Shown here: positions 1-64,000 of the stretch, one piece after another
Layout: every line of letters starts with the position of its first letter
Position numbering within the stretch: position 1 is the stretch's first letter
Source: Acidobacteriaceae bacterium
GTDB lineage: Bacteria > Acidobacteriota > Terriglobia > Terriglobales > Acidobacteriaceae
DNA: 64,000 nucleotides
Direction of reading: 5' to 3'
NCBI GenBank assembly: GCA_003134655.1
Contig: PLBY01000133.1
Location: forward strand, 1-64,000
Made by a program: the position numbers and the translations under genes
The notes under the pieces: generated by a model
The model's database searches: none
What the model was told of the DNA's origin: nothing
The model's input: the letters and a program-made list of their open reading frames with translations, nothing else

Positions 1-373
1 GGCCTTGTTCATATAAACACCTGCCAAATCTTTGGCCAGTTCGCGGCGGCCTTCCTGGTTGACCAACCGCTCCAGAATCGCAATCGCCTGATTCAAGAGT
101 GCCACCGCCCCGCGATCGTCGCCCAGAGCGCTGACCGCGTTGGCCTTGTTCGTGTAGACAGTAGCCAAACTATCGGCCAGTTCGCGGCGACCTTCCTGGT
201 TGACCAGCCGCTCTCGAATCGCAATCGCCTGATCGTAGAGCGCCACCGCCCCGCGATCGTCGCCCAGATCGCTGACCACGACGGCCTTGTTCGTGTAGAC
301 AGTAGCCAAATCTTTGGCCAGTTCGCGGCGGCCTTCCTGGTTGACCAACCGCTCCAGAATCGCAATCGCCTGA
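1..373 (-). repeat. 141-bp tandem repeats encoding TPR units
   Basis: Three in-phase copies of a 141-bp unit are visible, starting near 51, 192 and 333, with only scattered mismatches. Each encodes 47 residues containing RLVNQEGRREL, VYTNKA and DDRGAVAL motifs. Because 141 is a multiple of three, copy-number change keeps the kinase reading frame. The array continues beyond the left edge. Confidence 0.85.
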
Positions 374-1812
374 TCGTACTCTTGTAACGCACCGTGCAGG
401 TCTGCGGCCGTCCAATGGACTAAAGCCTTCTCCCCGCAAAGTATCGCCAAAACCATCTCCAACTCATTTTTTCCGCCCCGAACTAGTTGCAAGTACAACC
501 GCTTCGCCTCGTCATATGCCGCCATTTCCGCCACCAGTTCGCCTTGCCGAGTGACTCCCCGCCCTGCCACCATCGTGGCCGCTTCTGCTGGATCACGACC
601 TGCGGCTCGAAGCGCCTTCTCCAACCATTCTTGAGGGTCTTTCCATACACACCCGAATGCGGTGCGACGTTCTTTGATCCCGGTCTGAGATAAAGCCGCT
701 CGCTCGATTACATTCAGATTGCGGCTGTAGTCTCTGCCAACTGATTCTTGGTAGATCACCTTCAACCGATCCGCAGCCTCGCCCAGACTTGTTGGGCGCT
801 CCGGTGGCTTCTCGCGAAAGCACTGCCTCAACAATTCCGACAAGCGGTCAGGCATGGCCGGAATCGCTTCGTCGTATCCTCCTTGTCGCAGATGCTGTTC
901 AATGACCTCGGCTGCCCCTTGCCCCGACCTCCAAGTCACCTCCCCCGTGAACATTTCCAGCACCGACACGCCCCAGGACCAGATGTCCGTCTTTCGCGTG
1001 ATCGGCAATCCTGCGGCCTGCTCCGGTGACCAATAGGCTGGCGTGCCGCCGCCACTGCTGAAGAGGATGCTGCGGCTCGGATCGGTGGAAAAAGTTTCCC
1101 CCGCCGCAGCCCTCGCTCGGGCTAAACCATAATCGGTCACGCGCGCTCTCACCTCTTGCAAGGCAGTTTTCCCATCCGCGCCCATCAACACGTTCCCGGG
1201 CTTTACGTCCTGATGGACTAGACCCAGTTCATGCAAGCAATGCAGACCCCATGCAAACTGGATGGCGACATCCAGCATTCGCTCAAGCGCCTGCCGTGCG
1301 CCGCTGCCCTCGTAGAGCTTTCGCGAAGCAATCCACTCCTTGAGGCTGCCACCCTCCACATACTCGGCAAAGATCAAGACCTCGTCACCCAGGGTGCGGA
1401 AGAACCGACACGGCACCAGATTGGCGTGTTCGGGAAGGTCAATCCAGGTCTGGAGTTCAGCCAAGAAATTCCGCCGGTCGGCCTCTTTGAAGCCCTTGGC
1501 ACGTTTGACGGCGAACCGCGAGGCCGTTGAACGACTGCACAGCAGATACACTTTCCCCATGCCACCTTCGCCCAGCGTCCGCTCGACCACAAAGTCATCC
1601 AGCAATTCCTGCCCCTGCGCCCACTCACCCGCTGCCAGAACCGATGGCAATTCGGGACCGTCAGGATCGCCACGGTGAACTTTTCTCCCGGCATTCGTAG
1701 GATTTCCAGCGACCCTGTGGGGCATGCCTGCTTTGGTGGCCGTGACCTCCGGAGAGTCGGACTTGTCAGATCCTCCGAATATCTTGCCGAACCAGTTTTC
1801 CGTGGTGGTCAA
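1..1812 (-). CDS. Ser/Thr protein kinase with C-terminal TPR repeats, 3' end outside window
   Basis: Reading frame open from the left edge for 604 codons. A Hanks-type kinase domain occupies roughly residues 70-340: glycine loop LGEGGMGKVYL near 80, the ATP-binding lysine in FAVKRAK near 100, and a catalytic loop VHQDVKPGNVLM near 198. The usual HRD is HQD and the usual DFG is DYG (TDYGLARA, near 225), so activation-loop control may differ from RD kinases, although the catalytic Asp, Lys and Asn are present. From about residue 480 on, near-identical 47-residue TPR-like repeats run off the window, so the protein is longer than seen. The start is taken as TTG at 1812, preceded by AAAGG at good spacing and by an in-frame TAA; an ATG at 1725 is the alternative. 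Substrates are unknown. A phosphatase domain (4159-5198) lies nearby on the other strand. Confidence 0.85.
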   Translation of the reverse strand, partial: MTTTENWFGKIFGGSDKSDSPEVTATKAGMPHRVAGNPTNAGRKVHRGDPDGPELPSVLAAGEWAQGQELLDDFVVERTLGEGGMGKVYLLCSRSTASRFAVKRAKGFKEADRRNFLAELQTWIDLPEHANLVPCRFFRTLGDEVLIFAEYVEGGSLKEWIASRKLYEGSGARQALERMLDVAIQFAWGLHCLHELGLVHQDVKPGNVLMGADGKTALQEVRARVTDYGLARARAAAGETFSTDPSRSILFSSGGGTPAYWSPEQAAGLPITRKTDIWSWGVSVLEMFTGEVTWRSGQGAAEVIEQHLRQGGYDEAIPAMPDRLSELLRQCFREKPPERPTSLGEAADRLKVIYQESVGRDYSRNLNVIERAALSQTGIKERRTAFGCVWKDPQEWLEKALRAAGRDPAEAATMVAGRGVTRQGELVAEMAAYDEAKRLYLQLVRGGKNELEMVLAILCGEKALVHWTAADLHGALQEYDQAIAILERLVNQEGRRELAKDLATVYTNKAVVVSDLGDDRGAVALYDQAIAIRERLVNQEGRRELADSLATVYTNKANAVSALGDDRGAVALLNQAIAILERLVNQEGRRELAKDLAGVYMNKA

Positions 1813-2643
1813 TTGTTTTTGCCTTTGATCGTGTTAGTAACCGAACCGACTGCACCTTCGCGCGCCAAGGACGGCATCCCCGCAAGAAAAAGCGGCAAGC
1901 AGAGTCTTAATCAGTTCGCCAGTTTGCGGGGCGCATGAGAGTGCCTTCATCAGTGCGCCTGCTCACAAAGTCCGTATCTTGCTGGATTTCCGCTGCCCTT
2001 CTTCATCGGAACTGGCATAAAGATGAATCTCGTCACGCAGAAGGCGTTGATAAGCACGGTGGGCCGTGATCACACGGTTTTCCACGTCCTTGACACTTAA
2101 AGCGTAGCGGTTCCAGCCAGTTCGCGAAATGAAGACCTTTCCAGACCTTCAAAATCGGTGCGATGACCCTTTAAGAAATGCTGCCGCACCTGTACGATTA
2201 CGCCCGTGGGCATTGCGTTTCAATTCCTGCACCCACCTGCACAAAGTGGCAAACCCTACAAAGCTTCTTAGGAAAGAACAGAGACACGCTCTCCACTCCC
2301 CGCCGACCGCATCGGTCGCACCTGCGTAGCGCTAAGCGGAGTCTGTTGCGAGCCGAGAGAACGAAACATCTTAAGGTGCTGAGCATTGTCACTCTCCCGG
2401 GCAGGTTGCTCTGGGTTCACTTCAACATCTCTTCCGAGTCCTTGTACGAATCGTACCCTCAGGACGGGAGGGCGACCACAGTCCAAAGGTAACCAGCTGC
2501 GGTTCATCGCAGTACAACGCTCTCCTATGGCGCTTTCGGCGATACGGTTACTAAAGTTCAAATCCTCCGTTCGGTATCTGGGCATTCGCCACAATAATCC
2601 ATACGCTTAGGGTGGGTTCCGGTCACGAAGGAGAAGTCCAAGC
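1813..2643. other. 830-bp divergent spacer with degraded coding-like DNA
   Basis: This lies between the divergent kinase and rhomboid genes. On the minus strand, about 60 codons ending at TGA 1973-1975 read like the C-terminus of a protein (basic and acidic residues around SVKDVENRVITAHRAYQRL) but have no start codon and are closed upstream by stops. Neighbouring frames also contain protein-like stretches that do not join. The simplest reading is a decayed gene. I recognise no family and no clear promoter. Confidence 0.35.
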
Positions 2644-4158
2644 ATGCTTGTCCCTATCGGGCACGAGAACATGTCGGCCCGTCGATGGCCGGTCATCACG
2701 ATTGGGTTGATGTTCGTGAATCTGCTGATCTTCGCCACTACTCATCGCACCGTGGACCAGCAAGATTCACAACTCTGGAAGGTAAAAGAGCACATTCTCA
2801 TCCTTGCCGCCACACATCCGAATCTAGTTCTTACTCCCGAGGCCAGAGAGTTTGTGGATGGTTTTCAGAGGCAGTTTCCAGACGATTGGACCGAACTGCA
2901 GAACCCGAATTCTGAGGCAACTGACGAGTGGGATGCTCGGACACGGCTGATCCGGGATCCAGTTGAATTGCAAGAGGAAATGGACTCGCTCGGAGGCCAG
3001 TATTCACATCTGACGGCCTCGTCAATCACAGAGCGGTACGCCTTTGTCCCAGCGCACGCAAAACCGATTACATATATAACTTCGACCTTCCTTCATGTCG
3101 ATTGGTGGCATGTTATTGGCAACATGTGGTTCTTGTGGCTAGCGGGATTTGTGCTGGAGGACGCCTGGGGCCGACCACTTTACTTGCTCATCTACCTAGC
3201 GGCGGGTGCATTCGCATGCCAGTTTGATGCTTGGACAAGGCCTGGAAGCATTATCGCGTCGGTGGGCGCTTCGGGAGCCATTGCCGGTCTTATGGGAGCA
3301 TTTCTGGTGCGCTTCCCCAAGATGAAGATCCGGATGATGTGGTTCTTTGATTTGGGCCTGTTTCCCTTTTCTCGCTTCTGGATGCAGGCATATTGGCTAT
3401 TGCCGATTTGGGTGCTGATGGAAATCAACTACGGAATGGGTCCTAGGGACGGGATTGGACACTGGGCGCACGTCGGTGGGTTCCTCTTTGGTGGCATCGC
3501 GGCTGTTGCATTGCGTTACTCGGGCCTAGAGCGTAAAGCAAACAAGGCAATCGAGGAAAAAGTTACCTGGACGCCAGGACCGGAGGTCAGTCAGGCAAAC
3601 GAGCTGATGGAGCAGGGCAAACTCACCGAAGCTGCCGCACTCCTGAACGAGTTTTTGGCAGACAAGCCAGACTCCTTCGCAGCATGGAATCTACTGCGTG
3701 CCACTCATTGGCAGGCAAGCAACATTCCGGCCTATCGAGAAGCAACGTGCAAGCTGTGCGATCTACATGTACGGTCGAGAGAATACGAAACAGCTTGGCA
3801 GGACTATGAAGATTTCCTAAATGCGGGGGGCGAAAGGATTCCGCCCGATGTCTGGTTGGACCTGTGCCGCGTCCCAGAGAACCAACAAGACTTTGAACGC
3901 GCCGTCAGCGAGTACGAGAAGCTCGCCGCGACCTACCCTTCCGAGCGGCAGTCTCTGCTGGCGCGGCTTGGTGCCGCCCGAATCTGCCTCAAGCGACTGG
4001 GCCGCCCGTTGGATGCGCTGAGATTCTACGAGGGGGCGTCCGCCTCCGCCGTACCGCACCTGGATTTGGAGCTAGACATCCAGTCGGGAATTCGGAACGC
4101 GAGAATCGCTATCACGCAGGTTAAGGCATTCTCCGCCGGGGCGTCGGGCGCCGTCTAA
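2644..4158 (+). CDS. Rhomboid-family intramembrane serine protease with C-terminal TPR-like region
   Basis: A 504-residue polytopic membrane protein. The rhomboid core shows WWHVIGNMWF near residue 157, the catalytic serine in GASGAIAGLMGAF near 210, and the catalytic histidine in GHWAHVGGFLFGG near 272, giving the Ser-His dyad that cleaves transmembrane substrates. After the last membrane segment (about residue 300) there is a soluble helical tail of about 190 residues with TPR-like pairs, probably for partner binding. The start follows AAGGAG at good spacing. The stop is followed directly by the ATG of the next gene, so the two are probably co-transcribed. The substrate cannot be inferred. 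Confidence 0.9.
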   Translation: MLVPIGHENMSARRWPVITIGLMFVNLLIFATTHRTVDQQDSQLWKVKEHILILAATHPNLVLTPEAREFVDGFQRQFPDDWTELQNPNSEATDEWDARTRLIRDPVELQEEMDSLGGQYSHLTASSITERYAFVPAHAKPITYITSTFLHVDWWHVIGNMWFLWLAGFVLEDAWGRPLYLLIYLAAGAFACQFDAWTRPGSIIASVGASGAIAGLMGAFLVRFPKMKIRMMWFFDLGLFPFSRFWMQAYWLLPIWVLMEINYGMGPRDGIGHWAHVGGFLFGGIAAVALRYSGLERKANKAIEEKVTWTPGPEVSQANELMEQGKLTEAAALLNEFLADKPDSFAAWNLLRATHWQASNIPAYREATCKLCDLHVRSREYETAWQDYEDFLNAGGERIPPDVWLDLCRVPENQQDFERAVSEYEKLAATYPSERQSLLARLGAARICLKRLGRPLDALRFYEGASASAVPHLDLELDIQSGIRNARIAITQVKAFSAGASGAV

Positions 4159-5198
4159 ATGGAACCCGCACCAAAAGTGATGCGAATTGCCGAGACTGCG
4201 AAGGTCTTCGTGCTGGAGGACTCCCCGGAGCGGGTCGCGTGGTTCAGACAGCGACTCCCCCAAGCCACCTTTGCCTCGAACGCGGAACAGGCGCTAGCTC
4301 TCTTGGAGGACCAGAAGTTCGACGTGTGCTTCCTCGACCACGACCTAAATTGTTCGGATGTGGCGTTCCCGGATACTCGGCCCGGCAGCGGGCAGCGGGT
4401 GGTGCATTACCTTGCCCAAGAACGCTTCTCTGGCATTGTCGTGATCCATTCCGTTAACGAAGCCGGCGCAAGAGCGATGAATAGTCATTTGCCGCAATCC
4501 CACGTTATGCCGTTCGGGACGTTTGAACTGGAGAACGGGGCATCTTCCAATCCGCACCTGAACGGGAAATCCGAACTTCGCAAGGGACAGAAGGGTCTCG
4601 CCGCAACCATCTACGCAGCCAGCATCGCCCAGCCCGGCCGCCCGAACGAGGACGCCTTTTTCGTCGGTCGGCTTGCGGACGCTCCGCTGGCAGCCGTATT
4701 CGACGGCCAAGGGAACGCGGAGGGCGCTGCCAAGAAAGCTGCCCGCCAGTTGGAACGGCTGTACACCGAGACCCTAGGCAGGCTGGACAGGACGAGAAAC
4801 GCGAAGCTTCTGGACTCCCATCTACTGGGTGCGAACAAGAGCACGATGGTTGCAGCAGATATCGTCGAGGATGATGTGTCCGTTTGTGCGGTGGGCGATT
4901 CTAGGGCTTACCTGGTTCGTGATGGCCAAGCCAAAATCCTCACTGAAGGCGCAAGCAAACAGCAACTGGGAAGTGGAGCAATTCAGCCACTCGTAAAACA
5001 ATTCACCGCCCAAGACCGTGACATTCTCCTTCTGATGACTGATGGGGTGTGGACGCGCTTCAGCCCTACCAGCTCGCCCAGACCGTGATGAAGAATCTCG
5101 CGAACCTGCCCGAAATCGCACCTTTGACACTGCAGCAAGCAGCGAAGGGGGGCATCTGCGATGACATGACGGTTGTAGCCATTGTCGTTCGCCGCTAG
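4159..5198 (+). pseudogene. cREC-like receiver / PP2C phosphatase fusion, frameshifted near its 3' end
   Basis: Residues 10-125 resemble the cyclic-phosphate-processing receiver family (cREC): an FLDHDLN acidic motif and IHSVNEAGARAM, the IHS-N-GA signature. Residues 145-310 are a PP2C-type metal-dependent phosphatase: QPGRPNEDAFF, VFDGQGN, VGDSRAYLV and LLMTDGVW. The frame in use stops at 5088, but another frame continues from about 5050 to a TAG at 5196-5198 and carries the missing PP2C C-terminus, including the metal-binding CDDMTVVAIVV. One base appears to be missing near 5050. Without it the last metal-ligand motif is lost and the phosphatase would probably be inactive. This could be a real mutation or a sequencing indel. 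A PP2C near a Ser/Thr kinase suggests a phospho-signalling cassette. Confidence 0.8.
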
Positions 5199-5348
5199 GG
5201 CCGGCCATGACGGCCGTGGAAGAAGCGAACCAATTAAGGTGAGGTGACGAGACATTCGAATACTGGAGAAGTGGCATAAATGCGCGCTAGTCACTTCACT
5301 CGACCGGCGGATGCTGTGTATATATAACCTTCAGGGGAGAATCGTGCT

Positions 5349-5771
5349 ATGAGACTTTCAGCCCAGACTGATCTCGCTCCATACTATCGTCGCCTACGGT
5401 ATCGCTTGGATTGTGGCAGAGAAGTGGACCTTGAGGGCTTTTACGTCGGTCCCTCGACTCTTGGATATCTTGAAGGCAGTAAAGAATACATTCGCGACGG
5501 AATTATCAAGCGGTTGCCGGAAAGAGTTCGTGAGCAATTCCCAGGAATCAGCGGCGTTTTCATTAAGCCTGTACCCGAAGGAGAATTGCCGGTCTACACC
5601 TTCATGGTCGATCTGGTCTGCTATGAGCCTGTTTTAGATTCAACCGAGATCATGTCAATGCTTACTGTTTGCTGGCTCGGAGACGACATTGAAACGACCT
5701 TGCCGGAACTGATTGACCGTGAGATTTGTGCTATCGAATGGGACAGATACGCGGTTGATGGCAGCCCATAA
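5349..5771 (+). CDS. Hypothetical protein, family with a second broken copy in the window
   Basis: 140 residues, no membrane segment, GGGGAG ribosome-binding site. I do not recognise the family. Its C-terminal segment (LTVCWLGDDIETTLPELIDREI) has a clear homologue in another frame and strand at 27813-27890, so it belongs to a family that has copied within this island. The spacing to the secreted protein downstream (127 bases) permits but does not prove an operon. Confidence 0.65.
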   Translation: MRLSAQTDLAPYYRRLRYRLDCGREVDLEGFYVGPSTLGYLEGSKEYIRDGIIKRLPERVREQFPGISGVFIKPVPEGELPVYTFMVDLVCYEPVLDSTEIMSMLTVCWLGDDIETTLPELIDREICAIEWDRYAVDGSP

Positions 5772-5898
5772 GGCAACTTCAAGAGATTCTTGGAGGTTAA
5801 GGCTAAATGCAACTTCTCACGCCTCTGACCACAGAAAATTACCCGGAGCCGAGCGTCATCAGGGTTGAACCTGCTCACGTCATCTTTCTGGAGGGATA

Positions 5899-6237
5899 AT
5901 GCGAACACTACTCACCATTCTAATGTTCTCTGCCGTGGCGTGTGCTCAAGTCAAACACGCTGCGGTGCCTAGGCCCGTCCAGTGTCGAGCCGACGCTCAG
6001 GCGTGGATTGATTACGACTCGTACAGAAAAGCAACGTTCGAAACCTTGCAGAGTGAACTTAATGAAATCTTTGAGTGTGATGATTACAGGCGTGATGTCG
6101 ATGAGGCCAATCGCGTGATATACCGCAACACGATCCTCGTTCTCACAGACGAACAGCACGCACGACTCATGCACTTCATCACTCGGCACAAGATGTCCGA
6201 CATATTTATCAGAGAAGATCAGGCGGGGCTTCGATGA
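5899..6237 (+). CDS. Small secreted hypothetical protein
   Basis: 112 residues. The N-terminus is a classical signal peptide (MRTLLTILMFSAVACAQ), possibly lipoprotein-like because a cysteine falls near the cleavage region. The mature part is helical and polar with ECDDYRRDVDEANR and LTDEQHARLMHFI motifs. GGAGGG lies just upstream of the ATG. No known family is recognised. Confidence 0.65.
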   Translation: MRTLLTILMFSAVACAQVKHAAVPRPVQCRADAQAWIDYDSYRKATFETLQSELNEIFECDDYRRDVDEANRVIYRNTILVLTDEQHARLMHFITRHKMSDIFIREDQAGLR

Positions 6238-6350
6238 GCAAGTCCCCCGGGCACGTCATTTAACTGAGGGCACGTGGTTACGACATCCGAGCCAAGCCAT
6301 GCGACTCCTCGTGCCCGGTTGCAATCGGAGGGAAATCACATCGTCCTTGG

Positions 6351-6652
6351 TCATCGAGATGCCCTCACAGTGACAATCTTCGCCCCGCAGTATCCGCAGT
6401 AGTTCTTCGGAAGTTGCACCTGGTCAACCATGCGATGGAAGTGCCGGTAAATCATGAATGGCTCATGGCGAACACCGCATGTGATGCAGAACTCGTTCCA
6501 GATCGCTTCTGTGCTGTAGTGATGGCAGGCCACAACATGAGCGCAGGACGCCTCGGCCGAATCGATGAGTCGTGCCCGTTGGGACAGCGCACCTTGCCCA
6601 CCCAAGGCTCGGCGGTCTCCGGAACCCTGGTTTCGATCGCTCCTGATTTCAC
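6351..6652 (-). pseudogene. Zinc-ribbon protein, frameshifted paralogue of the gene at 7751-8047
   Basis: The first part (GTG start at 6652) reads CPNGHDSSIRPRRP, the second part in another frame reads VVACHHYSTEAIWNEFCITCGVRHEPF and ends YCGYCGAK. Together they align along the whole length of the 98-residue protein at 7751-8047 (CPNGHN, ACGHY, WNEFCITCGVRHAPF, YCGYCGAK). One base is missing or extra near 6545. The start overlaps the end of the response regulator gene. Its job is presumably metal binding through paired cysteines; no function is known. Confidence 0.7.
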
Positions 6653-7131
6653 GTTGCCCTACCAGTTCTGTTTCGCTTGGTCGTGGTCCCAGATTTCAGC
6701 ACAATCCGCGCAAAAGACACTGCCGTCGCGCAGCGGATAACGCGGGAGTGGGTCAAAATCAAAGCGGCAGGACGGGCTCCCGCAACCCGTAGCAGTTGCT
6801 CCAGATTGAAAGGCTTCCGCAGCACCGGAAGGTCCCGCAAAGCGTTCGGCAGCTTTCCTCGCGCTTTCTTGGGTTCAGCGGTCATCATCGCCATCCGCTG
6901 AAGTGGATTGATCTCATGGATCGCGGTCACCAATTGCACCCCATCCTTGATCTTCGTGCCCGGTATAAAACTATAATCACTGAGCACGAACTCAAAAGGG
7001 CCGTCCTTTTTGTAGAAGTACAGTCCCCCATCCCCGGTGTCTGTTTGGAGGACTTCGTACCCACGGGCTTCCAGTTCCTTGGCGAGAAACCACAAGAGGG
7101 CCGCGTCGTCTTCCACGAGCAGAATCTTCAT
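6649..7131 (-). CDS. Response-regulator receiver protein
   Basis: The receiver domain covers residues 1-120: LVEDD acidic pocket, phospho-acceptor Asp in VLSDYSF, Thr in MMTAE and the conserved Lys in LRKPF. No DNA-binding output domain follows. The ATG overlaps the stop of the upstream 43-codon gene, implying translational coupling. The last 40 residues look non-native. In another frame the same DNA (about 6659-6780) encodes a cysteine-rich CGSPSC...VFCADC segment ending at 6659, so the original protein may have been a receiver-zinc-ribbon fusion broken by an indel, or a separate small gene may overlap here. Confidence 0.75.
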   Translation of the reverse strand: MKILLVEDDAALLWFLAKELEARGYEVLQTDTGDGGLYFYKKDGPFEFVLSDYSFIPGTKIKDGVQLVTAIHEINPLQRMAMMTAEPKKARGKLPNALRDLPVLRKPFNLEQLLRVAGARPAALILTHSRVIRCATAVSFARIVLKSGTTTKRNRTGRAT

Positions 7132-7259
7132 TCATCCTCCTTGAACAACTTGTTTAGCTCATCGGCCATTGGCCGACCAAAAACCGGCAGCGGATACTTG
7201 CCCGTCTTGAGGACGCATTGGCTGTGCCTCCACACCATCTCGTCATCGGGACCAGGCAT
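7128..7259 (-). CDS. Small hypothetical protein (43 aa)
   Basis: It starts MPGPDDEMVWRHSQCVLKTG and ends LNKLFKEDE, overlapping the next start (ATGA), which is the main reason to accept it as a gene. The AAGGAGGA in its 3' end also serves as ribosome-binding site for the response regulator. Function unknown. Confidence 0.5.
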   Translation of the reverse strand: MPGPDDEMVWRHSQCVLKTGKYPLPVFGRPMADELNKLFKEDE

Positions 7260-7325
7260 CCGCCGTGCTCCTCGTCGTTGATCTACGGCATCTGTTCTTC
7301 TATCTGCCGTGCAGTCATATTCGCC

Positions 7326-7595
7326 TCATGGTTCATTGCTCTCAATCTCCGCCCCTATCTGCCTAATCATCTGTTCAACTGCTGCCTGCCCCTTGAGGCC
7401 TTCGACGGGGACGGGGACGGAAAGAAGTGCGGGCGGGCGATCCGTGTCATCGGAGTCGGAGCCGTACCACGACTCGAAGTAGCACACGCCGTCCCGGACT
7501 CCGCAGAACTTAACCTCCGCCCACGTGCAGGCAACGTGGCAAAGGCGGATCAGCCTATCTTCTGGTGTCTCCCCTGCCATTTCCCCGAACGCCAT
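7326..7595 (-). CDS. Hypothetical protein (89 aa)
   Basis: An acidic soluble protein with a central cysteine-containing segment (LCHVACTWAEVKFCGVRDGVCYF), no recognised domain. Its ATG directly follows the stop codon of the upstream 52-residue gene, so it belongs to the same overlapping operon. Function unknown. Confidence 0.6.
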   Translation of the reverse strand: MAFGEMAGETPEDRLIRLCHVACTWAEVKFCGVRDGVCYFESWYGSDSDDTDRPPALLSVPVPVEGLKGQAAVEQMIRQIGAEIESNEP

Positions 7596-7754
7596 TTAGT
7601 TCACCTCGCCGTTGGACGGGGTGATTTGCGGGTGCTGTTCAAGGAAGGCCGTGATTTCCAGTAGTTCCTTCTCTTCTTCTCTCGTTATCTCGACCGCTTC
7701 CCCCGGATTTAAAATCGCCCGCTTCAGCAACTCTCTTAGTTTTGGTGGCATCAT
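7596..7754 (-). CDS. Small hypothetical protein (52 aa)
   Basis: It starts MMPPKLRELLKRAIL and is highly charged and probably helical. It has a strong ribosome-binding site (AGGAGG), its start overlaps the previous stop by four bases, and its stop abuts the next ATG. The tight packing supports a real gene. Function unknown. Confidence 0.6.
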   Translation of the reverse strand: MMPPKLRELLKRAILNPGEAVEITREEEKELLEITAFLEQHPQITPSNGEVN

Positions 7755-8047
7755 AATCCTCCTCTCATCTTCGCCCCGCAGTACCCACAGTACTGCTTGC
7801 GGTTGTGCATGGGACTATCCATGCGATAAGAGTCCCAGTAGATACTAAACGGCGCATGTCTGACACCACACGTAATGCAGAACTCGTTCCACGTAATTAC
7901 CGTGGGACGATAGTGACCGCAGGCGTGGAACATAACTTCCGGCAGCCTTGGCCGTAGAGCTGAGTTGTGGCCATTAGGACATCGGCGCTCGCCCAGTTCG
8001 GGATCGACGGTCGCCGGAACCGTTGTTTCGATTGTCCTTAACTTCAC
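7751..8047 (-). CDS. Zinc-ribbon-like hypothetical protein (98 aa)
   Basis: Intact copy of the family seen broken at 6351-6652. Cysteine and histidine groups are CPNGHN, ACGHY, FCITCGVRH and YCGYCGAK, the last typical of zinc ribbons. Start and stop overlap neighbouring genes by four bases. Two related copies separated by a response regulator suggest duplication of a small-gene unit. Confidence 0.7.
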   Translation of the reverse strand: MKLRTIETTVPATVDPELGERRCPNGHNSALRPRLPEVMFHACGHYRPTVITWNEFCITCGVRHAPFSIYWDSYRMDSPMHNRKQYCGYCGAKMRGGL

Positions 8048-8343
8048 TTTGCCCCTCCATTCCTTTCCACGTCTGTGTTCAATGGGTCGCCCTTAATCCC
8101 GCAGGTTTTCAGAAAGTCGTCGTCGTAGCTGTTCCACAATCTTCTTGCTTCGCAGTGGTGCCCCTTTGGGCAGTCAAATCTTGCGACATGGAGCGCGGCG
8201 GGATGCGTAATTTCATTGTCAACTTCCCGGATGTCGTAGTCGATGGCGCACTCCCTGCAAAACACCCTGATCCAGCCTAACTTGCCATTAAATAAGATCG
8301 GTTCCTTCGCTCCCACTGGCCCGTATAGCTCTTTTCCCGTCAT
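8044..8343 (-). CDS. Zinc-binding-type hypothetical protein, first gene of the small-gene operon
   Basis: About 99 residues from the ATG at 8343, which has AAAGGAA in front; a GTG at 8418 is a longer alternative with no good ribosome-binding site. Cysteine motifs VFCREC, DCPKGHHC and a lone KTCG echo the other proteins of this operon (CPNGH type). The 3' end overlaps the next start. Function unknown. Confidence 0.65.
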   Translation of the reverse strand: MTGKELYGPVGAKEPILFNGKLGWIRVFCRECAIDYDIREVDNEITHPAALHVARFDCPKGHHCEARRLWNSYDDDFLKTCGIKGDPLNTDVERNGGAK

Positions 8344-8654
8344 GATTGGTTTCCTTTGTGCGACCATCGGTCGCCGCATCCAGCCTGCGTAGGCTGTGAC
8401 CACCGTGGACGTTTTCACTCGTCTCGGTTGGCAGAAGCCGGAGCATGTCCGGCCCGCTCTTGATGCTTGTTACATGATATCTCAGAGTGCGGCCACGCGG
8501 AATGGCCCTCCCGTGCTACTTGCGGTTAGATAGAACGAAGGAAACGCACAACTTCCTGGGATAATCCGGTCCCCACAAAGTAATGCTTGGGTGATTACCG
8601 AAGCTCAGATTACCGAAGCTCAGTTGACAGCGCCAAGCAAGCGGGGTAGTGTAC

Positions 8655-8748
8655 GGTCAGCATCAGGAGCGGCTCGGGTCACCCCCGAGTCCGGCAACCG
8701 GGCCAGGAGATGCCACGGTGCCTTGAGCGGCAATGCCGCTCGATGTGC
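8655..8748 (+). promoter_or_regulatory. SAM-riboswitch-like aptamer (SAM-I clan, possibly SAM-IV type)
   Basis: The order of elements matches the SAM-I clan. P1 pairs 8660-8664 with 8742-8746. P2 pairs CTCGGG 8673-8678 with CCCGAG 8684-8689. The conserved GGCAACC is at 8693-8699 and its partner GGTGCC at 8717-8722 (P3). A perfect P4 hairpin pairs GAGCGGC 8725-8731 with GCCGCTC 8735-8741. A terminator follows and the second gene downstream is metK, the expected target. In SAM-I clan riboswitches, bound S-adenosylmethionine favours the OFF state. The exact subclass needs a covariance-model search. Confidence 0.75.
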
Positions 8749-8787
8749 GGAACGTAAGTTCCGAAGCTAAGATCTCCGCGGGAAGCA

Positions 8788-8819
8788 GCCGCCTGATGTC
8801 GGGCGGCGTTTTGCTTTCT
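8788..8819 (+). terminator. Intrinsic terminator of the riboswitch expression platform
   Basis: Stem GCCGCC 8788-8793 with GGCGGC 8802-8807, followed by a T-rich tract. It lies between the aptamer and the first coding start, as expected for transcriptional attenuation. A small GGAAC/GTTCC hairpin at 8749-8762 sits between aptamer and terminator. Confidence 0.7.
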
Positions 8820-8821
8820 GG

Positions 8822-8858
8822 GCTCCTGATGCATGCGAACGGACAGGAGCATGCATCA
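8822..8858 (+). promoter_or_regulatory. Hairpin masking the ribosome-binding site
   Basis: GCTCCT (8822-8827) is the exact complement of AGGAGC (8845-8850), which contains the ribosome-binding site of the next gene. An overlapping perfect inverted repeat, TGATGCATG (8827-8835) with CATGCATCA (8850-8858), offers a mutually exclusive pairing that ends just before the ATG. This may add a translational layer to the riboswitch control. Confidence 0.5.
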
Positions 8859-9599
8859 ATGAAACCCAAACACGACGAACATCAATTCCAACTCACAACC
8901 CAACAACTCAAGGCTCTTGGCCTTCCGGCTTTCGAGAGCTTCCCCTACTTAACGACGCGTGTCGTTCCGGCGCTGTACCATTTGGCACTCCTGCCTCGAT
9001 CCTTCGAGCCGGAGTTGCTGCGTCACATAGCCCAGCGGCAAGTTGCAGCCAACAAGCTGCAAACCTGTCTCGTCCTCGGTCCTGATGATTGTCTCTACTA
9101 CGGGCCCGACGGGACGGAGTTCCGTTCTGATGAAATTCCACGCGGAGGCCATGTCACGTTTGGTCAGCTGCGCCACTGCGTCGAGTTCGAACACGACGAC
9201 GAGTTGCAAGTCCGCCAGAAGCTCCTGGCAGCATACGTCGAGGAGCGGAACCGGGCCGGCGGATACCTCCATGGCGACCTAACCAAGGGCGGGCGCGACG
9301 CGACTCCGGATGAACAACTTCGCCTAGCTGGCGGGCAAACGGGGGGGGCGCCCCGAGGCTTGAACCAGTGTCCCACCTGCGGAGAATGGACAGGGCAGTC
9401 CTTGGATCCAAACCCTGTATTCAAGGGCAAAGTGATGCGGGTTCACTGTCTTTGCGAGAACGTCAACCGCTGCGCTGCCTGTGGTGGCCTGCTCCATGCT
9501 CGCATGCTGAATGCCAACTACTTCGAGAAGTCTGACGGACAGATCTGGCATGTGCCGGGCTTTTCTGGTTTGAGCCATCGTTGCCCGGAGGTGTGCTGA
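8859..9599 (+). CDS. Zinc-ribbon hypothetical protein under SAM-riboswitch-like control
   Basis: 246 residues from the ATG at 8859, chosen because it has AGGAG in front and lies after the leader terminator; an ATG at 8733 inside the aptamer is not credible. The N-terminal half is unrecognised. The C-terminal third has NQCPTCGEW and RCAACGG cysteine pairs and a final HRCPEVC, suggesting one or two zinc sites. Its stop overlaps the metK start (TGATG), so the two are translationally coupled. A role in S-adenosylmethionine-linked metabolism is inferred only from position. Confidence 0.75.
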   Translation: MKPKHDEHQFQLTTQQLKALGLPAFESFPYLTTRVVPALYHLALLPRSFEPELLRHIAQRQVAANKLQTCLVLGPDDCLYYGPDGTEFRSDEIPRGGHVTFGQLRHCVEFEHDDELQVRQKLLAAYVEERNRAGGYLHGDLTKGGRDATPDEQLRLAGGQTGGAPRGLNQCPTCGEWTGQSLDPNPVFKGKVMRVHCLCENVNRCAACGGLLHARMLNANYFEKSDGQIWHVPGFSGLSHRCPEVC

Positions 9600-10711
9600 T
9601 GAACCCGCGCCAGTACGTCTTCACTTCCGAGTCGGTATCTGAGGGACATCCAGATAAGGTCTGCGACTACATCGCCGATTCGATTCTGGATGCTCACCTG
9701 GCCCAGGATCCGCAGGCCCGCGTCGCGTGCGAAGTGCTATGCAAGGGATCGAATGTCATCTTAGCCGGCGAGATCAGCTCGGCGGCCACTGTCGATTACG
9801 ACCGGATCGCGCGGGACGCCATCCGCGAAATTGGTTACACGGATCCGACGCAGGAGTTCCATGCCGATGGAGTGCGAATCCAGCAATTCATTACGGCACA
9901 GGCGCCTGAGATAGCTCGAGGAGTGGGCGGCCGCATTAACCCGAGAGAAGAGCAAGGTGCTGGTGATCAAGGCATCATGTTTGGCTATGCAACGGACGAA
10001 ACGCCCGAGCTTATGCCGCTTCCGATCGCGCTCGCCCATCGGATTGGGCAAGTGCTCGCGCACGATCGGCGCGTCGGCGTAGAAGCCTGGCTTCGCCCCG
10101 ACGCCAAGACACAAGTTTCAGTCTTGTACGAGGGCGACAGGCCGATCGGTGTATCCAGCGTTCTGGTTTCTACGCAGCACTCGCCCGATGTGGATTCCAA
10201 CTACATCCTAGAATATGTTTCCCGTCGGCTGGCCCTCCGAGCGCTGTGTAATTGGTATTCCGATCGCATTTCGTTCACCGTGAATCCTGCCGGCAGCTTT
10301 CTGCAAGGCGGACCTTCCGCTGATTGCGGTGTCACAGGACGAAAGATCATTGTCGATACGTACGGCGGTGCTGCTCGTCACGGCGGAGGCGCATTCAGTG
10401 GCAAGGACCCGTCGAAAGTGGATCGCAGCGCGGCTTACTTCTGCCGATATGTTGCCCGTCAGGTCGTAGTGCAGGGTTTGGCAAGCCGCGCGGAAATTCA
10501 GATGGCGTACGCAATCGGAGTTGCGAAACCCGTGTCGGCCAAGGTCGATACGTTCGGAACAGGTGATGCACGGGAAGTGGAGGAATTCGTTCGCAATTTT
10601 GACTTCCGTCCTGCCGCAATGATCGAACAGCTGAACCTCCTGCACCCGATATATCGCACAACTACAAACTACGGCCACTTCGGCAAGCCGGACTTGCCCT
10701 GGGAGGCATAG
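9599..10711 (+). CDS. metK: S-adenosylmethionine synthetase
   Basis: It makes S-adenosylmethionine from methionine and ATP. Family signatures are present: SESVSEGHPDKVCDYIADS at the N-terminus, GAGDQGIMFGYA near residue 120, and the glycine-rich GGGAFSGKDPSKVDRSAAY near residue 265. Length (370) is slightly below the usual 380-400. The ATG at 9599 overlaps the preceding stop; a GTG at 9581 is an alternative. It sits on an island, so it is probably a second copy beside a chromosomal metK. The SAM-riboswitch-like leader two genes upstream fits feedback control. Confidence 0.93.
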   Translation: MNPRQYVFTSESVSEGHPDKVCDYIADSILDAHLAQDPQARVACEVLCKGSNVILAGEISSAATVDYDRIARDAIREIGYTDPTQEFHADGVRIQQFITAQAPEIARGVGGRINPREEQGAGDQGIMFGYATDETPELMPLPIALAHRIGQVLAHDRRVGVEAWLRPDAKTQVSVLYEGDRPIGVSSVLVSTQHSPDVDSNYILEYVSRRLALRALCNWYSDRISFTVNPAGSFLQGGPSADCGVTGRKIIVDTYGGAARHGGGAFSGKDPSKVDRSAAYFCRYVARQVVVQGLASRAEIQMAYAIGVAKPVSAKVDTFGTGDAREVEEFVRNFDFRPAAMIEQLNLLHPIYRTTTNYGHFGKPDLPWEA

Positions 10712-10779
10712 CGCGACGGGAGACAACCCCGTGCAGGGTGTTGAATTGACTGCCTGCGGTGAGGCGAGGAGGGGACATC

Positions 10780-11337
10780 ATGTACGAAGACAATGAAGAG
10801 GGTGAACGGGAGAAAGCATTGCAGGCAGAGTACGAGGCACTCGTCGTAATTAGGGACAAAGCGTGGGACACCTACAAAGCCCTTAACGACCACATACGTC
10901 AACATCCGGCACACGTCGAACCGACTTTCTGCATCAGTGAGAAGGGCCAAGCGGAATTCGAGCGTCGGGAGCTACTGGCAAACATGACGGATGGCGAACG
11001 TGCGGACTTCGAGTGGCTCGAACGGCTATACGGGCAGGCTGTCAAAGAGGCTGCGGGACAGGACAAAGAGCAGACAGAGAAGATCGAGAAGGCTTCGGAA
11101 TGGGGGCTGTCCAGTAAGAGCGATGAGGAACTCATTGTCCGCTTCAATCGCGAGGTCGCCTGTAGCGGCTGGGTCAGTGCGCGGGGCCGCTATCTCGCGG
11201 AGCTTCATGACGAATTTGAGAAGAGGTTTGATTACTCTGCTATCGGTGACAAGTCAAGTCTTTCGTTCGCCCACAGGATCAAACTCGTCGGTAAGAAAAT
11301 CGTGCCGTTCGATTCGCGATCGACGGGAAAGAAATGA
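10780..11337 (+). CDS. Hypothetical charged helical protein
   Basis: 185 residues, very rich in Glu, Lys and Arg, with heptad-like stretches (EREKALQAEYEALVVIRDKAW) suggesting a coiled coil. The ATG follows a strong GAGGAGGGG site. It lies between metK and the sirtuin on the same strand and may belong to the same transcript. Function unknown. Confidence 0.65.
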   Translation: MYEDNEEGEREKALQAEYEALVVIRDKAWDTYKALNDHIRQHPAHVEPTFCISEKGQAEFERRELLANMTDGERADFEWLERLYGQAVKEAAGQDKEQTEKIEKASEWGLSSKSDEELIVRFNREVACSGWVSARGRYLAELHDEFEKRFDYSAIGDKSSLSFAHRIKLVGKKIVPFDSRSTGKK

Positions 11338-11347
11338 GGAAGAACCG

Positions 11348-11449
11348 ATGGCTGTCATCATTGAAGTCAAGCACCCGTCGCACTGTCGGTCTGTGATGGA
11401 CATCTGGTCTCTAACAAGCACCCAGACCTCCGGGCGGGTTGCTCCTTAA
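11348..11449 (+). CDS. Possible small protein (33 aa)
   Basis: It begins MAVIIEVKHPSHCRSVMDIW with GAGGAAG in front, 10 bases after the previous stop. It may be a short real gene or the start of a truncated one. Support is only the start context. Confidence 0.3.
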   Translation: MAVIIEVKHPSHCRSVMDIWSLTSTQTSGRVAP

Positions 11450-11600
11450 GACATTGATGAGCTCAACGCCTCAATGTGCTCGACGACCCACGTCACTCGC
11501 GTCCGGCTGCGCCAAGGGAAGAGTGGAAGCCGAGGCACACGCTTAACCTACTGCGGACAATGGACGTATGCGCTGAACTCGAACGGATGTGGAGGTTGTC

Positions 11601-12290
11601 ATGAACCTGATTCACATTAAGCCGAATGACCGGGTGTTTGTGCTTACCGGGGCGGGGATGAGCGCTGAGAGTGGCATCCCGACGTTTCGGGATACGAACG
11701 GATTGTGGCGGAATTACCGGGTCGAAGAGGTCGCCTCTCCAGATGCTTGGCGGCGAGATCCGCAGCTCGTGTGGGACTTCTATTCGATGCGCAGGACGGT
11801 CGCAGCGGCTGCCCAGCCCAACCCGGGGCATCGAGCGCTGGCAGCCCTGGAGCGGACTCTGGGCTCTCGTCTATTCCTCTGCACGCAGAACGTTGACAAT
11901 TTGCACGAGCAAGCCGGATCTCGTCCGCTCCACATGCATGGCGAGTTGTTCAAGAGCCGGTGCGAGCGCTGTCAACTGCCCTTCGACGACACGAATATCT
12001 ATCACGAAGTTCCCCATTGTGCGTGTGGCGGAAAGGTCCGCCCTCATATTTGCTGGTTCGGCGAAAGGCCGTTTGGGATGGATCGTGTCCTGCGCATTCT
12101 GGAGGTCTGTACGGTCTTCATTGCCATCGGGACTTCTGGGGTTGTCGAGCCTGCGGCAAGCTTCGTCGGACAGACCCAAGCCCGGACGTTCTATGTCGGC
12201 CCGGAAGAGCCGCTCAATCTCGCATCTTTCGACGAGACTTTCGAAGGAAAAGCCGGGGAGTTGCTGCCTACGCTGTTCGACGTATGGTGA
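11601..12290 (+). CDS. NAD-dependent protein deacylase (sirtuin, CobB-like)
   Basis: It removes acyl groups from lysines using NAD. Motifs in order: GAGMSAESGIPTFRD, TQNVDNLHEQAG, catalytic HGELF, zinc-site cysteines in RCERC and HCACGG, and IGTSGVVEPA. It has YSMRR in the acyl-pocket region, the Y-x-x-R pattern of class III sirtuins that prefer succinyl or malonyl groups. The ATG at 11601 has GGAGG upstream; a GTG at 11589 is possible. 229 residues is normal. In this island it could act on host metabolism or take part in defence, which is conjecture. Confidence 0.9.
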   Translation: MNLIHIKPNDRVFVLTGAGMSAESGIPTFRDTNGLWRNYRVEEVASPDAWRRDPQLVWDFYSMRRTVAAAAQPNPGHRALAALERTLGSRLFLCTQNVDNLHEQAGSRPLHMHGELFKSRCERCQLPFDDTNIYHEVPHCACGGKVRPHICWFGERPFGMDRVLRILEVCTVFIAIGTSGVVEPAASFVGQTQARTFYVGPEEPLNLASFDETFEGKAGELLPTLFDVW

Positions 12291-12341
12291 GATTGGCGTA
12301 GAATTGGGTCGTTTTCGAAGTTAAAGAGGAGATTCCGGCTG

Positions 12342-12491
12342 ATGCCGAACGGTGGTCAGGATGATTATGCGGCATGCGGGTTCAATCGCTTCAACGAAGG
12401 CCGGTGGGGACTCATTCGAAACCGCGTGGCTCTTGCAAGATCCGTCATACCGAAATTCCGGTTTCACACTGGACCTATTGCTATCTCTTAA
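12342..12491 (+). CDS. Small protein with MPNGG...CGFNR N-terminus, probably truncated
   Basis: 49 residues, GAGGAG upstream. The start MPNGGQDDYAACGFNR resembles a family of small cysteine-rich proteins beginning MPNGGSD-C--C-FNR that usually carry further cysteines and a C-terminal histidine segment. Those are absent here and the reading frame stops early, so this is likely a remnant. It overlaps the convergent gene by 11 bases. Confidence 0.4.
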   Translation: MPNGGQDDYAACGFNRFNEGRWGLIRNRVALARSVIPKFRFHTGPIAIS

Positions 12492-13539
12492 GCATTTTGA
12501 CCAACGAATCAACCACCGACAAACGAAGTGGAGTGTCATCGGGTCCTTCTGAGGGCAGATTAAAGTAATCGTGAAGCCATCTGCTTCTCAGTCCCATTGC
12601 CATCACCTCGTTTTGCAGTAACCCATCTTGTTTTATGGCCGATGGAATGAACGAGACATACGCAATTGCCTCCGCAGGTTTCTTGGCTAGTACGTCAGCA
12701 CACCATGCACCGAAGGAACGGACACGGCTCCACTGTTGCATCTCTAATAGATTTAGTTGATTAGCCAACTGGAAATCCTGTTTGACGCCAGAAATCGCCG
12801 GAATTCTCAATACAAGCATTGCGCCGCTTCCGATCTTTGGATGTGGAGCATCGGCAAGGATCTTGAGCATCGTTGACGAGGGCACACAACCCTTAAAGGG
12901 AAACTCCACTGTAGCGCCCTTTTTATCGGAACTGGACATCACGATGTCGCACCATTCTGGAGGCATTTTCTCCACGTTCGCGCACTCAGCTCCTAAGAAG
13001 GCTGATGGAGCCTCGCCCTCCTTCTTAAAGAAGTGCAGAATATTGAGCATATCGTCGGGATTTGTGCGTACTCCAACCGGTGCAACACTTTCGTCGGCTT
13101 GTGCGCCCAACAGCTCAACAAGAGGGTTGAGCTCGGCATGTGCCTGAGCTGCCTGGAGCGAAACAGCCGTTGCAAAATACGGCTTCATCCAGCTGGCAGT
13201 GCCATCATGTACATAGGCACTGCACTGCAAACTTACTTTCATACTCGAGGGATCATAGACATACCGGTTCAACAAAGCGTGGGTGTTAAGCATTGCTAAG
13301 GTCCCGTATGTCTTATCTGTCGGTGGGACATCCTTGAGAACATCGGTCTTGGCATTGATCTTGCACACAGCATGCCCTACATCAAGTTTGACCGGATCGG
13401 CCCAGATCGTCACGGCCAAACGAAACGGCCACCAAATCAACCTCCGCGATTCTTTGACACTCCAAATGTCTTCAATATGAAACTGTTCACTGATGAAGTG
13501 TATTATTTTGGGCCCGACATCAATCCCCGGATTATTCAT
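12481..13539 (-). CDS. Hypothetical protein (352 aa)
   Basis: A soluble protein with GGAGG ribosome-binding site. No signal peptide or membrane segment; mixed alpha/beta composition. I do not recognise a family. It is transcribed away from the long spacer at 13540-14037, which probably holds its promoter and that of the divergent gene. Confidence 0.7.
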   Translation of the reverse strand: MNNPGIDVGPKIIHFISEQFHIEDIWSVKESRRLIWWPFRLAVTIWADPVKLDVGHAVCKINAKTDVLKDVPPTDKTYGTLAMLNTHALLNRYVYDPSSMKVSLQCSAYVHDGTASWMKPYFATAVSLQAAQAHAELNPLVELLGAQADESVAPVGVRTNPDDMLNILHFFKKEGEAPSAFLGAECANVEKMPPEWCDIVMSSSDKKGATVEFPFKGCVPSSTMLKILADAPHPKIGSGAMLVLRIPAISGVKQDFQLANQLNLLEMQQWSRVRSFGAWCADVLAKKPAEAIAYVSFIPSAIKQDGLLQNEVMAMGLRSRWLHDYFNLPSEGPDDTPLRLSVVDSLVKMLKR

Positions 13540-14037
13540 CTGACCTCCACAATCTTTTCATGCAGGCTCGCGCCTCAGATACTGCCGTCCACCGCGTACC
13601 ACTCAACAGAATGAATTGCATTTCCGATTCAATCTGGCAAGCTGGTGAAGATGTCCTCGTCCTAGACAGGAGATCCGACGAACTTCATTCGTCCAATTGA
13701 GCGGATTCGAGGGTTCCATAAATCATCATGCCTCAAAGGCTCCGACCAACGTACGTTACCAAAGGAACGTCCGATTTGAGGTTGGGGTCGCGCAGACTCA
13801 ATCGTTCTGACGTTACGGACTGACATTCCAGATTGCTTTTCCGAGAAATGCGGTAGGAATGCTTGCAGCGTCTGGCGTTTGGTTCCTAATGCGGCACGTG
13901 TGCGAAAGCCTCGTTCAAGACGGTATCAAAGCGTCACCCCGTTCGCCTTTTAGAGAACCCACCCGCTTGGCCGCTTAGATGCCGAGAGAGGCACTCTTTT
14001 ACTACACCGACCCCTTAATCACTGGCACAATCTAGAT
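13540..14037. other. Divergent intergenic region
   Basis: About 500 bases between two divergent hypothetical genes. I see no open frame with a credible start and no recognisable RNA. Promoters for both flanking genes are expected but no clear -35/-10 pair stands out. Confidence 0.5.
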
Positions 14038-14817
14038 ATGAACAACGCTCAGCATTCCCTAGACAAGTGGTTAACCACGAGGCGGCGGGTCCAACGAGCC
14101 GGAACAAGCGCCATCGCTTTTGACGATGAATACCTTATTGACGATGAATGCGTTGATTGGGAACATTTTCTGATTGGACACCTTCACTGGAAACCGGAGG
14201 ACGTTGTTTTTGTTCGCTGTTTGCTCCAGCCCACCGACGAAGAGATTGAAGAATTTCTGAGTGAGATGACGTTTGACGATGACGAACTCGTCCCAGCGCT
14301 CTTGGAAGTGTGGAAGCAGCCAATGAGCAAGTGTTGGGGAAACTCCCAACTGAAAAGGGTCGAACGACAAGAAATCTTCTCTTTTACTTGTAATATGGGG
14401 CGCGGGCCGGGAATGAGCGGCTACTGGGGTTATCGGGCAACATGCTTCTTTGGCGAATGGGCAATGCTCTGCGACTTTGGGGATGAAGGCCCGTTTATCG
14501 ATTGCAAACCTACCAAAGGTTTCGACCAACGCCCTCTCGGGTTCATCGATGTGGCCTGTCCGTTGCGGTCTGCGGCTCTATCGCTGAGCGAAAGAAAAGA
14601 AGCAGCAGAAGCAGCCAACGGGTTCCGTGAAGATGACTACGCGTTTGCCACGTCCATTGGAGGGAAACTGGATTCCGCTGAAATATATCGGCTATTACTG
14701 GCTCGCGACGGACTCGGCTCGGATGAGGTTATCAGTATGACTGCTGCGCAGTTAAAGCATTATCGCCCATCTGGTAATGGCTGCGGGTACGAAGCAATAG
14801 AGCGCATTCGCCGGTAA
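14038..14817 (+). CDS. Hypothetical protein (259 aa)
   Basis: An acidic soluble protein. A central block (CNMGRGPGMSGYWGYRATCFFGEWA) and a C-terminal segment ending GNGCGYEAIERIRR stand out but match no family I know. The same reading frame stays open and protein-like for about 120 codons after the stop, so the gene may have been longer before a nonsense mutation. Confidence 0.65.
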   Translation: MNNAQHSLDKWLTTRRRVQRAGTSAIAFDDEYLIDDECVDWEHFLIGHLHWKPEDVVFVRCLLQPTDEEIEEFLSEMTFDDDELVPALLEVWKQPMSKCWGNSQLKRVERQEIFSFTCNMGRGPGMSGYWGYRATCFFGEWAMLCDFGDEGPFIDCKPTKGFDQRPLGFIDVACPLRSAALSLSERKEAAEAANGFREDDYAFATSIGGKLDSAEIYRLLLARDGLGSDEVISMTAAQLKHYRPSGNGCGYEAIERIRR

Positions 14818-15408
14818 GGTTGTGGCAACGATGGAACGACACGCAAGGAGGATGGGAAGAATATCAACGATGGCAGTGCTCGAGCAACGCTGGGCCGATT
14901 TCCAGAGATACGGCTTCAGCCTGGATACCAGCCACGAACGACCCGAATCGGCATTAGTTGCGATGCGAAAACCTATCCAAACGAGTCTGAGGCAGAAGTC
15001 AATTTCAAAGCGCCGACGGTCTCGCTATTTGCGGCCATTGCCCACGACCCCGATGGCAAGTATCGAGCCAGCAGTCGAGCCATCGTGAATGCCTCCGCCC
15101 TCGAACTAATCCAACAACAACGCGGTCGCAACCGGGAACTGCGTAGCCTACCGGCAATGGTAGGCGTCGTCGCGTTGCACTGTCACAGTAGAGTCCGTCG
15201 TCGGTGAAGTGGTGCGTCAGTCGTCCAGTGCGGCGTAGGTAATCGTTGAGACATGTCGGGGCATGGCGTCGAAGACTTCTCCGTCAACATCGTCGATCAA
15301 CATAATCTTCTGGTACGAGCGTGCTGTCGTCTACGCACTTGCGATTCTGGGTGCCCAACCATTCGAGATAGGGCAACATCACCTCGTCGGCACTGACATC
15401 CTCGATAA
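14818..15408 (+). other. Degraded coding-like region
   Basis: In frame with the stop of the upstream gene, codons to about 15207 read like protein (for example TRIGISCDAKTYPNESEAEV and HDPDGKYRASSRAIVNASAL) but no start codon serves them. A perfect inverted repeat, GCCTACC 15146-15152 with GGTAGGC 15159-15165, lies near the end. I read it as gene remnants. Confidence 0.35.
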
Positions 15409-15837
15409 ACCAGTCTCGGCACCGCGGTCGGACCGGTTAGTGCGAATCTAAAACTTCCCATGATCGCCACCTGCGATATCGGAGCGGCAGCCGCCGATGC
15501 TCTCGTGCGTCTAGCCTTCCGCGGCAAGCAGACGCAAGAGTTGCAGGGACAGCGCGATCTCGACTACACCGAAGCCACCACTATTATCGGCAAGGCCATC
15601 GGCAAACCCGATCTTGGATACATTCAGGCACCCGACAATCAAGTTCGAGCCGCAATGGTCCAAATGGGGATGTCCGAAAATTTCGCCGGCCTGATCCTAG
15701 AGCTGGCCGCCGCCCTCAACGCAGGACACATGCGCGCCCTAGAACCTCGCACCGCCAGCAACACAACGCCAACGAAGTTCGAAACCTTCGTAGCCGAGTC
15801 CTTCGTGCCGGCCTATCAACAACAAGCAGCAGCGTAA
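15409..15837 (+). pseudogene. C-terminal fragment of an NmrA-like NAD(P)-binding protein
   Basis: The segment LKLPMIATCDIGAAAADAL, then IGKAIGKPDLGYIQ, VQMGMSENFAG and the end NTTPTKFETFVAESF, match the C-terminal half of NmrA/SDR-type NAD(P)H-binding proteins. The Rossmann half with its GxxGxxG motif is missing and an in-frame stop (15406-15408) closes the frame upstream. An ATG at 15460 could give a 125-residue product, but without the nucleotide-binding half it should not be functional. A strong terminator follows. Confidence 0.7.
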
Positions 15838-15865
15838 GCGCCAAGGTCGCAAACAACACAAACGG

Positions 15866-15905
15866 GAAAGGCCACGCTGATTTCGCAACGTGGCCTTTCT
15901 TTCAG
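15866..15905 (+). terminator. Intrinsic terminator
   Basis: Perfect 11-bp stem GAAAGGCCACG (15866-15876) with CGTGGCCTTTC (15889-15899), followed by TTTC. It sits just after the NmrA-like fragment; its symmetry may also let it serve the opposite strand. Confidence 0.8.
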
Positions 15906-16074
15906 ACTGGGCAAAGGCGAAAGGTCACCCACCGAAACCCAAGCGCACAATATCAGCAGCAGGCAGAAGGAGAATCGCACCCTCTCAGCGTGCGAGGTGG
16001 GCGAAGCTGAAGACGCAGCAGAGGAAGACTGCTTAGATGTAGTTTGCTGACGCGCAAATGCGCCATTTTCGGAG

Positions 16075-16281
16075 TTAAGCGATTTTACGGATCGCTTCAT
16101 TCAACGTCTTGAGCTCGACATTTTGCTCTTCGATCCAATCGCGAGACTCATTTTCGTCAGATTCTCGGAACAACGTGGCGTCACGTTTCCACGCCGGCCA
16201 AGAAGATACTCGTTTACTCGCTCTCTCGGTTGCTTGCACGTGGCTCCACGCCGTGTGATCCTTCAAATCAACCTTTGCCAT
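16075..16281 (-). CDS. Small basic/acidic protein overlapping the deaminase gene
   Basis: 68 residues, starting MAKVDLKDHTAWSHVQ and ending LKTLNEAIRKIA. Its start lies 14 bases inside the end of the deaminase gene, implying translational coupling and a shared role. No family is recognised. Confidence 0.6.
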   Translation of the reverse strand: MAKVDLKDHTAWSHVQATERASKRVSSWPAWKRDATLFRESDENESRDWIEEQNVELKTLNEAIRKIA

Positions 16282-17863
16282 GGCTCTTCACCTGTAGTTT
16301 TAAGATCGTGTCGCTGAACTCTTCAAGAAGCTTGTCCTCTCGTTCGAGATAGCTGAATGGCGTCATCGGCACCCGAGGGGGACGTTCGTTCTTCGGCAGC
16401 GCCTCCGGTTTACCAGCACCGTCCTTGCGCTCTAGGTCTCGACCACTACTGAGCTCAAGCGAAAAGAGATCAAGGTATCGCCTCGGGCCTATTCCGACAA
16501 AAGGCAAGAAAGGAATTCTACCAGTTTCTTGGGCATCCTCCTCACTAAAGCAAATGGCGTCAGAGTGGAGATCGCGAGCCTTGCTCTTCGCGTACGGTTC
16601 AATGTAGTAGACTCTGCGAATTCCAGACGCAATGATGTGCCGTGTACAGTTATGACATGGGAAGGTTGTGACAAACAAGTATTTTCCTCGGACGCTGATT
16701 CCAAGTCTTGAACAGCAGAGGATCGCGTCCATCTCCCCGTGCACTGCTCTCCCGTATTCGGTAATATCCTTCAGATCACTGCGGCGGATCGCATTCGAGA
16801 CATCGATGTCGTGCACAGCTTCCTCTCTCAGAGATTTCATCACAGCATCGCTTTTCTCGGCAGTCTCCCTCTCTCCTAAAACAGGGTCCAAGGCTTTTAT
16901 GGTTTTCTTCACCACTGAGTGAAGCGTTCGAGGCGTAAGGAGTTTCCCATCGAGCTGCTTGATGATGCTGCTGACGATGTTGTCCTTGTACTTGACATTT
17001 GAATCCACCTCCTGCTTGATGTGGTCCCTAGCGTCGTCCTTGTCGCCTTCCCAATATGATCCTCCCCGGCAACAGGGAACCTCATTCATCCCCACAGCTA
17101 CGACCTCACCTTCAGGGGTGGCAATTGCTGCACCAACTTGTCGACCGAGTTGTGCAGATCGCGCAGCGGATGCATAAGCCAGGAACATGCCATGCTCCTC
17201 ACGGCTAGGAGTGTAGAAAGGATGCCCGAAGACGAGCTCAAGGAATCGATGCAACTGGTCCTTGTACCGCTCGTTTCTCCGCTCCACAAATACATCAGCC
17301 AAATAGAATGTACCTCGCGTGCGCTGCCCGTGCGGTGCATATTCCTCTTGGTCGCGCTCCACGAGGATGCGAGCTTCATTCTCGGCAAGTCCCTTTTCCT
17401 TCATCAGATAATCGAATTGCGAGTCGTCATCATCAGCAATAGCAATCAAAAAGAATCCGGGACGATACACATCTCGCAGTAGGATTACTTCTTCGGGACG
17501 TTTGAGTGATCGAATTACATGTGCGACTCGGTCTCTCGGTTTAGGCCGCTCTGTCTCATCTTCGACACGGCGAGCAGCTATATCGTTAATAGCCATGACT
17601 GCTAATACGGTGTCTGACTCCGCCTGCTTCCTCGCAGCATTCCCGGCGTCCATCAACGCCTTCATCTTGTCGAAAGCCGACGACTTATCAAATGAGATTC
17701 CCAAGTCTAAAGATCGAAGATGATTACTGACGCGAAACGTCTCTGTTTGGTATTTATACTGCGTCAGGTAATTCTCTAGGACACTTACGACGGGATCCGC
17801 ATCAGTGCCGACCGCATATACGAACCCAAAGACGAGTTCTGCAAACTTAATATTATCCATCAC
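16268..17863 (-). CDS. Anti-phage cytidine-nucleotide deaminase (DcdV/AvcD-like)
   Basis: 531 residues, the normal length for DcdV/AvcD. The N-terminal part begins with the nucleotide-kinase-like ELVFGFVYAVGTDADPV. The C-terminal part is a deoxycytidylate-deaminase fold with zinc ligands VHGEMDAIL near residue 370 and TFPCHNCTRHI near residue 400. Such proteins convert dCTP/dCMP to uracil nucleotides during phage infection and starve phage replication of dC nucleotides. In characterised systems activity is held in check by a partner RNA (AvcI) or by nucleotide signals. Here the partner could be one of the small genes on either side. The canonical Walker A lysine is not obvious. Confidence 0.85.
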   Translation of the reverse strand: MMDNIKFAELVFGFVYAVGTDADPVVSVLENYLTQYKYQTETFRVSNHLRSLDLGISFDKSSAFDKMKALMDAGNAARKQAESDTVLAVMAINDIAARRVEDETERPKPRDRVAHVIRSLKRPEEVILLRDVYRPGFFLIAIADDDDSQFDYLMKEKGLAENEARILVERDQEEYAPHGQRTRGTFYLADVFVERRNERYKDQLHRFLELVFGHPFYTPSREEHGMFLAYASAARSAQLGRQVGAAIATPEGEVVAVGMNEVPCCRGGSYWEGDKDDARDHIKQEVDSNVKYKDNIVSSIIKQLDGKLLTPRTLHSVVKKTIKALDPVLGERETAEKSDAVMKSLREEAVHDIDVSNAIRRSDLKDITEYGRAVHGEMDAILCCSRLGISVRGKYLFVTTFPCHNCTRHIIASGIRRVYYIEPYAKSKARDLHSDAICFSEEDAQETGRIPFLPFVGIGPRRYLDLFSLELSSGRDLERKDGAGKPEALPKNERPPRVPMTPFSYLEREDKLLEEFSDTILKLQVKSHGKG

Positions 17864-18299
17864 CTTGTAGTTGGCACAGCGTTGAGATGCAGCGCAAGTA
17901 ACAATTTAGGCTCGTGTGTCCCAGGCCATTGTGCCCGGTGGGGATGTGTGCTTCCTCTGAACAAGAGCATACTGCCACACGAAGGATTGAACGTATGCGG
18001 CGTGTCGCACAGTGGCGGGTCAATTCTTGAGTCTTATTGAGGACGTAGTCGAAAAACCGTTCGCTAGTGCCGTCCTCAGAAGTCCATTCCGCACGGAGCG
18101 TCGTTCTCTTCTCTACCTTTCTCAAGGCGGAAAGAAGCGTGCGATTCAACTCCCTTGCGCTGGCTCCTTCTATCTGGGCTTCGACAACGAACTCGTCGCC
18201 CGCTTTCCTGACGGAGCCCTTCGCAGAGCGTTCCTCAAGAGCGTGCTGGATCGTCTTGGCATCTGAGCGGTTCACTCTTGCCTTGAGCTTGAGTTTCAT
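17853..18299 (-). CDS. Hypothetical protein upstream of the deaminase
   Basis: 148 residues from the ATG at 18299 (GAGGAG upstream). Residues 1-95 look like a compact alpha/beta domain (MKLKLKARVNRSDAKTI ... TTLRAEWTSEDGTSERFF); the tail is cysteine-rich and may be read-through after a lost stop. The 3' end overlaps the deaminase start by 11 bases. A regulatory role is possible but unproven. Confidence 0.55.
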   Translation of the reverse strand: MKLKLKARVNRSDAKTIQHALEERSAKGSVRKAGDEFVVEAQIEGASARELNRTLLSALRKVEKRTTLRAEWTSEDGTSERFFDYVLNKTQELTRHCATRRIRSILRVAVCSCSEEAHIPTGHNGLGHTSLNCYLRCISTLCQLQGDG

Positions 18300-18312
18300 G
18301 TGGCTCGTCTCC

Positions 18313-18498
18313 TCAGCCCGAGAGCACATCATCAATTTTCTTCATGATCTGCTCAGCCCATTGGATTGATGCCGCAATCAGCTTGTCCGTTCGCGGGCTT
18401 CCCTGAGGAGTACCGAAGAGATCATCTGCCGTCTGCATATGCAGGCTTGCAAGAATCGCCGCCATAATTCCGATCACCCGTTTTCGGCCTTCGTCCAT
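18313..18498 (-). CDS. Small hypothetical protein (61 aa), first gene of the deaminase operon
   Basis: It starts MDEGRKRVIGIMAAILASLH and ends QIMKKIDDVLSG, with helical character and one hydrophobic stretch. It lies 13 bases before the next gene. A longer frame upstream (to 18624) has low-complexity codons and is less credible. Function unknown. Confidence 0.55.
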   Translation of the reverse strand: MDEGRKRVIGIMAAILASLHMQTADDLFGTPQGSPRTDKLIAASIQWAEQIMKKIDDVLSG

Positions 18499-18726
18499 TG
18501 GCGAAGGATAGCATATTCGCCTTTTGTTCCCTATTGGAGATGTCCGGGTCAGAGGCTGTGGGCTCGGTGGATGCGCACGAGATCGGGATAGGCTCGTTGG
18601 GGTGGTGCAAAAGGCTGCCTGCACCTGTGAAACGCCCAGGCCGACCCTTACCCCCCGTCCCGACAGAATGGGCCTCCTGAAAGCTCTACCAGCACCTCAG
18701 AGCATTCCATCTCAAGGTGCAATTGG

Positions 18727-19251
18727 TCAAAGATACCCAAGAGTCGACAGGCGAATTGTCATGGCCTGTTCACTGACCTCGAATTCGCTGGCAAGAAGTG
18801 TCACATGAGAGTCACGCAAGGATCTTGCCTGAAGCGCTTTGATGCGCGCCAAAAGCAATTTTGAGGGCATCAAGAGGCACGCGGCAAACTGGTTGGCTTC
18901 GATTTCTTTGAGATCTACGCCCGTGCTCGATCTTGAGTTGCGCGGTGTGATCGCGTGCCCATGGTCAACATGCACATGTTCGCCTGGCTCAAACTGGTGG
19001 CGCAGATAAAAATGTCCTATCTCGTGCGCAATCGTGAAGCGCTGCCTATTCGGAACGTCACTCGCTTGAATCGCAATTGCCGTGGTATCGCCCTTGCTGA
19101 TCAGAAGACCTGAGACATCGGGTCCTAGATCGGCATAAGCAATCTTCAGACGCAGTTGCTTAGCAACACGTTCGACATCCACTGGAGGCTTGGTAAAGCC
19201 ACAAGATTCGGCAAGAGCTTCACCATGGTACCTGGCCGTTCGTACACTCAT
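18727..19251 (-). CDS. ImmA/IrrE-family metallopeptidase
   Basis: 174 residues with the zinc-protease motif TIAHEIGHFYL (HExxH) near residue 75 and a downstream glutamate in LKEIEANQFAACLLMP. Such proteins cleave or inactivate partner XRE repressors in phages and integrative elements. The partner repressor is encoded directly upstream with a four-base overlap, the standard arrangement. It probably controls excision or a neighbouring defence module. Confidence 0.88.
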   Translation of the reverse strand: MSVRTARYHGEALAESCGFTKPPVDVERVAKQLRLKIAYADLGPDVSGLLISKGDTTAIAIQASDVPNRQRFTIAHEIGHFYLRHQFEPGEHVHVDHGHAITPRNSRSSTGVDLKEIEANQFAACLLMPSKLLLARIKALQARSLRDSHVTLLASEFEVSEQAMTIRLSTLGYL

Positions 19252-19607
19252 GCATTGCCTCTGGAGTTCCCGGCCGAAAGCCGCGCCGTCAATCTTTTTA
19301 ACGCAGGACCAGCTAGATTAAGCTTTTTCCCCAACTCCCGTTCAACATCTTTTCGACTGGGAGACTGAGCGGGCGAGTTCACAGCCGGCATCAGTTCACG
19401 AATATCCACGTCCAGGGACTTGGCGAGCTGCGACAGCGTGTGAACAAGCACTCGTTGTTTTCCGCCCTCGATATTGGCTATCGAGGCCCGCGTGGACGGT
19501 GGAATCAGAGAAAGACCAAGCTGCGCCTGTGTCATTTTCCGATGTTCACGAATTTTTTGGATTTGCGCCCCAAGAGCTTCGTAGAAGGGTTCGATCTTCG
19601 CCCGCAT
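19248..19607 (-). CDS. XRE-family HTH transcriptional regulator
   Basis: 119 residues. The helix-turn-helix covers about residues 15-70 (IREHRKMTQAQLGLSL, RASIANIEGGKQRVLVHTL). The start is set at ATG 19607 because a consensus promoter -10 box ends only eight bases upstream; longer starts would overlap the promoter. Partner of the ImmA-type protease that follows with an ATGA overlap. Confidence 0.88.
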   Translation of the reverse strand: MRAKIEPFYEALGAQIQKIREHRKMTQAQLGLSLIPPSTRASIANIEGGKQRVLVHTLSQLAKSLDVDIRELMPAVNSPAQSPSRKDVERELGKKLNLAGPALKRLTARLSAGNSRGNA

Positions 19608-19615
19608 GTTTACTT

Positions 19616-19644
19616 GTATTATGCCATCGTCCACAGAATGTCAA
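19616..19644 (-). promoter_or_regulatory. Promoter of the XRE/ImmA pair, probably giving a leaderless mRNA
   Basis: -35 TTGACA (19639-19644) and -10 TAATAC (19616-19621) with a 17-base spacer. The ATG at 19607 is eight bases from the -10 box, about where transcription should begin, so the message should have almost no leader and needs no ribosome-binding site. Confidence 0.75.
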
Positions 19645-19913
19645 GTAATGCTGTCGCGACCCCTCTGCGCTAAATGGGAGATGTCGTTTCACAGAGAGGG
19701 AGGATGCGTCCTCGGCGGGGGTACCGCGAGGGTCTGGCGCGGGGTGAGGCTTTACCAATGCTCGCAGCGAGGGGCCTGGGGACAAAAGGTCAGTATTGCT
19801 GACTCTTCCACAATTAACAATATGATACTTGACACGCGGACTTAATTTGTGGGATCGTCCTGGGAGCGGCGTCCCTTTTGGAGATGCTGCCTGGGGCAAA
19901 GGAGGCCCTGAAT

Positions 19914-20531
19914 ATGTCGCTAGAAAATGTACAGCAAGATCAGGAGCCCCTTTCGGGCGGTCGGGACGCAGGAGTTGGGTTTAATGCAAGCGAAAACCCG
20001 GTGGTTGCCGTTGATGAGGCCAAGAGAGACGCTGAAATCTCTGTAGAACTGCTCCACAAGCCAGAGGATCGGAAACACTTCCGTGTGCCACGCGATTTTA
20101 AGTTGCTAGAAGTGCTCGACGAGGGAGCAGAAAAGCTGAGTGTGAAACTGCTGCCGAACCTGGAGAAGCCGTTGGACCATCTCCGGGGAATATACGAAAA
20201 CCACCATGCCGGCGAGCCATTGAATCTTGAGCTGACGCTGGAGGATTCCCTGAGGGAGCAACCCAGCACGCATCACTTCGCGGTGGATCTCGTTCTGGCG
20301 ATTCAGATCAATACGCGCTGGCGGATCGCCCCGGAGAAGGAAATGACGCCGAAGGCCATCCTCGCCCTCGCCGAACTTCCCTGGCAAGAATACAGCCTCT
20401 ACTATCCAGCTGACAGTGTGGTGCCATTGCCTCCCGATACTCCAGTCAAACTTGACCGAGGGCAACGCTTTGAGGCGCAGCGCGACGGCAAGTACGGCGC
20501 GGGGGTCGATAGTGCACATCGGAACCGCTAA
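19914..20531 (+). CDS. Multi-ubiquitin-like (tandem beta-grasp) protein
   Basis: 205 residues from an ATG with AAAGGAGG in front. Two beta-grasp-like domains follow a disordered N-terminus: about residues 40-110 (KHFRVPRDFKLLEVLDEG) and 115-190 (NTRWRIAPEKEMTPKAILAL ... QRFEAQRDGKYGAG). This is the pattern of the prokaryotic multi-ubiquitin family found with E2, JAB and E1 genes. The end reads KYGAG then VDSAHRNR, so no bare di-glycine tail is present as encoded; processing by the JAB domain could expose one. It is the first gene of a three-gene overlapping operon and the likely substrate of the conjugation system. Confidence 0.8.
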   Translation: MSLENVQQDQEPLSGGRDAGVGFNASENPVVAVDEAKRDAEISVELLHKPEDRKHFRVPRDFKLLEVLDEGAEKLSVKLLPNLEKPLDHLRGIYENHHAGEPLNLELTLEDSLREQPSTHHFAVDLVLAIQINTRWRIAPEKEMTPKAILALAELPWQEYSLYYPADSVVPLPPDTPVKLDRGQRFEAQRDGKYGAGVDSAHRNR

Positions 20532-20922
20532 GGCAGAGATTGAACGTCTCGCCAGCTCGGGGAGCACCATAACGCTGGTGAACGAGGGTGTGCAGCCGTA
20601 CGCCCTCGCACGCAGGGTAGAAGCCCCGAGTCCTCCCTGGGATCGAACCGCGTATGACATTCTCATCGCCATCCCGATTGCCTACGATCTGGGCACATCC
20701 TTGGATGGGTTCTACATCGGCCTTCCATACACTTTTCGCGGGGGCGAACACAACAGGGTCAACGGACAGGTGGTGGTGGTTGGAGGTTCGCAGTGGAGGG
20801 CCGTTTCCTGGCACTACCCGGACGGCAAGCAGTTCCGGCTTGGGATTGACAATATCGAAAGCCACATTGTGCATTGCCGGGGATTTTTCTTGGAGCGTGG
20901 AGCGGTCAATGCCAGAACTTAA
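20512..20922 (+). CDS. E2-like ubiquitin-conjugating fold protein (Prok-E2 family E type)
   Basis: 136 residues from the GTG at 20512, overlapping the end of the multi-ubiquitin gene by 20 bases. Family-type features are the central AYDLGTSLDGFYIGLPY, SQWRAVSWHYPDGKQFRLG and the C-terminal ESHIVHCRGFFLE. In this family the E2 fold carries activated ubiquitin-like protein. The active-site cysteine is not certain; the one in VHCRG is a candidate. Its place between a ubiquitin-like and an E1 gene supports the call. Confidence 0.75.
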   Translation: MHIGTAKAEIERLASSGSTITLVNEGVQPYALARRVEAPSPPWDRTAYDILIAIPIAYDLGTSLDGFYIGLPYTFRGGEHNRVNGQVVVVGGSQWRAVSWHYPDGKQFRLGIDNIESHIVHCRGFFLERGAVNART

Positions 20923-22378
20923 TTTACGCATTTCTGCGATCGAGTGGGACCGCCTGCGCAAACACTGTGCACGTTCGTTCCGGGGACGACGTGACACTGA
21001 AAATGGCGCTATAGGACTTCTGGGCAAACGCATGGTCGAAGGCAAACTGCACGAGCTGGTGGTCGCTCAGATCGTTTGGCCAGAGCCGGGCGATGTGATA
21101 GCGCCACCACATCAGGCACTTACTTTCTCGTCGCGGTATGTGAGGCGGGCGCACATGGCCGTTCGCAAGGCCGGATTGGCAGGACTAGTCACTTTTCATA
21201 CGCACCCGTTGGCGAAATCGGAGGTGGATTTCTCCTGGTACGATGACAAGCAGGATCCTCTTCTCGTCGAGAACTTGCAGGAACTGTGGCCTGGGACGCT
21301 TCTATCCAGCGTTGTCCTGGGTGAGACCTCGCAAAGGGCGCGGTTATGGAGCTCGCCGATCGAACAAGCGGCGGCGACTTCGCTTGTGTGCGTTGGCGAA
21401 CGGCTGCAGTACCTGCCGCTGCATGGACGGTCTGCCAAACCCGCTCCCGATCCTGCAGAGATTTTCGATCGCGCCACAGCGCTCACAGGCAGCGGCGCAC
21501 TGGCGCGGATCTCCCGAATCACAGTGGTTGTCGTGGGAGCAAGCGGAACGGGCTCGCTCGTCTGCGAGCTGCTGGCGAGGGCCGGCTGCAAGAGGATTCT
21601 CCTGATCGATCACGATGTCGTAAGACTCGTGAATCTTAACCGCATCCTCTATGCGACCACCGACGACGCAAAGGATCGCCGCCCTAAAGCCGAAGTGCTG
21701 AAGAGAGGGATTGAAAGCCTGGGGTTGGGCTGCAAGGTGGTCCCGATAGTGGGGTCGATTCTGGACGATACGGTCCTGAGGCGTCTGAACGAGGGAGATC
21801 TGATATTCGGGTGTGTCGATAAGGACTATCCGCGCATGTTGCTATGCAAATACGCCTACCAGCATGTCGTTCCTTATATCGACGTAGGGGCTGAAATCGG
21901 CGGCGACAAGGAAGGGATCGTTTCCACGGACGCGCGGACCAACTATGTCGCCCCTGGCCGCTGGTGCCTGCGCTGTATAGGGTTGGTGAGTCCGCGGCGT
22001 CTAGCTTTTGAATCTTTGACAGGAGCTGAGCGCAAGAGAAAAATCGACCTTGGATACTCCGACGACCTGCTGATAAAACAGCCTGCGGTGATGGACCTGA
22101 ATATGAGAGCCGCAAGCACGGGTGTGATGCTTCTGCGCCATCTGTTTCAGCCGTTTCTGCTTGAGCCCCTTCCAGTGACGATTGCCGAAAATCTTGTGAC
22201 CTACAACATGAAGGCGGTAGCCTCGGCGCGTGCTCGTAACGAAGTTTGCGACATTTGTCGGGCGAATCCCCATGCTGGGTTTGGCGATTGCGGCCAACCG
22301 ATTGGTCTAGCCAGCGAAGTGGCAAGGGCCTTACTTGAAGAAGACGAAGATAAGCTGACGCTCGGGGCCCATACATAA
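20909..22378 (+). CDS. Fused JAB deubiquitinase / E1-like activating enzyme
   Basis: 489 residues, start overlapping the E2 gene by 14 bases. The N-terminal 150 residues are a JAB/MPN metalloprotease: ENGAIGLLG glutamate, then FHTHP and SWYD ligands. Residues 190-440 are a ThiF/E1 adenylation domain: VVVVGASGTGSLVCELLARAG for ATP, LLIDHDVVRLVNLNR for the acceptor, and the candidate thioester/zinc cysteines GRWCLRC and VCDIC. Such fusions trim and activate the adjacent ubiquitin-like protein. The set of genes resembles bacterial ubiquitin-like operons described by comparative genomics, some of which (for example Bil) protect against phage. Confidence 0.88.
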   Translation: MPELNLRISAIEWDRLRKHCARSFRGRRDTENGAIGLLGKRMVEGKLHELVVAQIVWPEPGDVIAPPHQALTFSSRYVRRAHMAVRKAGLAGLVTFHTHPLAKSEVDFSWYDDKQDPLLVENLQELWPGTLLSSVVLGETSQRARLWSSPIEQAAATSLVCVGERLQYLPLHGRSAKPAPDPAEIFDRATALTGSGALARISRITVVVVGASGTGSLVCELLARAGCKRILLIDHDVVRLVNLNRILYATTDDAKDRRPKAEVLKRGIESLGLGCKVVPIVGSILDDTVLRRLNEGDLIFGCVDKDYPRMLLCKYAYQHVVPYIDVGAEIGGDKEGIVSTDARTNYVAPGRWCLRCIGLVSPRRLAFESLTGAERKRKIDLGYSDDLLIKQPAVMDLNMRAASTGVMLLRHLFQPFLLEPLPVTIAENLVTYNMKAVASARARNEVCDICRANPHAGFGDCGQPIGLASEVARALLEEDEDKLTLGAHT

Positions 22379-22666
22379 TTGTGGCCGCTGAGCCAGTCGA
22401 AGCGGGGCTCGAAATTCCCCATTCCTGTGTGCCTATTTGTGCCTACAATTCGCATGTAGAGGGGGTTGAAATTTGCCATTTCTACTGAGATTTTGTTTTT
22501 CAGCAATCTCTCCCAACCCCTTTACAGGCGCGGGTTTTGCCAGTATTGTTGGGAGAAGTCACGAGCATTTAAGAGATTCCCGGTATCGCTACCAACCTTC
22601 CTTGAGACGTTCATTTCGCCGGCTTTCCTTTATTTCGCACTCCTGTCGAGGGTCTGAGCCCCCCCA
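22379..22666. other. Intergenic spacer after the ubiquitin-like operon
   Basis: About 290 bases, less GC-rich than the surroundings, with no credible coding frame. I looked here for the small fourth gene often seen in related operons and did not find one. Confidence 0.5.
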
Positions 22667-22888
22667 TCAGCTTTCCCGTGGCATCTGGAACGGTGCATCT
22701 GGGTGTTCACTGTTGTAGTGCACTACGTCATACAACAGAGTCAACGCCTCGTTGAGTACGTGAGCTTCTTCCCATGTCAGGTTGAAATTGTCGATGGGCT
22801 CGGTGCAGAAGTTGGTGGCTTCCATAAGGCGCTCCCCGAGTGTGGAAATGCGTTCTTTATTGAACTTGTAGAACTGCTCTGTTGTCAT
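22667..22888 (-). CDS. Small hypothetical protein (73 aa)
   Basis: Starts MTTEQFYKFNKERISTLGER, acidic and helical; a strong GGAGGAG site precedes the ATG. No family is recognised. Confidence 0.65.
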   Translation of the reverse strand: MTTEQFYKFNKERISTLGERLMEATNFCTEPIDNFNLTWEEAHVLNEALTLLYDVVHYNSEHPDAPFQMPRES

Positions 22889-22942
22889 GTGCTGTTAGCT
22901 CCTCCTCATTTAATACTGTCGATTTAGCTTTGCTATTTCCTT

Positions 22943-22988
22943 TGCCGAGCCTCCCGCCCGAATGACCCGTTTCAGGTCCGGCTCGGCA
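22943..22988. repeat. Inverted repeat upstream of the 73-residue gene
   Basis: TGCCGAGCC (22943-22951) and GGCTCGGCA (22980-22988) are perfect reverse complements around a 28-base centre. It could be an operator or a terminator arm; there is no T-tract next to it. Confidence 0.4.
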
Positions 22989-23054
22989 GAGATACTAAGG
23001 GAATCATCTAAAAAGTAGCCAAGCGGAGTGGGAGCTTTCAGCGGAGCATGGGTA

Positions 23055-23280
23055 TTAAGTTATGTGTCTTTTCTTACGCCATCCAAATACCACGATCTCG
23101 TTCTTCAACGTCTCAAAACCGACGTAATCTTCTCGCTCGACCCGCTTTACAGGCAGCTACCTCTTCCCGTCCGCACGATTCCCCGAGAAAAACTCGATGC
23201 TATGCCCATGTTTTCGAAAACCTATTGGGCTGATCAGCGTACAAAACACTACCGTGCAAGGTATAGCTGCGGAAGTGCAT
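23055..23280 (-). pseudogene. Broken small gene
   Basis: An ATG at 23280 opens MHFRSYTLHGSVLYADQPNR and stops after 26 codons. A neighbouring frame continues protein-like (HGHSIEFFSGNRADGKR, then after one in-frame TAG, VEREDYVGFETLKNEIV) to a stop at 23055. One frameshift and one nonsense change would explain it. Family unknown. Confidence 0.3.
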
Positions 23281-23482
23281 GCCGCCCGGCCGAGTGATCT
23301 AGGTTTTCTTGAGCATTAGGGTAGACGCCGCCATTCGCGAGCCTTGGGTTTTCCCAATTTTGCTGCGATTTCAGGTGCTCCACATGGTGCCTCGCCTCAT
23401 TGTTGCCATGAGCAAATCCCCCAACAACTAGCCCTAGGTAGGCTGTCGGTGGACGGCGGCGTTTCGGGCACGGAGAATCCAT
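23249..23482 (-). CDS. Possible small hypothetical protein
   Basis: 77 residues beginning MDSPCPKRRRPPTAYLGL, with a His-rich middle (EARHHVEHLKSQQNW). A GTG 18 bases earlier has AAAGAGGAG in front and may be the true start. It lies directly downstream of the HTH gene at 23530-24348. Weak support. Confidence 0.3.
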   Translation of the reverse strand: MDSPCPKRRRPPTAYLGLVVGGFAHGNNEARHHVEHLKSQQNWENPRLANGGVYPNAQENLDHSAGRHALPQLYLAR

Positions 23483-23529
23483 TCCGTGCGTCCACGGCAC
23501 TCCTCTTTAAGCGGCGGCGGTTGGCTGGT

Positions 23530-24348
23530 CTACATGGGTTCCGTTGCGTTTTCCACTTTGCTGTTGTCGACAGCAGCAGGTGTGAACGGTTCCCCGAGCG
23601 GTACAAGGTTCGTATCGACAACAGGAGGTTTACTCCCGACGTAGCGGCTTGCGATCTTCTCAGAAAACAGGCGCAGTGCGTCGGCACGTTTTTCCTCATC
23701 AAGGGAACCAAACACCTGATCGAGCTGCTCGCCCAAACATTCGCTGACGGTGTCGTACAAGCTCGGGACATCCCCGTGCATCATTTCCTTCATACCAACG
23801 TGAATCGGAATCGGTTTGTGGCGCACATGGCGAATTAGTCGAAACGCCATGCTTATGAGCGCCGCTTTCCGCCTACGACCTGAAGGATCGTCTGGATCTG
23901 CCTCGTGGAGTCCCAAAACTGCATGGGCCATCGTCACAGCCAAGTCGTACGTCTCATCACGCCGCTGTTGCTTTCTCAACTTCTGCGTCGGGTCAGCCGC
24001 TTGTAGTAGGCGACGTACATGCCGATCACTGATACCCAGATTTTCTCTGATCCACTGGGTAAATGTTGGCCGACCAGCGGTCGGAACACGCCGTCCAGGC
24101 TGGGCGAAGCGGTTCCGAGCCTCTCGGATGTAGGCGAGGTTGGTCAGCAAGGTGTACCCTACTGGCCTCAGCTTGTTTTGTATGTGCTGGATCAGTTCTT
24201 GATCACTCAGCCGTGCGGCGTGTGCTGCCGTGTCAAATTCGGGGAGAGTAAAAGTTGAAGTGACCTGTGGACTTGCGTCCGCAGGTTGCGTTAGTGCTGC
24301 TGCTGTGTGGAGCGACTCCATCTCAGGAGCGGCGGTTGTTTCTGCCAT
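23530..24348 (-). CDS. HTH/DUF3102-like DNA-binding protein, copy A
   Basis: 272 residues. Residues 60-130 carry the conserved YTLLTNLAYIREARNRF and TFTQWIRENLGISDRHVRRLL, a helix-turn-helix pattern like that of DUF3102 or ParB-linker domains of plasmids and integrative elements. The rest is rich in basic residues (RKQQRRD, GRRRKAA). A second copy of identical length lies at 29126-29944, about 78% identical by eye and almost identical over the last 60 residues. The ATG at 24348 has GGAGGT in front. The role may be element maintenance or regulation. Confidence 0.75.
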   Translation of the reverse strand: MAETTAAPEMESLHTAAALTQPADASPQVTSTFTLPEFDTAAHAARLSDQELIQHIQNKLRPVGYTLLTNLAYIREARNRFAQPGRRVPTAGRPTFTQWIRENLGISDRHVRRLLQAADPTQKLRKQQRRDETYDLAVTMAHAVLGLHEADPDDPSGRRRKAALISMAFRLIRHVRHKPIPIHVGMKEMMHGDVPSLYDTVSECLGEQLDQVFGSLDEEKRADALRLFSEKIASRYVGSKPPVVDTNLVPLGEPFTPAAVDNSKVENATEPM

Positions 24349-24423
24349 AAGAACACCTCCGTTCGTACCAGGAGCTGCCCGCCGCGGTGACGTCACCCTG
24401 CGTCGTAGCCCCCCTACCTATGT

Positions 24424-24528
24424 GTTGAGATCTCAGGAAATCGATCGAAGTATCAGTTGATTGAGGCCGACGGATATTTGCGAAGCGTACTTCGTAATGA
24501 GCGTTTTCCCACAAATATTGGCAAAACT
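24424..24528 (-). repeat. Duplicated upstream region, copy A
   Basis: About 100 bases upstream of the copy A gene match 30018-30120 upstream of copy B with scattered mismatches (shared blocks include GATCTCAGGAAAT, TCAGTTGAT and TTTTCCCACAAAT). It therefore probably holds the shared promoter or operator. The rest of 24349-24800 shows no gene. Confidence 0.7.
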
Positions 24529-24800
24529 TGCAGATTCGACTCTTGCGGAGCAGCGTTGTCTCGGCCCGAAGTTACAACCCGCAAATGGCTGGGGCCATTC
24601 CTCCGCGGCCGTGGGCTACAACCTCGTCCGTATGAGGAATCTGGCGATGCAAGCGACGTAAGCCGAGGCCGCAGTGTGCTCGCAGGCCCGAAAATGAATC
24701 CGCGGGACACCAGCGGATGCAGCCAAAACCCTTCCCCGAGTCCCAAGATCACGGAGACTGGAGAGAATCTAAGTCGCGGCGTCCCTTTTTCCGCAGCCTG

Positions 24801-25235
24801 CTAAGAGTGTAATAACTCATCGTACCTGTATTCGGCGCGGCGTTCGGTCTTCATGCCGCCGCCCACGGACACATCATCTGTTTTGTAATAGCGGGCAACA
24901 CATTCCCGCATTAACTTGACTGAGGTTTTCTTGTGGGCCGTCACCGTCACGGCTGTCTCCAATTCCTTACCTTCGGCGTTCCTGTGGCGAACATCAAACG
25001 TGACTCGTGTTCCGCGAGACCGACGCCCCAGCTTACGTTTGCCGCTGTACTTTTTCGCTAGGGCGCACAGGGCGGCGGGTGACATTTGAAACTGCTTGGC
25101 TAATTCGCGATAACCCGTCGTTTGGTTCGCGGAAACATACTTTCCAACCTTTGCGTTCAATGCCTCGTGGGCCTTTTGGAGTTCCAGCTTGTAGTTGAAC
25201 GGGCAATCCACATCGTCGAATGCGTCACGCTTCAT
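24801..25235 (-). CDS. Hypothetical HTH-type protein (144 aa)
   Basis: The start at ATG 25235 has a GGAG site. Residues 45-70 (GYRELAKQFQMSPAALCALAKKY) read as a helix-turn-helix, followed by a basic linker (SGKRKLGRRSRGTR) and a mixed C-terminus. It could be a small regulator of the element. No family assigned. Confidence 0.6.
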   Translation of the reverse strand: MKRDAFDDVDCPFNYKLELQKAHEALNAKVGKYVSANQTTGYRELAKQFQMSPAALCALAKKYSGKRKLGRRSRGTRVTFDVRHRNAEGKELETAVTVTAHKKTSVKLMRECVARYYKTDDVSVGGGMKTERRAEYRYDELLHS

Positions 25236-25400
25236 CGCGACCCGCTCCGTTTCCGGCACCCATTATTGCATCGGTTTTGCACCGTATTAGTGCCTCGAAA
25301 TGTTCGCATTTGTGAACAATTAAGCAGTGCCAAGTCGCCCAGACTCAATCTGTTAGGAGGAACCTATCGATTTCGCCGCTGCCAAAGGCATAATGGCGCC

Positions 25401-25829
25401 ATGAGAAACGAAACCACACCCGCAGACAAGCTCAGAAAATCAGAAGCAGTCTTCCCAATGGACTTGGTGACGGTCTTCAAAGATCTACGGACAAGCAATG
25501 TCGAAGTGCGCCAACTGCCAAAAGATAGCGTTACGCAGAAGACATGTCCCTGCGGCAAGCCTGCGAAAAAGAAATTCTGTTGTAGCGCGTGCAGGCAGGC
25601 GGCATACCGCACGAGTCCAGCACATGTGGATAACCTCAAGCGCCTGCGTAACGCACGTGCAGCACGGAAAGCCGACCATTACCGACGTAAACACCAGTAC
25701 CAAGCTATTAGTACGGTGCGGGGATATGGTGGCCCGATTCCGAGTGGCGTGCCGAGGATTGGTGACTTAAATCTCAATAACTACACGAAGGAAACAATGC
25801 GTACAGAAGCAATCCAGCCCGCAAGTTGA
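25401..25829 (+). CDS. Zinc-finger hypothetical protein (142 aa)
   Basis: A central cysteine cluster, CPCGKPAKKKFCCSACRQAAY, resembles short C-rich fingers of the form C-x-C-G...C-S-x-x-C-R-x-x-x-Y, followed by an Arg/Lys-rich helix. It could bind nucleic acid. The ATG at 25401 is chosen; longer frames upstream overlap the divergent gene. Confidence 0.6.
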   Translation: MRNETTPADKLRKSEAVFPMDLVTVFKDLRTSNVEVRQLPKDSVTQKTCPCGKPAKKKFCCSACRQAAYRTSPAHVDNLKRLRNARAARKADHYRRKHQYQAISTVRGYGGPIPSGVPRIGDLNLNNYTKETMRTEAIQPAS

Positions 25830-26077
25830 GGCTTGGCAGAGAGCGAACATCCCCAAAACAATCTGTGCACTGAATCACTCGGATATACATGTGTCCGCGA
25901 GAGGGCGGGCGTGTGCCTCAGCACAGGAAAACTTGGGTTCGCACAACGACTACGTGAAAGCGCCCGTCAGGGGCGAACTAGAGCCGAGGTGATCGGCACC
26001 GAATAAGAGTCAAAGCTGTCTCGCAGGTTCCGTGGTAGGAACGCAGACGGCGGTCTTAAAACGCAGAGGACGAAACT

Positions 26078-26956
26078 ATGGCTCTTCAAGGTCGCAATGA
26101 AATGTGCGGGTGCGGCAGGGGCAAGAAGTACAAGAAGTGCTGTGGGCGATTCACTCTTGAAGAATTGCTCACAAAGCTCTCCGCCTACGCCGCTACCAAC
26201 AAGCAGAAGGACAAACTAATCGAGCGTTCGCTCAAGTTCCTCAAGGCATGTGAGGTCAACAACGGGGGTGCTTCCCTTATCCTTGTTAATCCTGTCACCA
26301 AGGAAGACATCATCGACTGGACTGCCGTCGGCAGCAGCAATGTCGAGACGGACGTGCGAGAGGCGGTGGTGACGCGCCGGATTCTGGCGGGCTACCTTCC
26401 CATTTGCTGTCTGGTTGAGGACAAATTCGTGAAGTCGGGGTGGCGTGCGGTCATCGTCGAAACTCTGGTGACGGAAGAGTGCCGTGACGAGTTCGTGGCC
26501 TTCGCCCAAATTGAGGCAAACGTCGTCGCCAAGACGTTTAACGGCGAAATGTCAAAAGAGGATTCTTGGATGACGACAATCCCGTGGGGCGACTTGAGCT
26601 ATCCCGGCATGCCGATGAAGCCACGTCCGGCAGGGACTATCAGGATTGAAGTCAACATCCCCAAGCGGACAATGACGACAGTGTGGACGATGGTCGGCGG
26701 TTCGATGGAATTCCCGCTCTCCGAAGAGCTCATCACCGGGAACGACTCGGACGACATCATCTACGAAGCACGCCACGCCATAGAGGCACTCAAGCGGGCC
26801 AATCCGCCCAAGCAGCTTGTGGACGGCGACAAGGTCGAAGTTTGGCAGATGGTCACGGGCGGGGAAAACAAGCTGCTTGCGACCGCCGAGGTCCACATCA
26901 CGCCTCCGCTGACCCGCAGCGAGTTCGATGTGAAAGGGGTCAAAAATGCTAATTGA
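26078..26956 (+). CDS. SEC-C motif protein (N-terminal motif)
   Basis: 292 residues. The N-terminus MCGCGRGKKYKKCCGR is a SEC-C zinc motif like that at the end of SecA, here used as a stand-alone adaptor. The remainder has two unknown domains (around VTRRILAGYLPICCLVEDKF and AEVHITPPLTRSEFD). It overlaps the next gene by 11 bases, so the two act together. Function unknown. Confidence 0.75.
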   Translation: MALQGRNEMCGCGRGKKYKKCCGRFTLEELLTKLSAYAATNKQKDKLIERSLKFLKACEVNNGGASLILVNPVTKEDIIDWTAVGSSNVETDVREAVVTRRILAGYLPICCLVEDKFVKSGWRAVIVETLVTEECRDEFVAFAQIEANVVAKTFNGEMSKEDSWMTTIPWGDLSYPGMPMKPRPAGTIRIEVNIPKRTMTTVWTMVGGSMEFPLSEELITGNDSDDIIYEARHAIEALKRANPPKQLVDGDKVEVWQMVTGGENKLLATAEVHITPPLTRSEFDVKGVKNAN

Positions 26957-27770
26957 CGACCTGACCAATGCCACAGCCAGCCCGGTTAGCGGCGAAAAGA
27001 GCGACATCGACATGGCGACCGAAGCCCTGAAGGTACTCCCGATGGCAGCCCGGTACGATGTCAACAACATCTGGAAGGTTTTGCACGACCGCCGTGCCAA
27101 CCAGACCAAACTGCTCGCGTCTAAGGCTCCGGCGTTCCCCAAGTGGGGCAGCGCGTGGTTGGAGTACAAGTACGACGGTCAGCGCCGACGCGGCATTTTG
27201 ACGACGTGGCTCAAGCAAGAAGGGCGCTACTCCTGCGACGTGTTCAGCGAGAACTCCCCAGTTGCTGAAGGCACCCGGATGCGCCTCGGTGTCTTCGCAA
27301 AATGCTTCAGCTTGCTCGTCGAGGACGATTACTACACCGTGGTTTCACACAGTGGGGCGGTTGAGGACTCCGAGACCAAGCAGTACGAGGAGGTGGTCGA
27401 GTTGGTTACTACCACGCTCCGTTTCCTGAACTGGAGCCGCGAGCTAGTGCCGACTACCGTCGTTGACATGAGCGGCACGAACAAGCACCGGGCAAAATCC
27501 TGCAAGCCCCCGCTGTCGTCGCCCACGGTCATCAAGATCGAACCATCTCTCCAGATGGTCAAAGTCCTGCGAGGTGGCGACACGCACGAGAGCCCGCTAT
27601 ACCACGCTGTCGCTGGTCACCTGCGCAGAATCCCTCCGTCTCACCCACTCATGGGCGTGGCACGCCGAGGCAAGAAATACGAGGCGATCCTCGAAATCGA
27701 GCCGCACTTCCGTGGCGACAGAAGCAAGGGCGAGAAGCTGGTGCCGTGCGCGGTGGTTCAGGTTGGGTAG
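26946..27770 (+). CDS. Hypothetical protein coupled to the SEC-C gene
   Basis: 274 residues, start inside the SEC-C gene. No signal peptide or obvious motif; contains IKIEPSLQMVKVLRGGDTHE and a basic C-terminus. The coupling suggests a complex with the SEC-C protein. Confidence 0.65.
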   Translation: MLIDDLTNATASPVSGEKSDIDMATEALKVLPMAARYDVNNIWKVLHDRRANQTKLLASKAPAFPKWGSAWLEYKYDGQRRRGILTTWLKQEGRYSCDVFSENSPVAEGTRMRLGVFAKCFSLLVEDDYYTVVSHSGAVEDSETKQYEEVVELVTTTLRFLNWSRELVPTTVVDMSGTNKHRAKSCKPPLSSPTVIKIEPSLQMVKVLRGGDTHESPLYHAVAGHLRRIPPSHPLMGVARRGKKYEAILEIEPHFRGDRSKGEKLVPCAVVQVG

Positions 27771-27812
27771 CCCGTTGCGCGTCTAGAAATTTCCATCCGT
27801 CGTCTGCTGGTC

Positions 27813-27890
27813 CTATTCGACAGAGCGAATCTCGCGCTCGATCATCTCCGGCAGACTCGTTTCGATGTCGCCCAGCCAGCAAACGGTCAG
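27813..27890 (-). pseudogene. 3' fragment of a homologue of the gene at 5349-5771
   Basis: 25 codons, LTVCWLGDIETSLPEMIERE and on to a stop, closely match residues near the C-terminus of the protein at 5349-5771. No 5' part is present. The fragment is next to a SEC-C remnant on the other strand, so this spacer is a mosaic of gene ends. Confidence 0.7.
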
Positions 27891-27933
27891 GGTTGAAGCC
27901 TCGCCGGAACAGTCCAAGGTCGGACGGATGATC

Positions 27934-27981
27934 CGTCTTTGCGACTCGGGGAAGAAGTACAAGCGGTGCTGCGGCGGGGCG
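27934..27981 (+). pseudogene. SEC-C motif remnant
   Basis: Codons read RLCDSGKKYKRCCGG, a SEC-C zinc motif core, without a start codon or the rest of a protein. Two intact SEC-C genes flank this spacer. Confidence 0.55.
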
Positions 27982-28053
27982 ACGGTGGTTCTGATTTTCA
28001 GGTAGGGGATCGTTGTGTAATGGGCGTGTGCGGTGATTGCTAACCTTATCGCA

Positions 28054-28752
28054 TCATCTGCCACAGCACCTTTTATATTTCTTGCCGGAACCGCAGGGGC
28101 AGGAACAGTTCCTTCCACGTTTTTGAGGCGATCTGCTCATCATCGAACGCTCCGTGGCTGCTGCAAGGAGCATTCCAGCACGGGCCTCCAGTAGCTGAAT
28201 TTGCATCAGGGCGGTGGGCGAATAGTGATAGATCAATTCACCGGAACACCATTCTTTCGGAACGCGGTTCCGGAGAGAGATTTTCTCTGAGGAGAGCTTC
28301 AACGCCTCCGATACCCGAGGATCGTCTACCAGCGGAACCCGCACGCTGTCAGGGATCACGGTGGTTTCGAAGTCGTAGGTTGCCACGTCGTCGGGGATGA
28401 ACAATATCTCTCGACATGCGTTTCCATCCGGGAACGAGTTCGGAGTGCAGTCGATCCACGGCTTTCCATTGGCCGGATCGAAAACCGCGTGTGGCTCCGC
28501 CTCGATAAAGAGATTCGAGTGCTGCCAGACGGCCCACCCGAGTTGCATCTTTCCGCCTTCCCGCCCAACTTTGTTGCGGACGTTGTGGAAGCAGTAACTT
28601 TCCCTCGCACCGGGGTCGGGAATTACCCTCACGCTGATGGCTGTCCCTTCCGTCCCGAGTGCGTTGCGAAGCTTCTGGACAGTTTCTGAACCTGCGATTG
28701 GCACGAAGACGCTTCGGAGCGCAGATTTGATGCTGTCCACCATGGTGCTCAT
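28054..28752 (-). CDS. SEC-C motif protein (C-terminal motif)
   Basis: 232 residues, with the zinc motif CPCGSGKKYKRCCGR as the last residues. The N-terminal 180 residues form an unrecognised domain with YCFHNVRNKVGREGGKMQLGW and PWIDCTPNSFPDG, reminiscent of uncharacterised proteins acting on imported or cellular substrates. Start ATG 28752 with AAAGG upstream. Convergent with the other SEC-C operon. Confidence 0.75.
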   Translation of the reverse strand: MSTMVDSIKSALRSVFVPIAGSETVQKLRNALGTEGTAISVRVIPDPGARESYCFHNVRNKVGREGGKMQLGWAVWQHSNLFIEAEPHAVFDPANGKPWIDCTPNSFPDGNACREILFIPDDVATYDFETTVIPDSVRVPLVDDPRVSEALKLSSEKISLRNRVPKEWCSGELIYHYSPTALMQIQLLEARAGMLLAAATERSMMSRSPQKRGRNCSCPCGSGKKYKRCCGR

Positions 28753-28952
28753 GAGAGTGACCTTTCTCGCGTTGGGGCGCGGTTGTCAACGCGATAGCCG
28801 GAGTCCTCGGTTCCTCGCGTTTTCGCCCCAATTCACCTGCGAGCATGGTTCCATGGGTAGCAACGCGCCGACTAGATTACGTTCGTGCCTGGATTCGGTC
28901 GCGCCTTGCGCCTATGCAAGCCAATCCTTGGGGGCGTCAGAGTCTTCCTCCT

Positions 28953-29072
28953 TCAGTTGTTCACCGCAAACTCGTGCTCAAGCCACTCGTCGTAGTGCAG
29001 CTCGCACAACCAGATGTCGCACGGGATGCGTATATCGCCCGCCATACGCTCTCTCACGTGGTAGGGAGCCAT
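28953..29072 (-). CDS. Possible small protein (39 aa)
   Basis: MAPYHVRERMAGDIRIPCDI... ending EHEFAVNN, a frame that stays open back toward the preceding gene; GGAGG lies 11 bases before the ATG. Two cysteines and acidic end. Modest support. Confidence 0.35.
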   Translation of the reverse strand: MAPYHVRERMAGDIRIPCDIWLCELHYDEWLEHEFAVNN

Positions 29073-29125
29073 CTTGCCGCATGCCTCCGGGTCATCCTGC
29101 TGACCGCCGAAGTAGTGTCGCTGGT

Positions 29126-29944
29126 CTACATGGGTTCCGTTGCGTTTTCCACTTTGCTGTTGTCGATAGCAGCAGGTGTGAACGGTTCCGCGAGCGGTAC
29201 AAGGTTCGTATCGACAACAGGAGGTTTACTCCCGACGTAGCGGCTTGCGATCTTCTCAGAAAACAGCCGCAGTACGTCGGCACGTTTTTCCTCATCAAGA
29301 GAACCAAACACCTGATCAAGTTGTTCGCCCAGACATTCAGTGATCGCGTCGTAAAGCTCCTCAAATTGACCCGGCTGCAATTCCTTAACGGTCACACGCA
29401 TCCCAAGGGGTTTATGCCTCACCTGGCGAAGTAACCTGAAAGCCATGTTGGTGAGTGCCGCTTCCCGCCGACGGCCTGAAGGATCGTCGGGATCTGCCTC
29501 GTGGAGTCCCAAAACTGCATGTGCCATCGTGACAGCCATGTCGTACGTCGCATCACGCCGCTGTTGCTTTTTCAACTTCTGCGTCGGGTCAGCAGCAGCC
29601 AAGAGGCGACGAACATGTCGATCGCTGATGCCCAGATTCTCTTTGATCCATTGGGTGAACGTCGGACGACCCCCTATCGGAACACGCCGTCCGGGTTGGG
29701 CGAAGCGGTTTCGGGCCTCTCGGATGTAGGCGAGGTTGGTCAGCAAGGTGTGCCCTAGTGGCCTAAGAGTGTTCTGGACATGCTGGACCAGTTCTTGGTC
29801 GGTCATGCTTGCCGCGTGTGCTTGCTTGTCCAGTTGGGGGACGGTCAGAATTGAAGAGACCTGTGGACTTGCGTCCGCAGATTGAATTTGTTCGGTTGGC
29901 GTGTGCGGCGATTCTATCTCAGGAGCGGCGGTCGTATCTGCCAT
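29126..29944 (-). CDS. HTH/DUF3102-like DNA-binding protein, copy B
   Basis: 272 residues, same architecture as copy A at 23530-24348: TLLTNLAYIREARNRFAQPG, then the helix-turn-helix WIKENLGISDRHVRRLL. The N-terminal 55 residues and the stretch around residue 200 have diverged most, while the C-terminus (EKIASRYVGSKPPVVDTNLV) is nearly unchanged. ATG 29944 with GAGGT in front. Confidence 0.75.
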   Translation of the reverse strand: MADTTAAPEIESPHTPTEQIQSADASPQVSSILTVPQLDKQAHAASMTDQELVQHVQNTLRPLGHTLLTNLAYIREARNRFAQPGRRVPIGGRPTFTQWIKENLGISDRHVRRLLAAADPTQKLKKQQRRDATYDMAVTMAHAVLGLHEADPDDPSGRRREAALTNMAFRLLRQVRHKPLGMRVTVKELQPGQFEELYDAITECLGEQLDQVFGSLDEEKRADVLRLFSEKIASRYVGSKPPVVDTNLVPLAEPFTPAAIDNSKVENATEPM

Positions 29945-30017
29945 GGCATACCTCGGTTGGGGATCAGGAGCTGCCGACCGCGAACTAACGTGGCGTCTCG
30001 GCCCCTCTATCTATCGG

Positions 30018-30120
30018 TTGGGATCTCAGGAAATTGACCAAGGTGTCAGTTGATCGAGGCTGGCGGATAATTGCGAAGCGTCCTGCCTGATTACGTTTTC
30101 CCACAAATAACCGCAAAACA
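30018..30120 (-). repeat. Duplicated upstream region, copy B
   Basis: Matches 24424-24528. Together with the gene copies this shows that the whole unit of promoter plus gene was duplicated about 5.6 kb apart in the same orientation. Confidence 0.7.
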
Positions 30121-30246
30121 GCAGGCTCCACATCGCATATTCGGCTTGCAACGGGGAAGTCTCGGGCAATGAAGAGCACGAATGAGCCAGCTATTTGCCG
30201 GTTGTGGCCCAGACCAAGACAACGGCGTGCCGCGTGTCCAAACCCG

Positions 30247-30573
30247 CTAGGGGAGGCTCGGGCGTGGATCGTTCAATGCATAAATTCGTTCCAATTCCTC
30301 AAGCTCTGTACGCTCCGCCTTGAAACCGAATGCACCGATCATGGGGGCGAGCCGTGGCCAAAGGTGTGGTTTATGCATGATTTGTTCGACGTTCCAGCAA
30401 TCCGAGCATCCATGCGGTTTCCCTAGTTGATATTTGATGTAGGAGGCCTCAAACCCGCAGCCTTTGCAACGCAGGACGAAATGTTGTTTCCGCGATCGAT
30501 CGGGGCCGACGAACTCCCATCCCTTCGAAACGCCGTACTCGCTGGGATCACCCCAGCCTTTTCCGAAGTCCAT
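30247..30573 (-). CDS. Zinc-ribbon-type hypothetical protein (108 aa)
   Basis: Cysteine pairs LRCKGCGFEASY and HGCSDCWN fit one zinc site. The end is acidic and helical. No family recognised; the next gene upstream is two bases away on the same strand. Confidence 0.6.
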   Translation of the reverse strand: MDFGKGWGDPSEYGVSKGWEFVGPDRSRKQHFVLRCKGCGFEASYIKYQLGKPHGCSDCWNVEQIMHKPHLWPRLAPMIGAFGFKAERTELEELERIYALNDPRPSLP

Positions 30574-30575
30574 GT

Positions 30576-31082
30576 CTACCTAATACTAGGTTTGCCTACA
30601 TCTGGAGAATGCGGCATCCACGTTTCTTGATCGAGGCCTTCGGATAACGACCCCATACTATCTTGATGAGGCGTCTGGTTAGCTGCTTTCGCTTCAAGGC
30701 GGGGGAGAATCAATCTTTTGACCGTTTGGCGGATTAAGCTGCGGCAATGGAAAAAGTTCTCAAACTGGAACTCATCCTCTTTTCCCTTCCGTTCGAACCT
30801 CCATTCCTCACCAGCGACCAACTCCCTCTCCCACATCCGCCATGCCCACGCCAAATCCGCGTTGATCTCGTCGTGAATCTTGGTCGTGATACATTGCATC
30901 TTTTTCGTGTCTCGAGCCAGATCTGCTTCGATGATGACTCGCAACTTTTCCTTTTCTCCAGAGCTGAGGCTGTCAATCTTTTCTTGTAGTAAGGCAAGCG
31001 TTAGTTCCACGTCCGAGTAGTCATAGATGTGTCCGTCTCGGGCGTCCTCTTCGATTAGTTCCTTGAGATGCTCTAATGACAT
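30576..31082 (-). CDS. Hypothetical protein (168 aa)
   Basis: Highly charged and helical (LKELIEEDARDGHIYDYSDV, SSGEKEKLRVIIEADLARD), AAAGGAG before the ATG. Probably co-transcribed with the zinc-ribbon gene downstream. Function unknown. Confidence 0.6.
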   Translation of the reverse strand: MSLEHLKELIEEDARDGHIYDYSDVELTLALLQEKIDSLSSGEKEKLRVIIEADLARDTKKMQCITTKIHDEINADLAWAWRMWERELVAGEEWRFERKGKEDEFQFENFFHCRSLIRQTVKRLILPRLEAKAANQTPHQDSMGSLSEGLDQETWMPHSPDVGKPSIR

Positions 31083-31245
31083 GTATGTCTCCTTTGCCCT
31101 TTTCCTGAAATTTTAGAGAAGGGCAGGAAAGGGACGAAAGCCCGCCCTCCTCTCATCGCACCCGAGGCCTTTAGTGCCACGGAATGCATACCTCTTAATA
31201 CCGCCGCCAGCCTGCGAAAATCCCAGTGGATAAGAAAATTTCGCA

Positions 31246-31413
31246 TCATTCACTTTTCGCTTGCTGCTCAGCCTCCAATAAAGACTTCATCATCTTGTCC
31301 CACTCGACCGAAGCTGTCGGCTTATCGTCCGGCACGAGGTTGTCCAGGTAGAACGTGACGAGACATCCAATCGGGAATCGCCGCCCCGATCAGGTTTTTC
31401 GGGCTTGCTCCAT
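31246..31413 (-). pseudogene. Short frame interrupted by one in-frame TGA
   Basis: ATG at 31413 gives MEQARKT, then TGA (31390-31392), then the same frame continues GRRFPIGCLVTFYLDNLV and ends EAEQQAKSE. Removing one stop would give a 55-codon protein. It is most simply a nonsense mutation; no selenocysteine hairpin was identified. The rest of 31083-31448 shows nothing else. Confidence 0.35.
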
Positions 31414-31448
31414 CGATATCAGTGGTGCTTCGAACCCGGACCTTCCGT

Positions 31449-31541
31449 TTAATCAATTACCGGCGATCGCTCCTCCGGCGTCCCACCCGTCGGCCCAGCA
31501 ATAGCCTGGACGCATCCGGCGCACAGCCACTTGTCGTTCAC
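31449..31541 (-). CDS. Possible 30-residue protein
   Basis: GTG start overlapping the preceding stop by four bases (GTGA); begins with a CxxC (WLCAGCVQ). Accepted with caution because of the coupling pattern seen throughout this operon. Confidence 0.35.
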   Translation of the reverse strand: MNDKWLCAGCVQAIAGPTGGTPEERSPVID

Positions 31542-31750
31542 GCCCTGCGCTTCGGCAAGAGTATTGCGCCTTCCAGTAGGTCCGCCTCAAGCTCTTGCGT
31601 AAGCTTGGCCGGCTTCCTACGCTTGCCGAGTTTCCTGCCGGGGACCTCCAGTCGTTCCTCGGCGATGTCGCTGAGTTGGTTGTCGTATGCCGAGCCGAGT
31701 CTGGCTCGGTCGATCAATTCGTCGTACTCACTTCCAAACATGTGTGACAT
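31538..31750 (-). CDS. Small basic hypothetical protein (70 aa)
   Basis: Starts MSHMFGSEYDELIDRARLGS; the middle is Arg/Lys-rich (RKLGKRRKPAK). Its ATG directly follows the preceding stop. Part of the operon downstream of the DNA polymerase gene. Function unknown. Confidence 0.55.
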   Translation of the reverse strand: MSHMFGSEYDELIDRARLGSAYDNQLSDIAEERLEVPGRKLGKRRKPAKLTQELEADLLEGAILLPKRRA

Positions 31751-31972
31751 TTATGCGATTATCCCTTCGTCGTTGAATTGGATTTCGGTGCGTGAAACCG
31801 CACGCTCCTCATTGGTGCGCGCACGCTCGATCCTTGCGAGGCCCGGACAAACGGCATGCGACCACTTGGCGTAGCCGTCTTCCCTGACGATCACGGCGCC
31901 GATTTTGATGTAGCCGCGGCAACGTGGGCAAACCGTAGTGTGCTTAGCTTGAGTACGCCAGTAATTGTTCAT
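31751..31972 (-). CDS. Zinc-ribbon-like small protein (73 aa)
   Basis: Contains VCPRCRGYIKIGAVIV and a later HAVCPG, a probable zinc site. Its start lies 29 bases inside the 3' end of the DNA polymerase gene, so translation is coupled. It may be a polymerase accessory or DNA-binding protein. Confidence 0.6.
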   Translation of the reverse strand: MNNYWRTQAKHTTVCPRCRGYIKIGAVIVREDGYAKWSHAVCPGLARIERARTNEERAVSRTEIQFNDEGIIA

Positions 31973-33845
31973 CCGCTACCTCTTCCTCTAATACTGCAAA
32001 TTTGTCCCAGCCGAAGTATTCGCAGACGATGTCCCAAATCTCAGCCCCGTCTGCGTCTTCGTAATGGTCGGGATGGTAGACGACTTCGGCGTGGACTCTC
32101 AGCGGGAACTCTGGCAATCCCATGACGGTATGGCCGGCTTCGATGAATGCATCCTCGACAGCCCTCTTGCACTCTTCCGCTTTTTCGGCCTCGACATGCA
32201 TGTACAGAGCATCATGATGGGGGGCAGCCAGTGCGGGACCCCATCCCGCATCGACCAGGAGGATGCAGGCACACCGCAGCAGTTCCGCACATCCCGCCTG
32301 CTGAGGGAAGTTCAGGACACTGTTCGCACTCATGTGTTCGGTCGACTGCCGCCACCCGAAATCCGTTTCCACGTAGCCACGTTCTTCGGCGAGCTTGGCT
32401 TGATCTTCAACCCACTGCCAGTAGACCGCGTACCCCTGCTTGTGGCGGTTGATGATTTTTTGTGCTTTCCAGAGGGGCACGCCAAGGTATGTGCTGAGCG
32501 TCTCGCCACCAACGCCGTACTGGATCGCAAGCTTCGCAGTCTTGTGCTGTGCCCGAATGATTTCCAGTTCCTTGTTTTTCTTGTCCCGCATGGTTCCGAA
32601 CGGTACTGCCTCGGTGACGGCAGCAAACTCCATGTACGAATCGGCGCCAGACGAATAAATCCGCATCAGCTCCGGGTCGCCAGAGAATCCTGCTGCAAGC
32701 CAATCTTCAGCACCGGTCACGTCGCAGGCGACCAGTGCCATGCCTTCCCGCGGTGCAATCAGGTTGCGAACCCAATGCGGCCGGCTGAGCAGGAAATCTT
32801 TCGCCTTGGGGTTGTTCCGTGACGTGACCGTGCCAAACATCCACAGCGTCGAGCGGTTGAATCCATCCTCGCCGAGCACGGTTTCGAAGCGGCTAAGGCT
32901 GTTCAGCGATTTCCGGCACTGTCGCAGTGGTTGGAGTTCGGGGTAGGCGTTACACATGTCGCCGAAGTAATCGTCTTCGAGCATGGGATCGCCTGACGGC
33001 GTAGCTTGCCACATCGCACCTTTGCCGCCGACCGTTATGCCCTTGGACGCCAATAGCTCGGCGAACTTGTTCATCTTGAACACGGGATGCGGCTTGGTCT
33101 TGGTCGTTTCCTTTCCTTCAATCACGTAAACACCGTAGCGGTGCGTCTCTTCGATCTTGTTTGCGATGCTGAGCTTGAGCTTCGGGGATTCGTCTTCGAT
33201 GGCACGGAAGCGTTCGGCATCCACGGGGACGCCATAATGCTCGAAGTATGCGTTCGCCTTGCAGTATTTCCCACGCCAAAGGGCCTGTTCGATGTCCAGT
33301 TCAGGAATCATCTGGCGGCCCAGCCAGACGGTCGCATTAACATCCTCTTCGCAATAGGTGAGGATCCGCTTCTGGTGCTCTTCCATCGTGACGCCTTCAG
33401 GCGGCGTCGTGCCGTTTTGAATGACGTAGTTGCGTTCTTCGTCCTTGCTGCTCTTCCAGAAGTCCATCGGGTTGCCGCCGAAGTAGGTCACGGCATCCAC
33501 CAAGCCTGTGCCCAGGTCCTTCAGGCAGTCTTTCCCACGCCACCTGCCGTTAATCAAGTTCAAGAACTCGACGTACAAGTCGATGCAGTGCTCTGGCTGG
33601 ACCCAGCCGAGCGACAGCATGGTCTTCAGTTCCGCCGGCAGGTTGTAGCCAAGGAAGAGCGTGCTCTTTGGGTCGGGGAACGGGCTGGCGGCCGGCGTGT
33701 CGAAGAACATCTCGATCCGCCGGCCCTTGTTGAAGCCGTGGGCAACGAGGCACACCGGGCGTTGGGTTTCGCCCGGTCGTGCCACGTACTCCGTATCGGG
33801 GACGTAGACGTACGGAAAGCGTTCAGGTGTCAGCTTACTCGACAT
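31944..33845 (-). CDS. Family A DNA polymerase, phage/plasmid type, with 3'-5' exonuclease
   Basis: 633 residues. The N-terminal exonuclease has DTEYVA (Exo I, D-x-E), GYNLPAELKTM (Exo II, with Glu where Asp is usual) and TYCEEDVNATVWL (Exo III). The polymerase has motif A as ACDVTGAEDWLAAG (catalytic Asp and Glu five residues on, as in DYSQIE), motif B as AKLAIQYGVGG and motif C as PHHDALYMHVE (HD). There is no 5'-3' nuclease domain, as in replicative phage polymerases. It overlaps the upstream gene by 11 bases. It indicates that the element carried its own replication module. Confidence 0.9.
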   Translation of the reverse strand: MSSKLTPERFPYVYVPDTEYVARPGETQRPVCLVAHGFNKGRRIEMFFDTPAASPFPDPKSTLFLGYNLPAELKTMLSLGWVQPEHCIDLYVEFLNLINGRWRGKDCLKDLGTGLVDAVTYFGGNPMDFWKSSKDEERNYVIQNGTTPPEGVTMEEHQKRILTYCEEDVNATVWLGRQMIPELDIEQALWRGKYCKANAYFEHYGVPVDAERFRAIEDESPKLKLSIANKIEETHRYGVYVIEGKETTKTKPHPVFKMNKFAELLASKGITVGGKGAMWQATPSGDPMLEDDYFGDMCNAYPELQPLRQCRKSLNSLSRFETVLGEDGFNRSTLWMFGTVTSRNNPKAKDFLLSRPHWVRNLIAPREGMALVACDVTGAEDWLAAGFSGDPELMRIYSSGADSYMEFAAVTEAVPFGTMRDKKNKELEIIRAQHKTAKLAIQYGVGGETLSTYLGVPLWKAQKIINRHKQGYAVYWQWVEDQAKLAEERGYVETDFGWRQSTEHMSANSVLNFPQQAGCAELLRCACILLVDAGWGPALAAPHHDALYMHVEAEKAEECKRAVEDAFIEAGHTVMGLPEFPLRVHAEVVYHPDHYEDADGAEIWDIVCEYFGWDKFAVLEEEVADEQLLAYSS

Positions 33846-34566
33846 CTTCTTCGTCCTCGCGCGCCGCTACGCCGCCGCTCATGTAGTCGAGGACAACCTT
33901 GTCGTCGGCGACGTTTATGTTGGAATCGAATGCGTCCATGAGCATTTGCTCGAAGGACGGCAACGACGCCCATTTGGGCTCGGGAATCAGCTGGTCGGCG
34001 ATCTCCACGTTGTACGTCTGGCGAGCCTTGATGCTGCTCACGATGACGAACTCACGTTGTGCCTCTTGGACAGACTTGATCGCAGCCTTGCGCCACTTAC
34101 TGGACGAAACGAAGACGTGCCACAGGAAGAATGTGCCATCCGCACAGCCAGCCGTGTGGATGTCCATGAGCTTGCAGACATTGCGAAAACGCTCTGGCAA
34201 CTCACCAGATTCGAAGAGTTCGGGATTGATGTAGTGGAAGGTGCCTTCGTTCTCGTTGACGAACACCGGCAGATTGAAGGTGTGGTAGGCAGGCGAAGGA
34301 TGAACCTTGACGTAGATTCCCTTCGGAGGCTTTCCGAATTCGTAGCTGACTTGCTTTGCCTTGCCCGTACGGCTGGTCGAAGTCGTGCCCTTCTTGGCGG
34401 CTTCGGCTGCCTTGCGGCTGGCGGGTGCGAACATTGTTTTCGAGGGGGTATTCTTCGTGGCGTTGGCGACAGCCTCGTGCGTCGCTTTACCATTTGCGGG
34501 AATGGCTGCTGATGACTCGAAAGCCACGTCAGACAGCCGTGCGGGATCGTTTTCTGGATTCAACAT
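33835..34566 (-). CDS. Hypothetical protein coupled to the DNA polymerase
   Basis: 243 residues: a disordered, basic N-terminus (residues 1-75), a compact beta-rich core (GIYVKVHPSPAYHTFNLPVF ... FFLWHVFVSSSKWRKAA), and an acidic tail ending AAREDEEDVE. The acidic tail and coupling to a polymerase resemble single-strand-binding or processivity proteins, but I see no named domain, so this is inference. Confidence 0.65.
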   Translation of the reverse strand: MLNPENDPARLSDVAFESSAAIPANGKATHEAVANATKNTPSKTMFAPASRKAAEAAKKGTTSTSRTGKAKQVSYEFGKPPKGIYVKVHPSPAYHTFNLPVFVNENEGTFHYINPELFESGELPERFRNVCKLMDIHTAGCADGTFFLWHVFVSSSKWRKAAIKSVQEAQREFVIVSSIKARQTYNVEIADQLIPEPKWASLPSFEQMLMDAFDSNINVADDKVVLDYMSGGVAAREDEEDVE

Positions 34567-34821
34567 CTCTACCTCTTACGACTTAGGGTGGCGATTCAAA
34601 ACTGGAGGTAGCAGGCTGGATGGTCTGGTACTGGGGTTTTGTTCGGGCAGCAGGAAAACCCACTCAGGAACCTGCCGCCCTCGATGACTGCGAGATCACC
34701 GTCGCTAGATATAGATACTGAGTGTTTGGAAAAATGTGAGTTAACTGGGGCGATTTGTTTCAGCCTAGTTTCTACAGCGTACCGGACGGCGCGCTGCCTC
34801 GCCGGGCATGCAATTCAGCCG

Positions 34822-34965
34822 TTCAAACCGATCAATCCATCCGATCGTCCAATCCTGTCATTCCGTTCTGTCATGGACTAATAAATAAAACAAAAACATA
34901 TTTATTGTTGAAAGGGTTGAATGATTGGAATGGTTGATCGGATTGACCAGACGGATTGAATGGAT
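34822..34965. other. AT-rich segment flanked by inverted repeats; possible replication origin
   Basis: An A/T-rich core (34879-34914) is flanked by clusters of one short motif in opposite orientation: TCAATCC at 34832-34838 and related ATCC steps on the left, GGATTGA at 34940-34946 and 34953-34959 on the right. Repeats around an AT-rich core just upstream of a replication operon are typical of origins, though they could also be operators. The rest of 34567-35018 shows no gene. Confidence 0.45.
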
Positions 34966-35018
34966 GGCCCCAGCATTGAAGCGGCGTGACCTCATGGTTG
35001 TGGTTTTAGACTCAGAAA

Positions 35019-35342
35019 TTACCGAACCTCGTCCGGACTGCGTTGAATATCTTGGGCAACCATTAGTTGTTCGTGCGGCGTCATTTTCTTATAGCGCCAA
35101 ACCCACTTCTCGAACTCCGCGAGATAACGCTCTTCAGCAGTCTCTTGCCGCAATGCGACCGTCTTGGCTACCAGCTTGCGGTCTCGGTCGGCGACTGTTT
35201 CGTTCATGCGGGTTTCGATCAACGCGGCATGACAGGGTACGCAGTATTTCCGCCGCCCCTCGTAATGGATGTCCGCGTTGGAGTACAGTGCCTTTTTGCA
35301 CTCACTGCATTTTCCTAGCTTAATTGCTTTTTCTGCTTTCAT
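35019..35342 (-). CDS. Zinc-binding-type hypothetical protein (107 aa)
   Basis: The N-terminal half has CSECKKALY and KYCVPCHAAL, a paired-cysteine site; the C-terminal half is a charged helix. Its ATG overlaps the stop of the 39-residue gene upstream. Function unknown. Confidence 0.65.
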   Translation of the reverse strand: MKAEKAIKLGKCSECKKALYSNADIHYEGRRKYCVPCHAALIETRMNETVADRDRKLVAKTVALRQETAEERYLAEFEKWVWRYKKMTPHEQLMVAQDIQRSPDEVR

Positions 35343-35458
35343 AGCGCCTCCTCAGGTGTCCAGCTACCATCAGGGGTGCATTCAGGAGCGCACTTGTCAC
35401 ACCCTACCCAAAAGTTTTGCGTGTTGTGTGCCCAGCTTATGCCTGTATCTTCTGCCAT
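35339..35458 (-). CDS. Small protein (39 aa) resembling the start of Gp37/Gp68-type phage proteins
   Basis: MAEDTGISWAHNTQNFWVGC is similar in layout to the N-terminus of the phage Gp37/Gp68 (DUF5131) family, which begins with I-x-W-x-x-x-T-x-N-x-x-x-GC, followed here by CDKCAPEC. Only the first segment is present. AGGAG precedes the ATG and the stop overlaps the next start, so it is translated as a short protein. Confidence 0.5.
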   Translation of the reverse strand: MAEDTGISWAHNTQNFWVGCDKCAPECTPDGSWTPEEAL

Positions 35459-35682
35459 GATCGTCTCCTACTCTGTCTCTTAATACGCTCCCAGAGGCTT
35501 CCACCGACGTGCCAATGGTTGCACCGCTTGCACTGGAATACGTTCCCCGAGTAATCCGGCTTCCGGCTTTCAAGCTGGGCCAGATGTGCCAACGCCGCCG
35601 CTTCCGTAAGGTGCGTGGCTTTGCCCGTAGGACACGAGATCACCTTCTTGTAGGCGACCGCGAGTTGTGATTTCCAAGTCAT
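35437..35682 (-). CDS. Small zinc-type hypothetical protein (81 aa)
   Basis: Start MTWKSQLAVAYKKVISCPTG, then a C-terminal VFQCKRCNHWHVGG with two cysteines and two histidines suited to one zinc ion, ending in a basic tail. It overlaps the next gene. A second overlapping frame upstream (MTTDGGLHWTVVRATVGG) is possible but less convincing. Confidence 0.6.
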   Translation of the reverse strand: MTWKSQLAVAYKKVISCPTGKATHLTEAAALAHLAQLESRKPDYSGNVFQCKRCNHWHVGGSLWERIKRQSRRRSWQKIQA

Positions 35683-35753
35683 ATTTGATCCCGCCCACCG
35701 TCGCACGGACGACGGTCCAGTGGAGACCGCCATCCGTGGTCATCTGGTAGGAT

Positions 35754-36980
35754 CTACATGGCTGCCGCTTCCGCAACTGGCTGGGTGTCAATCCATTTGA
35801 GGCAATCCGCTTCGTTGCCTGTGGACGACGCCGCTTCCCGTGTGCGGTCGAACACAGACTTGGGGAACACGCCGTGGGTATGTGGGTCGTTGGGATACGG
35901 ATTGGTGAGACGACCAACGACAAACTCCCGCACCGCTGGCGTTGACACTCGTGTGATGGCTGGCTTCTTCTTCGACTTCGGCTTCTTGCCAGCCGTTTTT
36001 TCAAGCTTCGCGACCGAGGCGGTGAGTTGCTTGTTGTCATGCTTGAGTTGCGTGATGGTCGTCCGCAAGTTGCCTACGGTCGTACGCAAGTCATTCTCTG
36101 TCGCCGTCATCTTCTCGATGGTGGCTTGGAGTTTTGTGACTTCGTCTTGGATTTTGGTCTGTGCCGCCAAGCGACTCACGAGCTTGGGGACGGCGATGAG
36201 CTTGGCTTGGTCAGCGGACAGATTCTCATAAGCCGCTTCCGCCGTTTCCCGCAGCACCGCAAGGATGGCGACAGGGGAATCACTCTTAGGCGCATTGACG
36301 AACAGACCAATGAGCTTGAGCGCAAGGTCTGCGAGGACAGCATTGTTGGCGGCTTTGCTGTCGATGCGGGCTTGCTTTCCTTTTTCTTCTTCTTGCTTCT
36401 TCTTCCAGACACCCACGGAACACAGGTCTGGACGCTTGACTTTGTAGGAGGTCGCTACATTGTCAACCGTCTTCGTGACGAGAATCTCTTTTGAGATGCC
36501 GTCATCTTGTGGGACGGTGACCGTCTCACCGCACAAGGCACTGGTCTTCTTCTTGACGACCATCTCAGCGTTAGGCGCAATCAACAGTGGCGGCTGTGCG
36601 TCTTCAAGCAACCGCTGTGTCGCACGGTCTACCGCACGCCATTCCGTGTTGTAGTTGAGTCCATGCTTGGTGAAGGCATCCATGAGGGTGTCCATGCCGT
36701 TACGCTTCTTGGCGTAGGTCTTGAAGCGGCGGCACATCTCGTTGAAGAAGAGGATGCGGGTCTCGACGGCTCTTATCCCAACAACGGTGGCAAGCTTGTA
36801 GCCATGCACCAGCTTGTCGTCGTCAAGCTTGTCAAGCGCATCGCCGTTTACATGGATGAGGAAGGTTGAGAACTCGTTGATGGTTTCTTGCGGGAAGTTG
36901 GACAACTTGTCCACTTTCCCGTTTTGAACTGGAGCGGACACGGTGTCCGTCCCATCTTTCTTGGCTGTTGCTTTTGCCAT
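35754..36980 (-). CDS. Hypothetical coiled-coil protein (408 aa)
   Basis: Soluble. The first 150 residues are helical and include RAVETRILFFNEMCRRFK, which resembles the early part of DUF3102-like proteins. Residues 270-330 form a clear coiled coil (VTKLQATIEKMTATENDL), followed by a Lys-rich linker. AGGAG site. It may be a partition or structural protein of the element; no family is certain. Confidence 0.65.
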   Translation of the reverse strand: MAKATAKKDGTDTVSAPVQNGKVDKLSNFPQETINEFSTFLIHVNGDALDKLDDDKLVHGYKLATVVGIRAVETRILFFNEMCRRFKTYAKKRNGMDTLMDAFTKHGLNYNTEWRAVDRATQRLLEDAQPPLLIAPNAEMVVKKKTSALCGETVTVPQDDGISKEILVTKTVDNVATSYKVKRPDLCSVGVWKKKQEEEKGKQARIDSKAANNAVLADLALKLIGLFVNAPKSDSPVAILAVLRETAEAAYENLSADQAKLIAVPKLVSRLAAQTKIQDEVTKLQATIEKMTATENDLRTTVGNLRTTITQLKHDNKQLTASVAKLEKTAGKKPKSKKKPAITRVSTPAVREFVVGRLTNPYPNDPHTHGVFPKSVFDRTREAASSTGNEADCLKWIDTQPVAEAAAM

Positions 36981-37126
36981 GGCACTCTCCTAATGGGGTT
37001 GACCCATTTCAAAGGTGCCTACTTACTCCACTGGCTCTCCACGAGTGATAGACGGGATCGGCTTTTGGCTACTCTTTGATTGTTTCCTTTTTTATTCTCA
37101 GGCCGCCGCGTGAAACTGTTAAGGAA

Positions 37127-37177
37127 CGCAAAATCAAGGCGATGGGCGGGTTCGCTGGATTTTGCGTCACGTGACGC
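37127..37177. promoter_or_regulatory. Nested palindromes upstream of the acidic-protein gene
   Basis: CGCAAAATC (37127-37135) is the exact complement of GATTTTGCG (37158-37166), and a perfect 14-base palindrome GCGTCACGTGACGC follows at 37164-37177. They are about 100 bases upstream of the gene start and may be operator sites. Confidence 0.45.
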
Positions 37178-37280
37178 TAATCTCGAACCCATTGTGGTTG
37201 GGCGTAAAAAGGCGTCACTCGGTGAAAATTGCCCTGAAATGGTTAGACTAGTTAATAGGGATAGCTCTCGGAGGGACAGC

Positions 37281-38249
37281 ATGAGCCTTGACAGCGAAAA
37301 TGAGAATGAAGGGCACTCCACCTTAGAGCCAGACGATGAAAATGGGCCAGAAGAAATCGAACGGAGGAGGCGGAGGAAGTCTGAATCCCCTTTTATCGAC
37401 TTGTGGGCCGACGGTTCAGAGGAGGAGAAGGAGGAGGATGGGGACGATGAGGATGATAAAGAATACTGCTTTTATAGGCTCAAACGTTTAACAGAGCAGT
37501 TGGACAGCGCGGTTAGGCTATATCCAGAGCAACTGTGGTCCGTCAATCTACAGGCGCCGGTACTAAAGAGAGAAAAATTTCAGAGTCGTTTCGGGAACTT
37601 TCTCCAAAACGCCGTACCGCACATTCCGGCACCAACCCCTGAAATTCTCGACGGCCTCTTCCGGCAGGCGATCGAGGCCCAAAAGCGAATTATGGCATGG
37701 GAAGACATTGTGAAAGCCATCAAAAGCAACGAGTTTGGCAGGTCGCTGAAATGCCTGCGAGCAGAAGTGGCACGATTTGAGGTGATAGGAAAACTGCTTC
37801 GCTATGATCGAAAAACGCCATCGTGGATGTCATCTTGGGAGCGACTTTGGATTGAAGCGTTCGAAGAACTGGGAGGACATATTGAGTCACAACTTATCGG
37901 TGCGAAAAGTCATCTCGAACGGTTTTCGGCAATCGCCAAGCTTGGCCGCACCGAAGTTGAGTCTCAGGTCCTACTACTGAGCGCCCGCGCAATTCCCAAG
38001 GTGATTGAGAAGACACCGCTATCGAAAATTCCCAGTATCGTGCTTGCCGCATTTGCTTATGCCGCCCAATTGGTACCGTGGAAGGACCATCCAAGCGATG
38101 CGGAAGGCAGGTACGTTGATGCGATCAAAGCTCGCATTACACGTGCGAAACGTTCAAAGACAGGACGGCATATCGCGTTGATTATCCTCCTTCACACGTT
38201 CGATGGACCCCGCTCCGCCGGAAAGGATATCCCGCCGGACGGAAAATGA
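37281..38249 (+). CDS. Hypothetical protein with acidic N-terminus (322 aa)
   Basis: The start is set at ATG 37281 (GGAGGG in front); an upstream ATG lacks a site. Residues 1-60 are strongly acidic and disordered (DGSEEEKEEDGDDEDDKEY), the rest helical, with KAIKSNEFGRSLKCLRAEVA and a basic C-terminus. It may neutralise or mimic DNA, but that is a guess. Confidence 0.6.
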   Translation: MSLDSENENEGHSTLEPDDENGPEEIERRRRRKSESPFIDLWADGSEEEKEEDGDDEDDKEYCFYRLKRLTEQLDSAVRLYPEQLWSVNLQAPVLKREKFQSRFGNFLQNAVPHIPAPTPEILDGLFRQAIEAQKRIMAWEDIVKAIKSNEFGRSLKCLRAEVARFEVIGKLLRYDRKTPSWMSSWERLWIEAFEELGGHIESQLIGAKSHLERFSAIAKLGRTEVESQVLLLSARAIPKVIEKTPLSKIPSIVLAAFAYAAQLVPWKDHPSDAEGRYVDAIKARITRAKRSKTGRHIALIILLHTFDGPRSAGKDIPPDGK

Positions 38250-38766
38250 ACTCGGCGGTGGCTTGGGAACGAAAAAAGTTGTCCTTCACAGGATCGCATA
38301 GCTTACCTCGAGCGCGTCGGGCAATCAGTCGATGGCGCGGTGCGGTGCCCCCTGGCTTGGAGGCGACGGGAGGTTCCACGGCTGACCAAACTTTTTTCGA
38401 ACAACACCCAAAATTAACGCGGAAATTGTTGGGGGATTGGGTATTGAATAGTAGCCGATTTCGGAGTTCTGCTCGCTTAGAGGTCTCCGTCCCAAGATTT
38501 CTCGTTCTACGACTTTACTCAGTTGCGGGATATGACTGGCATGGCAAAACCGACCGTGGTCTCGAAGGACAGTTTCGTTGGAACAGTGCCTCCAAATCTC
38601 GGGTTCGATACCTACCCCCAGCGTGGGTGTCCTTTTTCCCGCTACCGTGCCTTTGGCGGTCTACGGACAGCTTTGTCCCCAAGAACTGCAAGCCAATCTG
38701 TTGCAATTCCCTGCCAGCAATAATAAGGTTCTTACCGCGATACCAGACCAGAGACGGAGGAGGTAT
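38250..38766. other. Region between acidic-protein gene and integrase
   Basis: About 500 bases. The frames extending upstream of the integrase have no ribosome-binding site, so I treat it as leader or promoter DNA. A short GGTTCGATACC at about 38600 looks like a tRNA T-arm but its stem does not pair. Confidence 0.4.
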
Positions 38767-40002
38767 ATGTCTCGCAGGTCTGGTCAGAACGGCCGTATCG
38801 AGCAACATGGGAAGTCTTGGACTGTCCGGTTTTGGTTGGACGTTCCTGGGCAAGTGGAGCGTGATTACAAGCGCGTGAAGATTTGCCCGGTGAACGGGGC
38901 CGGATCACTCAACAAGTCCGAACGGAAGCGAAGAGCGAAAGAGATCATCGCTGAGTCCGGAGCAGACTCCGAGGAAGTCTTCCGCGAAGCGGAAGCCGCG
39001 AATCTCGGAACAACGTTCAAGGAACAAGCTGAGAGATGGTTCAAAGCAGTGCAAACGCGGAAGCGGAGACCAATCAAGCCGCGTACCGCAGATGCGTGGG
39101 CAACCTATCTCTCTTACATCAACCCCCAGATCGGGGAAATGCCGCTTACATTGGTGAACAACCTCGCAGTGAAAGAACTCATTGCGAAGATGGCCTCCGA
39201 GGTAAAGAAGAACAAGCCGCGTTTCGCCGCGAAGACGATCAGCAACTACGTCCAGGTTGTGAAGATGGTGGTGGCATCAGCGGTCAATGATAAAGGGGAG
39301 GAGATCTATCCCGTGAAGTGGAATCATGACTTCATGGATCTGCCAGAGGTCAAGGACCAGAGGACTCCTACTTTCTCGGCCGAGGAGATCAGCACGATCA
39401 TCTCGAAGGCCGAGGGACAGTATCAAGTCCTCTATTCCTTGCTAGCGGGGACAGGTCTTCGGATCGAGGAAGCCTTCGCTCTCCAGGTGGAGGACATTGA
39501 GGGTTCTGTGATCCGTGTCCGCCACAGCATGTGGAACGGCAAGCTGTACTCGCCAAAGACCGCGGCCGGAATCCGCGAGGTGGATATCCATACCTCGCTG
39601 GCTGAGTTGCTACACAACCATCTAACCGAACGTTGTACGGGGTTCGTCTTCAGAAGTGCAGTAGGAACACCGTTGGCTCGCTCAAACGTGTTGCGGAGGA
39701 GTCTACACAAGATCTTGGGAAAGATGGGCCGCGAGAAATGCGGCTTCCATGCCTTTCGGAGATACCGTGTGACTCATCTTCGCAAGCAACGAGTGCCAGA
39801 GGATCTGTTGCGTTTCTGGATCGGTCACGCCGACGGGAGCGTCACAGACGGTTACTCGAAGGTGAAGGAAGATGTTGAGTTCCGCAGATTCACGGCGGAA
39901 CAGGCGGGACTCGGTTTCCACATGCCCACTGTGGCACCGAAATTGCCAGTTGCACCCATTGCACCCAAAACTGCGGGTGCTGAAATCGCTCTAACTGCTT
40001 GA
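38767..40002 (+). CDS. Tyrosine recombinase / integrase
   Basis: 411 residues from ATG 38767, chosen for its GGAGGAGG site. Catalytic residues: Arg in AGTGLRIEEAFAL, HAFRRYRVTHL (H-x-x-R), the GH of FWIGHADGSVTDGY, and the final Tyr in TDGYSKVKED. The N-terminal part has a SAM-like core-binding domain. Its stop is 7 bases from the 3' end of a tRNA gene, the usual arrangement of islands that integrate into tRNA genes. Confidence 0.95.
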   Translation: MSRRSGQNGRIEQHGKSWTVRFWLDVPGQVERDYKRVKICPVNGAGSLNKSERKRRAKEIIAESGADSEEVFREAEAANLGTTFKEQAERWFKAVQTRKRRPIKPRTADAWATYLSYINPQIGEMPLTLVNNLAVKELIAKMASEVKKNKPRFAAKTISNYVQVVKMVVASAVNDKGEEIYPVKWNHDFMDLPEVKDQRTPTFSAEEISTIISKAEGQYQVLYSLLAGTGLRIEEAFALQVEDIEGSVIRVRHSMWNGKLYSPKTAAGIREVDIHTSLAELLHNHLTERCTGFVFRSAVGTPLARSNVLRRSLHKILGKMGREKCGFHAFRRYRVTHLRKQRVPEDLLRFWIGHADGSVTDGYSKVKEDVEFRRFTAEQAGLGFHMPTVAPKLPVAPIAPKTAGAEIALTA

Positions 40003-40008
40003 AGGAAT

Positions 40009-40085
<77 letters not shown>

Positions 40086-40312
40086 ACGTATTGCACGGGC
40101 GCTGGAGGAAGTGCGGGCGCCCTTAGCAGGAATTGCTGAATTACTTGCAAATTATAGCACTCCATGCGACGCCCGAGGGTCGGGAAGCGCGTGTGATGCT
40201 GCAACCGATCAACGCCAGCCGGAGAGTTCCAGCGCAATCTGCGTGAATCCGCCGACCATCCATGTTGTCTGAAACCTGACGGACGGCTACGATAGATTTT
40301 CACCACGCCTTC

Positions 40313-41482
40313 ATGAAAACCGCATTCACCGCCCGCCGCCTGTTCACCCCAACCGAGGAGATCGATCACCCGCTGCTCATCGTCGAAGACGGGCGAATCG
40401 CTGAGCTTTCGTCACTCTCAGGGAAGTCTGTTGCCGTCAATGCCGCGCTGGTCGATTTCGGTGATGCCACTCTCGCGCCCGGATTCCTCGATGTCCATAT
40501 GCACGGAGGAGCCGGACTCGATCTCATGCGGGCTTTGCCGTCCGAACTGCCGCGCCTGGGCAAGTTTCTGACCACCCACGGCGTGACCGGATATTTTGCG
40601 ACCACCGTCGCCGCCCCTCTGGATGACACTTGCGCGGCACTGGCACGATTGGCGGATGCGATCGAAGCGGCCGCCACCGGTTCGAATGGCGATGGCGTGC
40701 AGGCTCGGCCCCTGGGCATTCATCTCGAGGGGCCATTTCTCAGCCACAAGCGGCGGGGAGTGCATCCACCGGAAAATCTGGTTACACCTACCGTGGAGAT
40801 ATTCGATCGTCTTTGTCAGGCTGCACGCGGACATGTGCGCATGCTGACGATTGCTCCGGAAATTCCAGGGGCGATGGAAGTGATTGCCGAGGCGGCCAAG
40901 CGGAAGGTCTGCGTGAGCATCGGGCACTCCGACGCTGAATTGCCCGTTGCACGGGATGCAGTCAGCGCCGGAGCGCGGCACGCTACGCACACGTTCAATG
41001 CCATGCGCCCGCTGGACCATCGCGAACCCGGGATCATCGGCGAAGTACTCAGCGACGATCGGTTGACCGCCGACATCATCGTCGACGGAATTCACGTGGC
41101 CCCGGAGGTTGTGAAGCTTTTCCTGCTGGCGAAGGGACACGAACGCGCGGTGCTGATCACCGATGCAATTTCGGCGACTGGCATGCCCGATGGACGCTAC
41201 CAGCTCGGTCCAATCGAGGTCGACGTGAAGGACGGCAAGTGTACGTCGGGTGGCAGCCTGGCGGGAAGCGTGCTGACGATGGACCGCGCCGTGCGCAACG
41301 TCACGAAATTCTCCAACTGGAACCTGCGGGAAGCGGTCCAAGCGGCCACTCTAAATCCGGCCCGGGCCGTAGGATTATCAAGGCGTCACGGAGTTCTGGC
41401 GCAAGGGGCTGATGCGGATTTCGCGGTGCTAAGTCCGACAGGCGAAGTACTCAAGACGATTGTTCGCGGGAGGGGATTCTAG
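40313..41482 (+). CDS. nagA: N-acetylglucosamine-6-phosphate deacetylase
   Basis: It removes acetate from N-acetylglucosamine-6-phosphate in amino-sugar and cell-wall recycling. Metal ligands and active-site motifs are present: DVHMHGGAGLD, GIHLEGPFLS, SIGHSDAE, THTFNAM and catalytic Asp in ITDAISATG. 389 residues is the family norm. It is the first gene of the chromosomal backbone to the right of the tRNA. Confidence 0.95.
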   Translation: MKTAFTARRLFTPTEEIDHPLLIVEDGRIAELSSLSGKSVAVNAALVDFGDATLAPGFLDVHMHGGAGLDLMRALPSELPRLGKFLTTHGVTGYFATTVAAPLDDTCAALARLADAIEAAATGSNGDGVQARPLGIHLEGPFLSHKRRGVHPPENLVTPTVEIFDRLCQAARGHVRMLTIAPEIPGAMEVIAEAAKRKVCVSIGHSDAELPVARDAVSAGARHATHTFNAMRPLDHREPGIIGEVLSDDRLTADIIVDGIHVAPEVVKLFLLAKGHERAVLITDAISATGMPDGRYQLGPIEVDVKDGKCTSGGSLAGSVLTMDRAVRNVTKFSNWNLREAVQAATLNPARAVGLSRRHGVLAQGADADFAVLSPTGEVLKTIVRGRGF

Positions 41483-41503
41483 AATAGAAACAGTTCTGCA
41501 GAC

Positions 41504-41893
41504 TTAGTTGGGCTTGCGGCGTCGCGCATCCGCCAGATGATGGAGCAGCATGAGTTCATCGGCGCGGGAGAGCTGATCGAGGAACGCGCTTCCTGTCTTC
41601 GGTGCCTCATCGCTTGCGGTTTTCGCCGCGCCGGCCTGGCGCAATTTGTCTCCCAGTTCCGGTTCGTTGCTCATCACCTGGGAATAAAACCAGAGGAAAT
41701 GGCGCATCTGGTCGAGAGCAGAGCGCAAGGTCTCGATCGGTTCGGTCTCCGAAAGCGAGTTGAGCGCTTCCATCAGTTCCGGGTCACTCGGAGCCTGCAT
41801 GGCGGCGCAGTTTAGCTCCTGCTGGATCGTCCGCAGATCCTCGGTGACGCGTGCGATTCGGAGATGAAGGTCGTCCATGTCGTCGATGGCCAT
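41504..41893 (-). CDS. Hypothetical protein (129 aa)
   Basis: A soluble helical protein starting MAIDDMDDLHLRIARVTEDL, with no membrane segment. Convergent with nagA. No recognised domain. Confidence 0.65.
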   Translation of the reverse strand: MAIDDMDDLHLRIARVTEDLRTIQQELNCAAMQAPSDPELMEALNSLSETEPIETLRSALDQMRHFLWFYSQVMSNEPELGDKLRQAGAAKTASDEAPKTGSAFLDQLSRADELMLLHHLADARRRKPN

Positions 41894-42146
41894 TCTGTTT
41901 GCCTTCTCAACATCTCATCGGCAACGCGCAGCGAATAGATGTCTCACGGGCATGCGCCTTTCGTAATTCTGGCATTACTTTGGAGCGACAAAAGGTCACT
42001 ACTACATCGAAATGCCGCGATTGGCGCGGCTTTCCACGTTGTGGAGCACGTCGAGTTCGAACCCGGCTCAGGCTCTGTGTCCCCCTGAGCGCGATTTCCA
42101 GTGGCTACCGTTAGTGCATTCATCCTCTGTCGAAAGTCACCAGGAT

Positions 42147-42204
42147 CATGTGGCGACGGCCGCCATCGGCCTTCCAAGCCTGGGCGAAGCCCGGCGCCCA
42201 CGAC
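42147..42204. repeat. Dispersed repeat, copy 1
   Basis: About 58 bases that recur at 52766-52826 with few changes; each contains CATGTGGCGACGGCCGCC and TGGGCGAAGCCC and can fold through GGCCG-type complementary steps. It lies in a 355-base spacer with no gene, typical of REP-like elements. Confidence 0.65.
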
Positions 42205-42248
42205 ACTGCTGCTGCCTGACGGTCTTCGATTTGTGATAAAACCACGCG

Positions 42249-43568
42249 ATGCCGGAAACGCTCCCACCGAGCACATCTAGCCGCCAGCTCGTTCGCGCCA
42301 TCGGCCGCTGGAGCCTCACCGCGCTGGTCGTGAACTCGGTGATCGGCAGTGGCGTGTTTGGACTGCCGTCCACCGTCGCCGGACTTCTGGGGAAATTCAG
42401 CCCTCTCGCCGTACTGCTGGCCGGACTTGGCATGGGAATCATCTTCGCCTGCTTTGCCGAGGTGTCTTCGCAATTTCATCAGGCGGGCGGACCCTACCTC
42501 TACGCCCGCGCGGCCTTCGGGCGCGGAATGGGCATTCAGATGGGATGGATGCTCTTACTCGGGCAGGCGGCCGCCCCAGCCGCGAATGCCAACCTGTTCG
42601 TAATTTATCTTGGGGAGTTCTGGCCTCATGCCACGGACCCGTTGCCGCGCGCTCTGATCCTGACGATCCTGGTCGGCCTGCTTGCGTTCATCAACGTGCG
42701 CGGTGTGCGTGCGGGTGCGCTGGTCAGCAACCTCTCGACTGCGGCAAAACTGGTGCCGCTATTCGCCGTCATCGGGATGGGGCTCTTCGTGTTGCACACG
42801 CACCCCGCAGCTTCGTCCGGCGCGACCACACTAGTCACGACCAACCAATGGTTGAAGGCGGTGCTGCTGCTGGTCTTTGCCTATGGGGGATTCGAAACCG
42901 CGCTGGCACCGATGGGCGAGGCTAAGAACCCGCGTCGCGATGCCCCGTTTGCGTTGTTCAGTGCACTCGTGGTGTGCACCGTGCTTTACGCACTGATTCA
43001 GTGGGTGGTGGTTGGAGTTCTTCCCGACGCGGCGCACAGCCAGCGTCCGTTGTCCGACGTCGCGCGGGTCGCGGTCGGTTCCACCGGCGCAGCCCTGGTC
43101 GCCGTGGGCGCACTGATCTCTTTTTACGGATACCTGAGCGCGAAAATTCTGGGAATGCCGCGCGTGACCTACGCTCTGGCCGAGCAGGGAGATTTCCCGA
43201 GAGCCTTCGCCGCGATTCATCCGCGATTCCAAACGCCCTACGTTTCGATTCTGGTGTTTGCCGCGCTGGTGTTGGCTTTCGCGCTCAGTGGTGAATTCAA
43301 ATGGAATGTGACTCTCTCTGCCGTCGCCCGCCTGCTCTATTACGGTGTGTGCTGCGCCGCGCTGCCCGTACTTCGGCGAAAGCAGGCGGGGGTTGCGGGC
43401 TTCCGCTTGCCGGCAGGGAATCTCTTCGCAGGGCTGGGGGTGCTCATGTGCGCCGTCCTAGCCACGCAGGTGGATCGCAGCCAGTCCTTGATCGTGGCCG
43501 CGACGATCGCCGTGGGCTTCCTGAATTGGTTGGCGGTTCGAAACCGCAATAGCATCGCCCGCGTCTAG
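42249..43568 (+). CDS. APC-family amino acid permease
   Basis: 439 residues with about 12 membrane segments. The family pattern appears at the start: WSLTALVVNSVIGSGVFGLP (first helix, substrate backbone site) and GGPYLYARAAFG. Probably an amino acid/proton symporter or exchanger; substrate not predictable. Its last four bases overlap the convergent GH16 gene. Confidence 0.9.
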   Translation: MPETLPPSTSSRQLVRAIGRWSLTALVVNSVIGSGVFGLPSTVAGLLGKFSPLAVLLAGLGMGIIFACFAEVSSQFHQAGGPYLYARAAFGRGMGIQMGWMLLLGQAAAPAANANLFVIYLGEFWPHATDPLPRALILTILVGLLAFINVRGVRAGALVSNLSTAAKLVPLFAVIGMGLFVLHTHPAASSGATTLVTTNQWLKAVLLLVFAYGGFETALAPMGEAKNPRRDAPFALFSALVVCTVLYALIQWVVVGVLPDAAHSQRPLSDVARVAVGSTGAALVAVGALISFYGYLSAKILGMPRVTYALAEQGDFPRAFAAIHPRFQTPYVSILVFAALVLAFALSGEFKWNVTLSAVARLLYYGVCCAALPVLRRKQAGVAGFRLPAGNLFAGLGVLMCAVLATQVDRSQSLIVAATIAVGFLNWLAVRNRNSIARV

Positions 43569-45148
43569 TTCGTGTAGATGCGCACGTAGTCGACCAGCAT
43601 CTCGGACGGAAACGGGGTAGAGGAATCCGGTGGCCCCGGCCAACTCCCGCCGATTGCCAGGTTCAAAATGATGAAATTGCTTTGCCCGGCGTCGAATGGC
43701 CAGACCGCACCGTCATTCAACGGAGCCAGGCTCGAGGGTGTGTAGGTGGCATACACGTTCGAAGGAGCGTCGATGTAATACTGCACGCTTCCCGGGGACC
43801 AGATCATGCCGTAGGTATGAAACTGGCCGCCCGCTGTCTGCCCGCTGGGAAAGTTGTACTGAGTGCCGAGTCCAGTGCCGCCTGTGAAACCTGTCCCGTG
43901 AACCGATCCTTCATTCCAATCCGGCGAGAGCGCCGCATTGACGCGCTCCAACACGTCCTGTTCTCCGCAGGCCGGCCAGTTCACGTTGTTAATGTTGTTG
44001 CCCAGCAGCCAGGCCGCCGGCCAAAATCCCTGCGCCTCCGGGACCAGGGCGCGCACTTCAAGCCGCCCATACTGAAAGCTGAACAGGCCTTGCGTTTTCA
44101 ACCGCGCCGAAGTGTACACCCCGGGCGACGGTTGCTGCGCCTCAATATGCAGATAGCCGTCGGTTCCCACATACTCGCTGGGACTCGTCGTGCTGCACGG
44201 CGACGTAGACGATCCCCAAGCACAGTAGTTCTCCAATTCGCTGTTGCCAAAACCGGTGTTGCCGGTATCGTAGGTCCACACTGTGGGATCAGGCTGCGCT
44301 GGGGCGCCGCTAGTGTTCGTAAACTCATCGCTCCAAACCAGCGTTCCCGACGGAATGTTGGGCGAAAAGATCTGGCTCGTAACGAGGCTGGAGTTTCCTG
44401 CGGCAATAGCAGTCGCTTTGACTGCGAGGTTTGAAGCCACCAGAAAAGGTGCCTGGTACTGCTGAGAAGATGCCGTGGGAGTGGTCCCATCTACCGTGTA
44501 GTAGATAAGAGCGTTTGGAGTCATGTCGGACAGGCTGACGATCGCGGCGCCGTTCTGCGCATCATTCTGTGAACTCGCGGTAATTGTCGGCGCCGCCGTG
44601 TTCACCATCAATGTGACCTTGGCCGTGGTCGTCGTGTAGTCGGTCGTGTCGGCGGGCGTAAAGGCCACAGCCAAGGTCTGCGATCCGACACCAAGAACCC
44701 CGCCTGCCGCTGGCGTGTAGACGAACGTGCCAGGCACGCTTGCCGTTGCATCCAGCTGCGTCGCGCCCAGCACCGTGCCGTAGGTAATGGCCGCAGGCGT
44801 GGCCCAAGTGATGACTGGCACGGCCTGGTTTACCGTCAGTGTGACTGTGGCCGATGCCGTTTTGTAATCCGTCGTGTTCGCGGGCGTGAAAGTCACAGAT
44901 AAGATCTGCGATCCGGCAGCAAGCACCGCGCCTGCCGCTGGCGTGTAAGCGAACGTGCCAGAAACGCTCGCGACTGCATCCAGTTGCGTCGCACCCAGCA
45001 CCGTGCCGTAGGTAATGGCCGCAGGCGTGGTCCAAGTGATGACTGGCATCGCAGGAGAGTTCCCCCCGCCGCCGTTTACTCCGCCGCATCCGGACATCAA
45101 GAGGCTCGATAGACAAACCGCCGCCAAACTTATTGCTTGTGCCCGCAT
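43565..45148 (-). CDS. GH16 endoglucanase-like lipoprotein with MBG-like repeats
   Basis: 527 residues. Residues 1-25 are a lipoprotein signal ending LSSLLMSGCGG. Two 75-residue MBG-like repeats follow (TYGTVLGATQLDA), then a chitobiase-type CHB_HEX domain around residue 185-265 (LIYYTVDGTTPTAS), then the GH16 fold with VWSDEFTN, GNSELENYC and the catalytic GEQDVLE. Such enzymes cut beta-1,3 or beta-1,3-1,4 glucans, laminarin or similar polysaccharides outside the cell. Confidence 0.9.
   Translation of the reverse strand: MRAQAISLAAVCLSSLLMSGCGGVNGGGGNSPAMPVITWTTPAAITYGTVLGATQLDAVASVSGTFAYTPAAGAVLAAGSQILSVTFTPANTTDYKTASATVTLTVNQAVPVITWATPAAITYGTVLGATQLDATASVPGTFVYTPAAGGVLGVGSQTLAVAFTPADTTDYTTTTAKVTLMVNTAAPTITASSQNDAQNGAAIVSLSDMTPNALIYYTVDGTTPTASSQQYQAPFLVASNLAVKATAIAAGNSSLVTSQIFSPNIPSGTLVWSDEFTNTSGAPAQPDPTVWTYDTGNTGFGNSELENYCAWGSSTSPCSTTSPSEYVGTDGYLHIEAQQPSPGVYTSARLKTQGLFSFQYGRLEVRALVPEAQGFWPAAWLLGNNINNVNWPACGEQDVLERVNAALSPDWNEGSVHGTGFTGGTGLGTQYNFPSGQTAGGQFHTYGMIWSPGSVQYYIDAPSNVYATYTPSSLAPLNDGAVWPFDAGQSNFIILNLAIGGSWPGPPDSSTPFPSEMLVDYVRIYTN
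44600..45050 (-). repeat. Two 225-bp tandem repeats inside the GH16 gene
   Basis: The DNA from about 44600-44824 and 44825-45050 is nearly the same; the shared GTAATGGCCGCAGGCGTGG occurs at 44784 and 45009, exactly 225 bases apart. They encode the two MBG-like domains and can expand or contract in frame. Confidence 0.8.
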
Positions 45149-45306
45149 TGGACCACCTTCGCACGAAAACCAAAAAGCGCTCTCGCAACTCCCTATTTAA
45201 CCGCCGGTGAATCCCGGGGTCAACGCGGAGCACCATAAACGCCATGATTCATAGCGAGTGTGTTCCGTTTCGACACGTCACTGTGAGCGCGAGCGAGCGT
45301 CCTAGC

Positions 45307-46440
45307 CTAAGCTTCCGCTGGAGTTTGCTCTATCTCCAGCAAAGTCTTCTTCCTCTCGATGCCCCACCGATAGCCACCCATGCTGCCGTCCTGGCGGACG
45401 ACCCGATGGCACGGGATCGCCACTGCAACGGGGTTCGTAGCGCAAGCGCGTGCGACGGCACGCGTGGCGCTCGGCCGTCCAATGCCTTTGGCGACCTGGC
45501 TGTAAGACCGCGTCGCCCCAAACGGAATCGATTGCAGATACGCCCACACGCGCCGCTGAAAGGCGGTCGCGCGAATGTCGAGCGGCAACGACGAGTCCAG
45601 ATCCTTGCCGCGCATGTGCCGGAGCAGCGCGCTCACCCACGACTGCAGCCCGCCTTCATCCGCCTTGCGCGCGGCGAATGGAAATTCGCGCTTCAGTCCC
45701 GCCATGAGTTCGCCGTCCGAGCGCGCAAACTGAATGGAGCAGATCCCGCGTTCGGTCGCAGCGATCAGCATCCTACCCAGCGGCGAGTCCGCGCACGTAT
45801 AGCGAATGGCCGCGGCAATGGCGCCCCGCCGGTACTTGTCGGGCGTCATGCCGAGTTGCGAGGCGGTCTTCTCGTAAAGCCGGCTGCTGGAACCGTATCC
45901 CGCGTCGTACATGGCGCGTGTGACCGAATCCCCCGCCTGCAGATTGCGCTTGAGCAGACGCAACCGGCAGGAATCGGCATACTCACGCGGCGTAATCCCG
46001 AGCACCGCCTTGAACCGGCGCTGCAGATGAAACGGACTCTGATGAAATTCCTTGCCTAGTCGATCCAGAGTCAGCGGCTCGTCGAGATGCTGCTCGATGA
46101 AGCGGCAAATCGCCTTCACTCCATCAGACTGCGTGTTCCCGCTGAACGACTTCGGCCGGCAACGCAAGCAAGCCCGGTATCCCGCATGCTCGGCCTCTTC
46201 GGGCCTGACGAAGAACTGAACATTCTCCCGCCGCGGGCGGCGCGCCGCGCACGACGGACGGCAATATACCCCCGTGCTCGAGACCGCGAAGACGAATTCC
46301 CCGTCGCGAGCGGCATCACGCGTGACCACGGCATTCCAGCGCGGGTCGTCGGCTGCCTCCATAAGCTGAATCCTCGGTTTGGGTTGGCGAGCTGACATTG
46401 GTTTCAGGTCTTCCGCTGTGAGTATGGCATTGCTTGTCAT
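45307..46440 (-). CDS. ada: Ada-type bifunctional DNA repair protein and transcription activator
   Basis: 377 residues. The N-terminal zinc domain takes methyl groups from phosphotriesters (YCRPSCAARRPRR, CLRCRPKS). An AraC-type helix-turn-helix follows (LGKEFHQSPFHLQRRFKAVL). The C-terminal O6-methylguanine methyltransferase has IPCHRVVRQDGSMGGY with the acceptor cysteine. It repairs alkylated DNA and activates the adaptive response. All domains are complete. Confidence 0.95.
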   Translation of the reverse strand: MTSNAILTAEDLKPMSARQPKPRIQLMEAADDPRWNAVVTRDAARDGEFVFAVSSTGVYCRPSCAARRPRRENVQFFVRPEEAEHAGYRACLRCRPKSFSGNTQSDGVKAICRFIEQHLDEPLTLDRLGKEFHQSPFHLQRRFKAVLGITPREYADSCRLRLLKRNLQAGDSVTRAMYDAGYGSSSRLYEKTASQLGMTPDKYRRGAIAAAIRYTCADSPLGRMLIAATERGICSIQFARSDGELMAGLKREFPFAARKADEGGLQSWVSALLRHMRGKDLDSSLPLDIRATAFQRRVWAYLQSIPFGATRSYSQVAKGIGRPSATRAVARACATNPVAVAIPCHRVVRQDGSMGGYRWGIERKKTLLEIEQTPAEA

Positions 46441-46605
46441 AGTAGGGAAAGCATAGGACGAAGCGTCCGAAGCGGACTATCCGAATCTTGCGTCCAAAGC
46501 GAATTTGGCATCGATCCTTGATGGCCGCCGCATTTGCGCCCGCCTCTGCAAACGGTTACAGTTCCCGAGAGCACTATTCACTCTCCCATTCGAGGACTAA
46601 CTGTC

Positions 46606-47112
46606 ATGCAAACCAAACGTACGGCGATTCTCGGCGCACTCACTCTCGTCATGCTGGCATCGGCCGTAGCGCAGCAGGCATCGAAGCACGTACTCAGCAG
46701 CGATGAAGTGAAGAAGGCGGTTCCGACCGAATATTTCTTCCGCGGCCAGAAAGCGCCGGTGCAGGTTCGCAACGCCGTGGGATTTCAGCTGGCAGACGGC
46801 AAGATGATGTTAGCTGCGCTGGTCGACGCTTCCGGCTATTCCACCGCCATCCAACAGAAATATCAGGGCATGCTGATCACGGAAACGAAGCTCAACATCG
46901 GAGGATCAGAAGTCGCCCCGGGACAATATGGCTTCGGCTTCACCGCAGATGGCAAGTTTATCGTGATGGATGTGGCCAATAACGATGTGTTCAGCGCAGC
47001 CTCGCAGACCGACTCGGCTCTGCAGCATGCTGTCCCGCTGAAACTGGTGGAGGATGGGGCCGGATACAAGCTCTATGCCGGGAAAAAGTGGATTGGAATC
47101 AAGGCAGACTAG
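46606..47112 (+). CDS. Secreted hypothetical protein (168 aa)
   Basis: Signal peptide MQTKRTAILGALTLVMLASAVAQ from ATG 46606. The mature part is beta-rich with VAPGQYGFGFTADGKFIVMD, like several small Acidobacteria exported proteins. No enzyme motif. Confidence 0.75.
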   Translation: MQTKRTAILGALTLVMLASAVAQQASKHVLSSDEVKKAVPTEYFFRGQKAPVQVRNAVGFQLADGKMMLAALVDASGYSTAIQQKYQGMLITETKLNIGGSEVAPGQYGFGFTADGKFIVMDVANNDVFSAASQTDSALQHAVPLKLVEDGAGYKLYAGKKWIGIKAD

Positions 47113-47134
47113 TAGGCAGCCCAAAGGAGTTGGG

Positions 47135-47515
47135 ATGCTCGCTTACGAACTCATCCACAAAGAATGGATCGTCTCTCGCACCGCGCGAACTGTGTATCGC
47201 GCTGCGGCCGTCCTGTCGTTGCTGCTGCTTCCCGTGCTCTGGGTGGCCATCGTAGACGATGGAATGCTCGGCCCGCTTCGTCCAATCCTGAGGCCGGTGT
47301 TGTTCGTTGGGGTGCTGGGAATGGCCCTGACGGGGCTGGGGATGGAGTACTTTCTGTTCCGCTTTGACGACTCCCATGCGCTGAAACAGGTGTTTTGGTT
47401 CTGCGTGATGATTCTTGCGCCAATCGGCCCCGCGCTCTACTGCTTCCTCGTGTACTCGCGTTCGGATGTCGTCAAGCGCAGCTGCGCCGAGAATCCGGAT
47501 CCCTTGTTGGGATAG
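47135..47515 (+). CDS. Small membrane protein (126 aa)
   Basis: Three or four hydrophobic segments (AAAVLSLLLLPVLWVAIV, PVLFVGVLGMALTGLGM, FWFCVMILAPIGPALYCFLV). AAAGGAG in front of ATG 47135. Follows the secreted protein by 22 bases. Function unknown. Confidence 0.75.
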   Translation: MLAYELIHKEWIVSRTARTVYRAAAVLSLLLLPVLWVAIVDDGMLGPLRPILRPVLFVGVLGMALTGLGMEYFLFRFDDSHALKQVFWFCVMILAPIGPALYCFLVYSRSDVVKRSCAENPDPLLG

Positions 47516-47524
47516 CTTGGCAGG

Positions 47525-48187
47525 CTAGTGCGCGAGCGGCTGGAACGGCCCCAGTACCGTGGTCATGCCCGCGCGCTTGCGCAGTTCGCTCAGCAGAGCG
47601 CTGGCGGCGTTCTGATAAGTCTTGCTGGGATCGGAAGGATCCGCCCACACCGCGTCGTAAATAATCTGCGCCGCCTCTTTCAGCTCCAGGTGCAACGCCG
47701 CTTCGAAAACATCCACCCGCTCCTGCAGGCGCTCATAGCAGCCCTGACAGATTTCCGCGCTGGCCGGCTCCCCGGAGTGATGCTCGCCAAACTTGCAAAC
47801 CGCCTCGGGCGCGTCGACCACTCCGGCGTGCGCCTCCATCAGCTGCGACTTGAATTGGCGTAGAAATTCTTCGCGCTCCTTCTCCACGACGGATGTATCC
47901 GGAACGGGATCGACCACAGCCTGCGCCGTCTTGGGTGGTATTTTCGGCACAACCGGCGACACGCGCTCGTTATGTTTGCAGGTCGGGCATGCATCGAGAT
48001 TGGCAGGATAGTACAAGTGGCATTTCGCGCACGGTAACCCGTAACCCATTGGTTTGCGAGGAGCATCCCCCGGGGATCCCGCTCCGGACGCGGCATCTTT
48101 GCGGCGCGCGCTTCCCTCTTTCGCCATGGCCGCTTGCACCACCGCGTTCACGGTTTCCTGCTGGGTTCGGGTTGCGTTCGTCGGCAT
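47525..48187 (-). CDS. Zinc-ribbon hypothetical protein (220 aa)
   Basis: A proline-rich, disordered N-terminus, then CAKCHLYYPANLDACPTC, a classic zinc ribbon, then a helical C-terminal domain with ICQGCYERLQERVDVFEAAL. Conserved types like this occur in Acidobacteria but no function is assigned. Confidence 0.75.
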   Translation of the reverse strand: MPTNATRTQQETVNAVVQAAMAKEGSARRKDAASGAGSPGDAPRKPMGYGLPCAKCHLYYPANLDACPTCKHNERVSPVVPKIPPKTAQAVVDPVPDTSVVEKEREEFLRQFKSQLMEAHAGVVDAPEAVCKFGEHHSGEPASAEICQGCYERLQERVDVFEAALHLELKEAAQIIYDAVWADPSDPSKTYQNAASALLSELRKRAGMTTVLGPFQPLAH

Positions 48188-48341
48188 TCGGAAGTCTCCC
48201 CTATCGCTAGGTTCCTGCTCGGGCTTGACTCTAGTCTAAGTACTGCCTGCAGCTTCGCCTAAGTACCGTAGTACACCGGGGATATTGGCCGAGCGGTCAA
48301 ACATGCTCAGTTAAACGCCCAAACTGGCCCGTCCGGCTGCC

Positions 48342-49820
48342 TTACCGCGAACTCGATTCCTTCATCAGCTTGAGCAATTCTTCACGGCGCGCTCGGTAAA
48401 GCGTCCGCTCGGGATCGAGCCGGGACGCCGTCTCCAGTTCCGACAGCGCCTCCTGGTTCCGGTCCATGCCCATCAGGCAGGCCGCCAGCGAGTAGTGATT
48501 GTCCGCCGAGGGATTCAGCCGCAGCGCCTCACGGAACTCCTTCTCCGCCGCATGCAGCTCTTGTTGCTGAAATAGCAGCGTTCCCAGCAGGTGGTGCGCG
48601 ATGTCGGAATCAGGATTGAGCGAAACCGCCAGCCGCAACTCGCGCAAAGCCTCATCCGGCTTGTTGGCGAGCAGCAGAGCCTGGCCGAGGATGCGGTGCT
48701 CGGTAGACCCGGTCGGATTCTGCTGCAGCGCCAGTTTCAGTTCTTCCACCGCGGCGTCGTAGTTCTTCTTCGCCATGTAGGCGCTGGCAAAGCACGCATG
48801 TCCCTGTTGCCACTCCGGATGCTCTCGGTAAAGCGCGTGCAGTTCCTCAATCGCCGAGTCGAAGTTCCCCTGATCGCAATAGGTATTTCCGAGATTGTTG
48901 CGGATGGAGGCCTCGCCGGGTGCGATCCGCTTGGCCTCGCGATATTCGGCCACGGCCTGGGCAAGCTTGCCTTCTTCGTGCAGGATCAGCGCCAGATTCG
49001 AATGAGCCTCCCAGAGCGCGGGTCTCAGGTGAATCGCTTTCTCGTAAGCAGTAATCGCACCGGGCAGGTTTCCGTTGGCGTGCAGGGCGATGCCCATGTC
49101 GTAGTACGTGTCGGCGTTGTCGCCATCCCGGCCCAGAGACTCAGCATAAGCATGCACCGCCGCTTGATACTGACCGGTCGAGTACAAGCCAAGGCCCAGG
49201 AATTGATACGCCTCCGCATTCTGCGGATCGAGGCTGAGCGCGGTCCGCGCTTCGGCAATCGCGTTCGGGCCGTCATCCAAACGATAGAAGAGGTAGGCCA
49301 GGGCCCCGTGGTTCTCGGGAAGACTGGGCATGATCCGAGTCGCCGATGCAAGCTCGTCATAAGCCTCATCCCATTTCTCCTGCTGGCGGTAGATCGCGCC
49401 GAGAGCAAAGTGCAGGGCGGAATTCTGTGGGTCAGCTGCCAGGACCTCGCGAACCGCCGCTTCAGCTTCGTGAAAGTGCTGCTGGCGTCCCTCGGCGGCG
49501 GCCTTCAACAACCCATCGGGAACAGGAGCGCCGATCCGCGCAGACAGAGTGTTTCCCGAACTCAGCACGCGCATCAAGTCCTTGTTGGCTCCCACGGACT
49601 CGATCTGGCGAAGTTCGTTCTTTGTTGGCAGCGTAGCAAGTCCGCGCTCCACAACCATGCGGGCGAGCCGGCTGCTGGGAACTCCGCCCGTCAGCCAGGC
49701 GGCAAGCTGCGTTGTATCAACAGGTTGAGGGGTGGTTGGCGTGGATTGGGCGCCGACGGCGACCGTCAGACTGAAAAGCAATAAGGATAGTAAAGCCTTG
49801 ACTCTCACCGGACTCCCCAA
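48342..49820 (-). CDS. Secreted TPR-repeat protein
   Basis: 492 residues, signal peptide in the first 25 residues (LLSLLLFSLTVAVGAQ). About ten tetratricopeptide repeats run from residue 110 to the end, with typical AxxYRQQEKWDEAYDEL and ALxLxP spacing. It is likely a periplasmic scaffold for protein-protein contacts. Confidence 0.88.
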   Translation of the reverse strand: MGSPVRVKALLSLLLFSLTVAVGAQSTPTTPQPVDTTQLAAWLTGGVPSSRLARMVVERGLATLPTKNELRQIESVGANKDLMRVLSSGNTLSARIGAPVPDGLLKAAAEGRQQHFHEAEAAVREVLAADPQNSALHFALGAIYRQQEKWDEAYDELASATRIMPSLPENHGALAYLFYRLDDGPNAIAEARTALSLDPQNAEAYQFLGLGLYSTGQYQAAVHAYAESLGRDGDNADTYYDMGIALHANGNLPGAITAYEKAIHLRPALWEAHSNLALILHEEGKLAQAVAEYREAKRIAPGEASIRNNLGNTYCDQGNFDSAIEELHALYREHPEWQQGHACFASAYMAKKNYDAAVEELKLALQQNPTGSTEHRILGQALLLANKPDEALRELRLAVSLNPDSDIAHHLLGTLLFQQQELHAAEKEFREALRLNPSADNHYSLAACLMGMDRNQEALSELETASRLDPERTLYRARREELLKLMKESSSR

Positions 49821-50093
49821 TACGTTGATTGGCTTGCTGGTGGCTGCTTTTGAGGGAATGCGACTGCAAACTCCTTCAGCAATGCCTTAAGAAACATAGC
49901 CCGTCGAGGAACCCGCGGGTAAGGTCACGGAGGTAACCCGCCGCGGCTGACTTTATCGGCGGTTTTGCATTGGCCGTCTGCCTCTGGTTGTGATTGAAAT
50001 CACAGCTCACCGTGGCGCCGTTCACCGATGATCGGAGGCCCGTAAGATAAAACATTGAAAAGGCTTAAAGAAGGCCGGGGAGTAAGCCGCGGT

Positions 50094-50122
50094 TTGACTT
50101 CCCCCTTGGCGTCCCGTACCCT
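50094..50122 (+). promoter_or_regulatory. Predicted promoter of tatA
   Basis: TTGACT (50094-50099) and TACCCT (50117-50122) with a 17-base spacer, about 40 bases before the start codon. It lies in a 340-base spacer that otherwise holds no gene. Confidence 0.5.
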
Positions 50123-50161
50123 ATATTTTGGTGGTTGTCCTAGAGACCGTTGGAGGTTCTT

Positions 50162-50353
50162 ATGGGTGAGTTCTCACCGTGGCATTGGCTCCTCGTAGCG
50201 ATTATTGCTCTACTGCTGTTCGGGCCGAAGAAATTGCCTGAACTCGGAAAAGGGCTGGCCGAGGGCATTCGCAGCTTTAAAGACGGCATGAAGGAACAGC
50301 CGCCGGCGCAGGCTTCGACCGATCCGAACAAGAAGACTGAAACCAAGAGTTAA
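50162..50353 (+). CDS. tatA: Sec-independent protein translocase subunit TatA
   Basis: 63 residues. One N-terminal membrane helix (HWLLVAIIALLLFG), then the conserved hinge FGPKKLPELGKGLAEGIRSF and a charged disordered tail. It forms the pore of the twin-arginine pathway for folded proteins; the Tat-dependent Gfo/Idh protein at 61003 is a possible client. GGAGG before the ATG. Confidence 0.95.
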   Translation: MGEFSPWHWLLVAIIALLLFGPKKLPELGKGLAEGIRSFKDGMKEQPPAQASTDPNKKTETKS

Positions 50354-50518
50354 CCTGGTCCGCGGCTGCACACGCAGTCGCGACCTTCTGCTGTTCAATT
50401 CCTGAATTTCGGCTCCGCGTCCCCGTATCCTGTTTATAAGTTTCCCGGCTAGAGGGTATACCCGGTTCTCAAACACACTTGAATTCCCACAAACTCTGAA
50501 ATCGGGAGGTAGATCGTC

Positions 50519-51619
50519 TTGCGTAGATTCGAATTATTCACTCTCATTGCCGTCTTCGGACTTTCATCGGCTCTGCTCGCGGACCAGGTGACGCTGAAAA
50601 ACGGGGACCGGTTCACCGGTAAAGTCGTGAAGTCCGACAGCAAGACGCTGGTGCTGCACACTGATGCCGCCGGAGATATCACGATCCAGTTTGCCGCGAT
50701 TCAGGACATCAAGACTGACCAGGAATTGCACGTTAGCCTGAAGGGCGGAAAAACAGCTGTCGGCCCGGTATCTACCACCGACGGCAAGATTGAGATTGCC
50801 ACCAAGACCACGGGCACGGTGGAAGCGCCCAAAGACGACGTCAAGCTCATCCGCAACGATGCCGAGCAACTGGCCTACGACAAGTCGCTGCACCCCGGAC
50901 TGGCGCATGGCTGGAACGGCGGTGCCAACGTGGGCTTCTCTATCGCCCGCGGAAACAGCCAGTCGGAAAATCTGGCGCTGGCCTTCAACGCAGTGCATCC
51001 CACGCTCAATGACAAGATCACGCTGTACGCCAGTTCCATCTACACCAAGAACGACCTGCCTGCTCCGGGCCTGGTCGCTGCCAACCTGGTGACGGGAGGG
51101 TTCCGCTACGACCGCAATATGAATCCACGCTTTTTCGTCTTCGGTGCGGCAGACTTTATGAGCAATGCGCTGCAGTTCCTCGATCTCCGCCAGGTGTATA
51201 CCGGAGGCTTCGGCTACCACGCGATCGCGTCCGACGCCACAACGCTGAACTTCCTGGGGGGCGTTAACTACACCCACGAAACGTATTCCAATGGACCCGT
51301 GAACCTCCCGGTCACAGTGCCTCCCACGTACCAGTCCTACGGCCAGACGAACAAATTCGTCGCTCTTACCCTCGGCGAAGAACTGAACCACAAGCTGGGT
51401 AAGAGCACGGTCGTCACGGAGAACTTCTATTTCTATCCGAACCTGCAGGACACCAGCCAATACCGGACGACCTTCAATCTCGGCGCCGTCACCAAGATCA
51501 GCAAATGGCTCGGTTGGCAGAACCAGTTCGGCGACATTTATGTCACCAACCCGCCGACCGGGGCAAAGAACAACGACCTCATGTTCACGACAGGCCTGAA
51601 CTTCTCCTTCGCGCACTGA
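50519..51619 (+). CDS. DUF481-family outer-membrane protein
   Basis: 366 residues, TTG start with GGGAGG in front, signal peptide RFELFTLIAVFGLSSALLA. Residues 22-100 are a beta-rich SM-like part (VTLKNGDRFTGKVVKSD), and the C-terminal 230 residues form the DUF481 barrel (GGANVGFSIARGNSQSENLA) ending in the aromatic-type strand LNFSFAH. Salt- or alkali-induced homologues are known; function open. Confidence 0.88.
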   Translation: MRRFELFTLIAVFGLSSALLADQVTLKNGDRFTGKVVKSDSKTLVLHTDAAGDITIQFAAIQDIKTDQELHVSLKGGKTAVGPVSTTDGKIEIATKTTGTVEAPKDDVKLIRNDAEQLAYDKSLHPGLAHGWNGGANVGFSIARGNSQSENLALAFNAVHPTLNDKITLYASSIYTKNDLPAPGLVAANLVTGGFRYDRNMNPRFFVFGAADFMSNALQFLDLRQVYTGGFGYHAIASDATTLNFLGGVNYTHETYSNGPVNLPVTVPPTYQSYGQTNKFVALTLGEELNHKLGKSTVVTENFYFYPNLQDTSQYRTTFNLGAVTKISKWLGWQNQFGDIYVTNPPTGAKNNDLMFTTGLNFSFAH

Positions 51620-51724
51620 GTCGGAGCACTGGGAAGACCGTGGCGCCGGCATCCTGCCGACTGTCCCGAGGGCGTCTAATTGAATGTTTCCTCAGAAAAA
51701 TTCGCAGAAGAGTTGGCTGCGTAG

Positions 51725-51751
51725 CAAAAACCGCCCAAACGGGGCGGTTTC
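51725..51751 (-). terminator. Intrinsic terminator of the repeat-protein gene
   Basis: On the minus strand GAAACCGCCCC pairs with GGGCGGTTTTTT around a four-base loop, followed by a run of six T. It lies 36 bases after the stop at 51787; its symmetry may also end the DUF481 transcript. Confidence 0.75.
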
Positions 51752-51786
51752 CAATCATCAATCATTCAATCAGCAATTCTTCGCAC

Positions 51787-52728
51787 TCAGTCGATCCCGT
51801 GAATCCTCATGCTCACGAGTTGATCGATGCTGAGGTCGTGAATCCCCCGCGCGCGCATGTCGCTGATGTATTCCGGCGTGACATTGTGAATGCGCATGGC
51901 GATCAGTTCATCTGGATCAGGATGCGAATATCCCATGCTCTGCAGCTTCTGGATGAACTCCGGCGAGACACCGTGGATACGGAACGCGATTAGCTTCTCG
52001 AGATCGATATGATCGTAGCCGCGCTGCTTGAGTTCTGCCATCCACTCCGGCGTCGCACCGTGAATTCTCATGGCGATCAACGTGTCTTCGTCCGGCGAAT
52101 AACCAGCCTGATGCAGGCTGCGCACCATCTGCGGACTGACGCCGTGAATGCGGAAAGCGACCAGTTTGTCGGCATCGGAGATCTTCAACTCCTCGGCCCG
52201 CAGCGCTTCAATGAAAGCTGCGTCAACGCCAAAGATGCGAAACGCGATCAACTTGTCTGCATCGAGACCGCTGAGATGCTCGTTTTTCATCTGCTTCGCG
52301 AATTCCAGGCTGACGTCCTGCACCGTCATTGCAAACTGCTTCTCGTCGTCCACCGAAAAGCCCAGCGCCTGCATCTCCCGCGGATAATTCGCGTCCGGCT
52401 GAAAGTGAAACAGTCCCGCACCTTCTCCGTCATTGAGAAACCCCTCGCAGTCGATCTTCCCCGCGTCGCGCTTGATGGTGAAGTGCACGTCCTGACGTCC
52501 GGGTTTGGAAAAGTCCACGCCCAGAAACGCACTCGCGGACCAGTCCGACTGAAGGCTGGAAGTTCCGCCGTGATGGTGTTCAATCAGCGAGAACTCGACC
52601 TTGCCGGCCGCTTCGGATTTGCTGATGGTCCAGTCCCCACTGCGCACTTCCGCCGCTCGATTCTTGACGACGAACAGAACAACGCAGCACGCGAAAACCA
52701 TATAGGCGAGGGTTCGGCGCATTCTCAT
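51787..52728 (-). CDS. Membrane-anchored repeat protein related to the BlaR1-like tail
   Basis: 313 residues. N-terminal hydrophobic segment (LAYMVFACCVVLFVV). A central domain is followed by about six 28-residue repeats with the core DxLIAMRIHGVSPEFI. The same repeat type (LIGMKVQDVTPEYV) fills the C-terminus of the M56 protein encoded just upstream, so the two products probably act in one pathway. AAGGAGA before ATG. Confidence 0.8.
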   Translation of the reverse strand: MRMRRTLAYMVFACCVVLFVVKNRAAEVRSGDWTISKSEAAGKVEFSLIEHHHGGTSSLQSDWSASAFLGVDFSKPGRQDVHFTIKRDAGKIDCEGFLNDGEGAGLFHFQPDANYPREMQALGFSVDDEKQFAMTVQDVSLEFAKQMKNEHLSGLDADKLIAFRIFGVDAAFIEALRAEELKISDADKLVAFRIHGVSPQMVRSLHQAGYSPDEDTLIAMRIHGATPEWMAELKQRGYDHIDLEKLIAFRIHGVSPEFIQKLQSMGYSHPDPDELIAMRIHNVTPEYISDMRARGIHDLSIDQLVSMRIHGID

Positions 52729-52765
52729 AAGTCATCTCCTTAAGATGTGATGTGGCCCAACTGCT

Positions 52766-52826
52766 CATGTGGCGACGGCCGCCTCGGCCGTCCAAGCGTG
52801 GGCGAAGCCCCGCGCACTCACGACGA
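52766..52826. repeat. Dispersed repeat, copy 2
   Basis: Matches 42147-42204. It sits in the short spacer between the repeat protein and the M56 gene, on the same orientation as copy 1. Confidence 0.65.
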
Positions 52827-52832
52827 CTGCGG

Positions 52833-54794
52833 TTAGAGGTCGGCCTTTGAATCCAGAATTCCCAGTTGTCGAAGCTGTATCAGTTTCTGCAGGCTCAGAT
52901 CTTTGAAGCCATGTGCCTTGGCGCGCTCGATGAACTCGGGCGTAACGTCCTGCACCTTGGCGCCGATGATGTCGCTGATGTCGAGTTTGAATCCCGCCGA
53001 TTGCAGAGCCTTGATGTATTCGGGCGTGACATCTTGCACCCGCATCCCAATGAGTTCGCTAGCCGACGGCTTGAAGCCGAGAGCCTGGATGCCGCGCACG
53101 TACTCAGGCGTCACGTCCTGCACTTTCATGCCGATCACATCATCGGTCCGAAGATCAATCCCCAGGTCGTGCATCGCTTTCAGGTACGCGGGCGTAACAT
53201 CCTGCACCTTCAACGCGATCACCTGATTTGCTGTTACCACGAGGCCGGCAGCACGAATCTCACGAACGTATTCGGGAGTTACATCCTGCACCTTCATCCC
53301 GATCAGAGTATTCACGTCGGGCTGCAAACCGGCTTCCTTCATAGCGCGGTAATAGGCGCCGTCCGCGCCCTGCACCTTGAGACCGATGAGTTGATTCTGA
53401 TCGGGATTGAGGCCCGCGTCGCGCAGTCCCTTCACATATTCTGGAGAGATGTCCTGCACTCGCATCGCAATTAAGGTGTTCGCGTCGGGGTGCAAGCCTT
53501 GATCCCGAAGTTCCTTGACGTACTCGGGAGTAACATCTTGCGTCTTCAGCGCAATCAATTGGTCGACGGTCAGATCGGTGAGCCCTGAGGCCTTCATTTC
53601 GTCGATGTAAGACGACGCCGTTGGACTGGCTGTTGTCTGCCCGGTGCTTTGCGGATGAGCCGCCGAAGGCTTTGCGACAGCGGTGCTGTTAGGAGTTGCT
53701 GGAGCGGAAGCACTCGCAGGCTGGGCCGCAGCTTGCCAGATCGCAGACGCGGATGGTGGATGCGCGATTCCCAACAGAGCATTTCCAGCAATAAGCGCCG
53801 CGGTCAGGCAGAGGATACTGCCCGTTAGTCCGATGCCGCGCATTCCCGCGCCCAGCGTCTTCAGTCCGAGGACGCGCACGATGCGCTCAGTCAGCGGGCC
53901 TCGGTTCGCGGCCATGGCAAAGACGGGAGCGCTGCGCCATTCCTCCATCAGCGTAAGAGCTCGCGCATACTCGACGGCGTTGCCGCAGAGAGCCACCGCC
54001 ATGTCATCGCAGCAGTGCTCGCGTTCCGCCCGAATCCGCTTGTTCAACCACCAAACTGCCGGATGGTAAAAGAGCAGCGTCTCGACGCACACCTGGAACA
54101 CATTGACAAAAGGATCGAAGCGCTGGATGTGCGCCAGTTCGTGGGCGATGACCACCTGAAGCTGCTCTTCTGAAAGGCCAGTTAGAGCCGTAACCGGCAA
54201 GAACACGACCGGACGAAACCATCCGATCACGGCTGGCGCTTGCAGCCATTTGCACTCGCAGTAGGCAATGGCGCGATTCAACCCCAGCTGGTCTTGCAGC
54301 GTGTAGCAGATCTCGAGCACACGAGGACTCACCACACTCGACTGTCTGCGGCGTTCGCGCTCAAGCAGCAGAAATCCACCTGCAGAACGCAGGCTGAAGA
54401 ACGCCACGCCGAGAAGCCAAGCCTCAACCAGCCACGGGAGCGTGTCGAGCGAGGGAGCGAGGGAAGATCGTCCCAACAATGAAGGTTGCGTCGAGCTGCT
54501 CGCCGCGTCTCTGTCCCTCGCTGTTGGTTGGGCCGCGGCGAGCGGCGACGACTTCGCGGTGTCTGCCACACCGGAATGTTGCTGCGAATACACGAAGAAA
54601 GTCGCTAGAGGAGCCAGCAGCATGAGTGCGAGCGCACTCACTCCGACTAAGTAGCGTGCCGACGCACGCCGGCACAGAGCCATTGCAGCCGCCGCTAGAG
54701 CCGCGAGAGCAATTCCCTGCCATAGAAAATGCAAGAGCGCCCAACCTGTAGCTTGCATTGCGCTCGGCGAGAGCCAATTCACGAGAGTGTTCAC
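52833..54794 (-). CDS. BlaR1/MecR1-like M56 metallopeptidase with tandem 28-residue repeats
   Basis: 653 residues. The first 330 carry four to five membrane helices and the zinc-protease motif VIAHELAHIQRFDP (HExxH). Instead of a penicillin-binding sensor, residues 395-645 contain nine repeats of the pattern LIGMKVQDVTPEYV, 28 residues each. In the BlaR1 pathway the protease, on sensing, removes the BlaI-type repressor; here the repeats are the likely sensor or partner-binding part. Start overlaps the stop of the blaI-like gene by four bases. Confidence 0.88.
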   Translation of the reverse strand: MNTLVNWLSPSAMQATGWALLHFLWQGIALAALAAAAMALCRRASARYLVGVSALALMLLAPLATFFVYSQQHSGVADTAKSSPLAAAQPTARDRDAASSSTQPSLLGRSSLAPSLDTLPWLVEAWLLGVAFFSLRSAGGFLLLERERRRQSSVVSPRVLEICYTLQDQLGLNRAIAYCECKWLQAPAVIGWFRPVVFLPVTALTGLSEEQLQVVIAHELAHIQRFDPFVNVFQVCVETLLFYHPAVWWLNKRIRAEREHCCDDMAVALCGNAVEYARALTLMEEWRSAPVFAMAANRGPLTERIVRVLGLKTLGAGMRGIGLTGSILCLTAALIAGNALLGIAHPPSASAIWQAAAQPASASAPATPNSTAVAKPSAAHPQSTGQTTASPTASSYIDEMKASGLTDLTVDQLIALKTQDVTPEYVKELRDQGLHPDANTLIAMRVQDISPEYVKGLRDAGLNPDQNQLIGLKVQGADGAYYRAMKEAGLQPDVNTLIGMKVQDVTPEYVREIRAAGLVVTANQVIALKVQDVTPAYLKAMHDLGIDLRTDDVIGMKVQDVTPEYVRGIQALGFKPSASELIGMRVQDVTPEYIKALQSAGFKLDISDIIGAKVQDVTPEFIERAKAHGFKDLSLQKLIQLRQLGILDSKADL

Positions 54795-55189
54795 TTGCGG
54801 CTCCTTTCGTATTCGTCCAGCAAACGGCGCAGCTCTTCAATCTCTTGCGGCGAAGACTTGCTGCCTGCGAGCGCGTGCATCATGAGTTGGCTCGCCGAAC
54901 CCTCGAAGACCCTCTGCAACATGTCCCCGGCAAGCTGGCGCTTGGTCTGCTCGGCGGGGAGGCATGCTTCATAGACGTGCGCGCGCTGGGTTTCGTTTCG
55001 CTTCACGGTGCCTTTTGTCGTCATAATTTGCAGAAGCTTCAGGACCGTGGTGTAGCCCAGCTCTTTTTTCTCACTGAGAGATTCATGCACTTCGCGAACC
55101 GTCGAAGGCCCGCGGGTCCAGAGCACGCGAAGAATTTCGAGCTCCGAAGCGGTCGGTTTGTGCGGAGTCTGCTTCATGCACAGGAACAT
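54791..55189 (-). CDS. BlaI/MecI-family transcriptional repressor
   Basis: 132 residues; winged helix with PTASELEILRVLWTRGP, STVREVHESLSEKKELGYTT, then the dimer part. It should repress its own operon with the M56 protease, and two matching palindromes lie directly upstream. The true trigger is unknown because the sensor domain is not of the beta-lactam type. Confidence 0.92.
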   Translation of the reverse strand: MFLCMKQTPHKPTASELEILRVLWTRGPSTVREVHESLSEKKELGYTTVLKLLQIMTTKGTVKRNETQRAHVYEACLPAEQTKRQLAGDMLQRVFEGSASQLMMHALAGSKSSPQEIEELRRLLDEYERSRK

Positions 55190-55190
55190 A

Positions 55191-55229
55191 CTACGAAGAT
55201 ATTCGTAGTGTCAACGAAAATCTTCGTAG
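55191..55229. promoter_or_regulatory. Twin operators overlapping the blaI-like promoter
   Basis: CTACGAAGATATTCGTAG (55191-55208) is a near-perfect dyad; CAACGAAAATCTTCGTAG (55212-55229) is a second, 21 bases apart, i.e. two helical turns. On the minus strand TTGACA (complement of 55209-55214) lies between them and TAGTAT follows, so a bound repressor would block the promoter. The spacing fits cooperative dimers. Confidence 0.75.
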
Positions 55230-55347
55230 ACACCGGAAAAAGTATAGTCGGTTTTTACTATTGCGTCCCCGTATCTGTCTGGTACCTTATGCTCCCATCT
55301 GGGGAATCTGACCTGATTCAAGAATCGTGAAGGAAAAGGGGTTCAAC

Positions 55348-55728
55348 ATGAGCATTCGAAAAGCAGCCAGTGTAGCCATTTCCATCTGCGTGTTCGCAGG
55401 GCTACTGTTCGCTGGCAGCGATGCCGGCAAATCCGTGTCGGTGAATGGCTACGTTCTCGATTCAGCCTGCGCGTTTACCAAGGGTCTGCAGAAGCCCATC
55501 AGTGCGCAGTGCGCGCAGGCTTGCGCAAAAGCCGGATCGCCGCTGGTGATTCTGGCAGACAACGGAACGATCTATTGGCCGATCGCTGATACAACGCCCT
55601 CCGCGGGCCAAAATGACAAGCTGATGCCCTTCGCCGGTCAGAGAGTCACGGCCAGCGGGAAGGTGTATGCGCGTGGCGGGTCGAGCGCGATTGTGATCGA
55701 GAAGATTGCCGCCGAGACGGCAAAGTAG
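55348..55728 (+). CDS. Secreted OB-like hypothetical protein (126 aa)
   Basis: Signal peptide KAASVAISICVFAGLLFAG. The mature part, VNGYVLDSACAFTKGLQKP with CAQACAKAGSPLVILADNG, resembles small exported proteins that bind a metal or substrate through paired cysteines; ends in a strand pattern (RVTASGKVYARGGSSAIVIE). Divergent from blaI. Confidence 0.72.
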   Translation: MSIRKAASVAISICVFAGLLFAGSDAGKSVSVNGYVLDSACAFTKGLQKPISAQCAQACAKAGSPLVILADNGTIYWPIADTTPSAGQNDKLMPFAGQRVTASGKVYARGGSSAIVIEKIAAETAK

Positions 55729-55968
55729 TCTCGCCTCAGACACCGCACTCCCGCTGCTTCCCGTCTGGAGGGGCGATTCCAATAGCTCCATGGGACTTCG
55801 CCTCTTTCGACTCGCTGCGCTCGTCCAGGGCAACCTGGCGGACGGACGAGTGCGTCCGTCGCTACGTCTGCGTCTCCGCTAACCAAGGCTTGGCAAGCAC
55901 GTCTACTACCGGGTAGAGTACTGTTCATCTCATTTCCCGGGTCTAAGTCCCACACAACAGGAGTCCTC

Positions 55969-56736
55969 ATGCGTCACGCAGTGATCGTGCTGGCGGCAGT
56001 TTCGTGCCTGAGTGTTTTTGCTCTCTCGCAGACGGCCGACGAACTTGTGAACAAGAACATTCAGGCCAAGGGTGGCATCGACAAGATGAAGGCCATCCAC
56101 TCGGTGCGCATCACGGGCAAACTCAGCGGCGGTGGAGGTTTCACCGCGGCCCTGATGCAGGAGAACCAGCGTCCGAACCTGGTGCGCGAGACCTTCACGT
56201 TGCAGGGCATGACCGCCGTGTCGGCGTACGACGGCACCACCGGCTGGCAGGTCCAGCCCTTCGGCGGACATAAAGATCCCGAGTTCATGGGCGAGGACGA
56301 CTTGAAAGACCTGCTGCTCGACGCCGATTTCGACGGCCCGCTCGTCGACTACAAGGAAAAGGGCAACACCGTGGAGTTTCTGGGGCATGACGTGGTCGAC
56401 GGCGACGACGCGCTCCGCCTGAAGGTCACGCTGAAAGATGGCGACATCATCTATTACTACCTCGACCCGGATACTTTCCTGGAGATTCGCAAGGAAGTGC
56501 AGGAATTCGTCCGCGGCTCGGTGCGCGAGAGCGTGACGGAGATGGGATCTTACAAGCCAGTGGCCGGCGTGATGTATCCCTACTCGATTTCGCAGGGGTC
56601 GAAGGCGAATCCCGCGGCGCAGACCACGACCGTCGGGAAGATTGAAGTGAATGTGAATATCAATCCCGCGGACTTTGCGGTTCCCGCGTCGCTGAAGCCT
56701 GAAGAGAAGAAGTCCGGGATAGTCGGGATTCATTGA
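55969..56736 (+). CDS. Secreted LolA-like outer-membrane lipoprotein-sorting protein
   Basis: 255 residues, signal peptide RHAVIVLAAVSCLSVFALS. DELVNKNIQAKGGIDKMKAI followed by a half-barrel of antiparallel strands and PGGHKDPEFMGEDDLKDL-type turns match the LolA/LolB-like superfamily of periplasmic carriers. Likely carries a lipid or lipoprotein; specificity unknown. Confidence 0.75.
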   Translation: MRHAVIVLAAVSCLSVFALSQTADELVNKNIQAKGGIDKMKAIHSVRITGKLSGGGGFTAALMQENQRPNLVRETFTLQGMTAVSAYDGTTGWQVQPFGGHKDPEFMGEDDLKDLLLDADFDGPLVDYKEKGNTVEFLGHDVVDGDDALRLKVTLKDGDIIYYYLDPDTFLEIRKEVQEFVRGSVRESVTEMGSYKPVAGVMYPYSISQGSKANPAAQTTTVGKIEVNVNINPADFAVPASLKPEEKKSGIVGIH

Positions 56737-56841
56737 TTCTCCCGGATAACGATTCGGTTGGATGAAGACCACAACCAAGAGAAGGACTGAGTCGTGCACT
56801 GCTGTAGGCGAAATCTTGAACCGCAACGAGGAAACGAACCG

Positions 56842-59800
56842 ATGAATACGAGACGTAATCATTTCTCCCTGACGAAGTTGAGCATGCTCCTTTGCGTTGC
56901 CTCTTTCATGCTTCCAGCCGACACGGCCTACTCTCAGACGGGTTACAAGTTCGACGCGGCCACGGTGTCGGGGCTGCCGGCGCGCAACATCGGCTCGGCA
57001 ACGATGAGTGGACGCGTCGCCGCAGTGGATGCCATCGAGCAGGACGGCCGCATTACCGTCTACGTGGGAGCGGCCAGCGGCGGTGTGTGGAAATCGGTGA
57101 ACGGCGGCACGACGTACAAATCCGTCTTCGACCGCGAAAGCGTGCAGTCGATCGGAGCGGTGGCCATTGATCCGTCGAACCCGAAGACAGTTTGGGTGGG
57201 CAGCGGCGAGGCCTGGATGCGCAACAGCGTGTCGGTCGGCGATGGCGTTTACAAGTCCACCGATAGCGGCGAGAACTGGACGAACGTGGGCCTGAAGGAT
57301 AGCGAGCACATCGCAAAGATTCTGGTCGATCCCGCTGATGGAAACAATGTGCTGGTCTGTGCAGCAGGACATCTCTGGGACGACAACGACGAACGTGGAG
57401 TCTACAAGACCACCGACGGCGGCAAAACGTGGAAAAAAGTCCTGGCCGGCGCCAATGCATCGACCGGTTGCGGCCTCATGGCCATGAGCCGGCAGGAGCC
57501 AAAGACGATCTACGCGTCGATGTGGGACTTCCGGCGTCAGGGCTGGAAGTTTCGGTCGGGGAACGTCCCCACCTCGGGCAGCGGGCTGTTCAAGTCGACC
57601 GACGGCGGCGATCACTGGACCGAACTCAACGACAGCAACGCCAAGGGGTTGCCCGCGAGGCCGTGGGGCCGGGTTGCCATCGCCGTCGCGCCTTCAAAAC
57701 CGCAGGTGGTCTACGCGAACGTCGAAGCGGAGAAAGGAAGAGGACTGTACCGTTCTGACGACAGCGGCGCGAACTGGAATAAGCTCGATGCCAGCAATTA
57801 TATGGTGTGGCGCCCGTTTTACTTCGGCAACCTGATTGTCGATCCCAAGGACGAAAACAAGATTTTCAAACCAGATCTCATCCTGCTGTACAGCACCGAC
57901 GGCGGCAAAACGTTCAACGTGGTTTCGGGCGGGGCGCACGGCGACTTTCACGATGTCTGGATCAATCCCAAGAATCCGAACGTGGTGATTGCCGGCGACG
58001 ATGGCGGCCTGTGGCGCAGCGAGGACGGCGGCAACCGCTGGAAGCACCAGATGAACCTGCCGATTTCGCAGTTCTACCACGTGAGCACCGACAGTTCCGA
58101 CCCTTATCACGTCTATGGCGGATTGCAGGACAACAGTTCGTGGGTGGGGGATTCGTCGTATCCCGGCGGGGTCGCAAATTCGCGCTGGGAAAACATGTTT
58201 GGGGGAGACGGCTTCTGGATGTTCGAAGATCCCTCGGACCCGAACTACATTTATGCGGAAGCGCAGGGCGGAGAAATCGGCCGCGTAAATCGCTACACGC
58301 ATGAAATACGCGGGCTCAAGCCTCTTCCCAACTACGGCGAGAAGAAACTGCGCTTCAACTGGAACACGCCGATTCACATGAGTTCCAATGAGAAAGGGAC
58401 GATTTACATTGGCGCACAGTTTCTGTTCCGCTCACGCGATCACGGGCAGACTTGGGACCGCATCTCACCCGATCTCACGACGAACGATCCGGAAAAGCAG
58501 AAGCAGGAGGAATCCGGAGGCGTAACCGTCGACAATTCTTCGGCGGAAATGCACACCACGATTTATTCGATCTCCGAATCGCCGAAGAACGGTCAGATCC
58601 TTTGGGTCGGAACGGACGATGGCAACCTTCAGATCACGCGGGATGGCGGCAAAACGTGGACAAATGTCGTGGGCAATATCTCTGGACTTGGGCAGAATTC
58701 CTGGGTCTCGACAATCGAGGCCAGCCGGTTCGACGAAGCCACGGCCTACGCAACGTTTGATCGCCACACCTTTGGAGACATGAAGCCGTACGCCTACAAG
58801 ACCACAGACTACGGCAAGACGTGGACGGCCCTTCCGGCGCAGGAGAGCGGCGCGCGCGGGTATGCCCACGTGATCAAGCAAGATTCGGTGGACGCGAATC
58901 TGCTGTTCCTGGGCACAGAGTTGGGGCTCTGGATCTCAGTGGATGGCGGCCAACATTGGGCTCAATACAAGGGGAGCAACTTCCCTGCCGTTGCGGTGGA
59001 CGATATCTCCGTGCAGGCGCGCGAGAGCGATCTGGTGCTGGCCACGCACGGCCGCGGCATCTGGATCATTGATGACATCTCGGCTCTGCGGGCATTGACC
59101 CCGGAACTCATGTCGAAGGAAGCGGCGCTGATTCCGAACAAAGCTGTGCAGTACTTCGACGCGTTCGGAGGCTGGGCCGAAGGGGATGAAACCTTCACCG
59201 GCCGCAACCGGCCCGGAGAAGCGCAGATCACTTACTACCAAAGAGGGCGGCACATTTTTGGCGATCTCAAAATTGAGATTCTCGATCAGAACGGCAAGCA
59301 GGTCGACACCGTGGCAGGCAGCAAGCACCGGGGCCTGAACCGCGCTAATTGGTCGATGCGCGTAAAGGCACCGGCGGTTCCACCGGCCGCGACGGCGCTA
59401 TTTGAAGCGGCGCAAGGTCCGCGCGTGCTCCCGGGCACGTACACCGTGAAGATGACCAAGGGCGACAATGTTTACACCGAGCAGTTAAATGTCGTGCTGG
59501 ATCCGCGGGCGAAATATTCGCTGGAAGACCGCAAGGCGCAGTTCGATTTGACGATGAAGGTCTATCACACCATCGAGCATATGACGCACGCGGTCGAAGC
59601 CATCGAAGGGGTTCGCAACGCGGCCAATGAAAGGGCTGCGAAGCTGCCGGAAAAAAATCCGTTGCGAAAGCAACTGCAGGATCTGGCAGCCAAGTGCGAT
59701 GAACTGCGGGGCAAAATCGTAGCCACGAAAGAAGGTGGAATGATCACGGGAGAAGAGCGCATCCGCGAACTTCTGGGACAGTTGTATGGCACCGTGAATG

Positions 59801-60060
59801 GCTATGAGGGCCGTCCGGCGGACTACCAGGCAGCGCGCGCGGACTCTCTGGCGCACGAACTGGAAGACGTGATCGGCGATTTCCAGAAGCTGACGCAGAA
59901 AGAGCTTCCCAGCATCAATGCGGGATTGAAGAAGCAGAAAGCGGACGCGATTTCTGTGCTGACCGAGGCCGACTGGCGGAAGAAGCGTGATGCTGAGGGC
60001 AGTTCGGGAGCCGGGGCGGGCATGTTGGCGCGGGAAGGGCCCGCGCGGGAAATGGACTGA
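56842..60060 (+). CDS. Large secreted VPS10/BNR-repeat (sortilin-fold) protein
   Basis: 1,072 residues from ATG 56842 with a signal peptide ending in AYSQ. Multiple Asp-box repeats (S/T-x-D-x-G-x-x-W) occur, for example STDSGENW, TTDGGKTWKKV and DDSGANW, forming a ten-bladed propeller. Regions from residue 760 on form a C-terminal helical domain. Widespread in Acidobacteriota, proposed to bind glycans or peptides; not shown to be a hydrolase. Confidence 0.85.
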   Translation: MNTRRNHFSLTKLSMLLCVASFMLPADTAYSQTGYKFDAATVSGLPARNIGSATMSGRVAAVDAIEQDGRITVYVGAASGGVWKSVNGGTTYKSVFDRESVQSIGAVAIDPSNPKTVWVGSGEAWMRNSVSVGDGVYKSTDSGENWTNVGLKDSEHIAKILVDPADGNNVLVCAAGHLWDDNDERGVYKTTDGGKTWKKVLAGANASTGCGLMAMSRQEPKTIYASMWDFRRQGWKFRSGNVPTSGSGLFKSTDGGDHWTELNDSNAKGLPARPWGRVAIAVAPSKPQVVYANVEAEKGRGLYRSDDSGANWNKLDASNYMVWRPFYFGNLIVDPKDENKIFKPDLILLYSTDGGKTFNVVSGGAHGDFHDVWINPKNPNVVIAGDDGGLWRSEDGGNRWKHQMNLPISQFYHVSTDSSDPYHVYGGLQDNSSWVGDSSYPGGVANSRWENMFGGDGFWMFEDPSDPNYIYAEAQGGEIGRVNRYTHEIRGLKPLPNYGEKKLRFNWNTPIHMSSNEKGTIYIGAQFLFRSRDHGQTWDRISPDLTTNDPEKQKQEESGGVTVDNSSAEMHTTIYSISESPKNGQILWVGTDDGNLQITRDGGKTWTNVVGNISGLGQNSWVSTIEASRFDEATAYATFDRHTFGDMKPYAYKTTDYGKTWTALPAQESGARGYAHVIKQDSVDANLLFLGTELGLWISVDGGQHWAQYKGSNFPAVAVDDISVQARESDLVLATHGRGIWIIDDISALRALTPELMSKEAALIPNKAVQYFDAFGGWAEGDETFTGRNRPGEAQITYYQRGRHIFGDLKIEILDQNGKQVDTVAGSKHRGLNRANWSMRVKAPAVPPAATALFEAAQGPRVLPGTYTVKMTKGDNVYTEQLNVVLDPRAKYSLEDRKAQFDLTMKVYHTIEHMTHAVEAIEGVRNAANERAAKLPEKNPLRKQLQDLAAKCDELRGKIVATKEGGMITGEERIRELLGQLYGTVNGYEGRPADYQAARADSLAHELEDVIGDFQKLTQKELPSINAGLKKQKADAISVLTEADWRKKRDAEGSSGAGAGMLAREGPAREMD

Positions 60061-60082
60061 AGTTTTTCTGATGTTCGAACAA

Positions 60083-60123
60083 ATTGGCGTCTCACTCTTC
60101 GGGGTGAGACGCCAATCGTTTTT
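60083..60123 (+). terminator. Intrinsic terminator after the VPS10/BNR gene
   Basis: A 13-bp perfect stem, ATTGGCGTCTCAC (60083-60095) with GTGAGACGCCAAT (60104-60116), followed by CG and five T. One of the strongest terminators in the window. Confidence 0.88.
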
Positions 60124-60261
60124 CGGACCAATCCCGGTATTTCGCGGGCATACATCTGCTCAAGATCGAAAAGTTGGCCTGTCCCGATTTGATTCCGGGC
60201 GTGGGTGCGAGTATGGTGGTCTGTCTCAACAAGCTAGCTGAGAAATCTCAGGAGATTCCCC

Positions 60262-60954
60262 ATGCTGAAACGATTTACTGTCTGCATTTTTGTGCTCGCC
60301 GGTCTGCTTACATTCGCCTTCGCCGCGGATGAGAATCAGAATGTTTGCAAGGGCGATCCCGACAAATGGCAACAGCTTTTCAATGGCAAAGATTTGACCG
60401 GGTGGAAGCATGTTGGCCCGGGCAATGACACTGTGGAGGACGGACTGATCCACACTCACGGCGGCATGGGCCTGCTCTACTGGACCCGCGGGAAGATTGG
60501 GAATTGCCAGATCCACGTCGTCTACAAGATGCGCGACGAGAACGACAACTCAGGCGTGTTTATCCGCATTCCCGTCGAACCCCGCGAAGAATGGATGCCG
60601 GTGCACTACGGCTTCGAGGTGCAGATCGACAATCATCCCGAGACGTCGCAGGAGGATGAATACCATTCGACGGGCATGCTGTATTCGCTGACCAAACCGC
60701 TGGCGAAGGCTTGGAAACCCGGACCGGAGTGGAACACGATGGACATCACTCTGGATGGGTCGCGCACGATTGTCGTGCTCAACGGGGTGAAGGTCACGGA
60801 TTATAAGGATGGCGATCCGGTGCCCGAGCGGAAGTTTGATTTCGAGCCGCAGCGTGGTCCGCGGCCGGATTTTGGGTACATGGGTCTGCAGAATCACAGC
60901 GACAACGACATCGTGTTTTTCAAAGAAGTGGCGATCAAGCCGTTGAAGAAGTAG
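60262..60954 (+). CDS. Secreted DUF1080 (3-keto-glycoside hydrolase-like) protein
   Basis: 230 residues, signal peptide MLKRFTVCIFVLAGLLTFAFA. The DUF1080 jelly roll begins with QQLFNGKDLTGWKHVG and continues NSGVFIRIPVEPREEW. Members act on 3-keto-sugars or bind glycans. Next to a Gfo/Idh/MocA oxidoreductase, a pairing known from sugar-degradation loci. Confidence 0.88.
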   Translation: MLKRFTVCIFVLAGLLTFAFAADENQNVCKGDPDKWQQLFNGKDLTGWKHVGPGNDTVEDGLIHTHGGMGLLYWTRGKIGNCQIHVVYKMRDENDNSGVFIRIPVEPREEWMPVHYGFEVQIDNHPETSQEDEYHSTGMLYSLTKPLAKAWKPGPEWNTMDITLDGSRTIVVLNGVKVTDYKDGDPVPERKFDFEPQRGPRPDFGYMGLQNHSDNDIVFFKEVAIKPLKK

Positions 60955-61002
60955 CGGGATTTGCGGGAGAAGTCGCAGTCAAAATCATTTGGAGGGATTC
61001 GC

Positions 61003-62346
61003 ATGAAACGTATTCTTTCGCGACGCGCATTCTTGCAGGGCAGTGTTGCCACCGCGGGTGGCGTGCTGGCAGCGAAGACTGTTTTTCTCAACGCTCAACC
61101 ATTCCCGCGAGCCGTGGCCCCGAGCGATCGCGTTCGCTTTGGCATGATCGGGGTCGGGATGCAGGGGTCGGGCCTGCTCGGCGGAGCAATTACGATTCCT
61201 GGCGTGGAGTGCGTTGCTGCCGCCGACTTATATGACGGACGGCACACCTTGGCGAAGGAAATCACCGGAAACACGAGCCTGCCGACTACCCGTCATTATC
61301 AGGAGTTGCTCGATCGCAAAGATATCGACTGCATCGTGGCCGCCGTGCCGGATCACTGGCACCGGCGCGTGGTGGTCGACGCGTGCAACGCCGGCAAGGA
61401 CATCTATTGCGAGAAGCCGATGTCGCACAATGTGGCCGACGGACTGGCGATGGTCGAGGCGGCGCAGAAGAACAATCGCATTGTGCAGATTGGCTCCCAG
61501 CGCGTCAGTTCAGAGCTGTGCGCCAAGGCAAATGAACTCTACAAAGGCGGAGCGATCGGCGACATCGAGATGGTGGAACTCACGCTGGGACGAAATGATC
61601 CAACCGGCGCGTGGGAATATCCACCTCCGCCGGATCTTTCCACGCAAACCCTGGACTGGGATACATGGCTCAATGATGCTCCCAAGATTCCGCTCAACAA
61701 CCTTCACTTCGCGCGCTGGCGCTGCTGGCGTGCCTACGGCACCGGCGTAGCCGGAGATTTGATGGTCCATCTCATCAGCGGAATGCTGGTGACCCTGGGA
61801 TGGAATGAAATCCCGAAGTCGGCGACGGCGATGGGCGGCATCTTCCGCTTCAAAGACGGACGCGACATGCCCGATTTCCACACCGTCCTGTTCGATTATC
61901 ACGGCATCCCGGTTTATGTGCGCCTGGACCTGGGCTGCGAAACGCCGGAACTGGCGCGGTTTATGGGGCCGAAGGGTCTTCTCGATACCAGCGAGTTCGA
62001 TTTGCGCCACTCTCCGCAATCGGGCGTGGACCAGGATCCCAGCTACTACACCTTCAGCTTCCCGGCCAAGATGCGGGAGCAATATGTAAAGGAGTGGCAC
62101 GCTGAGCATGATCCGCAACTCGGCAAAGAACCCGTCCACGAGGACACCGTGTACAAAGGGCACGACTGGGACGATGTGCGTCCGCATTTGAATGTCTTCT
62201 TCCAGTCGGTAAAGTCGCGCAAGCTGGTGACAGAGGATGCGGTATTCGGCAACAACGCCGCCATCGCCTGCCACATGGCGAACGAATCGTATTTCCGCCA
62301 GAAGCCGGTCACGTGGGATGCGGGTTCGAAAACCATCAAGTCTTAG
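61003..62346 (+). CDS. Tat-exported Gfo/Idh/MocA-family oxidoreductase
   Basis: 447 residues, twin-arginine signal (SRRAFLQGS) at the start. Rossmann motif FGMIGVGMQGSG near residue 45 and the catalytic-type CEKPM near residue 135. It may oxidise or modify sugars with a bound NAD(P). The 48-base gap to the DUF1080 gene and shared theme suggest an operon with 60262 and 62376. GGAGGG before the ATG. Confidence 0.88.
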   Translation: MKRILSRRAFLQGSVATAGGVLAAKTVFLNAQPFPRAVAPSDRVRFGMIGVGMQGSGLLGGAITIPGVECVAAADLYDGRHTLAKEITGNTSLPTTRHYQELLDRKDIDCIVAAVPDHWHRRVVVDACNAGKDIYCEKPMSHNVADGLAMVEAAQKNNRIVQIGSQRVSSELCAKANELYKGGAIGDIEMVELTLGRNDPTGAWEYPPPPDLSTQTLDWDTWLNDAPKIPLNNLHFARWRCWRAYGTGVAGDLMVHLISGMLVTLGWNEIPKSATAMGGIFRFKDGRDMPDFHTVLFDYHGIPVYVRLDLGCETPELARFMGPKGLLDTSEFDLRHSPQSGVDQDPSYYTFSFPAKMREQYVKEWHAEHDPQLGKEPVHEDTVYKGHDWDDVRPHLNVFFQSVKSRKLVTEDAVFGNNAAIACHMANESYFRQKPVTWDAGSKTIKS

Positions 62347-62375
62347 CGCGCGGAGATACGTACGCGGAGGGAAGC

Positions 62376-63674
62376 ATGCGTCGTAATCCTTTCACCGGGC
62401 AGAACCGGAAGATCATTCCGGTTCTGCTCGGCTTTGTTTTACTCGGTGTTTTCGCAGTCGCGCAGGATCTCCCGGCGGCCAAGCCTGAGTCTCTCGGACT
62501 GTCTTCCGAACGGCTGGATCGGATTGGCACGGCCGTTCAACACGATATCGACGACAAGCACATCGCCGGGGCTGTCACTCTGGTCATACGGCATGGCCAC
62601 GTCGCATGGTTCAAGCCCCAAGGCATGATGGATCGCGAGGCTGGCAAGGCAATGCGGCCGGATGCGATGTTCCGCATCTGCTCCATGACCAAGCCCATTA
62701 CCAGTGCGGCGGTGATGATGCTCTATGAAGAGGGGCGTTTCCTACTGGACGACCCGGTGTCGAAGTATCTGCCCGAGTTCAAGAATTCGAAAGTGCTGGT
62801 GAAGCCCGCTTCGGGTGAGCCTTATTCGATCCCGGCCACGAAAGAGATCACGATTCGCGACCTGCTTCGCCACACCTCGGGGATCACCTACAACTGGAAT
62901 GGGGACCTCGGGCCTATGTACGAGACCGCTGGAGTAGCGAGCGGATTGCTGCAGTACGACGGCACGATCGGAGACAGCGTGAACCACCTGGCGGCCCTTC
63001 CGCTGCTGTTCAATCCTGGAGAGCGTTTTGAATACAGCCTGGGCGTCGATGTTCTCGGCCGTCTCGTGGAAGTGCTGTCAGGCAAGCCGCTGGACGAATT
63101 CTTCCGCACCCGCATCTTCGAACCGTTGGGTTTGAAGGATACTTATTTCTTTCCGCCGGATAGTAAGCTCGACCGTCTCGCCACCGCCTATACGTACGAT
63201 CCGGAGAAAGGCTTGAACCGCTTTCCGGATGCTCCGATCAAGGAAGGATCGTTTGTGTATTCCGCGGACTACCCTTCGCGTGGACCGAAGAAACTGTTTT
63301 CAGGCGGTGCAGGCTTGGTTTCTACCGCGATCGATTATGCCCGCTTCTGCCAGATGATGCTCGACGGCGGCAAGGCCGGCAATACACGTCTGCTGAGCCG
63401 CAAGACCGTCGAACTCATGACGCAGGATCAACTCGGAAAGATCGGACCGGATCAGGGTTTCGGTCTGGGGTTCGGAATCGATGGGGTGAAAGGACCTCTG
63501 TCTGAATTGGGATCTGCCGGCGAGTACAACTGGGGAGGCTTCTTCTATACGGGATTCAAAATCGATCCGAAAGAGCAGATGATTGTCATTTTTATGGCGC
63601 AACTGCATCCGACGGGCGGGTTGGATCTGGACCGCGAGGTGAACGTGCTCGCGTACCAGGCGATCAACGACTGA
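62376..63674 (+). CDS. Secreted serine hydrolase of the beta-lactamase class C fold
   Basis: 432 residues, signal peptide IIPVLLGFVLLGVFAVAQ. Active-site motif SMTK (S-x-x-K) near residue 108, LLRHTSGITYNW, and FEYSLGVDVLG in the position of Y-x-N. Probably an esterase or D-amino-peptidase rather than a true beta-lactamase. A 12-bp perfect hairpin lies in the DNA of the signal peptide (62399-62427). GGAGGG before ATG 62376. Confidence 0.88.
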   Translation: MRRNPFTGQNRKIIPVLLGFVLLGVFAVAQDLPAAKPESLGLSSERLDRIGTAVQHDIDDKHIAGAVTLVIRHGHVAWFKPQGMMDREAGKAMRPDAMFRICSMTKPITSAAVMMLYEEGRFLLDDPVSKYLPEFKNSKVLVKPASGEPYSIPATKEITIRDLLRHTSGITYNWNGDLGPMYETAGVASGLLQYDGTIGDSVNHLAALPLLFNPGERFEYSLGVDVLGRLVEVLSGKPLDEFFRTRIFEPLGLKDTYFFPPDSKLDRLATAYTYDPEKGLNRFPDAPIKEGSFVYSADYPSRGPKKLFSGGAGLVSTAIDYARFCQMMLDGGKAGNTRLLSRKTVELMTQDQLGKIGPDQGFGLGFGIDGVKGPLSELGSAGEYNWGGFFYTGFKIDPKEQMIVIFMAQLHPTGGLDLDREVNVLAYQAIND

Positions 63675-63787
63675 GATATAGGGGCCGGCCACTCGAGTCT
63701 TTCACAGGCCCTTCGGTCGGGTATATGATTTTCTAAAGCATCTCCGCTCACAACTCCACGCGTACTCCACGATTAGGGAGCATAGAA

Positions 63788-64000
63788 ATGGCTACCGTTC
63801 GTCTCACCGTTAACGGAAAAGCTTATACCGTTGAAGCCGACCCGCAAACCAGCCTGCTCAGCGCATTGCGCGAGCAACTCGATTTGACTGGAAGCAAGTA
63901 TGGCTGCGGGGAAGGTCAATGCGGCGCCTGCACCGTCCTGATCGACGGGAAGGCCCAGCGGTCCTGCGTGACCAAGGTCGTCGCCGTTTCCTCGAAGCAG
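63788..64000 (+). CDS. 2Fe-2S subunit of a molybdenum hydroxylase, 3' end outside window
   Basis: 71 codons seen. Residues 40-50 carry CGEGQCGAC and a later C, the plant-type ferredoxin motif of small subunits of xanthine-dehydrogenase, CO-dehydrogenase or isoquinoline-oxidoreductase type enzymes. GGGAG before the ATG. The partner subunits should lie just to the right. Confidence 0.9.

Follow-up and report, generated by a model that had tools for sequence, protein, structure and literature searches.

A predicted Bub-type ubiquitin-like operon with no DUF6527 gene in a genome of the Acidobacteriaceae

Relation to described systems

The mechanism of Bub operons has reportedly been described by Ye et al. 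2026 and Gong et al. 2025. In CBASS, Cap2/Cap3 consist of an E1-E2 fusion plus a JAB protein. Structures of the Citrobacter Bub system are available (PDB 9EA4, 9EA5, 9EA8, 9EAE and 9EAV). According to PMC11354881, BilABCD, which is the bacterial ISG15-like system, has a tag of tandem Ubl domains, an E1, an E2 and a separate JAB protein, trims its tag, and uses a catalytic Cys in E1 and E2 (CEHH motif). In type 6e of Iyer 2006, for example on Synechocystis pSYSX, PMC1779556 places an RWD-like E2 without Cys between a tag protein in which the Ubl domain occurs one to three times and an E1 fused to an N-terminal JAB domain, and the E2-like domain was regarded there as an inactive RWD-like fold. 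Bub operons are described as not shown to protect against phage (PMC13373217), and Bil and Bub systems as appearing to act mainly in phage defence (PMC12687455).

The window analysed here is a stretch of 64,000 nucleotides from a member of the Acidobacteriaceae. The three overlapping + strand genes recorded in the initial annotation at 19914-22378, encoding a tag, an E2-fold protein and a JAB-E1 fusion, were confirmed (Table 1). By sequence and model comparison, this is a Bub-type operon (Iyer 2006 type 6e) and hence of an already known kind, because the JAB-E1 fusion matches Citrobacter BubCD (phmmer 1e-30, residues 62-407) and the model of the E2-fold protein matches BubB. The kinship to bacterial ubiquitin-like operons proposed earlier is supported.

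The JAB-E1 fusion, the upstream beta-grasp tag and an adjoining transcriptional controller are common to the window and the Citrobacter Bub system, and BubB has an S-x-H loop without Cys, as does the window E2. However, the window tag is missed by Pfam, its E2 scores only 28.8 bits, and DUF6527 is absent. Operons of a Citrobacter freundii plasmid, which may not be the one represented by the PDB entries, and of an Enterobacter roggenkampii plasmid encode a 362-aa multiubiquitin protein and DUF6527, preceded by a hypothetical protein and a winged helix-turn-helix gene that are taken as CapK+CapS, after PMC13373217. The 362-aa protein is long enough for a tag-E2 fusion. In contrast to these two operons, the window has separate tag and E2 genes and a CapH/CapP-like controller. 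The type 6e operons share the gene order described above, and pSYSX has an annotated XRE/ImmA pair upstream, but the window operon is without the zinc-finger (DUF6527) gene and its E1 is about 30 % identical. BilABCD has corresponding parts, and tag trimming is predicted for the window as well, but the window JAB is fused to E1 and there is no conserved nucleophile Cys. As in CBASS Cap2/Cap3, E1 and JAB chemistry is found on one locus, and the window E1 gives weak matches to PADLOC E1-E2 models (9.7e-10 at best), but it is fused to JAB and not to E2. CBASS was rejected, as no CD-NTase was found among the proteins scanned.

Table 1. Positions of the operon, its predicted functional sites and neighbouring features in the window
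Feature	Position	Strand	Basis or remark
Anti-phage dCTP deaminase, neighbouring defence gene outside operon	16268..17863	-	NF041025, 430.4 bits, cut-off 400
ImmA/IrrE (M78) peptidase, CapP-like	18727..19251	-	Profile match
XRE-type repressor, CapH-like	19248..19634	-	Weak model match
Region between the divergent genes, presumed to hold promoter and operator	19635..19913	.	One weak sigma-70-like site
Ubiquitin-like tag (BubA-like)	19914..20531	+	ATG start, 205 aa
Gly195 codon, predicted mature C-terminus of tag	20496..20498	+	Conservation
E2-fold protein (BubB-like, Prok-E2_E)	20512..20922	+	GTG start, 136 aa
Codons of S-x-H motif (S99, W100, H101)	20806..20814	+	E2 active-site loop
E2 C-terminal helix segment SHIVHCRGFFLERGAV, carries Cys122	20860..20907	+	Comparison with only close relative
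JAB-E1 fusion (BubCD-like)	20909..22378	+	ATG start, 489 aa
Phage-type integrase adjoining tRNA-Pro	38578..40002	+	Gene position
tRNA-Pro	40009-40085	-	Adjoins integrase

The tag, the E2-fold protein and the JAB-E1 fusion

The tag is likely a tandem of two beta-grasps. This had been stated in the initial annotation, and the models bear it out for the C-terminal domain (about residues 131-190), which was confidently predicted. The N-terminus has low prediction confidence, the first beta-grasp is weakly predicted (block pLDDT 34-61), and Pfam Multi_ubiq gave no match to the tag. The top folds for the model were linear diubiquitin, bacterial multi-ubiquitin proteins and ISG15, none at E<=0.001, with TM-scores by query length of 0.20-0.30 among the hits listed. 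The proposed kinship of the tag rests on a profile-profile comparison of the C-terminal domain with 14 relatives (96.5 %, 9.2e-10), on the partly weak model and on gene position. In the tag alignment, which comprises 26 of the 31 loci (L050, L051, L056, L057 and L063 are absent), F186 is invariant and the Gly195 column is G in 25/26 rows, a count that retains L015, whose glycine in this column is probably not where the tag ends, and L058, which is gapped at this column. The conservation of Gly195 and the 10-residue tail that follows it suggest that the tag is trimmed by JAB, in agreement with the earlier expectation. Tag and E2 form one ORF at 9/31 loci, so the tag Gly is internal there and would need a cut.

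In the window, the tag and E2 genes share 20 nt, with E2 read in the +1 frame; the GTG at 20512 is a chosen start, as the frame stays open farther upstream. The E2-fold protein exceeds the Prok-E2_E cut-off (25 bits), and its profile matches 10 relatives (98.5 %, 2.6e-15). BubB was the sole PDB match of its model (pLDDT 87.9) at E<=0.001 (Foldseek 6.7e-4, probability 1.00, TM 0.66/0.69). The S-x-H motif sits just past the last strand, and in the family alignment Ser is found in 31/31, His in 30/31 and Asp in 30/31 rows, the window included; L057 and L063 are in this 31-row alignment and absent from alignments A2 and A4. The invariant S-x-H may be structural rather than catalytic. No column of the active-site loop has Cys in at least 75 % of the 31 rows, and the window loop is without Cys. 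The one Cys of the window E2, C122, lies within the C-terminal helix of the model.

The JAB-E1 fusion matches ThiF (1.5e-26), and its score against Prok-JAB (17.3) is below the cut-off of 25. Among the profiles proposed for checking in the initial annotation, Prok-E2_E and ThiF were matched, Prok-JAB stayed below its cut-off and Multi_ubiq gave no match. The JAMM residues E31, H97 and H99 are present in 30/30 rows and S109 and D112 in 29/30, and the E1 residues G210, G215, R245, K260, D304 and R309 in 30/30. The only cysteines common to the window E1 and its nearest kin are C302 (FGCxD motif) and two CxxC pairs (C353/C356 and C447/C450). Between C356 and C447, crossover loop included, no alignment column has Cys in at least 3/30 E1 rows; among these rows, L058 and L063 stop short of the crossover loop, and in L057 this loop was not recognised. 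For L056, no E1 was found and the stretch ends with its contig. The tag-carrier-activator thioester relay of the initial annotation is not supported by these alignments: as far as the sequence tells, the accessible E1 thioester cysteine on which it had staked its reading is not there. The missing thioester Cys is common to the relatives, and so corrects the mechanism and not the kinship.

The missing DUF6527 gene and alternative readings

The operon had been called complete-looking, which is not supported, as DUF6527, present at 24/31 loci examined, is absent. No match to DUF6527 was found in the whole window genome, and 3/3 control genomes gave one. The earlier remark on a missing small gene was correct in this respect, but the name CEHH attached to it is, in PMC11354881, the active-site motif of the BilB E2. 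The genome of the sole close relative also lacks DUF6527. Besides the window genome, four that carry an operon of this sort are without it, which suggests that the lack is an old state. In the tree, the window operon groups with a single relative in a clade that is rare and has a long stem; the end branch is 1.11. If DUF6527 is required, the operon might be inactive. We note, however, that a decaying remnant, namely a canonical Bub operon inactive after loss of DUF6527 and a frame change that split tag and E2, is unlikely. It would account for the missing gene, the end branch and the +1-offset frames of two genes that are one ORF in the nearest relative, but the family-conserved JAB and E1 catalytic residues are intact, three long frames are open, seed profiles place tag and E2 in different genes at 18/31 loci, and the absence is apparently old. 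The locus is probably a diverged, reduced Bub-type operon for the reversible attachment of a beta-grasp tag to proteins or some other acceptor.

The chemistry could be envisaged in several ways. A cysteine relay of the BilABCD kind, in which the tag would go from an E1 thioester to an E2 thioester and on to lysine, would suit an E1 adenylation domain of the ThiF/UBA type, the Cys that the nearest relative has in the E1 crossover loop, where the window has Ser384, and the presence of C122 in E2; it is nevertheless quite improbable and was rejected, as neither E1 nor the E2 loop has a conserved candidate Cys and C122 is in the C-terminal helix. A ThiF-family E1 with C302 in a C-(T/V)-D motif, which is also found in MoeB, could instead serve sulfur carriage or small-molecule chemistry of the ThiS/ThiF or MoaD/MoeB type, with no protein tagging. 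This is highly improbable and was likewise rejected, given the presence of JAB and an E2-like partner, the fact that BubCD and BubB are the closest structures solved, the CapH/CapP-type control and the absence of any metabolic enzyme recognised by Pfam among the proteins scanned at 14-38 kb. There is a slight chance that Cys122 and the histidines of SHIxHCRGFFLERGxV form a lineage-specific nucleophile or metal site that replaces the function of DUF6527. Segment S117-V132 is identical to the close relative at 14/16 positions (including H118, H121, C122 and R123), against 40 % for E2 overall, and both genomes lack DUF6527. However, only two sequences are involved, Cys122 is outside the canonical E2 loop, Ser99 and His101 are intact, and, as the segment ends one base 5' of the E1 start codon, its DNA may be held by the ribosome-binding site too. 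A broader proposal, of a deep three-protein Bub lineage with no DUF6527 genome-wide, a non-cysteine Ser-x-His relay and its own Cys/His E2 helix in place of DUF6527, is rather doubtful.

Control, surroundings and possible mode of action

The neighbours reported earlier, an anti-phage dCTP deaminase and an XRE/ImmA pair, were both confirmed. By sequence, the divergent XRE/ImmA pair resembles the CapH/CapP regulators in having an XRE repressor and an M78 peptidase encoded by overlapping genes divergent from the operon, and the resemblance is strong for CapP (capP model 2e-33, next model 1.2e-11; Peptidase_M78 4.4e-19) and weak for CapH (capH model 5.6e-7, tied with the helix-turn-helix model HTH_VI at 9.6e-7). 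The capH model matched only 1/5 XRE genes of relatives. CapW or CapH+CapP accompany 219/544 published Bub operons according to PMC13373217. The divergent region has one weak sigma-70-like site (19799-19826), which shuffled sequences equal, and it lacks any inverted repeat with arms of at least 6 and a gap of at most 12. Shuffles also gave similar numbers of promoter-like and terminator-like sites.

The integrase/tRNA-Pro pair at about 40 kb probably marks the right end of a mobile region. A left border was not found, and the window holds no exact direct repeats of tRNA-Pro of at least 13 bases. Farther from the operon lie an S-adenosylmethionine synthetase (9.6 kb) and an amidohydrolase (40.3 kb). 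Plasmid searches with tag or E2 as query and searches of viral contigs gave no match, and phage records gave 5 matches, to the E1 domain only. A genome-contig scan with JAB-E1 found one remote relative (L018), which was left out of the analysis. Of six stretches retrieved, L087 ends with its contig and was left out of the comparison.

For the diverged, reduced Bub-type operon favoured here, the following course may be proposed. By analogy with the CapH/CapP family, the XRE repressor would silence the divergent operon in the unstressed cell, and DNA damage would activate the ImmA-type peptidase, which would cleave the repressor. Judging from conservation, the JAB half would cut the tag after Gly195 and remove the 10-residue tail, and the E1 half, with its conserved residues, would adenylate Gly195. 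A nucleophile would then take over the activated tag with no classical cysteine thioester involved. Ser99 in the E2-like protein is the best candidate, and the step could run through an oxyester or as a direct transfer assisted by Ser/His. The JAB half may later remove the tag again. All of this would proceed without DUF6527, which is absent.

Bub operons are newly named, and a lineage without DUF6527 is a natural deletion that bears on whether DUF6527 is needed for conjugation. If the three-protein lineage is real, it would be a minimal ubiquitin-like system in which the essential chemistry is separated from an accessory protein. The combined conservation of E1 and E2 makes a testable case for a whole ubiquitin-like family without the classical cysteines, with Ser99 as the key candidate.

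Genes of the operon and their kinship to Bub operons

The three overlapping genes of the initial annotation are present, all on the + strand; they encode a tag (BubA-like beta-grasp protein), an E2-fold protein (BubB-like) and a JAB-E1 fusion (BubCD-like). In Pfam, JAB-E1 matches ThiF (1.5e-26) and E2 passes Prok-E2_E narrowly (28.8 bits, cut-off 25), while JAB-E1 scores under the Prok-JAB cut-off and the tag matches at chance level only; PADLOC and NCBIfam returned no match for the tag.

Kinship to Bub operons is well supported, and the operon is a diverged, reduced Bub-type operon. Citrobacter BubCD is the closest solved structure to JAB-E1 by sequence (1e-30), and BubB is the sole PDB match at E<=0.001 for the predicted E2 model (pLDDT 87.9). 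Profile-profile comparison matched E2 (2 rows) to 10 relatives (98.5 %, 2.6e-15) and the C-terminal domain of the tag (2 rows) to 14 relatives (96.5 %, 9.2e-10); all of those scanned pass Prok-E2_E (6/6) and Multi_ubiq (5/5), respectively. The model of the tag (mean pLDDT 61.1) is reliable in the C-terminal domain only. Its top fold matches, all with E above 0.001 and low TM-scores, were to linear diubiquitin (3.2e-3), to ISG15 and to bacterial multi-ubiquitin proteins.

The tag and E2 frames overlap at 20490-20531 with a +1 offset, which may be a natural split, frameshifting or an assembly error. The two genes form one ORF at 9 of the 31 loci compared (8 found via seed profiles), including L024, the nearest relative, where the fusion was recognised by other evidence. 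In the tag, F186 is invariant in 26 rows and the Gly195 column holds G in 25 of them, that of L015 probably being misaligned. The window tag continues for 10 residues after Gly195; in the 16 further separate tags that are occupied at this column, the tail is 0 to 10 residues long. The window and L024 tags share the same residues before Gly195 and differ after it. The natural reading of these alignments is that the tag is predicted to be trimmed by JAB.

Features of the window
Feature	Position	Strand	Remarks
Two small ORFs between deaminase and ImmA gene	17853-18624	-	No family match above cut-off
Tag gene	19914-20531	+	205 aa
E2-fold protein gene	20512-20922	+	136 aa; GTG start
JAB-E1 fusion gene	20909-22378	+	489 aa
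Near copies, 5.6 kb apart	23524-24081 and 29120-29677	-	Gene for 272-288 aa protein
SEC-C motif proteins (two)	26078-26956 and 28054-28752		Motif N-terminal in one, C-terminal in the other
Family A DNA polymerase-like protein	31944-33845	-	633 aa
Integrase gene	38578-40002		
tRNA-Pro	40009-40085		

Distribution of relatives and the DUF6527 partner

The 31 loci comprise the window, 7 plasmid loci and 23 whole-genome loci. The plasmid loci were taken from the 172 of 72,556 plasmid records that match JAB-E1 by tblastn (E<=1e-5); 54 of these matches span at least 80 % of the query, always at <60 % identity. With the window's own genome counted, JAB-E1 is matched at 1e-30 in 8/297 genomes of the phylum sample, and Prok-E2_E in 18/397 of the order sample (17 above cut-off). 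The host genome spans 8.05 Mb in 164 contigs (listed completeness 99.52 %, contamination 5.23 %). It has a single JAB-E1 of the operon type, and two further matches are to the E1 domain alone.

On sequence comparison, the window and L024 (genome G465) form a rare clade. They pair in the JAB-E1 tree (30 rows; midpoint root, a drawing aid only) with support of 100/99 and a stem of 1.11, at 41 % identity. L057 is a possible further member (support 87/78, end branch 3.08). A search of 398 family genomes with both E2 sequences found no third close member: there were five matches at 1e-5, the pair at 1.4e-77 and 3.3e-74 and the next at 6.3e-9. In a class sample of 399 genomes, which does not include G465, the window alone stands out (962.9 bits vs 176.1 for the next). 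The two E2 proteins are 40 % identical overall and share 14/16 residues from S117 to V132, and the JAB-E1 start codon lies 1 base downstream of this segment. Given only two sequences and the adjoining E1 start, the apparently conserved helix segment is no more than a lead. L024 is from a different genus of the same family, and a TrwC relaxase and a TrwB-type coupling protein lie beside its operon (L024:2365-5829).

DUF6527, the small zinc-type partner gene, is present at 24/31 loci, though at some of them it does not directly adjoin the operon. Two of the seven loci that lack it are limited stretches. L056 is a stretch without E1, and its genome (G660, 85 % complete) also has no DUF6527 match; L058 is cut by a contig end, and a DUF6527 fragment starts another contig of that genome. 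The remaining five belong to the window's genome (G000), G465, G467, G655 and G117, in which genome-wide searches gave zero matches. As all three positive-control genomes matched, the absence is taken as real as far as the completeness of the assemblies allows (82 % for G655). Four further DUF6527-bearing genomes matched too. In the JAB-E1 tree, no supported clade unites the five genomes.

Putative control genes and genomic setting

Divergent from the operon is an XRE/ImmA pair. The ImmA gene matches PADLOC capP (2e-33; next model 1.2e-11), and capP is also the best model for the ImmA proteins of 4 relatives (1.1e-37 to 2.9e-6). For the XRE gene, the capH match is weak (5.6e-7; HTH_VI 9.6e-7), and of 5 XRE proteins from relatives only one matched capH, not as its top model. 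An annotated helix-turn-helix and ImmA pair is likewise divergent from the operon at 3/7 plasmid loci (Synechocystis pSYSX, Pseudanabaena and Acidiphilium). In a Mesorhizobium relative (L017:1069-2159), an annotated pair resembling a RES-family NAD+ phosphorylase and Xre antitoxin replaces the regulator. According to a recent study (EMBO J 2026, PMC13373217), CapW or CapH+CapP occur in 219/544 Bub operons, CapP protease is activated by ssDNA, and no phage protection by Bub operons has been demonstrated. A review states that Bil and Bub systems appear mainly to serve phage defence (PMC12687455). The neighbouring anti-phage deaminase of the initial annotation was confirmed as a dCTP deaminase above its NCBIfam cut-off. 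Any function of the operon is putative.

The integrase gene abuts tRNA-Pro, which was detected in 3/5 genus relatives. DNA similarity of these five to the window ends inside tRNA-Pro or within 30 bases past its end, and two carry a related integrase at that site; together, the break and the related integrases support a putative mobile region at this end. For the polymerase-like protein, the match to phage DNA polymerases (phrog_17, 9.5e-36) is stronger than that to PADLOC RTasPolA of DRT systems (6.2e-16). The near copies are 80-94 % identical across two stretches; neither has a Pfam match, and the copy at 23524-24081 also has no PHROG or PADLOC match.

Active-site residues

JAMM and adenylation residues are conserved across the 30 JAB-E1 rows. 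In classical E1s, the nucleophile sits in the crossover loop. No column of this loop has Cys in three or more of the 30 rows, three of which have no readable loop; the window has Ser384 where L024 has Cys, and the other readable loops hold mainly hydrophobic residues. Elsewhere, C302 of the FGCxD motif is Cys in 28/30 rows, and the CxxC pairs (C353 in 19, C356 in 20, C447 in 21 and C450 in 18) are probably zinc ligands. Two further Cys-rich columns have no Cys in the window, at L38 (19/30) and G296 (20/30).

Iyer et al. 2006 (PMC1779556) called the E2-like domain inactive and RWD-like because it has no cysteine. In the S-x-H motif of E2 (Ser99-x-His101), Ser is invariant in 31/31 rows and His is found in 30/31, as is the Asp of the D65 column; both are missing from L058. 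A further column holds Trp in 29/31 rows, and the window has Phe108 there. In the predicted model, S99 and H101 directly follow strand 93-98, ahead of helix 115-135, where the active-site loop of an E2 lies. Oxyester intermediates may feature in the Bub literature, a point given no weight as evidence here. We propose that the invariant Ser-x-His would be the working site of E2, and a non-cysteine mechanism is plausible for the operon.
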